From the IMG/VR virus record IMGVR_UViG_3300020055_000068, positions 1 through 35,373 of that record: DNA of 35,373 bases; one strand, given 5' to 3'. The DNA is from a virus. A program made the translations under genes and the position numbers. The notes under the pieces were generated by a model. The model was not told where the DNA came from. It was given only the letters and a program-made list of their open reading frames with translations, and ran no database searches. Positions 1 to 35,373 of the stretch are shown in pieces; the stretch's first letter is position 1, and every line of letters begins with the position of its first letter.

Positions 1-810
1 TTAATTATCTACAACTAGTAAGTCAAACATTGATGAGACAGTTGCATTACTACCCGTATATGTCCTTACTTCAAGATCTGTTTTTTCGGTGAAGTAAAGT
101 GGAATACTAAAAGTAGTATGCATGTTACTATTATATAGATTCAATTCACTAGCAACCCTGAATACCCCACCAACCTGTTTCTGAAATAATCTAACAGTGT
201 TTTCTTGGTTTTTATTCATCGTTGCAGCAAATGCTCTAAGATAACCACTCTTACCTGCGGGAACAGTATAGAAAGTAACTTGAGATTGACCCATTCCCGC
301 TGCAATCTGACAAGTAACTCCAACACTATGAGTGAAGTTAATAGTACCTACGTTATTATTGTCATTGTTACCAGTAAGAATAAATGCTCTATGAGTTCTT
401 AAAAATTCTACCGTTCCAGCAACACCGACAGTTCCATTAAGAGTAAAATCTTCTTCTACTTCATTGTAGTTTGCATCAAGACCTTGAAGTCTGACTGTAA
501 GTGCTCCCGTTCCTCCACTATCATCTTGAGAAGAACTGGAAGTTACTGTAACAATTCCTGCCGTGGATGGGAATGTATATGCTCCTCCTTCAGTCCAAAC
601 AGTATCATAATCTGCTGAACTAGTAAGAACTGCACCAAACTTATGAACGTTTGCAATCTGGGTTGTAATACCAGCAGCAACATTTAGATCAAATTGTGTA
701 TCCCCACCACAAGCACCAATGTTGCCATACTTATCGGCACACATATAAACTTCAAAGTTTGTCTTTGTTTGATTTAGATATGCTTGTGTATCCTTATTCC
801 ACTGTGCCAT
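1..810 (-). CDS. Beta-rich virion structural protein (269 aa)
   Basis: The gene is complete: its TAA stop occupies the first three bases of the window and its ATG overlaps the TGA of the preceding gene by one base (TGATG), so translation is probably coupled. The protein is rich in Thr, Ser, Gly, Asn and Val, has no membrane segment or signal peptide, and alternates short hydrophobic and polar stretches as all-beta virion proteins do. It carries Cys at residues 24 and 34 near the N terminus and ends in LLVVDN. I recognise the type as a structural protein found beside the terminase genes of marine T4-like phages, but I know no assigned function. A capsid decoration or surface role is only inference. 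The large terminase gene would be expected to the left, outside the window. Confidence 0.75.
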   Translation of the reverse strand: MAQWNKDTQAYLNQTKTNFEVYMCADKYGNIGACGGDTQFDLNVAAGITTQIANVHKFGAVLTSSADYDTVWTEGGAYTFPSTAGIVTVTSSSSQDDSGGTGALTVRLQGLDANYNEVEEDFTLNGTVGVAGTVEFLRTHRAFILTGNNDNNNVGTINFTHSVGVTCQIAAGMGQSQVTFYTVPAGKSGYLRAFAATMNKNQENTVRLFQKQVGGVFRVASELNLYNSNMHTTFSIPLYFTEKTDLEVRTYTGSNATVSSMFDLLVVDN

Positions 811-1118
811 CAGTCACTCCAAGTTAATTTTTCTGGTTGATACCTTGAAGAACTTTTAATTCTATTAGATTCTACACGAGGATAAATCTGGTGAACAATT
901 GCTCCAGGATACTCACCCTGAATATGTTCTGCAAGTTCATTTTTATTCATCATGCTACCTTCTACTTCTAGACGGTAGATTTTACCTTCCCAGACAACAT
1001 CAGCATAGAATGACTCTTGTGTCTGTTCTTGGGCAGGTGCACCTCCGTAAGTTAGTGTTCCGTTAAAATCACCATTAATAGTGATGCTTTCTGAAAGAAA
1101 TTGTTTAAAGTTTTTCAT
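810..1118 (-). CDS. Putative head-internal protein with T4-like capsid-targeting N terminus (102 aa)
   Basis: I chose the ATG at 1118 instead of the one at 1169. It lies one base after the TGA of the upstream gene and has a GGAA ribosome-binding motif about 8 bases upstream, and it places MKNFKQFLSES at the N terminus. That peptide closely matches the capsid-targeting sequence of T4 internal proteins (MKTYQEFIAEA), which is removed by the prohead protease gp21 after the Glu. Here the cut would fall between Glu10 and Ser11. The remaining ~92 residues look like a small alpha/beta domain with a conserved-looking tail (SSSRYQPEKLTWSD) and match no family I can name. If the signal works, the protein is packaged inside the capsid and may be injected with the DNA. 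The peptide similarity is seen; its function here is inferred. Confidence 0.7.
   Translation of the reverse strand: MKNFKQFLSESITINGDFNGTLTYGGAPAQEQTQESFYADVVWEGKIYRLEVEGSMMNKNELAEHIQGEYPGAIVHQIYPRVESNRIKSSSRYQPEKLTWSD
1089..1118 (-). other. Putative capsid-targeting sequence, MKNFKQFLSE
   Basis: The first ten residues of the 102-aa protein follow the pattern M-K-x-[FY]-x-x-F-[IL]-x-E, followed by Ser. In T4 the equivalent decapeptide of internal proteins IPI-IPIII directs proteins into the prohead core and is cut off by gp21 after Glu. P3 Leu and P1 Glu agree with the T4 consensus. Ser at P1' is less usual than Ala or Gly. Confidence 0.55.
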
Positions 1119-1119
1119 A

Positions 1120-2943
1120 TCAGCAGTTCCAAGCTCTAAGGGACTTATTGATTCTGCTATCAGGATCATTAGCAGTCTTACTACTAGTTAGTTTCTTCTT
1201 CATACCTTTCATTCTCGCACAAAAACTCTTTCTACGAGGGTTCCCAACTTTCTTTGAAGGTGCCTTAAGGTCGCTTCCTGGATTTTCTCTCTCATAGGAC
1301 TTCCTGCCCTTCTCATTAAGTCCGCCTGATTCGGACTTACCGGACTTTTTTGTCCATGCTGCTCCTTCTTCAATTTCGTTTCTCCAATTTGCAAGACTTT
1401 CTTTTTTAACTTTTACCTTCTTAGAATCTCCAGTTCTAAACTTACCAAATGGAGTTGGAAGTTCCTCACCATAATCACCTTTTGACTTCTCAACTTTATC
1501 TTGTGGATCTACATCACCGTCAACATCATAATCAATTCTTGTTGATGCTTTTTTTGAAAGTTTCTTGAGGTTGCCTCCACCGATTTTTGATTCTAAATCT
1601 GATTTTGTTGGTGTGTGCTTTGCCTCATCGATTTCATTTTCTTCTTTCATTTTCTCACGTTTTGCTTTTGCTTTTGCAAGTAATCTTGCTTTTGCAGCAT
1701 CCTGCTCTTTCTTAGGAATAGCAGTGACAGCACCAACTTTCTGGTCAACTTGACCAACTCCATAACCCTCTTTTTGAATTCTTTTCACACCAGTTCTGGG
1801 TCCTTTATGTTGTTGGGGACCAGTTCTTGCTGCCTTCTTTACATCATCTGCAACCTTAGCAGCGGCAAAAGCAGCAGAACCTTTGGTTACAGTATTCTTC
1901 TTTGCCTTTGCTGCTCTATCACGATTAGCAGCAGCATCTTTCTGCATCTGCTCTAGGTCTGCATCTTCTTTCTTGACACAGTTGTTATAGGTCTTACCAA
2001 ACATCTTTTTAGTGCCTTTCTTTTCATATCCCTTCCAACACTTCTGACCTTCTTCAATCTGCTCCTCACCCATCAGGTCAGGACCTTTTGTTTTTGTCTT
2101 TGCTATTGAAGATCCTTCATCTCCTGTTTTAGTTCTATCTCTAATTTTCTTTTCTCTTTGCGCTTGTCTATGTGCTTTGGGATCAATGCTGAAAGAACCT
2201 TCTTCAATTACTCCACCCTTAATTGGTTCTGGTTTGATAATATCAGTGAACTCATATTCAGTTGCCTTAAAATCATCTCTCCAATTAGAAAATTCTACAG
2301 ATTCTGATTTATTTCCCCAGTTGGCAGCACCAACCTTACGGCACTTAACCAGAGCACCTGAGGCATATGCAGAAGGCCATACAGAATAACGAGACTTGAC
2401 CTTATGGTAACAAGCATCTTTAGATCCACTACCCTTACCTTTTTTATCTTTTGCTTCAGTTACTTCTACTTCCTCTTTTTTCATTTTCTTCTTAGAGTCT
2501 GTTGAAACATATGTTGGTTTTGCAGCACCAGATTTTTGCTGTTGTCCTGGATCTGCCTTCTTTTTTCTTCTCTGAGCGGAGAGTCTTTCTGCTTTAGTCA
2601 TTGATGCTCTCTTGGCAGAAGAGACGCATTTTGGAGTTCCTTCACCAGGTTCATCACTTGCACAGGTTCCACCCGTTACAACGTTGACCCAACCCCTTTT
2701 ACCATCTTTTGATTTAGACTTTCCGAACCAATCACGGAGTCCCTCTTCACTTACGGTTCCACCACCATTGCCGTTACTACCATTGCCATCGCCGTTACCA
2801 TTTTTAGTGGTATCTTCACCCTCATTGTCATTATCGTTATCTTTTGCAAGATAACCACGAGCACCTAGATGATATCCCATAGGTATCTTCTTACACTTCT
2901 TTTCGGTGTAACAATAATAGTATCCCTGCTTACACTTTTTCAT
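1120..2943 (-). CDS. Lysine-rich modular protein, DUF5872/DUF6321-like, putative prohead-protease substrate (607 aa)
   Basis: This is a low-complexity, strongly basic, multi-module protein. Residues 1-34 form a Cys/Tyr-rich head (CKQGYYYCYTEKKCKK). Residues 36-63 are an Asn/Gly/Asp linker. Residues 64-150 contain RDWFGKSKSKDGKRGW and a GGTCASDEPGEGTPKC segment, which I associate with DUF5872. Residues 177-215 hold a CYHKVKSRY..WPSAYASGALVKCRK module. Residues 299-325 hold a KCWKGYEKKG..NNC module. Residues 527-607 form a C-terminal domain (AAWTKKSGK..GGLNEKGRKSYERENPGS..RRKSFCARM) that I associate with DUF6321. The family names are from memory and uncertain. The modules are separated by IEEG or IDEA tetrapeptides that fit the T4 gp21 protease consensus. 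The gene lies between gp16 and the 102-aa gene. A head-internal basic polyprotein is my inference; no enzymatic role is visible. Confidence 0.8.
   Translation of the reverse strand: MKKCKQGYYYCYTEKKCKKIPMGYHLGARGYLAKDNDNDNEGEDTTKNGNGDGNGSNGNGGGTVSEEGLRDWFGKSKSKDGKRGWVNVVTGGTCASDEPGEGTPKCVSSAKRASMTKAERLSAQRRKKKADPGQQQKSGAAKPTYVSTDSKKKMKKEEVEVTEAKDKKGKGSGSKDACYHKVKSRYSVWPSAYASGALVKCRKVGAANWGNKSESVEFSNWRDDFKATEYEFTDIIKPEPIKGGVIEEGSFSIDPKAHRQAQREKKIRDRTKTGDEGSSIAKTKTKGPDLMGEEQIEEGQKCWKGYEKKGTKKMFGKTYNNCVKKEDADLEQMQKDAAANRDRAAKAKKNTVTKGSAAFAAAKVADDVKKAARTGPQQHKGPRTGVKRIQKEGYGVGQVDQKVGAVTAIPKKEQDAAKARLLAKAKAKREKMKEENEIDEAKHTPTKSDLESKIGGGNLKKLSKKASTRIDYDVDGDVDPQDKVEKSKGDYGEELPTPFGKFRTGDSKKVKVKKESLANWRNEIEEGAAWTKKSGKSESGGLNEKGRKSYERENPGSDLKAPSKKVGNPRRKSFCARMKGMKKKLTSSKTANDPDSRINKSLRAWNC
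1363..1374 (-). other. Putative prohead protease site 4 (I524-E-E|G527)
   Basis: Ile-Glu-Glu-Gly lies exactly at the start of the C-terminal AAWTKKSGK domain of the 607-aa protein. Confidence 0.4.
1621..1632 (-). other. Putative prohead protease site 3 (I438-D-E|A441)
   Basis: Ile-Asp-Glu-Ala matches the T4 gp21 consensus with Ala at P1'. It separates an Ala/Lys-rich helical stretch from the KHTPTKSDLESKIGGG module. Confidence 0.4.
2047..2058 (-). other. Putative prohead protease site 2 (I296-E-E|G299)
   Basis: Ile-Glu-Glu-Gly lies immediately before the KCWKGYEKKG module of the 607-aa protein, so cleavage would leave a clean module start. Confidence 0.4.
2197..2208 (-). other. Putative prohead protease site 1 (I246-E-E|G249)
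   Basis: The codons for Ile-Glu-Glu-Gly in the 607-aa protein match the T4 gp21 cleavage consensus [IL]-x-E before A/G. The site separates the CYHKVKSRY module from a charged linker. Confidence 0.4.
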
Positions 2944-2958
2944 TAATAAAAAAGTAAG

Positions 2959-3378
2959 TTACTCTTTATTATTTAGAAAACCTTGCTTCAGCATTTTTTG
3001 AAGTTCTGAAGTAGAACCCACAAAAACTGCATTATTAGTAACATTGTTTGTAGTCTTCTTAGAATCATCCTCAACGTCTTTGAGTTTCTTCTGAAGATCA
3101 ATCAACTTATCAGTGGTGTCTGCAACACTCTTAATCAACTGTCCTGCGACCTCATATGCCCTTGGACTGCCACCTTCACCTGCAACCTCCATAATGCCAT
3201 TGATTGCCTCCTGACCCTTCTCTATGAGGGAGTAGAGGTTAGCACGACTATATTCATAGTCTTTTTCAATGTCTACTTCTTTAGACTTAACAACCTCTGG
3301 TTTAGGTGTTGGTTTTGATTCAACAATATCACTCGTTGTGTTGAGTGCATCATCGATTGATTCATAATTATTTTTCAT
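2959..3378 (-). CDS. gp16: Small terminase subunit, T4 gp16-like
   Basis: This is the small subunit of the DNA-packaging terminase, which regulates the large subunit gp17 (outside this window). The 139 residues are somewhat shorter than T4 gp16 (164). The family signature is the helical core from about residue 45 (ANLYSLIEKGQEAINGIMEV, then SPRAYEVAGQLIKSVADT and TDKLIDLQKKLKDVE). It is followed by the Asn-rich NNVTNNAVFVGSTSELQKML segment, which is also typical of T4-type gp16. The N terminus is acidic and Pro/Lys rich. The gene starts 5 bases after the gp15 stop, and 15 bases separate it from the 607-aa gene, so gp16 is not directly next to gp17 as it is in T4; at least three genes intervene. 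Confidence 0.92.
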   Translation of the reverse strand: MKNNYESIDDALNTTSDIVESKPTPKPEVVKSKEVDIEKDYEYSRANLYSLIEKGQEAINGIMEVAGEGGSPRAYEVAGQLIKSVADTTDKLIDLQKKLKDVEDDSKKTTNNVTNNAVFVGSTSELQKMLKQGFLNNKE

Positions 3379-3383
3379 AGTAA

Positions 3384-4184
3384 TCAGATATCAGTTTTTC
3401 TTGTTGGACTAAAATCTTTAGAGTCTCCCAAAAGTTCCCAATTCTCAGTAAATCCAAAGTCATCTTCCGGTCCAGCGTCTATTGGATCTGGAACAACAGT
3501 ATATCTCATTTCACGTTTTGCAGATTTTGTATTTGTACTAGTATATGTATCAACTTGAACTTTCTTAATAAGTCCATCTGTACTATCAGATATTGGTCCG
3601 AAGACATATGTTTTTGCAGTAAATCTTAAAGTATAAATGAGTGCTCTTCTTGTTTGGAAAGATCCCTCATAATCATCCTGAAAATCTATACTATCCAAAA
3701 TAATTGGAATATCTTTTTTTTCTCCAATAGATTCTGCTAAATCTACAGTCAAATTAAATGATGGTTGAAAAAAGGGAAGTATTTGCTCAACGATTTGAAG
3801 GGCGTCATCATTTAATTTACAGAAAATGTTCAATTCAAATGTAATGTTATATGGAACAGGCATGAAAACCTTTTTTATGCCACCCTCATCGTCACATGCT
3901 TTAAATGTTTGAGTTACTCCAGTTTTTCTTGCAGAATCATATTGTATTCCAGTCATTTCAAATGACATTCTCGGAAGATTCAATGCTACAGATTTACTTA
4001 ACTCTGCCTGTTCTTGAATTTTTGCAAGAAACTTTTGCATTGGTCCATAAGACAATCCAACTTTAGTTTCATCGATAATATTATTACTACTATCAAGATG
4101 TCTTATACTAATATCGTTGAAAAGAGTTCCAAAACCGATAATAGTTTTACGTATGATCTCGTGATAAAAGTAAGTTCCTAACAT
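3384..4184 (-). CDS. gp15: Tail sheath terminator / tail completion protein, T4 gp15-like
   Basis: The protein caps the tail sheath and tube and joins the tail to the neck in T4-type virions. It is 266 residues from the ATG chosen here, against 272 in T4. Recognisable family segments are the N-terminal LGTYFYHEIIRKTI (T4 has a similar FGYFYNSSFRR), the central IVEQILPFFQPSFN, which is almost identical to T4, and the RRALIYTLRFTAKTYVFGP segment. The ATG at 4184 overlaps the gp14 stop (TGATG). A TTG three bases upstream could add one residue but is less likely. The acidic C-terminal tail (PEDDFGFTENWELLGD) resembles the T4 tail region. Confidence 0.93.
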   Translation of the reverse strand: MLGTYFYHEIIRKTIIGFGTLFNDISIRHLDSSNNIIDETKVGLSYGPMQKFLAKIQEQAELSKSVALNLPRMSFEMTGIQYDSARKTGVTQTFKACDDEGGIKKVFMPVPYNITFELNIFCKLNDDALQIVEQILPFFQPSFNLTVDLAESIGEKKDIPIILDSIDFQDDYEGSFQTRRALIYTLRFTAKTYVFGPISDSTDGLIKKVQVDTYTSTNTKSAKREMRYTVVPDPIDAGPEDDFGFTENWELLGDSKDFSPTRKTDI

Positions 4185-5617
4185 CAATATTCTCCAAAGG
4201 GATTGCTTTCAGTAAAATCTAATATGTTATCTGCTTCAGTTTCAAATTCTTCATTACTGTCATATTCATCTTCAAAACTATCTAAATCATGAGATTGTAC
4301 CAAATATCTTGCAGATGATATAGATCCAACAATAATTTCGTTTTGATAGAATTTACCAGTATTTAGATATACTTTTAAATCAACATCTATCGCTTGATCT
4401 AATGAATTATAAATTGCTCTAAAATCACGTACCTTTGCAGTAACACCAGAAGTTTGTCCAGTGATTAATTCATTATATACAAATGTTCCTACACCAACAG
4501 TAGAAACACCAGCAATACTGACCGTGGGTGCTTCTGTATATCCTAATCCTGCATTAGTTAATCTAATAGATTCGACAGAACCGTCTCTCAATATTGCTAC
4601 TCCAGTTGCTGTAGTTCCAACAGAAGGTGAACTCATTGTAACTTCTGGAGGTGCTGCATATCCAGATCCACCAACAATAATATTAATTGCTTGAACAGAT
4701 GCTTGAGTAGACCCAATTGAACATGTTGCAGCAGCACCAATTCCTCCACCACCAGAGATTGTTATTGTTGGTGGTTCGAGGTATCCACTACCTGCATTTG
4801 TTATTTCAATTCTATCTATTGATTGAACATTTGCTACACTAGTTGTAATTGCTACTGCCGTAGCTCTTTGATTTCCTGCAGAAACATTTGGAGGATCTGA
4901 AAATTCTATGGTCGGAGTCGTTATATATCCACTGCCATCATTATTTAAAAATATCTCATTGACTGCACCTATTGATAGAACTGCATTTGCAGTCGCATCT
5001 AAAGCATATCCTGCAAGTTTGACAGTTGTGATATATCCTTCATCTTCTACAGTATTATCAACTTCTTCCACACTAGTATTAATTTCCTCATTTTCATATT
5101 CATACAATTCACAATTCAATTCATAAATGTAATTTTTTCCCAATTGATAAAATGGTTTTTCAAACTCTACTCTTTTAACTTCAAAGAGTCTTTCTCCCAA
5201 TGGAAAATAAATCAAATCCCCTTCAAGTGGTCTTGTAATTGTATTCAAATCATATTCTTCTCCAGTTTTTCCTTCTCTAAGTCCGGCAGCAATACCTTCC
5301 AAAAATGGTGAAATAAATTCTTCAAATCTTTCTCTAGAAAGTGTTAATGAAATTTCATTTTTTAATCTCAATCCAAATTTGCTCATGATATCACTATCAG
5401 GAGCATATCCATCATAGTTATTAATATATGCTTCTATTAAAAAGGAATCGTCAAATTTGGAAGATTGAACTTCTCTAATAATATCATCAGTTCTAAATGC
5501 CTTTCTAGGTAGATAATAAACTTCTACTCCATAAATCCTCAATTGTTCATTTATTAGATCTTGGACAAGAAATTGCTCACTCTGAGAACCTTGTAGAAAA
5601 AATGGATTGAGAGCCAT
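4184..5617 (-). CDS. gp14: Neck protein, T4 gp14-like, with a large GSGY-repeat insertion
   Basis: This is the head-completion neck protein that, with gp13, forms the ring where the tail docks. The N-terminal 175 residues carry family features (NPFFLQGSQSEQFLVQDLINEQLRIYG; GDLIYFPLGERLFEVKRVEFEKPFYQLG), and the C terminus ends in the familiar ADNILDFTESNPFGEY. At 477 residues it is nearly twice T4 gp14 (256). The excess is an inserted beta-repeat region at about residues 200-400 with GSGY at 228 and 276, GSGY at 317 and GLGY at 357, each followed by a PP/AP-T-[IV] strand, then an ITGQTSGVTAKV motif at 385-396. The insertion probably projects from the neck as a collar or whisker-like decoration; that is inference. 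Five bases separate it from gp13. Confidence 0.92.
   Translation of the reverse strand: MALNPFFLQGSQSEQFLVQDLINEQLRIYGVEVYYLPRKAFRTDDIIREVQSSKFDDSFLIEAYINNYDGYAPDSDIMSKFGLRLKNEISLTLSRERFEEFISPFLEGIAAGLREGKTGEEYDLNTITRPLEGDLIYFPLGERLFEVKRVEFEKPFYQLGKNYIYELNCELYEYENEEINTSVEEVDNTVEDEGYITTVKLAGYALDATANAVLSIGAVNEIFLNNDGSGYITTPTIEFSDPPNVSAGNQRATAVAITTSVANVQSIDRIEITNAGSGYLEPPTITISGGGGIGAAATCSIGSTQASVQAINIIVGGSGYAAPPEVTMSSPSVGTTATGVAILRDGSVESIRLTNAGLGYTEAPTVSIAGVSTVGVGTFVYNELITGQTSGVTAKVRDFRAIYNSLDQAIDVDLKVYLNTGKFYQNEIIVGSISSARYLVQSHDLDSFEDEYDSNEEFETEADNILDFTESNPFGEY
4500..4936 (-). repeat. Four GSGY/PP protein repeats inserted in gp14
   Basis: The coded repeats are about 40-48 residues apart (Gly-Ser-Gly-Tyr or Gly-Leu-Gly-Tyr, then a Pro-rich strand start). 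They lie in the part of gp14 that has no counterpart in T4 gp14. The same module occurs in gp7, in gp8 and, degenerate, in the DUF4815 protein of this window. Confidence 0.7.
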
Positions 5618-5622
5618 GATAA

Positions 5623-6465
5623 TTAACCAATAAAGTCCAGAGGTGGTAATTCATATTCCATTGTCATTCTCTGTCTAATATCTTCCAATTCTCTTTGACC
5701 ATCTTCAAATATTGATCTTCCATTTAGTTCTATTCCCCCAGGAAGTCTTACTCCTTGGAACTTGATTAAATTTTGTCCCCACTGTCTTTTTATCAATGCA
5801 GTTAAATATTTTTTAACAAAACTATCATTATATACTTTTGAAAAATCTGAAGGATCTAATGCCCTGTAACAATCAATAATTAAAAAAGTATCTTTTGATT
5901 TTGCAGTCCAATCAATATCCAGATAAAGTCTATTTTGTCTTTTATTAAACCTAACTTGTTTATCTGTAGAAAGTAAAAAATCAATATCTTCCAGATATGA
6001 TTTGACCATGGAATACTGTAGCAATTCTACAGAATTGAAATAATATAAGTCATTTAAGAATAACTGATATTTAATACTAAACATTCCTCCCGAAATGGCA
6101 CTAGTATCAAACTTAAATATTTTTTCTACTCCTATAACAGAATCTGGTACTTGAATATAATTTGAAGTTTCGTAGTAATTAAATGTAGTTGTTCCAAATC
6201 CAACAATATTCGATGAACCAGTAGTGGTTACAATACCAACTCCATCAGTTTCTTTTGCTCTACCTCTGTTAATATCATCATCAGTAATTTTATATTTGAG
6301 ATACATTCTTTCGACACCATCATAATGCCTTTCATTAAAATATTGCAGAGCATCATCAACCAAATCATCAATTTGATCGTCTGCAACATTTATTTCTAAT
6401 ACTGGTGCACCTAATTGTCTGAGACAATAATCAATTAGTTCTTGTCTTGTAGTTGGTTTTGCCAC
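5623..6465 (-). CDS. gp13: Neck protein, T4 gp13-like
   Basis: This is the head-completion protein that, with gp14, closes the portal after packaging. The 280 residues compare with 309 in T4. Family segments are the N-terminal TRQELIDYCLRQLGAPVLEINV, the acidic DDQIDDLVDDALQYFNERHYDG, the DIDWTAKSKDTFLIIDCYRALDP strand region and the C-terminal LIKRQWGQNLIKFQGVRLPGGIELNGRSIFEDG, which is the most diagnostic part. The start is a GTG that overlaps the TAG stop of the fibre gene (TAGTG), the only non-ATG start that I accept in this window. It gives the expected N terminus and no upstream ATG fits. Confidence 0.94.
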   Translation of the reverse strand: MAKPTTRQELIDYCLRQLGAPVLEINVADDQIDDLVDDALQYFNERHYDGVERMYLKYKITDDDINRGRAKETDGVGIVTTTGSSNIVGFGTTTFNYYETSNYIQVPDSVIGVEKIFKFDTSAISGGMFSIKYQLFLNDLYYFNSVELLQYSMVKSYLEDIDFLLSTDKQVRFNKRQNRLYLDIDWTAKSKDTFLIIDCYRALDPSDFSKVYNDSFVKKYLTALIKRQWGQNLIKFQGVRLPGGIELNGRSIFEDGQRELEDIRQRMTMEYELPPLDFIG

Positions 6466-7481
6466 TAGAATAATCCTCCATCAATTACTGATGTCCAAGT
6501 TGGAATCCCAACTGCATTTGTTGTTAGTACAAAGAAACTTTCAGTAAGAGCATTTTCTGTACTTGCAGCTCCTATGAGTTTTCCGGTATTATCAAAGTAT
6601 GCAATTCCATTAGGACCATCATAATCGTCTGCATCATAATATAATCCTTCAGTTACCGAAACAAAACCAACAACATCTACATTATTGTTAAATGTCGTTA
6701 CTCCAGTTACTTCTAAATTTGAAGTTAGATTGACTTGACCATCAAGAGTTACTGTATCAGAAACATGTAAAGTTGAACTTGTTAATAATCCAGAGAATTG
6801 TCCATTTCTCCATCTCTGTGTTGTAATACCAAGATCATACGTTGCATCGTCATTTGGAACCAAATTAGATACAAACTCACCACCAACATTAATATCATCA
6901 CTTATGGAATCACCAATTCCAATTGTTCCACCTCTAAAAGTGGCATTTCCAATAAATTCGGAAGTTCCACCAACTCTTAGATTTGTATTAATAAATGCGG
7001 CACCACCAGCATAAAAATCTCCACCAGTTGTTGTAATTCCTCCTGATGAAGCTAAAGTTGTAACTCCTACAGTTTTGAAGGTAGAGTTTACAGTTAAAGA
7101 ATATAAAATATCTACATTTGCATCAATATCAACATCAGATATAAATGTAGATAATCCAGTAACTTTAAAGTTTCCACCAACATTGAGATTTTTTCCAATT
7201 CCAAGTCCACCGTCAACAACTAGTGCACCTGTTGTAATTGAATTTGATTGTGTGGTATTGGAAAAAGTTACAATACCAGTTGCAATTAAAGTTGACGAAT
7301 CTATCGTATCCGTCATTACAAAAGTTTCACTGTCAAGATCCCATACAAGGATCATTCCATCTCTTACTGATAAAGTAGAATCAACGTCACTTAGATTGAT
7401 TAACTTCGTTGGTGGCGAAGAAGCATTAGATAATACACGAATTACATTTTGAGAACCAATTCTATCGTTTATACTAGGCAT
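6465..7481 (-). CDS. Tail-fibre-like beta-repeat structural protein (338 aa)
   Basis: The protein has an N-terminal attachment-like part (residues 1-55, INDRIGSQNVIRVLSNASSP, then a DGMILVWDLDSETF strand). From about residue 70 to 270 it has a run of short repeats of the type [LV]xVxGxTTFxxxVxV (for example KVTGLSTFISDVDID, EVTGVTTFNNNVDVVG), which suggest a beta-roll or triple beta-helix shaft. A VPNDDATYDLGITTQRWRN segment is a common phage fibre element. The C terminus (IAYFDNTGKL, then VGIPTWTSVIDGGLF) is the recurrent cap of fibre proteins in marine T4-like phages. It lies where T4 has its gp10-gp12 fibre and pin genes, so a short tail fibre or baseplate fibre role is likely. The host receptor cannot be read from the sequence. 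The start overlaps the upstream stop (TAATG). Confidence 0.75.
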   Translation of the reverse strand: MPSINDRIGSQNVIRVLSNASSPPTKLINLSDVDSTLSVRDGMILVWDLDSETFVMTDTIDSSTLIATGIVTFSNTTQSNSITTGALVVDGGLGIGKNLNVGGNFKVTGLSTFISDVDIDANVDILYSLTVNSTFKTVGVTTLASSGGITTTGGDFYAGGAAFINTNLRVGGTSEFIGNATFRGGTIGIGDSISDDINVGGEFVSNLVPNDDATYDLGITTQRWRNGQFSGLLTSSTLHVSDTVTLDGQVNLTSNLEVTGVTTFNNNVDVVGFVSVTEGLYYDADDYDGPNGIAYFDNTGKLIGAASTENALTESFFVLTTNAVGIPTWTSVIDGGLF

Positions 7482-7816
7482 TACCTTGTTACCCCTGCTC
7501 TTACTAGTGCTGCTCCCTCTACAGCTTTATACTCTTTTCCAGCAGATAATATTTTTACATCGTAAACATATCTTCCCGGTTTTAAATTAACTGTTTGTGC
7601 ATTGGTGAGAGAAATAGTTATAGTTCCACTAGTTGGGTTTGTTACAGAGGATGCAAAAGATACTGCAGTGGAAGCACCATGATGCTTTCTTAATTGGCCA
7701 TCACTAGTTGTTCCGGATAAATTCAAAGGTGAATTCGTCCTTGTATCTTCTAATTGAAACGACGTTTCAAAATCGTATCCTTGTTCAATTACAATATTGG
7801 ATACATAAACTGCCAT
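7481..7816 (-). CDS. Conserved beta-sandwich virion protein (111 aa)
   Basis: This is a small all-beta protein with N-terminal VYVSNIVIEQGYDFETSFQL and a central TSGTITISLTNAQTVNLKPGRYVYDVKI segment that look like strands of an immunoglobulin-like or BppU-N-like sandwich. It has no signal peptide or membrane segment. It is the first gene behind a perfect late promoter box and is coupled by a one-base TAATG overlap to the fibre-like gene. It is therefore likely to be an adaptor or fibre-associated component, but this rests on context. I recognise it only as a conserved protein of marine T4-like phages. Confidence 0.7.
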   Translation of the reverse strand: MAVYVSNIVIEQGYDFETSFQLEDTRTNSPLNLSGTTSDGQLRKHHGASTAVSFASSVTNPTSGTITISLTNAQTVNLKPGRYVYDVKILSAGKEYKAVEGAALVRAGVTR

Positions 7817-7842
7817 TATTAACCAAAAAGTATTCCTCTAGA

Positions 7843-7850
7843 TATTTATA
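7843..7850 (-). promoter_or_regulatory. T4-type late promoter box TATAAATA (before the 111-aa gene)
   Basis: An exact TATAAATA on the minus strand lies in the 55-base gap between the 65-aa and 111-aa genes. It ends 26 bases upstream of the 111-aa ATG. A GAGGA motif lies about 16 bases upstream of the ATG, farther than usual. T4-type late promoters need only this -10 element with gp55 and gp33. Confidence 0.75.
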
Positions 7851-7871
7851 TGGAGAAAACTCCCCGATAAA

Positions 7872-8069
7872 TTAACCCCTATTTATTATCTCTCTAAGTA
7901 AACATTTAATCTCATCAATATCTTTTTTCATATCATCCAACTCCTTTCTTTTCAGTTCTCTTTGAGTCAAAGAATTTACATATTGATTATATGCAGTGCC
8001 ATCACAATTGATGATGGCACCAGTTTCTTCATCACGATATAAATTTGAATGTCCTTCTACTTTTATCAT
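7872..8069 (-). CDS. Conserved small protein (65 aa)
   Basis: The protein starts MIKVEGHSNLYRDEETGAII, with a compact beta-like first half (residues 1-30), and ends in a charged coiled-coil-like helix (QRELKRKELDDMKKDIDEIKCLLREI). The ATG overlaps the stop of the giant DUF4815 gene (ATGA), so it is probably translated by coupling. I recognise the type from the same position in other marine T4-like phages. Function is unknown; a small virion or chaperone-like partner of the DUF4815 protein would fit its position. Confidence 0.75.
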   Translation of the reverse strand: MIKVEGHSNLYRDEETGAIINCDGTAYNQYVNSLTQRELKRKELDDMKKDIDEIKCLLREIINRG

Positions 8070-11000
8070 CTGATTGCAATTACTCTAATATTACCAAATC
8101 TAGGTGCCTTCGACTGATCTGTTCCTGACATTACAATTTTAATTGCAAATCCAACGAATAGATCCAAATTTTCGGCACTAAATTCATATTCCAAAAATTC
8201 ACCATCCAAACTTGCTGGAACTTTTACATCAGGCAATCCATTATTTTTAGATGCATCAACAACGACAAATCCTTCACTAGTTTGATCCAAGTTTTGATAT
8301 CCAGGGAATAGTTCAAAAGATTGATTTATTTCACTAGAATCTTTTCTTATAAGACTATAAAGAACTCTGAAATCTGTAGATTCTGGTCTATCGGCAGTTA
8401 GAATAACTTTCAAAGATGATGCTGGGTTTTGAAGATCTATTACATTGGAATAATATACCGATGCATGAGAATCATCTAGAACAGAATTTACTGTTCCATC
8501 AGTAGAATAATTTGAAACTGGATTATTTAATCTATTGATATAGAATTCAGTAAATGCCGTATTAAGATCTAAAATTGGTGAAAGTGCATTATTTGGATCA
8601 GATGAACTAAATGTGATTGCTGTAGTGACGGATTTATTTCTAGGTAAACTGGATAAGTATTCTTCTTCATTTATTTTTGAACATACAATTCTAACATCAT
8701 TGAAAGAATTTAAAGTGTTCAATTGAACTGGTTCATATCCCTTATCATTAAACGATGGTTCCGTCCCATCAACACTAGTTCCAGATACTGTTCTAATCGA
8801 TGCATTTACTGCTGTATTTGAACCTGGAGTAACAATATCATAGGTGGGTACTATAGAACCATAGATTATGTTCTGTGTTGCAGTTACATTATTTCCACCC
8901 AAAACTCCAATGTCATTGAATGAAAGTTGAGGAATAAGTCCAGAATCTGCAGATCTGTTCTGTCCTTTTGTTGATCCTCTATCAACTTTGACATAATAAC
9001 TGTCAAGATCAATTGGTTCTTGTATAGAAGTTGTTATTCCATTTATTCTTCTTAAAGATACACCATTTAATTCATATTTCTCTACAGAATCTCCCAAACT
9101 GTGAGGAATTGATATTGTCCCGTCAATTCCTCTAGAAGAAATTGTAAGCGATCCGTTACCTACTTCATCATAAGAAATAATTTCTGGTCCAATTTTCACA
9201 TATCCTGGATAAGAACCACTAACATTTTGTCCTTCAAAAGTTACAAAGTTTGATGTGTCCCCTATACTAATCGTCGTTTCATTTGTTGCATTTAAAGATT
9301 CTGTTAATGAAGTTGTTGGAACATTAGATTGAATTCTATCCAATTTAACTTTGTTTGTCGTAGAATACATTCCGTGATTAAAATGATCTACTCTAATATA
9401 ATCTCCAGAATTTATTCCACCATCAGAAATTGAGGAATATATGGTTGTTCCTGCCATGGAGACAATATTTGATCCATCAAAGAAACTTACTGCTGCACCA
9501 ACCGCAAAGTCTTTACCACTACCAAGTATTCCAAATTCACCCTGAACATTGCTAAGATATAAAGTGTCCAATCCAGATATTTCAGAAATAGTAATTTCTG
9601 CATTTCTACCAGTTTTTGATGAAGTTGACGAAGTTACAACTCCAACAACATCTCCAACTTGATATCCATTACCATTGTTAGTAGGTGAGTGTGATACACC
9701 AGTAATAGCACCATTGGCATTTGTTGTTATATTGATTTTTAAATCAGAACCATTGCCTATAATGTTGAATGTATCAACAGTTTCTGTGACACTTGCTGGA
9801 TAATTAGCACCTCCATTGGTTACTGTAGAAGCATCACTAACAGAACTTCCTTGACCAACGATAATTGCAGATCCTCCATGATTATTGCTACCAGCAAGTT
9901 TTCTTCCTGTTGTTAAAATTCCTATTATTCCACTATCTGTTACTGTATCGATTCCAATTCTTCCAGTTTTTGGCAGGACCAAAAGTGGATTTTGAATAAG
10001 TGTTGGTACATACCCGTTACTCTCATTCAAATTGGGATTATAGAAATAAGCAGTTCCAGTATTCTTTGTAAATTCTGCCTTATAGAGTTTGAATTTCAAG
10101 TCTTGATATTGATTAGTTGTCCAAACAGAACCATTTTGAGACTTGAATAAAGTGCCCAAAGCAAACTGTTTGGTATATCTTACAGTATCAACGTCTGGAA
10201 GTGATTTTGTACTTATTGTTTTTTCTCCCATGACTGCTGTCCATAATTCATATTCATCACTCTTATCTGAAATTATAACAACTGCATATTCTCTTCCTGG
10301 AGCCAAGAATATTGGTTCTTTGAATTTAACATTTGTTGCTATTGATCCATCAGATGATGTTTGAATATTAACAACTTCATTTCCATTTTGATCAGTTTCT
10401 CTCGGTCTGATAATTACTGGTTTCCCGATAACTTCTAATGTAGGTGTTCCTAATTGAGTTGTTCTAATTTCAACAGTAACCTCAGCATTTCCACTATCAA
10501 TCGAAGCAAAATACAAATCAACAGATGTTAAGAATGCTCCATTTACATCTGCATCAGTGTCTATATCAGATTTTACCTGGATATTTCCACCAACTGTAAA
10601 TGTTTGGGCTAAGGGATCAGCATACCGTACATTTAAACGTCTTCTTATTGAAGCAGTTGCGTTAGTTCTTAAATTAACAGTACTATTAACAGTACTGTTA
10701 ACAGTACTATTGATCGTGTTATTAATAGTTGTTCTTGTTGTCGTTGCGGTTTCTGTTGCTTGGAATTGAATCAGTGTTGCATTAGCAGTATAATTTGTTT
10801 CTGCAAAAGAAATAGAATTACTTCCAGGATCTCCAGAACTATTTGTTTTACTTGAGGTTATTTTATAAGTCTTTGTTCCTGTTTCAATTCTAGTAGTTGG
10901 TGTTGGAGTCTGATTGGGATCTCTTAAGAAGAATGTTCCAATCAAATCTCCATAGTTATCAGATATAAGTCTTATATCTTTAACATAAGAAATTGCACCA

Positions 11001-14000
11001 CTAGTTTGCCCAACTAGCTGCATTCCTCTTAGCAAGTATCCAAAATACTCTCCTTGAGCTACTCTTGATAATGAAGAAGTATCTACATTCAAGACTTTTG
11101 AAGTTGAACTATAAGAAGATCCTATAGATTCTTGTTTAATATATGGATTTTGATTATATGTTGAAGATGGATTTCTGAAATTACCTTCTTTGTGATTTGG
11201 AGTAGCTACTCTAAATCTTATTCTTTCTTGACCTCTAACATATCCAATTACAGTTTCACCAATACTATAAGATGCTGAAGCACCACTAGTTGTCAATGTT
11301 GGACTATTTGCAATCTCAATTAATTTTGGTACAACATCTACTTGACTATTTCCATCTAAGAATTGATAAAATCTAGTATTTGATTTTAGATTAGATACTC
11401 TAAATTCGGTGTTTCTGGATCTCATGAAGATTTCATCCCGAAGTCCGACAACCTCATTTCTGATAGTAGTATCTACCGTATCAAAAGAATCTGATGCAGT
11501 GCTAGTGGATGTGGATCTGACAGTAGATCTACTAGTGTTAGTACTGAAAGAAGTTGAACTACCACTGGCTCCAAATCTACCTATTCCTCTAAGCAGACCT
11601 GCTGGGATACCTCTTCCCCTCCTTATTCTTACTGTGGTTGTGTCTGTTAAATTTAATCTTATATTTTGTTGAAGATTATTTGTTAGATCATGTCTAATAT
11701 TATGCCTTAAATTATTAACGAGATTTACACTCTGTTCTCTTGTTCCACCAGAAACTTGTCTATCTTGTAACTGAATAGTTCTAGTCCAATTATCAGAACT
11801 TGGATTTAGTTGTACTGTTCCGGAATATACAACAACATTAAATGGATTGACATTTTCAACTTTTGTTGCAAATGGTTGTTCCAACCAATCAATTTCATTG
11901 TATGCAAGAGTTAGGGCATCTCCAGTTTTTTGAATTGCTGGATCCAATAAAATCATATCAGTATCCAGATCAATATTTTCTGATGAAAGATTTTCTTCAG
12001 TTGCAATTAATGACTCTAAAGAATTTCTTGCAACATCGGAAACTAAATTTCTTGCAACAGTATCAACAACAGTAGAGGATAAAAATCTATTAAATCTACC
12101 AAAATCTACAAAATCATCAACAAAAAATCCACTTTTAAATCTGTCTCTACCTTCAGAGTCTCTAATTTGTAAGGTTTGTGTGTTTAATTCTAAGAGAGAA
12201 AGACTTGTCATTTCTTCCAAATTTTCAACTCTATCGGCAATATCACCAATGTCTCTCATAGTATATCTTCTATTTTCAGTCAACACTAACTGTGCATCTA
12301 ATGGACTATAAAGATATGGTGGTAAAGTTAGAGTGCCAAGTTCCAAAAGTTCTGCATTTTTTACAGGTGGTTTGGGCAATTTAGCAGAAACCCCTTTTTC
12401 AATAACAAATTTTCCAGAAATATCAAGATAAATTTTATCAATTCTTGGGAGATAATAACTGTGAGAAATTATAGATCCTTCTCCAGGTGCTAAAATTCTT
12501 GATGGTAAATTATTAAATTCACTAGTTCTTGCACTAAAATCAAAAGGAGATCTGTCAGTAGTTACTGTTGGGTCAAAAAATGCAACTCTAGGTCTAAAGT
12601 CTAAAGTATCAGATGCTCTAACTGTTCCATTAATGAATGGAATATCTGTAGTAAATCTTTCTTCATCATAACTATTAACTGTAAATACGTCTCCCTGATC
12701 ATTTGTAGGAACCGTATAATGATCAAAGATTACTAATAATTTTCTCGATGGTTCTTGAGTTTCCTTATTTCTAACTAATCTCGAATAATCATAATATTCA
12801 TCTTTTTGCCCTCTGTTTAACTTAAATGAAGTTGTAATATCTTTATACGATCCTTCAACAATTCCCTCAACTGTTGTATTTATTGCAGATTCTTCAAATT
12901 CAATTACTTCACCTACAAAAAATTCCTGATCATTTAAATATACAATTCCTAAAGTATTTGATCCTGGTTTTGTAACGACTCTTGCTACTGATCCACTCTG
13001 AGAACCAACAATATTCTCACCAGTAACTGCATTTTGTCCTACATTTGCAGTTGACGTAAATTGAACTTGAGTTAAAGATGGGGCACTAGTATTCAAAGAT
13101 TCATAAATTGCCAATACCTTCACTACATCTGGATAATTTAGAGAAATTTCCTCATCCTGAACTCTCAATCCATAGAATTTATTATAGACCAATCCATCAT
13201 TTTTGGAAGTTGACTCGGTTGAACCAGATTCTTTTAATTTAGAACCGGAAATATTTAATATAGAACTTCTAGTGTACGTTTTTATTTTACTCTGTACTTT
13301 TTGTTTTACCGCAGTTGTATTTACAACAATGTTTGATCCATTGGCAAGTCCTCTGAAAGATACTGTATTTCCGTCAAGATCAAAAGAATCATTTGTAATA
13401 GATCCAATTGTTCCATTACTATATCCAATATTATATCTTTCTTGATCGAAAGTTGCCCATGTTGTATCTGATATACTAGACAAATCCGTACTTGTTGTTA
13501 AAGTCAGTGCAGTTCCAGTAATACTTTTTCCATCTAATTGTTCAGATATAAAAAGTTGAGAATCTGAGAGATCAATCGAAGACGCATTTTGCTCTGACAA
13601 TGGTGCGTATAAAGTTCCAGAACCTAATACTATTGGTGCACCAAGGAATCCATTAACTTGAATATTGGAACTTGGAAGATCTCCATCAAATACACCACTT
13701 ACTCCAGTTACTGCATTAACTTCAAATGAAAGCAAATCTGAAGAAACACTAGAAATTCTATTATAAGTTTCAGTCGATAATCCAGATCTTTGATATCTAA
13801 TTATCGTGTCCGTATTTAATCCAACAAATGCTCTTCCTGTAGAAGTTACTGTTGAAATTCCTCCAGCTTCAGCACTAATTGAGATTTGAGATATTCCATT
13901 GGGAAAGTCAAATCTATCAAGAAAAGAATCTGCAGAAAAATCTGTCCCATATCCAAATGGATCAGATTGTTTTACTGATTTTATATTTTGGGTATTGTAT

Positions 14001-15586
14001 ACTTTTATATCTTTTACTGATCTTGATATATCAACACCATTTACAATAAGTTGATCTCCTTTTACAAAAGATCCGGAGGTTTGTCTCAAGAATATTACAT
14101 TAGAACTTCCATCTGCAGTGGCAAATCCACTAGCACCAGAACTCTTTCCTTTTATGTAAAAAGACTCTTCAATTTCTGAAGTAGTAACTGATTGATTTAA
14201 TGTCAATCTAGTATAAGTCTGAATATCATATAACCTCAAATCCCATGTAGTACCATCGTCAGAATATGGTGCATTTGATAAATTAAAAGAATATACTCTA
14301 GCTTCTCCAATTTGAGTCCCACTTGTTCCAAATTGAGAATATAACTCTATGGTTCTCTTAACTCTTGCCAGTCCCGTAACATTATTGACATTTAAAATAT
14401 TTCCCATTTCAAAGGGAACATTTAAATTTGGAGTTGTTTCAACATCTCTTGGTTTTTCTATATCAATAATTTCAGTTCCAACTTTCTCAATATCATATCC
14501 AGCAACATATGCCTTTCCTGGAGATATTTTTAAACATGCTAAATTATCAGATGGTGAATTTCCTTCTTCAGTCAGTTCATTGCTAAAGAATACTCCATCA
14601 TTTCCCAATCTATTATTGAGAGAATTTACTAATTTAATTTCAAACGGATTTACAATATAATTTCCAGATTCATCAAACGTTCTTTCTGCCAAATAGTCAC
14701 GAATTTTATTATACTCAGTTTTTGTTGTTACTTTTTGTACCTTCCCCTCTCTTAATCTTAAAAGTTCGACGAAATTAGTATCGTCTTTATCATCTAATTC
14801 CCTTTTTGTTAAAGTAAGATTGATTTTTAATCTATCTGCTCCAGGTGAAGCAAAGTTTGAAAATCCTTTAGCGTTGTCATATAAAGAATTGTCGTCCTTA
14901 GCACTTATAATTAATTCACTTACTTCAAGTCCAACTCTATACGAAGGTGTATTACTATAGTAATCTAAAATAATATCTTGAGAATTTACATTTACAAAAT
15001 ATCCACGAATAAAATAAATCCCATCCCCTATTGCTACAGCAGATCCTATCGAAGTTGCATTAGTTGAAATAGAAGTTGCAAAAATTACTCCAGCATTGAT
15101 TACTGTATTGCCATAAGTAACATTTTCATTTGCAAAAAAGGATTCATCATCTAAGAATTGATTAAATTCAAAATTATCATCAGATTCTAGATATTTTACA
15201 TATAAAGTAATATAATCTATGTTATCACTTTCCGAAGGAAGAACAACTTTTTGAATTTTTGCTGTAGTTCCTGATGTTTGTCCTGTTATAGTTTTTCCTA
15301 CAAAATTTTCAATGTAGACTGATAAATCAATACCGAATTGTGTAGGATTTACTTTTACTGCATAAAATTGTCCATCGTAAGATATATTTCCAGGAACCAC
15401 CATGGATCCCTCTTTAAAAATATGACTACCAAAATCTTCTACTTGATTTTGAAGTATTGATTGTAAAGTTGTTAATTCTCTAGACTGTACAGGAAATCCT
15501 GGTTTAAAAAGAACCTTATAAAAGTTATTATCACTATCAAAATCATCGTAATATGGATTGATATTTAAATTTGTTTTTTGTGCCAT
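8066..15586 (-). CDS. Giant DUF4815-type virion protein at the gp10 position (2506 aa)
   Basis: The N terminus (NLNINPYYDDFDSDNNFYKV, LFKPGFPVQSRELTTLQSIL, LQNQVEDFGSHIFKEGSMVV) is the signature that I associate with DUF4815 in cyanophage structural proteins; this N-terminal domain runs to about residue 560. Residues about 1310-1400 are Arg/Ser/Thr rich (RIRRGRGIPAGLLRGIGRFG followed by an STSTST run). Residues about 1600-1650 hold an NST(V)N repeat. From about 1655, RYADPLAQTFTVGGNIQVKS and VNGAFLTSVDLYFASID begin a jelly-roll-like domain. Later parts contain a GNGYQVGDV module, an RGIDGTISIPHSLGD module and a C-terminal LDLFVGFAIKIVMSGTDQ strand domain. T4 gp10, the nearest positional counterpart, has 602 residues. 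It probably belongs to the baseplate periphery or fibre network. It starts 6 bases after gp8. Confidence 0.82.
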   Translation of the reverse strand: MAQKTNLNINPYYDDFDSDNNFYKVLFKPGFPVQSRELTTLQSILQNQVEDFGSHIFKEGSMVVPGNISYDGQFYAVKVNPTQFGIDLSVYIENFVGKTITGQTSGTTAKIQKVVLPSESDNIDYITLYVKYLESDDNFEFNQFLDDESFFANENVTYGNTVINAGVIFATSISTNATSIGSAVAIGDGIYFIRGYFVNVNSQDIILDYYSNTPSYRVGLEVSELIISAKDDNSLYDNAKGFSNFASPGADRLKINLTLTKRELDDKDDTNFVELLRLREGKVQKVTTKTEYNKIRDYLAERTFDESGNYIVNPFEIKLVNSLNNRLGNDGVFFSNELTEEGNSPSDNLACLKISPGKAYVAGYDIEKVGTEIIDIEKPRDVETTPNLNVPFEMGNILNVNNVTGLARVKRTIELYSQFGTSGTQIGEARVYSFNLSNAPYSDDGTTWDLRLYDIQTYTRLTLNQSVTTSEIEESFYIKGKSSGASGFATADGSSNVIFLRQTSGSFVKGDQLIVNGVDISRSVKDIKVYNTQNIKSVKQSDPFGYGTDFSADSFLDRFDFPNGISQISISAEAGGISTVTSTGRAFVGLNTDTIIRYQRSGLSTETYNRISSVSSDLLSFEVNAVTGVSGVFDGDLPSSNIQVNGFLGAPIVLGSGTLYAPLSEQNASSIDLSDSQLFISEQLDGKSITGTALTLTTSTDLSSISDTTWATFDQERYNIGYSNGTIGSITNDSFDLDGNTVSFRGLANGSNIVVNTTAVKQKVQSKIKTYTRSSILNISGSKLKESGSTESTSKNDGLVYNKFYGLRVQDEEISLNYPDVVKVLAIYESLNTSAPSLTQVQFTSTANVGQNAVTGENIVGSQSGSVARVVTKPGSNTLGIVYLNDQEFFVGEVIEFEESAINTTVEGIVEGSYKDITTSFKLNRGQKDEYYDYSRLVRNKETQEPSRKLLVIFDHYTVPTNDQGDVFTVNSYDEERFTTDIPFINGTVRASDTLDFRPRVAFFDPTVTTDRSPFDFSARTSEFNNLPSRILAPGEGSIISHSYYLPRIDKIYLDISGKFVIEKGVSAKLPKPPVKNAELLELGTLTLPPYLYSPLDAQLVLTENRRYTMRDIGDIADRVENLEEMTSLSLLELNTQTLQIRDSEGRDRFKSGFFVDDFVDFGRFNRFLSSTVVDTVARNLVSDVARNSLESLIATEENLSSENIDLDTDMILLDPAIQKTGDALTLAYNEIDWLEQPFATKVENVNPFNVVVYSGTVQLNPSSDNWTRTIQLQDRQVSGGTREQSVNLVNNLRHNIRHDLTNNLQQNIRLNLTDTTTVRIRRGRGIPAGLLRGIGRFGASGSSTSFSTNTSRSTVRSTSTSTASDSFDTVDTTIRNEVVGLRDEIFMRSRNTEFRVSNLKSNTRFYQFLDGNSQVDVVPKLIEIANSPTLTTSGASASYSIGETVIGYVRGQERIRFRVATPNHKEGNFRNPSSTYNQNPYIKQESIGSSYSSTSKVLNVDTSSLSRVAQGEYFGYLLRGMQLVGQTSGAISYVKDIRLISDNYGDLIGTFFLRDPNQTPTPTTRIETGTKTYKITSSKTNSSGDPGSNSISFAETNYTANATLIQFQATETATTTRTTINNTINSTVNSTVNSTVNLRTNATASIRRRLNVRYADPLAQTFTVGGNIQVKSDIDTDADVNGAFLTSVDLYFASIDSGNAEVTVEIRTTQLGTPTLEVIGKPVIIRPRETDQNGNEVVNIQTSSDGSIATNVKFKEPIFLAPGREYAVVIISDKSDEYELWTAVMGEKTISTKSLPDVDTVRYTKQFALGTLFKSQNGSVWTTNQYQDLKFKLYKAEFTKNTGTAYFYNPNLNESNGYVPTLIQNPLLVLPKTGRIGIDTVTDSGIIGILTTGRKLAGSNNHGGSAIIVGQGSSVSDASTVTNGGANYPASVTETVDTFNIIGNGSDLKINITTNANGAITGVSHSPTNNGNGYQVGDVVGVVTSSTSSKTGRNAEITISEISGLDTLYLSNVQGEFGILGSGKDFAVGAAVSFFDGSNIVSMAGTTIYSSISDGGINSGDYIRVDHFNHGMYSTTNKVKLDRIQSNVPTTSLTESLNATNETTISIGDTSNFVTFEGQNVSGSYPGYVKIGPEIISYDEVGNGSLTISSRGIDGTISIPHSLGDSVEKYELNGVSLRRINGITTSIQEPIDLDSYYVKVDRGSTKGQNRSADSGLIPQLSFNDIGVLGGNNVTATQNIIYGSIVPTYDIVTPGSNTAVNASIRTVSGTSVDGTEPSFNDKGYEPVQLNTLNSFNDVRIVCSKINEEEYLSSLPRNKSVTTAITFSSSDPNNALSPILDLNTAFTEFYINRLNNPVSNYSTDGTVNSVLDDSHASVYYSNVIDLQNPASSLKVILTADRPESTDFRVLYSLIRKDSSEINQSFELFPGYQNLDQTSEGFVVVDASKNNGLPDVKVPASLDGEFLEYEFSAENLDLFVGFAIKIVMSGTDQSKAPRFGNIRVIAIR
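10677..10712 (-). repeat. Three 12-base tandem repeats inside the DUF4815 gene
   Basis: The plus-strand units acagtactatta, acagtactgtta and acagtactattg follow one another directly and encode Asn-Ser-Thr-Val repeats. The middle unit is part of a perfect 16-base palindrome, ttaacagtactgttaa (10686-10701). In-frame slippage would change the length of the encoded linker. Confidence 0.85.
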
Positions 15587-15592
15587 TTTTTC

Positions 15593-17146
15593 TTAGAATT
15601 CCAGAATGATTTTAACGTCTTCTTTTTGTCTAGAGTCTCTTAAAACTAAAGATCTGTTATCAATGTAGATAATATCTCCTGTGTTTTTATTTATCTCTGA
15701 TGTAGAAATGCCCGAACTGAAATTAACACCCAAATTGATCGTTTTCGAATTAACAGTTGTCGTTACTCCGGAAAATCCTAATTGAATAGATCCGTTAAAG
15801 GGAATAATTGGTTCGGCAGTCGGTTCAAAATTTAAAACTTTCGATTTTTCCGAAACTTCATTACTATCAGTTTGATCTAAACCAAATTTTGCAAAATACA
15901 AAGATCTATCTTGATAATATTTTAAAACTCCTGTTTCTTGATCATAAGAAGCAACATATCCTCTTGCAGTTCCTCCACTTACACTTTGAGTAATTCCCAT
16001 ACCAACAGTAGGAGTTGAATCTACAGATTGAAGTTTTATTGCATTTAGAGATGAATATTCATTTGAAGTAATAATTTGATTTGAAGATGATTGTTGTGGA
16101 TTTTTTATAATTCCAACTTGAGCAAACTGAGTATCCACAGGAAAGTCTCTTGTCGAATCATCAAATCTTGCATATACTAAAACTTTATCAGATCCAAGTT
16201 CTTTGTAAATATCATATCCATGACCTTTTGATGGAGGTATAATGGGAATTAATTTTGCTGGACTTGGTAAATTGCCTGTGGATTCCAGATCAACAATTCC
16301 AAAAGTATATCCAGATCCACCAGAAACAACCTCCGTTTTAATTATCTTTCCATCCAGATCTGTAGTTACTGAAACCTGTCCTCCAGATCCATCTCCTCTA
16401 ATATTATATGTTTTGGTTTGTCCTGGAGTATATCCAGATCCACTATCGGCAATATAAACTACCTTTATTTGATTGTTATTTACAGTAGAATCTCCAGATT
16501 CTCTAACATTTTGAATCTGAGGATCTGTAGAGGTTTCCCAATCATTAGGGAGAACAATATACTCTGTAGAATCAAATTTTATAATATCACTAGGAGAAAT
16601 AGTAAATAAGTATTTCCAAATATATGGATCGTCAGGTCCCGCCGACGACGGTTCTAAATCTGTAAAGGTTGGTTCATTTTGAGATGTTTCTCCCTTCAAT
16701 ACATCACCTGATGATCCATTATATAAGCAGATATAAACTTTAAACTCACTATTAACTACGAAATATTGAGTATCATAAAGTCTTGCAGATTGAAAATTGG
16801 GAGACAGATTATATTCACTATAATCATGCCTATACATATCATATCTAGTTCCAGAATTCCAATTTACCTTTTTTACTACTCTTCTAATATTTGCACTAGT
16901 AATTTTTTTGCCAAACAGTGAAGTATTTCTGTAATGACTTAAATATTGTTGATTATCAACCGGACTTGGTGGATTTGCTGGAGAACTAGTCCAAGTGTCG
17001 GACCTTCCAAATCCTATAGATCCTGGTATGAGTCCAGGATTTGAAAGTCCTAAAAAAACATAATAAGAATTATTAGAATCCAATACAGAATCTATAAAAG
17101 TGCTAGCGTTGGCAATTCTAAATTGATCAGTTACGATTGCGGACAT
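15593..17146 (-). CDS. gp8: Baseplate wedge protein, T4 gp8-like
   Basis: This is a wedge component of the contractile-tail baseplate. Residues 1-210 carry the family pattern: an N-terminal TDQFRIANASTFIDSVLDSNNSYYVFLG, then YLSHYRNTSLFGKKITSANI, RRVVKKVNWNSGTRYDMYRHDY, and the conserved VYICLYNGSSGDV and DPYIWKYLFTISPSDIIKF segments. It has 517 residues against 334 in T4. Extra length includes GSGY modules (DSGSGYTPGQ, VSGGSGYTFGIVDL) at about 235-290 and a GTARGYVASYDQETGVLKYY element. It follows gp7 after a 39-base gap containing a late promoter, so it can be made independently of gp7. No clear Shine-Dalgarno precedes the ATG. Confidence 0.93.
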   Translation of the reverse strand: MSAIVTDQFRIANASTFIDSVLDSNNSYYVFLGLSNPGLIPGSIGFGRSDTWTSSPANPPSPVDNQQYLSHYRNTSLFGKKITSANIRRVVKKVNWNSGTRYDMYRHDYSEYNLSPNFQSARLYDTQYFVVNSEFKVYICLYNGSSGDVLKGETSQNEPTFTDLEPSSAGPDDPYIWKYLFTISPSDIIKFDSTEYIVLPNDWETSTDPQIQNVRESGDSTVNNNQIKVVYIADSGSGYTPGQTKTYNIRGDGSGGQVSVTTDLDGKIIKTEVVSGGSGYTFGIVDLESTGNLPSPAKLIPIIPPSKGHGYDIYKELGSDKVLVYARFDDSTRDFPVDTQFAQVGIIKNPQQSSSNQIITSNEYSSLNAIKLQSVDSTPTVGMGITQSVSGGTARGYVASYDQETGVLKYYQDRSLYFAKFGLDQTDSNEVSEKSKVLNFEPTAEPIIPFNGSIQLGFSGVTTTVNSKTINLGVNFSSGISTSEINKNTGDIIYIDNRSLVLRDSRQKEDVKIILEF

Positions 17147-17163
17147 ATTACACAGTTTTTAGA

Positions 17164-17171
17164 TATTTATA
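17164..17171 (-). promoter_or_regulatory. T4-type late promoter box TATAAATA (before gp8)
   Basis: An exact TATAAATA on the minus strand lies in the 39-base gap between gp7 and gp8 and ends only 17 bases before the gp8 ATG. The resulting leader would be roughly a dozen bases and shows no obvious ribosome-binding motif. Confidence 0.75.
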
Positions 17172-17185
17172 AGTATTAAAAAAAT

Positions 17186-20100
17186 TTAATCTAATCTCTC
17201 AATAATTGATCCAGTTTGTCTCAGTCCCTGACTTCTTCTTTGAATTGTTGGGAAAGTTGATAATCCAACATCTACAGTTTTTCCGGTGACTGCAATTGAA
17301 ATTGGTCCAGATGATCTTTGAGTGATGTTAAGACGACCCCAAGAAAATTCTCCAACAATGTCTCCACTTACAGGTAAACTTGAAGTGTCTGTAGAAGAAG
17401 ATATATTGCATGTTGCAATACCATTTAATCCCCCATCATCACTTATTTGGTGTACATAGTAAATATTATCAAAGAAAGCAGTTCCTATTGCAACAACATC
17501 AGAATCTGTAGAGTCAACAGAAACTGCACCAGATCCAACATTAGTATTTTTAACTAAAATTGGATATCCAACTGATAAAGTATTAGTACCATTGTTGAAT
17601 ACTCCAGAAGTTTTAAGATTGAATTTGAGTGCTGATTGTCCACCATTTGTAGTTGCTTCTATTCCTGTTATGATTCCGGAGAATCCCTTAACACTATTAA
17701 TAGCAGAAATACTTTCTATATTTGACTCTGGTGCTGGAACTATAGTTAAAGGTTCAGTTGTATATCCCAATCCTGGATTTGTTATTGTGGGGGATGTAAG
17801 TGATCCAGAACTATTAACAGTGATGGTTGCTGTAGCAGTTGTACCAACACCAACACCTATTGTTAATGGTGCGGCAAATCCAATATTAATTGTTGCACCA
17901 GGTTCATATCCAGATCCAGAATTTGTGATAGACAATCCATTAACCTTTCCACCAGAAATAGTTGCAGTTACTTCTCCCTTGGAAGTTTCTTTGTTATCAA
18001 CAAGAATTGCACTAAATGGATCTGGACTATCATAATCAAATAAGTCTGCATCATCAACAAATAGTTCTGTATCTGATGTTGAGAAACTATCAATTACTTT
18101 TGCAGTTGGATAAATTTGAGATATAATTGATTGTCTTGTTTTATAAACAAATTCTCCATTTATAATTCTGTCACTTTTTTGTTTCGTCCAAGACATTGGT
18201 TTTGGATTTGATATGTCGATTCCCTGGGAGGTATACGGATTTGTCTCAAATTTATCAGAGAAAGAGAGATCGAAAACAGTTCTCTGATTCTGAGTCTCAG
18301 TTCCATTAATATTATTATTTTTATATACTCTAACAAAATCTCCTTTTTCTAGAGTTGGCAATACATTTGTAACCAAAAGATCATCTAAACCTCTAGTTCC
18401 TCTATAGAAAAATACTGCAATATTATCTTCTGGTTTGGGAGCTGTCGAGAAAGTAAATGATGTTCCACCTTCAAAGGTATATGAAACTCCTGGATCTTGC
18501 AATACTCCATTGATGAAAATGATGAGAGAATTTGCTAATTCGATAGAAGTATTATCTTCAGATAATTCAAAACTCAATAAAGATGAATTATAGAACAATG
18601 GGAAAGTAACTCTAACTCCATCTTGATAATTCTTCAAAGAATCTATGAAGTCCAATTCACCAAATTGCCATGCTCCAAAATTATCACTAAATGTGTCTAA
18701 AACGGTTAGTTGGAATTGTGATAATGGTGAAGACAATCTACCATCAGTTACCAATCCAACAGGAGTGAATATATCTCCCCTTCTAAAGGAGTATCCATTT
18801 CTCTTAATTGAGAAATTTGTAACCTCAAAATAAGTTGATCCAATTCCTGTGGTAGAACTTGCTCCAACCTCAACATCCAGAAGTAATCCTATTCCAGACT
18901 CTGTAGTTGATCCAACACCAAGTCTAGAAATTCCAGTTATCTCAAGATTTTCATATGAAGGTTCTGAGACATAAATCCTAGTTTCATCAGAGTATCCTCC
19001 TCCACCATTCGTTACATTAAATGATAATGTTCCACCAGCTCCTACAGATGCACTTATTAGTGCTCCACTACCAGCACCAGTTGGGTCAAAGGCAGTAACA
19101 CCAATTGATATTACATTATTGTATCCAGATCCACTAATGTCTGTTGTTCCAATACCAATACTATTCTGTATTACTCCACCACTAATTACTGCAGTAACTG
19201 CAGCACCTGCCAGAGGTGCATATCCAAGTCCACCACTAGATCCTAAAGAAACAATTATTCCACCTCTAGGTAATTGGTTTTGATTTACATCACTCTCTAT
19301 AATTAAATTACTATTAGGATCATCGATATCTGTTCTGATGCCACTGAATACTATAGAAGAAATACCAATTACGGAATTATCAATTATTTGGAAATTATTT
19401 TCTGGATTATTTGAAGTTGTTGGTGTTTGGAAGATTCCATTTAGGAAAACTATACCGTTTCCACCAGTTGATCCAATTCCAGTTGTATTTGCTCCACCAA
19501 CAGTCAATGTAAAGGTTCTTCCAATTCCGGTAAATTCATCAGAAATATCATCGTAAACCTGGCTAGTATCATAATTACTTCTCAAGAATACTCTACCAGT
19601 AAAATCTGAAGTTTCTTGTACTAAATTGTTACCATCTCTTACTATTGTTGGATTTCCTCTAGGTGGTTTTGTGAAATATATTTCATCACCAACAATATCA
19701 TAAGAACCTTTGTATATTCTAGTAGGAGTTGTATTAGTATGAGATGATGCAGATGATCCAACAAAACCTCTCTCAACTTCAACTAATAATTCCGATCCGG
19801 TGTTAGTGATAGGTCCAACATCAACTGTCCCTAAACCAACATTTACAATATTCATATATTCATCATCAATTCTAAGAATATCTAAAGGATTGATGGTGCT
19901 TATTCCACTCAATGTAAAAAATGTATCTGTTTCGGAAATATTCTTTGTAAGATTTTGACTTATTTTAGTAAATGCAATTGGATATTGAACAATGTTATCA
20001 ATTGTAATAATCGATTTCTCATTTCTCTTTGCCATTGCAAATTTATGAGCATTTCCCTCTCCTACAGAAGCGAAGGTTACCGGAGATCCAGATCTTGTGG

Positions 20101-23100
20101 TGGATATTTGGAAATTATTAGTATTTCCGGATCCAACAACTGCGAAAACTTGAGAAGGAAGTTCGGCAACAAATGATCCATTATCGAAGAGCATTGAAGT
20201 AGATCCTACACCAACAAATGTGGATCCTGGAGTATAAACCAATTCTTCTCCATTACTAAAGAAGTTATTCTCTATTGTAAATGTTCCAGTTGAGGCATTT
20301 AATACATTCGATTTTGATGGATTAAATGTTTTTGCAAAAATTGGTGTATTGTTATTGTTGAGTTTAAAATTGACTCTATTCGTTCTATCTCCATTAATTG
20401 CGAAATATGCAGTTGATTTTACAGATTCATTTGAGAATCCAAAATTCAAATCCAAATATTGATTACTAAAATCTACAGTTTTATATAAACACTCATTGAG
20501 TGATAATAAGTCTATATTTCCAGTAAAGTTTGAATCTGGATAGAATTTTAATTCAAAATTATCAGTTCCTACATATTCACCACCAAATGTTCCTATGCCA
20601 ATTGTACTACCAATTGAAATGATGGAATACTGTTGAGTGTATATGTCAGTTCCATCTTGAACCAAAAATACTTGATGAGTAGACTTGGTTGATCCAGTAG
20701 TAATTTCAACTATAGAATTTACAGCATCAAATAAATTTTTATCTAAAGAAACTACAGTTGTTGATAATCCAGAACTGGTGCTATACTTTATAGATTCATA
20801 AATTGCAGACCTTTCCGACCCTTCTGGTTGAGCATCTGCTAAAAATCTATATGTGCTCCCTATACCGACTCCTGGAGGTGTGCTAAATCCAATAGATCTA
20901 GAGTCAATTGTAATATCTAAAGAAGAATCATTGTAGTAATCTAATGATAATGTTCCAGAAGAAATATTTGCAGTAAATCCAACTCCAATCTGATCAAAAG
21001 ATGCTCCTGAAACCAAATCATTTGCAATATAGTACTCTGATATATTTGTATTAGTTCCATCATGTGTGACATACAATTCAACAAAATTAATTTCATTTGT
21101 CACACTTTGAATTATATTTGCACTTACAAAGAACGACGAAATATCACTAGCAGAGAATTCCAGTACCGTAGAAGTTGTTCCTGAAGATACCTCACTTCTA
21201 TTTGAAGTCAAGTCAACAAATCCAACCGAGGTTGTTCCTATTCCTGTTCCAGAAATAAATCTCTTTTCAATATACTTAATATCATATTCTGTATTAAAAG
21301 GATCCTCTGGAGTAAACCTTAAATATCTCTCACCAAATGAATTAGACTCAATTGAGAAATCTCCATATTGGGTATTAGATGTTAGATTTGTTAAAGATTG
21401 TTTTTCAAGAATGAAAGAATTATTTTTTATATTGTCATTTACAATGATGACATTTGTTAATTGAATTTCATTTCCACTAAGATCTGAAACTTTTATCAAA
21501 TAGTTTAGATAGGAATCTGTATTGTCTAATTCAACAAAATCTACATATGGATTTGGTTCTGAGTCAAAGTTTGAAAACTGACTACTAATATCATCAATTC
21601 TCAATACTATATTTGATCCAATCTCAGTGAAGTTTGTTAATTTTTTATTCAGAAGTTTAATGAATTTGGATTTTTCACTAAATGTATCAATATCTTTTAC
21701 AAAATCAAAAATATTAATTGTATCTACTCTATTCTCGGAGAAATAATCTTTAATGACTGTGGTTTGATCTGTTCCCCCCAAACCGATTTTATCTGCTACT
21801 GTGAGTATTTCGGTATCGGAGAAGTTTTTCAATCCTGATATATGAACTAAACTATTAACAGGAGTTCTAATGTCTTTCCATTGTTGACTGCTCTTCACAG
21901 AGTATGACAAATTCTGATAATAGTCATTGTCTGACAATACCTGATGATCTTCATTCAATTTACCAATTTCATCAGTCCATCCTTGATTCTTCTTAGAAGA
22001 ATAATCAATATCAAAATTTCCAGAATAGTTGATTATTGATTTTATTATCGCACTGTTTCCAGATAGTTTACCACTAATCTTTTCATTTACAGACAAATCA
22101 TAACTACCAGCAAGTTTAAGTGGAGTATTAATATCATGATTAACAACTGATAAGTCTCTTTCTATACCATTTGATATTAAAGTTTCCCCAATAGTAAAGA
22201 ATGATGGCTCTATAGTGGTTTCAAAAACTGGATAGTCATTTTTATTAATAACTACTCCAAAAGAATCTTGAATTGTTTTTGCTATTCCAGTATTTGTTGT
22301 TAAATTGGAAACATCAATAGTAACTTGATGATCTGCAAATGAAGTATCATAAGATTTTACATTTAAAAATTTATATCCATAATCACTAGAATTAAATCCG
22401 TCACCATCTGAACTAAATTTTTGTATTCCTTCAATGAATACTTGATCACCCGCTTTAAATGGATTCTCTGAGAATCCTGATAATGGAGTTGTTATAGAAC
22501 ATGTAAATATTCCAGTAGGGGTTGATGTAACTTCCTTAATACTAATTCCATTCGAATTATTAACTGTGAATAATTCCACACCTGCATCAGAAATTCCTTT
22601 AGTTGCAACTTCAATGTCAACAGTAGATATTGAAGTTGCAACAATATCTGGAACTAATAATCCATTTCTAACTGCTTCTCTAGTATCTGAATTCACTGCA
22701 ACAATGTCTGGAGCAACTACAAAACCCTTTCCACCATCAACTACATTAACATTGGCAATTTTATTTGATGACTCTAATGAAAGTTTTGGTGAGATAAAGG
22801 TTTGTGGTTCTAAAGTTCTATCCGAAGAATATTCAAATCCTTGGTTAATAACTCTAACCGATTCTATATTTCCAATATTATTTGATTTTATATTTACTGC
22901 AAGATTTTCTCCATTATCAGATTCTATTCTATCCAGTACCGGAAGAGAAATATATCCACTACCACCAGAGATTAATTTTATTTTTTCTGCCGGTCCAGAA
23001 GCAGAGGTTGAAGTTGTAAAATATTCAAAAATATCACAATCAGACTTTACATATGATGATTTTTCTGGTTTATTCTCTAATGAAATCTTGAATGTCGTTA

Positions 23101-26100
23101 TTCCAACGTCAGAAACTTTATATTCTCCATTATAATTACTATCAATATAAGAAATTTCAGAATGATTTAAAACATCTTTATCAGAAGTGCTTATGTATCC
23201 AGATTTTTCCAGACTATAATATAAATTTTGTGGAAAATTAGATGAATAATTGATTGTTAGAGATGCAGTTGATGCTATTCCAACTGTTCCAACACCAGAA
23301 ATATTAAACGATGAGGTTGATCCAGTAGAAACAAACTCATTATTAAATTCTTGATCATAGTAAATTTTAAATTCGTATCCACTGAGTGAAGAATCTGAAA
23401 GATCAAATACAAGATTATTATTTTTGACCGTTTGAATTTGTGGATTAATTAATGAAATAGTTTGCGAAGAACTTCCTGTAGAAGCAAAACTTACCACTAT
23501 AGGTGGATTTGAATTTGCGTTCTTGAAAGTATCGCAGAATTTTATAGTATTTTCATCAACTTTATAAATGAAATATTCTTCTCCTGTTCCTAAAATATTA
23601 TCTTCATAGAAAACCTTATCACCAGTTACTAACTCATGATCGGTGATTATGATTTCATTTGTAGCTGTGCTAACCCCAGTCGAATTAAATCCAATTGGGT
23701 TTATGACAATGTTTTCAATTATCTCCTTATAAAGGACACGAACAGCTGTTGAAGTTCCAATCCCAACAGAAAGATTTGGTTTTACAGTGAGAGATATTTT
23801 ATCTCCATCCGAAAGTCCATGTGAAGTTGATACAGATACTACAGAGGTTACTTTTTCAATATCTCCAAGTTCTTGTTCATAAGTAGTTTCAAAATAATAG
23901 TCATCAAAATTTTCCCCATTACTTCTAAAGTAAACTTCACCAAATTCTGAAGTGATTCCAGTTTTAACTCCTATGGTGTTTGGTGATTTATTGACAATAT
24001 AAAGAGTTGAGTCAATTGGGAAAGAATCTGTCGGAGAATTTCCGATCGATAAAGAAGCATGTCCATTAGAATTAAAAGTAACTTTCTGATTTGTTCTGAA
24101 TGGATGATTCTCAATATACAACCTTTGGGTTGGGATATCTCTGTTTATGGATTCATTTCCAAAAGTAAATGAAGTTGAATATCCAACACCCGCAGTCGTT
24201 CCTAAACCAACAGACTCTCTAGGATTAAAATATATTTTTTCGTTCAGATTGGATTCAAAATAATCTAATTCCAAATCAATAGTAAAAGAATTATTTTTTA
24301 TGACTACAGATTCTCCAACAGTATGTGAAGTTCCAACTAAACCTCTCTTGACTCTAAGAATGTTTTTATTTGGATATACATTTAAAACTTCTAAAATTTC
24401 TGTTCCAATTCCAATACTATTTCCAGAAGATACATTTGATGGAATACTAGTAACATATATTTCAGTGCTAGTCGATCCAGATCCAACAATTTCTGTTGTA
24501 AGTCCAATAATTGGATTTGGATTGATTGTTATTTGATGATAATCATTTAATTTTGATGTTTTGGACGTACCAAAACCACTTACAGTGATGTAATCTAAGT
24601 TTTGCAAATTATGATATGGTAAAACATAACCTTTTACTTTGGATTCATTCCAAATAAAAATAGTATTTGAAAATGTTTCTATAGAAGTGTCTATTTGATT
24701 TAAAGATTTGCCCTGAATTGCTGATATTTGTGCCTTAATTTGCCCACCACCAGTATTTTCGTTGTCAAATATAAGTTCATCTCCTACTTTATAATCATCT
24801 CCAGGATTGATAATATCAAATCCGGATACTGATCCTTTAGAAATAGATTCGACTACAGTTTTTTGTCTAATAATTTCATCAGATTCAACTATAAAATTAT
24901 TGTCTGCAAAAGTTTCTGAGATATTATGTGGATAAGTGTTTCTTATTAGAGAGGAATTGTTAAAATCAAAACTTTGATTTAAAATTTCATTTTCCTGAAT
25001 TAATTTAGATCTGAAAGAATTTCCAATAAAATATGGAAACTCTGGAAGTAGAGTATCAGGATTTATGGTAGCATGATATGCATATATTCCTTCTGGAAAT
25101 TCAGGAGTTTTTGCAAATCTTCCATTATTAATATCCAAATCTCCTGATGCATCATAACGATAATCATCAACAAAAAATCCCAAATCAAATCCAGATGGCC
25201 TATCAAAAATATTAGATAGATCTTTGGAATATCCACTTGTTAATGTTTTAATTCCGAGATTTGAATCATTTGGATCATTATAACCAAATGATCCATAAAT
25301 TGGATTTCCATCATATGCCCATCCAATTATTTTTGAAAATGCACTTCCATTATCAACAAAAGTTTTTCTTATATTATCACTGTATCCCGAAATAAAATAT
25401 TGAACATTTTCCCCTCTATTTTCAAAGGTTTGATATTGGGGATTTGGTTGTGTTTTTTCTACATTATTTACATAAAGTTTTCTTACTGATGAAGTGAATT
25501 GTGCATTTGATCCACTAGAAACTACATTAATGGTACTTGATGTCGAATATCCTATTCCGGGATTTATAATCTTAACATCCGACAATTCACCATTGGAAAC
25601 AATGGCTCTTAGTTTTGCTCCAGTCCCCTTTCCACTTGGATCTCTAATTTCCAAATTTGGTACAGAGAAATATTCAAATCCACCAAACTGAAGATTGACA
25701 TCAGTAATTGATCCATTAATGATTATTGGTTCTACTTGTGCTTCTTTACCATTTTTTATAGTAAATTGTGGCAATCTTTCTTCATTTATAATAGAAGATC
25801 CATACCCAGTTCCAGTTTCATAAAGAGATAAATCTACTATTTCTCCTTTAACTACGGGAGTTAAATTTATACTATTCGATTGTGTTGTTCCAATTCCGGT
25901 TGACGTATATTCTAAAGTAACAGTTATATCTGGATATTTGAATACTTGATATCCATTTCCAGTATCTGAAAATTTAATAAACTTCTCTTGATTTAAATTT
26001 TCTGTTATAGTTCCACCTATACCAGCATCACATAACCTAAAAGAATCATCGTCAATTTTTAAAGCATAATACAAATTGGTCGTGGATATTCCTATAATAG

Positions 26101-29100
26101 GCAGTGTTCCACCAAAATCTCCAGTTACAGTTCCAGAAGAAGTGGCACCATAATAAAAATATTTTGTTAAATCAGTAGTGAAAGTACCATTAAGTCCTGG
26201 CTCACTACCAGTTCCACCCTCCACTCTCCACTTGAAGTCCATCTCATCACCGCCACCACCTTCTTCATGAACAATTCTGATTGGATAGATGACTCCAGCA
26301 GTTAAGGCAATATCACCAGTCACAGTAACAGCACCGTGACCAGTTCCCATTCCATTATCAACTACGGCATTTGCTTTTGTCCTAGTTGCACCCTCAAGAG
26401 CAAGATCACCTATCCAAACACCACTTCCATCATCAGATCTAGTACTAAATCGATAAGTACCTGATACTGGTGGTATGAAATATCCTATTCCAATCCAACC
26501 ATAATTATTTCCTATGCTAGGACCAAAATCAATATAGGGCCATACCTTTACACCAAATCTATAAGAGGCATCCGGCATTCCAGCAGATCCCGTCACATTA
26601 CTACTATCATTATCAGTAGTAAGAGGTATTGTTCCTATATTACCTGTTGATATAACAGATCTCCAAGAAGTTCCGTTAAAGAATTTTCCTGCAATTCCAC
26701 CTACTTTTATTTGTTGAGATGAATCTTGAGCTCCAGCATACTCTACAAGTTCACCACTCTTAAATCCATGATTTTTGAAATTAACTAAATTATTTGTCGT
26801 AGATATTCCTGACGATTTTACATAAAGTTCTCTATTAGTTAAGGATCCTCCATCAACAACTTTAATTTCAGAAACAGTTTTTCTGAAATTTCCTGTGGTA
26901 AACTTATGAGTTCCACTAAGACTAGTCGTTGCAAATGAAATTGGATTATTAACCAGATAATTATCATATGAATCAAACAATCTGATAGTGGTATTATTAT
27001 CTACCGCAATGAAATATGAAGATTGATTAGTCAATGAAGACAATCCAATTCCTATACTTACATTTGGATTGTCATTATTATTATAAAATACTTCATCACC
27101 ATCAGATAAATTATGATTTTTTAGGAAAGTTAACTGTGAAGTTGTTGTACTTATTCCTCCACCATTACTTGTAGATCTAGCATCAAAAAGAATTTCTCTT
27201 TTTCTTGTTGTTACAATAGGCTCAAATTTTCCTCCAGATACATTACCACCAGATACATTTACTGATAAAACTTCATCAATGTCAAATTCTTGTTGATCTA
27301 CAAATATTTCAGTTATTGTCCCACTCAAAATTGGGTTTACTAAAGCAGTACTACCCAATCCAGAAGATATTTCTATTTGTGGAGGATTTATGACATCATA
27401 TCCACTTCCACTGTTTAGGACTGATACACTATCAATAGGTCCATAGTAAATTATATCAGTTGTTTTATAATTTAAAATTTCAACACCATTTATCAACATT
27501 CCAGTCGATCCTGGCAAAGTATCTTCATTGGTTCCATTTTCAATATTTTGATACAATGGGAACTTCTTTAAAATATTTTGAGAATTTAATAATCTATTAT
27601 TTTGAGAATCTATTGTAAATATGTGAGATGACAATTCTGTCAATGGATTGGATATCTTCAAAACATTAGAAGATTTGCCAACAGAAGAAGATGCTGAATA
27701 TAATTTTATATTTTTGCGATTTGCCAAAACTTCAACATAATAAAATCCAACTTCCAATCCTCCTAAGGTTTCATTTTGAGTTGGTTGATAATAAATTCTG
27801 TCTCCAGTAACAAAATCTACATCTTTGTCAAAAGAAATAGTAGTAAATCCATCAACATCAAAATCTGTAAGTTGTCCTGCAGGTGAATTGGGATCAAGAT
27901 TTAAAATCGATTCATTTAGAGAAATTTTAATGTTGTGAGTGAAATCTGTATACGCAACTCCAGCAGAGGGAAGAGAATTTGATGCAACATATGCAAAATC
28001 ACCATCACTATACAAATTCTGAATATCAGAAATTATGGTATCATTACCATACTTAAATTCTGTATATTCACTGTTGGATTTATTGATTCTTCTTCTTAAG
28101 GAATATAATGTGTTTGCTCCTGGAATAAAAGAAAAATTTTCAAGGATAACAGTTTTTGATCCGAAAGATATTGATTGTTTTACATAAGGAATATCATCCG
28201 TTGTTGGATATACAACACTATTAGTTGATCTATCAATTATTTCAACTTGATCTCCTTTTTTTAGTTGTGATCTATCTACCGATTTTTTCAGAGTTATAGT
28301 AGATCCTGAGAAAGAATCAATTTCTATTGAAGAACTTGAATTATAAATCCATGAGTTTGCAAATATTTGCTTGTAAGTTTTTTCTTCACCAGGACCAAAA
28401 TTTTCTATTTTATCTCCAATATTTCTTACAGTTAAAATTTGACCTTCAGATGCAAAAACAGAACTTGATTTTTGTTTAAAATCTGAAATAATACCAGTCA
28501 ATCTCAACTGAACTAGTTTATCTGTTTCTCCATTCTCATATCCAAAATAAATTTTTTCCTGAGAAAAGATATTATCAGTTTTATTAATCGTTTCGGATAT
28601 TCCATTACAACCTAAAAATTGATTAATATTTTTCTCAGTATATGTGATTACATTATTTCCAGATTGAATAGTTCCACTTTCACTGAATCCAATTGTAGAG
28701 TCTACTGTAATTACAGTAGATCCAGGAGTCACCTCATCAAAACTTTTTGTATTAGGTGTAATTTCAAATGTTCCTTGAATTGCACTTGACTCAGAATATC
28801 CAACAAATAGTGCTAACTTATAATATTCTACTCCTTTTCTTGTAAAGATATCTACCTCTGATATTGAGGCATTCGTATCCGCATCATCACTCTTAAATAT
28901 TGTTTGACCAATAAGATTTAAAGGATTTCCAGTTATTGCCTCTGCAATAACAATCTCACGTCTAATAAATTCTGCAGAAGATGGTTTTAAAAGTCTTTCT
29001 TCTAAGTTGATGACTTTCGGATCTTCTCCAAATAAAATTCTGAACAAAATTTCGAAAGAATTTTCTGTTCCCTTTGACTCATAGAAATTTTTAGCCTGTT

Positions 29101-29683
29101 TTATAAAATTCCCTGCATCTAGATCAGATACAAATTGCCTTTCTTCAAATCCTGGAGCAAAAGTATATTTTAGTTTTCTATAAAACTCTTTGAGAAATAA
29201 TGAACTTAAGTTTTCAACACTGACACCTCCACTATGAGAACTAGCAGTTGAAGAGGAGAATACTAACTCTTCTTCATCTAATTCTGCATGATAACTAGTA
29301 ATCCCCGAGAATCCACGAACACATCCAGTAAAAGATAAATCATCTTTTCCAGTGTATGTAATAATCTCATCATCAATTTTCAATAAACCATATTTTTCTG
29401 GAAATCCACTGGTGCTGGAAACATATATTACTGAAGAATCGGATTCAATATCAAATGACAATTCGGTAGATCCGACAATTACATCTGGAGTTAAATTATC
29501 TAATTTTAAATATTGATCTAAATTTTCAACAATATTTGTCGGAGCACCTTGAAATTCTTGAGAAATATAATATTGCTTAAGAAAATCAAGAGTCTTTGGA
29601 CTCTCTGCCATGATAAAATCTGGCAGTTGATTAATTAAAATATCTTGTACTTTTACTCTAGATTCAAATCCAGTATGTATCAT
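17186..29683 (-). CDS. gp7: Giant baseplate wedge protein, T4 gp7-like, with adhesin-like insertion (4165 aa)
   Basis: It lies between gp6 and gp8 exactly where T4 has gp7 (1032 aa), but is four times as long. The N-terminal 230 residues look like the baseplate-anchoring part (FESRVKVQDILINQLPDFIM; FLKEFYRKLKYTFAPGFEER; NFYESKGTENSFEILFRILFGED). The rest is mainly beta modules: at least ten GSGY/GLGY-type repeats, RG..GT..H modules (CVRGFSGITSYH; VKRGLVGTSHTVGE; VERGFVGSSASSH), and an NGVLQDPGVSYTFEGG fibre-type module near residue 3720. At about residues 1025-1180 there is a PA14/GLEYA-like domain. It starts 1 base after the gp6 stop. The protein probably combines a wedge core with a large peripheral, host-facing structure. 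Assignment to gp7 rests on position and N terminus. Confidence 0.85.
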   Translation of the reverse strand: MIHTGFESRVKVQDILINQLPDFIMAESPKTLDFLKQYYISQEFQGAPTNIVENLDQYLKLDNLTPDVIVGSTELSFDIESDSSVIYVSSTSGFPEKYGLLKIDDEIITYTGKDDLSFTGCVRGFSGITSYHAELDEEELVFSSSTASSHSGGVSVENLSSLFLKEFYRKLKYTFAPGFEERQFVSDLDAGNFIKQAKNFYESKGTENSFEILFRILFGEDPKVINLEERLLKPSSAEFIRREIVIAEAITGNPLNLIGQTIFKSDDADTNASISEVDIFTRKGVEYYKLALFVGYSESSAIQGTFEITPNTKSFDEVTPGSTVITVDSTIGFSESGTIQSGNNVITYTEKNINQFLGCNGISETINKTDNIFSQEKIYFGYENGETDKLVQLRLTGIISDFKQKSSSVFASEGQILTVRNIGDKIENFGPGEEKTYKQIFANSWIYNSSSSIEIDSFSGSTITLKKSVDRSQLKKGDQVEIIDRSTNSVVYPTTDDIPYVKQSISFGSKTVILENFSFIPGANTLYSLRRRINKSNSEYTEFKYGNDTIISDIQNLYSDGDFAYVASNSLPSAGVAYTDFTHNIKISLNESILNLDPNSPAGQLTDFDVDGFTTISFDKDVDFVTGDRIYYQPTQNETLGGLEVGFYYVEVLANRKNIKLYSASSSVGKSSNVLKISNPLTELSSHIFTIDSQNNRLLNSQNILKKFPLYQNIENGTNEDTLPGSTGMLINGVEILNYKTTDIIYYGPIDSVSVLNSGSGYDVINPPQIEISSGLGSTALVNPILSGTITEIFVDQQEFDIDEVLSVNVSGGNVSGGKFEPIVTTRKREILFDARSTSNGGGISTTTSQLTFLKNHNLSDGDEVFYNNNDNPNVSIGIGLSSLTNQSSYFIAVDNNTTIRLFDSYDNYLVNNPISFATTSLSGTHKFTTGNFRKTVSEIKVVDGGSLTNRELYVKSSGISTTNNLVNFKNHGFKSGELVEYAGAQDSSQQIKVGGIAGKFFNGTSWRSVISTGNIGTIPLTTDNDSSNVTGSAGMPDASYRFGVKVWPYIDFGPSIGNNYGWIGIGYFIPPVSGTYRFSTRSDDGSGVWIGDLALEGATRTKANAVVDNGMGTGHGAVTVTGDIALTAGVIYPIRIVHEEGGGGDEMDFKWRVEGGTGSEPGLNGTFTTDLTKYFYYGATSSGTVTGDFGGTLPIIGISTTNLYYALKIDDDSFRLCDAGIGGTITENLNQEKFIKFSDTGNGYQVFKYPDITVTLEYTSTGIGTTQSNSINLTPVVKGEIVDLSLYETGTGYGSSIINEERLPQFTIKNGKEAQVEPIIINGSITDVNLQFGGFEYFSVPNLEIRDPSGKGTGAKLRAIVSNGELSDVKIINPGIGYSTSSTINVVSSGSNAQFTSSVRKLYVNNVEKTQPNPQYQTFENRGENVQYFISGYSDNIRKTFVDNGSAFSKIIGWAYDGNPIYGSFGYNDPNDSNLGIKTLTSGYSKDLSNIFDRPSGFDLGFFVDDYRYDASGDLDINNGRFAKTPEFPEGIYAYHATINPDTLLPEFPYFIGNSFRSKLIQENEILNQSFDFNNSSLIRNTYPHNISETFADNNFIVESDEIIRQKTVVESISKGSVSGFDIINPGDDYKVGDELIFDNENTGGGQIKAQISAIQGKSLNQIDTSIETFSNTIFIWNESKVKGYVLPYHNLQNLDYITVSGFGTSKTSKLNDYHQITINPNPIIGLTTEIVGSGSTSTEIYVTSIPSNVSSGNSIGIGTEILEVLNVYPNKNILRVKRGLVGTSHTVGESVVIKNNSFTIDLELDYFESNLNEKIYFNPRESVGLGTTAGVGYSTSFTFGNESINRDIPTQRLYIENHPFRTNQKVTFNSNGHASLSIGNSPTDSFPIDSTLYIVNKSPNTIGVKTGITSEFGEVYFRSNGENFDDYYFETTYEQELGDIEKVTSVVSVSTSHGLSDGDKISLTVKPNLSVGIGTSTAVRVLYKEIIENIVINPIGFNSTGVSTATNEIIITDHELVTGDKVFYEDNILGTGEEYFIYKVDENTIKFCDTFKNANSNPPIVVSFASTGSSSQTISLINPQIQTVKNNNLVFDLSDSSLSGYEFKIYYDQEFNNEFVSTGSTSSFNISGVGTVGIASTASLTINYSSNFPQNLYYSLEKSGYISTSDKDVLNHSEISYIDSNYNGEYKVSDVGITTFKISLENKPEKSSYVKSDCDIFEYFTTSTSASGPAEKIKLISGGSGYISLPVLDRIESDNGENLAVNIKSNNIGNIESVRVINQGFEYSSDRTLEPQTFISPKLSLESSNKIANVNVVDGGKGFVVAPDIVAVNSDTREAVRNGLLVPDIVATSISTVDIEVATKGISDAGVELFTVNNSNGISIKEVTSTPTGIFTCSITTPLSGFSENPFKAGDQVFIEGIQKFSSDGDGFNSSDYGYKFLNVKSYDTSFADHQVTIDVSNLTTNTGIAKTIQDSFGVVINKNDYPVFETTIEPSFFTIGETLISNGIERDLSVVNHDINTPLKLAGSYDLSVNEKISGKLSGNSAIIKSIINYSGNFDIDYSSKKNQGWTDEIGKLNEDHQVLSDNDYYQNLSYSVKSSQQWKDIRTPVNSLVHISGLKNFSDTEILTVADKIGLGGTDQTTVIKDYFSENRVDTINIFDFVKDIDTFSEKSKFIKLLNKKLTNFTEIGSNIVLRIDDISSQFSNFDSEPNPYVDFVELDNTDSYLNYLIKVSDLSGNEIQLTNVIIVNDNIKNNSFILEKQSLTNLTSNTQYGDFSIESNSFGERYLRFTPEDPFNTEYDIKYIEKRFISGTGIGTTSVGFVDLTSNRSEVSSGTTSTVLEFSASDISSFFVSANIIQSVTNEINFVELYVTHDGTNTNISEYYIANDLVSGASFDQIGVGFTANISSGTLSLDYYNDSSLDITIDSRSIGFSTPPGVGIGSTYRFLADAQPEGSERSAIYESIKYSTSSGLSTTVVSLDKNLFDAVNSIVEITTGSTKSTHQVFLVQDGTDIYTQQYSIISIGSTIGIGTFGGEYVGTDNFELKFYPDSNFTGNIDLLSLNECLYKTVDFSNQYLDLNFGFSNESVKSTAYFAINGDRTNRVNFKLNNNNTPIFAKTFNPSKSNVLNASTGTFTIENNFFSNGEELVYTPGSTFVGVGSTSMLFDNGSFVAELPSQVFAVVGSGNTNNFQISTTRSGSPVTFASVGEGNAHKFAMAKRNEKSIITIDNIVQYPIAFTKISQNLTKNISETDTFFTLSGISTINPLDILRIDDEYMNIVNVGLGTVDVGPITNTGSELLVEVERGFVGSSASSHTNTTPTRIYKGSYDIVGDEIYFTKPPRGNPTIVRDGNNLVQETSDFTGRVFLRSNYDTSQVYDDISDEFTGIGRTFTLTVGGANTTGIGSTGGNGIVFLNGIFQTPTTSNNPENNFQIIDNSVIGISSIVFSGIRTDIDDPNSNLIIESDVNQNQLPRGGIIVSLGSSGGLGYAPLAGAAVTAVISGGVIQNSIGIGTTDISGSGYNNVISIGVTAFDPTGAGSGALISASVGAGGTLSFNVTNGGGGYSDETRIYVSEPSYENLEITGISRLGVGSTTESGIGLLLDVEVGASSTTGIGSTYFEVTNFSIKRNGYSFRRGDIFTPVGLVTDGRLSSPLSQFQLTVLDTFSDNFGAWQFGELDFIDSLKNYQDGVRVTFPLFYNSSLLSFELSEDNTSIELANSLIIFINGVLQDPGVSYTFEGGTSFTFSTAPKPEDNIAVFFYRGTRGLDDLLVTNVLPTLEKGDFVRVYKNNNINGTETQNQRTVFDLSFSDKFETNPYTSQGIDISNPKPMSWTKQKSDRIINGEFVYKTRQSIISQIYPTAKVIDSFSTSDTELFVDDADLFDYDSPDPFSAILVDNKETSKGEVTATISGGKVNGLSITNSGSGYEPGATINIGFAAPLTIGVGVGTTATATITVNSSGSLTSPTITNPGLGYTTEPLTIVPAPESNIESISAINSVKGFSGIITGIEATTNGGQSALKFNLKTSGVFNNGTNTLSVGYPILVKNTNVGSGAVSVDSTDSDVVAIGTAFFDNIYYVHQISDDGGLNGIATCNISSSTDTSSLPVSGDIVGEFSWGRLNITQRSSGPISIAVTGKTVDVGLSTFPTIQRRSQGLRQTGSIIERLD
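26150..26600 (-). other. PA14/GLEYA-like adhesin domain inside gp7, foreign base composition
   Basis: The coded segment contains a WIGIGYFIPPVSGTYRF strand pair, then RSDDGSGVWIGDLALEG, which matches the DDG..vWiG core of PA14/GLEYA domains. It is followed by LTAGVIYPIRIVHEEGGGGD and DFKWRVEGG, the usual second half. In fungi GLEYA domains bind cell-surface sugars; in bacteria PA14 domains occur in adhesins, glycosidases and toxins. Bases 26221-26400 are 84/180 GC by hand count, against 51/180 for three flanking 60-base rows (25981-26040, 27001-27120), so this part seems recently acquired. Confidence 0.7.
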
Positions 29684-29684
29684 A

Positions 29685-31622
29685 TTACTCTCTGATTAAA
29701 CTTCCGTTTGAATAACTTGATGTGTAGTAATCCCTATTAAATACTGTTCCAGATATTTCATCACCAGAAGAAATCACATCTTTTAACATATTTATTTTAG
29801 TTTTGGAAGTGTCTAATTGAAGATAAAGGTCTCTTAAACCCACAACATCATTAGACTCTGGAAACGCTTGTATTTCTATAACATTATTGGGTCTTAATGT
29901 CGATACAATATTTAAGGTATTTAAAGTAATTTCTCCCTTAACATAGTCAACAGAACCTGCATTTTCCGAGATAATTCTTATAGAACCCTCAGTGTCCTTT
30001 ACATTCGTTACTAATGACAATATTCCAGTTTTTCGATCTGAATTTGGAATATCTGTCAAATATACTGTACTGGATTCTCCAGAAATTTTAAATGCCGTTG
30101 ATTTAATATTGAATCCCTCAGAATTTACATGAAACTGATTTCCGAAGCATAATTCATATTGGGCAGGTTGATTTATAAGTGCAACTAAATTTCTTCTAAT
30201 TGTAACTCTAGTAATGTTGGAAGTAATAGCAGTATCTACATTATCAATTAATCTCAACATTTTACTATATTTAAATCTTCCTCCAAATTTATTCACATCT
30301 ACACTATTAGAATATGTACTAATAGAATTTGAAACTTTCGATTTCAATGAATCTGCTGTCGAAACTTTAGAGTCATCATAATAGACAAACGAATTTAATT
30401 CTACATATAGAACTTTCAGATCAACTATTTTCTGATTAATTCCGGAAACAGAATATTGTTTTAATTGTGAAAGTATTCTTGTTTTATTAAAATCTGAGAC
30501 AAAATCTCCGTTTTTAGGTTTGATTGAAATTTGAACAGTTCCAAATTGTGGTGGATCTAATTCTTCTCCACCCACAACAGAAACTGACTCGGTATCTGGA
30601 TATATTCTCCTTACAATAGATTCATAATCTCTACCAGTTACTGCTCTATTTTGACTAGAATATATTTTTGGTGCATAGTATTTGATCGATTCTATCGATT
30701 CAATTTCAGAACCATTCTTTGCCGAAGAAACAGTTTCTACTGTGACAGGAACCGCAGTTGTGATTGGGTTTGGGTTTATTCCTCCATCATCGAGGATGAC
30801 TCCAGAAAATGAAAATACTTCTGGACCATTACCATCTACACCATCAGTAACTAAGTATTCTACTGTTATGACCTGATCATTTTCTAATTTCTTTCCAATA
30901 ATTCCATCGCCAAATAGTAGTTCATATTTTTCATCCTGAACTTCTTGTAATAAGAATATTAAAGAAGAGGAGTCTACATCTGAAATATTGTCAATAAACT
31001 TATATTCGGTTCCTAATATGTTTTCTGCGTCCCCTCCATCCTTTACATAAACTTTTATAGTTGATGTGTCAATAAAAGGATTGTTTAAAACAAACTTTTG
31101 ATCTAATGATGAACTAACAGTAAATTTTTTCCTTAAAAATGTTCCTTGATATATCTCTATATCATTAAAAGATGATTTCTTACCATTAATCACCTCGTCA
31201 GAGTCCTCTGTAACCCTCTCAATATCCTCTACAATTGAAAATGTATAGGAAGTATCTCCTTGACTACCAACACATACTAGACCCTTCTTAAGGGTCATTC
31301 TATTGATTGTATTGTTATTGGTATGAACATCAAATGATATTTTTGCTTTTGCTGCAGTTCTTGATCTTGGAAGATATCCAATATTTCTTGCAAGGGAAAC
31401 CACATTCTCACGAAGTGTTGCAGAATCCAAAAAGGATTCGTTCACAATCATATTCGAGTTAAATGCTGTAATATAAGTATTGTATGCTAGAGTATCAATT
31501 AATACAGAAAAATTAGATCCTTCGAAGTCAAATCCAGTAAAATCTGAATTTGCACGAAGATAATCTTTAATTGATTCTTTTATCTGATCAAAATCTAGAT
31601 TGGTAAACTTTGTAAAAGGCAT
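29685..31622 (-). CDS. gp6: Baseplate wedge protein, T4 gp6-like
   Basis: This is the core baseplate wedge subunit that forms the inner ring triggering sheath contraction (baseplate J-like family). It has 645 residues against 660 in T4, so this gene, unlike its neighbours, is not inflated. Family segments are an N-terminal FDQIKESIKDYLRANSDFTGFDFEGSNFS, then VLIDTLAYNTYITAFNSNMI, VNESFLDSATLRENVVSLAR and NIGYLPRSRTAAKA, which together are diagnostic. A central IYSSQNRAVTGRDYESIVRRIYPDTESVSV segment is the conserved J-like core. The ATG lies 1 base after the gp25 stop, so the two are probably co-translated. Confidence 0.96.
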   Translation of the reverse strand: MPFTKFTNLDFDQIKESIKDYLRANSDFTGFDFEGSNFSVLIDTLAYNTYITAFNSNMIVNESFLDSATLRENVVSLARNIGYLPRSRTAAKAKISFDVHTNNNTINRMTLKKGLVCVGSQGDTSYTFSIVEDIERVTEDSDEVINGKKSSFNDIEIYQGTFLRKKFTVSSSLDQKFVLNNPFIDTSTIKVYVKDGGDAENILGTEYKFIDNISDVDSSSLIFLLQEVQDEKYELLFGDGIIGKKLENDQVITVEYLVTDGVDGNGPEVFSFSGVILDDGGINPNPITTAVPVTVETVSSAKNGSEIESIESIKYYAPKIYSSQNRAVTGRDYESIVRRIYPDTESVSVVGGEELDPPQFGTVQISIKPKNGDFVSDFNKTRILSQLKQYSVSGINQKIVDLKVLYVELNSFVYYDDSKVSTADSLKSKVSNSISTYSNSVDVNKFGGRFKYSKMLRLIDNVDTAITSNITRVTIRRNLVALINQPAQYELCFGNQFHVNSEGFNIKSTAFKISGESSTVYLTDIPNSDRKTGILSLVTNVKDTEGSIRIISENAGSVDYVKGEITLNTLNIVSTLRPNNVIEIQAFPESNDVVGLRDLYLQLDTSKTKINMLKDVISSGDEISGTVFNRDYYTSSYSNGSLIRE

Positions 31623-31623
31623 A

Positions 31624-32025
31624 TTATCTTGTTGCCTCTAAGAGAAATGAATATTCTTGTGTCGGAAACTCTTGACCAACAATATCAAAAATTACATTAA
31701 CTTCAAATTCATTTTGATCTGGTCTTGGAAAAACTTCTACTTGTAAGTTTTCTACTCTTGGTTCAAAATTTTCAATTGATATTTGAATTTGATCCTGAAT
31801 TACGGATGCAGTACCAAAATCAACAAATTCAAAAAGACTTCCTCTTATATCTGTACCTAATAAAGAGTTAAAAAACTTTTCAGTTGGAATTGTTTGTACA
31901 ATATTTCGCAATGATCTACGAATGGCTGCCTCATTTTTGAGAACAGCCAAATCTTTAGTAATAGGATGTGGTTCAAAAGACAAACTAATGTCTTTAAATG
32001 CTCTTGATATCCTCTGAGGTGCCAT
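31624..32025 (-). CDS. gp25: Baseplate wedge protein, T4 gp25-like
   Basis: This is the small wedge subunit that connects gp6 to the sheath and is homologous to TssE of type VI secretion. The length of 133 residues is nearly identical to T4 (132). The conserved EPR motif is in ISIENFEPRVENLQVEVFP (from about residue 84), preceded by the FNSLLGTDIRGSLFEFVDF segment typical of the family (from about residue 52). A late promoter box ends 22 bases upstream of the ATG and no clear Shine-Dalgarno is seen. It is the first gene of the long baseplate transcription unit running left. Confidence 0.95.
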   Translation of the reverse strand: MAPQRISRAFKDISLSFEPHPITKDLAVLKNEAAIRRSLRNIVQTIPTEKFFNSLLGTDIRGSLFEFVDFGTASVIQDQIQISIENFEPRVENLQVEVFPRPDQNEFEVNVIFDIVGQEFPTQEYSFLLEATR

Positions 32026-32047
32026 TTGGACTAGAGTTTTCTGACTT

Positions 32048-32055
32048 TATTTATA
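32048..32055 (-). promoter_or_regulatory. T4-type late promoter box TATAAATA (before gp25)
   Basis: An exact TATAAATA on the minus strand lies in the 33-base gap between the 82-aa gene and gp25, ending 22 bases before the gp25 ATG. It is well placed to drive gp25-gp6-gp7. Confidence 0.78.
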
Positions 32056-32058
32056 CCC

Positions 32059-32307
32059 TTATCCGTAAATTGGTTCGGTTCCATATTCCCAATCATCATA
32101 ATCTTCATCATTACGAATTTTTTTGTGCAATTCTGCCTGTTTTTTTAAATCATGTCGTTTTGGACGATCGTGCATGACTTCCCGAAGTACTAATTCTTCG
32201 GGATCATTCGTTTGTTTTGGCAATGACCAGTAATCTGATGTTAAACTTGTTGTTCCCCACATGGATTTCATAAAATCTATGTTTCTATCGACGGGTGAAT
32301 TGCCCAT
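32059..32307 (-). CDS. Conserved small acidic/basic protein (82 aa)
   Basis: The protein is hydrophilic: an N-terminal part with FMKSMWGTTSLTSDYWSLPK, then a highly charged helical stretch (HDRPKRHDLKKQAELHKKIRND) and an acidic aromatic tail (EDYDDWEYGTEPIYG). It has no membrane segment. It has a good ribosome-binding site (AGGAG, 5 bases before the ATG) that forms the foot of a 6-bp hairpin. I recognise it only as a conserved protein found beside gp25 in marine T4-like phages. Its position immediately upstream of gp25 suggests tail or baseplate assembly, but nothing in the sequence proves it. Confidence 0.75.
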   Translation of the reverse strand: MGNSPVDRNIDFMKSMWGTTSLTSDYWSLPKQTNDPEELVLREVMHDRPKRHDLKKQAELHKKIRNDEDYDDWEYGTEPIYG

Positions 32308-32315
32308 TTTTGCTC

Positions 32316-32332
32316 CTGATTAGTAAAATCAG
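32316..32332 (-). promoter_or_regulatory. Hairpin overlapping the ribosome-binding site of the 82-aa gene
   Basis: CTGATT and AATCAG pair over a 5-base loop. On the minus strand the 3' arm runs directly into the AGGAG motif of the 82-aa gene, sharing its first two bases. It may modulate initiation. On the plus strand the same hairpin is followed by AACTTTTT and could stop antisense transcription. Confidence 0.4.
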
Positions 32333-32361
32333 AACTTTTTGAGGGGTTGCTATCCCTATTT

Positions 32362-33060
32362 TTATTTATTTTCCTCATTTACACCTAAGTGTTCATCCAA
32401 TTCTTGTACAATATCCCTTTCTTTGGCAGTTTTCCAGAAATATTCGTCCTCACGACCCATTCCAAGTCGATCATTTCCGTTCTCAACCTGATAATACTGA
32501 GTCGAAACCTTAAAATCGGGCATTTTTGGGTCAACAGGAGTCAAACTATTGTCAAAAATACGCAATCTGTTGTTTGGATACAGTGCATACTGCCCATTTT
32601 CAAGTTCAATGAGGTTATGAGACTTGTGTTCGGCAGGATTCTCACTAGTTGCCCAATCAACATAATCAGGATCGTGGTGATAGTTGTCAATTGTGCAGAT
32701 ATAAGTGCCTTTTACGATGCCGTGGTCCCTTGTATAGCACTCAAAGTCCATTGAACCAATAAATTTCTTATCTACAGAAACGACTCCATAATCCATGCAA
32801 TTCCAAAACTGTAGGTTTGGTAGACTCATATCAGGTGAAGGGGTCTCAGGATCCGATACAAAGGCACTGATGGGCAATTTATCGTACATTGCTGCATACT
32901 CTGGTAAATACGTCTCAAAATAAAAAGCACGTCCAGGAATCGATTTAACCGATACCCAGACGCCCTTGACGAATTCTCCATGTCCACTTTGATGATCTGT
33001 TAGATATTCCTTACGAACCCATACTTCCATTGAAGGCAGATTAGCAATCAAACATGCCAT
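32362..33060 (-). CDS. Conserved protein of unknown function (232 aa)
   Basis: The protein is soluble-looking, with an N-terminal MACLIANLPSMEVWVRKEYL, then HGEFVKGVWVSVKSIPGRAF and YFETYLPEYAAMYDKLPISA. Central strands include FIGSMDFECYTRDHGIVKGT. A YALYPNNRLRIFD segment and a DFKVSTQYYQVENGNDR segment lie near the end. It is rich in Trp, Tyr and Phe and has no signal peptide. The overall pattern recalls proteins found near the gp25/gp5 region in many cyanomyoviruses, where they remain unassigned. The ATG has no obvious Shine-Dalgarno. Position suggests a late role; function is unknown to me. Confidence 0.8.
   Translation of the reverse strand: MACLIANLPSMEVWVRKEYLTDHQSGHGEFVKGVWVSVKSIPGRAFYFETYLPEYAAMYDKLPISAFVSDPETPSPDMSLPNLQFWNCMDYGVVSVDKKFIGSMDFECYTRDHGIVKGTYICTIDNYHHDPDYVDWATSENPAEHKSHNLIELENGQYALYPNNRLRIFDNSLTPVDPKMPDFKVSTQYYQVENGNDRLGMGREDEYFWKTAKERDIVQELDEHLGVNEENK
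32363..32370 (-). promoter_or_regulatory. Possible weak late promoter box AATAAATA
   Basis: AATAAATA on the minus strand matches 7 of 8 bases of the T4 late box and lies over the last codons of the 232-aa gene, 55 bases before the 82-aa ATG. One mismatch in a very AT-rich sequence makes this uncertain. Confidence 0.3.
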
Positions 33061-33088
33061 GGTAACTTTATATTACTATAAGTATGTA

Positions 33089-33238
33089 TTATCGTCCTTG
33101 ACCACGATACATTTTCTTTTTGTTATTGCGAGAAGTTGCTGCATACTTAGTGTTTTTACCCGAGCCCTGACGAGATTTTTTTGGCTTCCCAGGCATAAAA
33201 CCGTCTTTGACCAAACCAACTTTTGAACGAACTGCCAT
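33089..33238 (-). CDS. Small highly basic protein (49 aa)
   Basis: This complete short gene reads MAVRSKVGLVKDGFMPGKPK followed by KSRQGSGKNTKYAATSRNNK and KKMYRGQGR. About a third of the residues are Lys or Arg and there are almost no acidic residues, which suggests nucleic-acid or polyanion binding. It has a clear AGGAG ribosome-binding site six bases before the ATG. It lies 12 bases after the stop of the 59-aa gene. I recall similar tiny basic proteins in other marine T4-like phages; no function is known to me. Confidence 0.7.
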   Translation of the reverse strand: MAVRSKVGLVKDGFMPGKPKKSRQGSGKNTKYAATSRNNKKKMYRGQGR

Positions 33239-33250
33239 AATAACTCCTAA

Positions 33251-33430
33251 TTACCTAAAAATTGTAGTGAGAATAAAACCAAGTCCAATTATACCACAAA
33301 ATTCACAAAACTTAGACCATAATGACTGCTTTCTTCTTTTTCGATCTCCGAGTCTTTGTTGATGAGTTCTACTCCACCCTTTGAGTGTTCGTTTATCAAC
33401 CTTAAAAGAATTTTTGCGAGTTTTTACCAT
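33251..33430 (-). CDS. Small basic protein with C-terminal hydrophobic helix (59 aa)
   Basis: The first 40 residues are strongly basic (MVKTRKNSFKVDKRTLKGWS, RTHQQRLGDRKRRKQSLWSK). The last 19 are hydrophobic (FCEFCGIIGLGFILTTIFR) and could form a membrane-anchoring helix, with a CxxC pair at its start. The basic side would stay in the cytoplasm by the positive-inside rule. The ATG overlaps the TAA of the 53-aa gene (TAATG). A membrane-associated phage accessory protein is plausible; I recognise no family. Confidence 0.6.
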   Translation of the reverse strand: MVKTRKNSFKVDKRTLKGWSRTHQQRLGDRKRRKQSLWSKFCEFCGIIGLGFILTTIFR

Positions 33431-33591
33431 TAGAGTTTAGTGATCTTAGTTTCAAGATCTTGAGGTCTTGGAGAACCCTTCTGATAGAACTCTATCGAAA
33501 GGTCCTCCATTATATCAAAATATTCTCTTTCCATCAAGTCCTTGAAAAGAATCTTACCCTGATGGAGAATTGTATATTTTGTCCTATTCAT
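33430..33591 (-). CDS. Small conserved protein (53 aa)
   Basis: The protein reads MNRTKYTILHQGKILFKDLM, then EREYFDIMEDLSIEFYQKGS, then PRPQDLETKITKL: a short beta hairpin followed by an acidic helix. The ATG overlaps the TGA of the glycosyltransferase gene (TGATG), and its own stop overlaps the next start, so three genes are chained. The EYFDIMEDLSIEFYQ.GSP pattern is one that I recognise from small cyanomyovirus proteins of unknown function. Coding confidence comes from this pattern and the precise overlaps. Confidence 0.68.
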   Translation of the reverse strand: MNRTKYTILHQGKILFKDLMEREYFDIMEDLSIEFYQKGSPRPQDLETKITKL

Positions 33592-34349
33592 CAGATCACT
33601 CTTGTCTTCTCGTGACCGACTCTGATACGAGGATCACACCAGATCTCAAAACCTGCTGAGATTGCATCGAGACAGAAACTTACATCCTCTCCACACATAT
33701 CCTGTACCTCTCCAGACTCAAAGACTTGCATCTTTGGTGCAAACCATGGATACTTCATTTCAGAGTGCTCAAAGACTCCGTTCTTAATCAGTAACCATCC
33801 GAAACCTGCATAGTCCACGGTGAATGGTTTGCGACGCTTTGAGATACTCTCAAGTGTTTCATGATTCATGACTCCACCATTATTACGGAAATCATCTTCT
33901 TCCATCCAGTGTGCAACACTCGTGGTACGACCGTCTTCGGTACAATACCATCCACTTGCAATATCCTTGTCCATCAAAATCAATTGATAGAACTTCTCAG
34001 TATTAAACACAATATCACTATCAATCCACAACTGATAATCATACTGTAACTTGCCATCCCAGGGAATCTGATCCGGTCCACGCAGTACATTTGCTCCAAG
34101 ACACTTGCATCTTGCAAAGTTAACCATGGAGGAGTAATCCTGCGAGATCTGGATACTTGCTCCTGACTGCACTAAATCAAAACAAAGTTGTACAAAATTT
34201 TTGAGATATGTATAAGAAACTCCTCTACCGGGTAGGCAAAATACAATGGCCTTGCCTTTAATCATTTCTTTTGCCAAATCATAGTCCCACTCTTGTGAGC
34301 TCTCTGATGGTTTGGGTGTCTTTGCTTTTACGGTAAATCCTTTAGCCAT
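33591..34349 (-). CDS. GT-A-fold glycosyltransferase-like protein (252 aa)
   Basis: The protein probably transfers a sugar from a nucleotide-sugar donor. It shows a GT-A pattern: KGKAIVFCLPGRGVSYTYLK at residues 31-50, a WIDSDIVF segment with the metal-binding D-S-D at 110-112, and a late GEDVSFCLDAISAGFEIWCD (220-239) in which the acidic pair resembles the catalytic ED of family-2-like enzymes. A final RVGHEK gives a His at 246 that often completes the metal site. It has no signal peptide or membrane helix, so it acts in the cytoplasm. The acceptor is unknown: virion proteins made from the same block or a host surface precursor are possible. A sigma70-like promoter directly upstream suggests expression before or apart from the late genes. 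Confidence 0.75.
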   Translation of the reverse strand: MAKGFTVKAKTPKPSESSQEWDYDLAKEMIKGKAIVFCLPGRGVSYTYLKNFVQLCFDLVQSGASIQISQDYSSMVNFARCKCLGANVLRGPDQIPWDGKLQYDYQLWIDSDIVFNTEKFYQLILMDKDIASGWYCTEDGRTTSVAHWMEEDDFRNNGGVMNHETLESISKRRKPFTVDYAGFGWLLIKNGVFEHSEMKYPWFAPKMQVFESGEVQDMCGEDVSFCLDAISAGFEIWCDPRIRVGHEKTRVI

Positions 34350-34371
34350 AACTGTAAGTAACTACGTCAGT

Positions 34372-34400
34372 ATCATAACACTCTATCTATAATCAGTCAA
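34372..34400 (-). promoter_or_regulatory. Sigma70-like promoter TTGACT-17-TATGAT before the glycosyltransferase gene
   Basis: On the minus strand TTGACT (34400-34395) and TATGAT (34377-34372) are separated by exactly 17 bases; each matches five of six consensus bases. The expected start is near 34365, about 15 bases before the ATG at 34349. The -35 box overlaps the TGA of the AbrB-like gene. Confidence 0.6.
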
Positions 34401-34563
34401 CATCCCTAATAATAATACAATCGTTTTCAACCTCGATGTTTACTTCTGTTCCCTCATACCACCCCTTCTCATCACAAATCCACTCAGGGATTGTTACATA
34501 ATGCTCACCCGATACTGGGTCGATCTCTATGGTTGTAAAATTTTCCTGCGGATTTTTTTGCAT
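34393..34563 (-). CDS. AbrB/SpoVT-like small protein (56 aa)
   Basis: This complete short gene starts at the ATG at 34563, preceded by AGGA nine bases upstream. The protein reads MQKNPQENFTTIEIDPVSGE, then HYVTIPEWICDEKGWYEGTE, then VNIEVENDCIIIRDVD. The pattern of two strands around H-Y-V-T-I-P, a short W-rich turn or helix and a final I-E-V-E....I-I-I-R strand is that of the swapped-hairpin AbrB fold, which binds DNA as a dimer in antitoxins and transition-state regulators. Basic DNA-contacting residues are few here, so DNA binding is uncertain. It could regulate the adjacent promoter. I have seen similar short proteins in cyanomyovirus genomes. Confidence 0.7.
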   Translation of the reverse strand: MQKNPQENFTTIEIDPVSGEHYVTIPEWICDEKGWYEGTEVNIEVENDCIIIRDVD

Positions 34564-34752
34564 ATTTTTTAATCCTCATGTCATTTTTTATATATGAAAA
34601 AATTTTTTTATGAAAGAGAAATAGAGAAGTCGATCTGGGTCGTTTATAGCTTAGAGGGACCCGTCGATTTTATATACGGGCATCGGGGCACGGCGGGCAA
34701 CACATAAGGGGGGCATATACCCCCCAACTGCTGTTATCACGAACGAATGAAC
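34564..34752. other. Noncoding gap with AT-rich leader and GC-rich stretch
   Basis: No reading frame in these 189 bases looks like a gene. Bases 34564-34620 are very AT-rich and include a gaaaaaattttttt inverted run and TATATAAAAA on the minus strand, which could hold a promoter for the AbrB-like gene. Bases 34640-34730 are unusually GC-rich for this genome and hold CCCG..CGGG (34660-34680) and the G6/C6 hairpin. I see no tRNA: no T-loop or anticodon arm could be fitted. Confidence 0.5.
34708..34725 (-). terminator. Perfect 6-bp G:C hairpin, possible terminator or RNA element
   Basis: GGGGGG, a CATATA loop and CCCCCC form a perfect 6-bp stem. It begins 28 bases downstream of the stop of the truncated right-edge gene on the transcribed strand. 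The sequence after the stem is TTATGTGTTG, not a U-run, so it is not a standard intrinsic terminator; mRNA 3'-end protection or a weak terminator are alternatives. Confidence 0.45.
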
Positions 34753-35373
34753 TTAGCAGACTGATGCATACTTATTGTTCGTGAAGTTAGCAACACTGAA
34801 GGACCGACGATTGATCAACTTAAATGTACCGAACTCATTGCTCATAACATAACCCTCACCAGAGATTCTTTCACCGTTGAGGTATGCTTCGGGACCGTTG
34901 AGTTGACGACACTGAGAACGAAGATCATCCTTCAAAACTATCATCAACCCATAGAGACGCATGAGCAACTCATTGCCTAGGAAATCGTCGTTGGTGAGTG
35001 CATAACCCTCACGGATAGAACGATTCACATTCTTCTTAATTTGTGCTGCTTCCTTATCAGTCACGAACTCAACGGTTTGCATCAGTTCTTCAATCATATT
35101 GACAACGGGAGATAACTCAAACTCTTCACCCAGTCGATCATACCAACCGGAATAAATGTAAGCATCACTCTTAACGAACTTACAGTAGGGAGTATCAGTG
35201 ATGACGAAATCTAGGGGACGTGCGATTGCATCCCGAAGGTCGGATTCGGCAGTGTAAAGTGTATGCGGAGCAATGATAATCTCCTCGGTTACGATGTTAG
35301 GGAATTTGTAAGTTATGGTGTTTGGTGTATACTCACTGTCACCACCGAAACCAATAAAATCACCCTGAAATAT
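34753..35373 (-). CDS. C-terminal part of an unrecognised phage protein (206 aa visible)
   Basis: The frame is open from the right window edge to the TAA at 34753, so the 5' end lies outside; an internal ATG at 35097 is not the true start because the upstream frame codes well (FPNIVTEEIIIAPHTLYTAE, IARPLDFVITDTPYCKFVKS). The protein is soluble and ends GEGYVMSNEFGTFKLINRRS followed by FSVANFTNNKYASVC. The EGYV..FKL pairing faintly recalls motifs IV and V of ligase-type nucleotidyltransferases, though the spacing is short; DUF6267-type cyanophage proteins are a possible match from memory only. Codon use is GC-richer than in the baseplate genes. Function is unassigned. Confidence 0.75.
   Translation of the reverse strand: MFQGDFIGFGGDSEYTPNTITYKFPNIVTEEIIIAPHTLYTAESDLRDAIARPLDFVITDTPYCKFVKSDAYIYSGWYDRLGEEFELSPVVNMIEELMQTVEFVTDKEAAQIKKNVNRSIREGYALTNDDFLGNELLMRLYGLMIVLKDDLRSQCRQLNGPEAYLNGERISGEGYVMSNEFGTFKLINRRSFSVANFTNNKYASVC

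Follow-up and report, generated by a model that had tools for sequence, protein, structure and literature searches.

A conserved non-coding module with a hairpin and promoter-like boxes upstream of phrog_661 genes in T4-like cyanophages

The promoter-early stem-loop (PeSL) elements of T4, reportedly described by Arbiol in 2010 and by Comeau in 2014, are cassettes that occur in several similar copies within one genome, with an early sigma-70 promoter within the element. A TATAAATA box is all that a T4 late promoter requires. This T4-type late promoter and its version in S-PM2, NATAAATA, are given in the portion of PMC2984593 used here, which also states that the middle transcription mode of marine T4-like cyanophages, without MotA/AsiA, is unresolved. 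For the hosts, PMC13289151 (consulted, like PMC2984593 and PMC4503421, as a partial text throughout) reports that cyanobacteria have no Rho and that canonical intrinsic terminators are missing from the ends of most transcription units studied in Synechococcus elongatus. The map of transcription control in marine T4-like cyanophages is sparse.

The window analyzed here, a stretch of viral DNA of 35,373 nt, is a fragment of a T4-like ocean cyanophage. Of the named phages in the phage collection, the Llyrvirus S-SKS1, which infects Synechococcus, is its closest relative. Every open reading frame (ORF) longer than 200 aa lies on the minus strand, including that of a 4165-aa protein with YHYH, GLEYA, and PA14 domains (17186-29683) within the baseplate gene region. 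Two terminator-like hairpins on the plus strand (32180-32203 and 32342-32357), opposite to the coding strand, lie near a phrog_3704 ferredoxin-like gene. The first-pass annotation had singled out positions 34621-34752 as a GC-rich stretch devoid of a coding frame and containing a perfect G6-CATATA-C6 hairpin, and all of this proved accurate. The stretch has 51.5% GC versus 33.5% for the whole fragment, a level reached by 0.08% of the window's 132-nt stretches, and contains no ORF of at least 50 aa. The sequence GGGGGGCATATACCCCCC is found exactly at 34708-34725 and forms the sole perfect 6-bp stem made only of G and C (loop of 3-8 nt) in the window; such a stem was seen in none of 100 first-order Markov simulations of the window. 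The gap with the hairpin is bounded on one side by the 3' end of a DUF6267 gene and on the other by a phrog_661 gene of 56 aa, and because these flanking genes are on the minus strand the hairpin, which lies 27 nt past the DUF6267 stop codon, is read as GGGGGGTATATGCCCCCC followed by TTATGTGTT. The features of the locus, in the order in which the minus strand is read, are as follows.

34753-35373, minus strand: DUF6267 (phrog_455) gene, cut by the window end; its stop codon (34753-34755) precedes the module
34727-34749, minus strand: box A, edge motif CATTCGTTCGTGATAACAGCAGT, directly 3' of the DUF6267 stop codon and conserved in relatives
34708-34725, minus strand: hairpin GGGGGGTATATGCCCCCC, the stem of a probable terminator
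34699-34707, minus strand: tail TTATGTGTT, degenerate and U-rich, with 5 U among its first 8 nt
34668-34677, minus strand: box B, GTATATAAAA, general form TATATAAAA
34637-34662, minus strand: box C, GGGTCCCTCTAAGCTATAAACGACCC, general form CCCTnTAAGCTATAAA, with its TAAGCTATAAA core about 14 nt after box B and with cross-genus matches
34582-34609, minus strand: A-tract/T-tract and then box D, CATATATAAAAA, general form TATATAAAA, adjoining the phrog_661 start codon
34393-34563, minus strand: phrog_661 gene, 56 aa, which comes after the module; weak similarity to SymE/MazE-type DNA-binding domains
34372-34400, minus strand: sigma-70-like site TTGACT-17-TATGAT (10/12, a consensus match only), upstream of a 252-aa phrog_1574 gene

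The module thus consists, on the minus strand, of box A, the hairpin, and boxes B, C, and D ahead of the phrog_661 start codon. The general form of box A is CGTTCGTGA..CAGCAGT, and the TGA within it is often the stop codon of the upstream ORF and can end upstream cargo genes; box C occurs in relatives as GGGTCCCTnTAAGCTATAAA or ACTnCCCTAAnCTAyAAAG. The CCCG...CGGG repeat that had also been pointed out (34660-34680) is real, but it is incidental, since it frames box B and is not kept in relatives. That phrog_661 encodes an AbrB/MazE-like regulator is a weak lead: the Pfam matches of the protein to SymE (E 0.03) and MazE (E 0.14) are both under the curated cut-offs, one database record, that of S-SRM01, names the homolog a DNA-binding-domain protein, and a fold search of the PDB with the AlphaFold model (pLDDT 80) gave no match with an E value of 0.001 or less. 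Relatives of phrog_1574 carry a glycosyltransferase annotation in some records, and the sigma-70-like site ahead of this gene suggests that the downstream cluster may also be read early.

Relatives of the locus were collected by protein searches with DUF6267, from which 80 viral-contig loci of 358 were kept, and with phrog_661, from which the best 80 of 94 confirmed loci were taken; the gap was compared in 40 of the 80 DUF6267 loci plus the phrog_661 set. The same order of box A, hairpin, and boxes B, C, and D was observed on the minus strand upstream of phrog_661 genes in metagenomic cyanophage relatives. Among seven named phages compared, boxes of the B, C, and D types precede the phrog_661 homolog in P-SSM2 (at about 69,080-69,250 of NC_006883), S-SRM01, Sf-CH5, S-T4, and AG-345-F15, and the module was not found at the distant homologs of S-PM2 and ACG-2014j. 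Within 191 unique upstream regions of 230 nt, the patterns of boxes D, C, and B were found in 177, 164, and 153, respectively; many of these regions are related, and of 164, 96 are left as representatives when more than six mismatches in a 65-nt stretch are required. The spacing from box B to the core of box C is 14 nt in 126 of the 153 cases and 13-15 nt in all 153, and the ATG follows box D at a distance of 28-32 or 35-38 nt in 176 of 177. Searching with boxes B and C together gave 15 places, one in each of 15 phage records, although some of the records are duplicates for a single phage; none of the places is under an annotated feature (one record is without any annotation). The module is present once in S-SKS1, in which an exact TATATAAAA occurs eight times over both strands, two of them within the module. 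This deep conservation speaks against the gap being the scar of a lost gene or tRNA, one of several origins that the first-pass annotation had offered, as does the outcome of ARAGORN, which found no tRNA in the gap, and of Rfam, which gave no family at gathering score. A landmark of replication had been proposed as well, with GC skew as the check; cumulative skew in S-SKS1 declines steadily past the site, and the detrended extrema are near 14 kb and 86 kb with the module at 145 kb, so that we rejected a replication origin or terminus for want of an extremum at the module.

The covariation check suggested with the original observation yielded zero pairs when RNAalifold was run on a MAFFT alignment, because MAFFT aligns C-runs with C-runs; given this problem of alignment register, we judged structure conservation on the hairpins of individual sequences versus shuffles, and by that measure hairpins are commoner than in shuffles. 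We took the 75 nt preceding box B from 174 loci entries, which gave 117 unique stretches, and found a best stem score of at least 18 in 92 of them versus 17.8% of dinucleotide shuffles, and in 34 of 50 less similar representatives versus 16.7%. Dinucleotide shuffles preserve GG and CC steps and are a demanding control; since G-runs and C-runs survive in them, only 41 of the 117 stretches outscore 39 of the 40 shuffles made from the stretch itself. An A-like box directly adjoins the stem in 76 of the 117 stretches, with a G-rich 5' arm in 54 and a C-rich 5' arm in 22, and there are 37 distinct arm pairs among these hairpins. The hairpin is therefore kept as a shape and not as a sequence, its arms alternating between G-run/C-run and C-run/G-run while the letters on both sides change.

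Structured RNA beyond this one hairpin, as had been conjectured, is not supported, given that the minus-strand fold of the gap is no better than its shuffles (z -0.30) and that relatives do not keep the inverted repeat used by the better plus-strand fold. It is very unlikely that the gap encodes a separate small structured RNA, possibly a plus-strand antisense RNA: the plus-strand fold of 34565-34755 does beat its shuffles (z -2.72; 3 of 200 as good), but the GGGTC...GACCC pairing that it uses is missing in many relatives, Rfam has no match, and the ORFs longer than 200 aa are all on the other strand. A transcript end is the best supported of the original suggestions in that a conserved hairpin lies 3' of the upstream gene and is accompanied by a U-rich tail in about half of the relatives. 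We applied a terminator rule modeled on PMC13289151 (at least 4 U in 8 nt and a 30-nt fold below -10 kcal/mol) to a set of 134 stretches, in which further loci had been added and the stretch was slightly longer than in the set of 117. The fold threshold was passed by 130 of the 134 regions, 214 of 402 shuffles, and 7 of 261 coding controls, and hairpin plus U-rich tail by 80 of 134 regions in the sense direction, 58 of 134 in the antisense direction, 72 of 402 shuffles, and 1 of 261 coding controls; because the antisense strand passes so often, direction is only modestly favored by that test. In the window the 30-nt stretch at the hairpin reaches -15.3 kcal/mol.

Among 83 strong hairpins with a full tail, the 9 nt after the G/C core contain at least 5 T in 44 and at most 2 T in 29, and the 9 nt before the core contain at least 5 A in none. 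Tails thus range from true U-runs, with classical runs at the equivalent site in four relatives (L042, L064, L148, and L173), to degenerate ones, and we therefore read the hairpin as probably an intrinsic terminator of variable quality, imperfect in the window, where the broken tail TTATGTGTT is evidence against a clean terminator. The many hairpins that have no U-run, the 29 poorest in T included, would also suit a structure that protects or processes the 3' end of the upstream mRNA, with read-through transcripts being cut downstream and trimmed back to the stem, and GC-rich hairpins without U-tracts are discussed as stabilized ends in E. coli in the text consulted of PMC13289151. The same text has such stabilized ends largely absent from S. 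elongatus, and the T-rich tails of the other 44 hairpins, together with the classical U-runs, are more in keeping with termination; we regard protection or processing as unlikely.

The genes upstream of the module vary. An upstream ORF could be assigned for 72 of 79 modules, and the 72 fall into 14 similarity groups, some of the small ones possibly spurious frames, with DUF6267 (21) and a 60-aa ORF (18) as the largest; 7 modules have none. The 60-aa cargo ORF, seen upstream of box A in L018, L095, L123, and other loci, has no Pfam match, and we take it to resemble HicA. The exact box A pattern was found in 51 viral stretches, of which 43 have a phrog_661-like start downstream, 4 are cut by the contig end, 3 are followed by a gene that we judged by eye to be phrog_661-like, and 1 (L316) has another ORF, so that box A precedes a phrog_661-like gene in 46 of 47 decidable cases (3 judged by eye). 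Box A is therefore a mosaic edge, and yet the module stays with one gene family. The suggestion of a recombination landmark holds to the extent that the A motif marks an edge at which upstream genes differ between phages, but neither a recombinase site nor a repeat family was found. Box C alone is less exclusive: among the 80 matches listed, 51 come with both a B-like box and an ORF, and the ORF clusters with phrog_661 in 39 of these 51. Cargo is also found after box C and before box D in two loci, L153 and L154, which have a GNAT acetyltransferase gene there and, in L153, a second gene of 138 aa without a Pfam match; a GNAT acetyltransferase gene adjoins phrog_661 in L143. Related ORFs lie directly upstream of box D in L104, L118, and L157, and the HNH_3 domain of the L157 protein suggests a homing endonuclease inserted at this spot.

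The hairpin stands beside promoter-like boxes, the genes upstream of this spot differ, and two loci have cargo between boxes C and D; this could point to a mobile cassette with a regulatory role, similar to T4 PeSL elements, whose recombining copies shuffle genes. Against this stand the single copy in the complete genome of S-SKS1, the single place in each of the 15 phage records (some of them duplicates), the bond between box A and phrog_661, and the failure of a scan to find a sigma-70-like site within 34565-34752, the nearest minus-strand match being downstream at 34400-34372. PeSL shuffling is moreover judged unlikely for the S-PM2 ORFanage region in the part of PMC4503421 consulted. We hold a PeSL-type cassette to be very unlikely here, and a dispersed mobile cassette was ruled out as the module is single-copy.

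Boxes B, C, and D have a TATAAA core and by inspection match TATAAATA at 6/8, 6/8, and 7/8 positions, respectively, keeping the TATAAA and not the TA that follows it. In S-SKS1, boxes of the TATAAATA type precede gp22 and gp25, and close variants precede gp23, gp21, and another tail gene; because boxes B, C, and D differ from these, their promoter class is uncertain. It may be that gp55 reads them as variants of late promoters, or they may be of another kind; genes for gp55 (phage sigma), gp33 (coactivator), and gp45 (clamp) are all annotated in S-SKS1.

Taking the locus as a whole, we propose that it is probably a conserved non-coding control region of the minus strand in which a terminator is backed onto promoter-like boxes, so that transcription would stop and then restart. 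RNA polymerase leaving the variable upstream block, here the DUF6267 gene, would reach the G6/C6 hairpin with its loosely U-rich tail and mostly halt there, as at an intrinsic terminator. Just downstream, the TATAAA-type pair of boxes B and C, spaced by about 14 nt, would act as promoters together with box D, read by a late or phage-modified polymerase, and restarted transcription would run into phrog_661 and then towards the baseplate cluster. The lack of Rho in cyanobacteria speaks for this reading; the rarity of canonical terminators at transcription-unit ends in S. elongatus, the uncertain promoter class, and the distant phrog_661 homologs of S-PM2 and ACG-2014j without the module speak against it. 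As a terminator-like stem the hairpin is of an ordinary kind, and the fixed B-C element is less expected. The literature searched, which takes in few subscription papers, contained no description of the module, and the promoter-like element beside the hairpin seems undescribed. Boxes B and C might even constitute a single promoter or operator in two parts (TATATAAAA, about 14 nt, TAAGCTATAAA), of a sort not described before, common to cyanophage genera and present once per genome. Such an element would be devoted to switching between the variable block and the baseplate cluster, perhaps under the control of the small phrog_661 protein, with the hairpin insulating it from the swapped upstream cargo; we offer this as a tentative idea, possible rather than probable. 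For the stop-and-restart reading, the single-copy conserved junction of putative terminator and promoter provides a defined place for testing how phage transcription stops and restarts in cyanobacterial hosts, and it marks where cargo genes swap without disturbing the downstream block. Most deserving of an experiment is this conserved module, in particular its spaced B-C pair, which cyanophages of different genera have once per genome.

Compared with intrinsic terminators, the module has a GC-rich stem-loop 3' of a gene and, in many relatives, a U-rich tail, and the window satisfies the rule modeled on the available portion of PMC13289151; unlike them, its tail in the window is broken, and termination here is deduced from sequence. 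Like the T4 PeSL elements as portrayed in the excerpt of PMC4503421, it is intergenic and joins a stem-loop to promoter-like signals among variable neighboring genes. It differs from them in being single-copy per genome, in being tied to one downstream gene family, and in the lack of a detectable sigma-70-type early promoter inside, and with one copy in S-SKS1 and no such internal site it fails two features of the T4 PeSL elements. With T4-type late promoters it shares the TATAAA core of boxes B, C, and D and a downstream cluster that includes baseplate gp25, whereas the bases after TATAAA differ from TATAAATA, and boxes B and C form a spaced pair whose fixed spacing is unexpected for a simple T4 late promoter.
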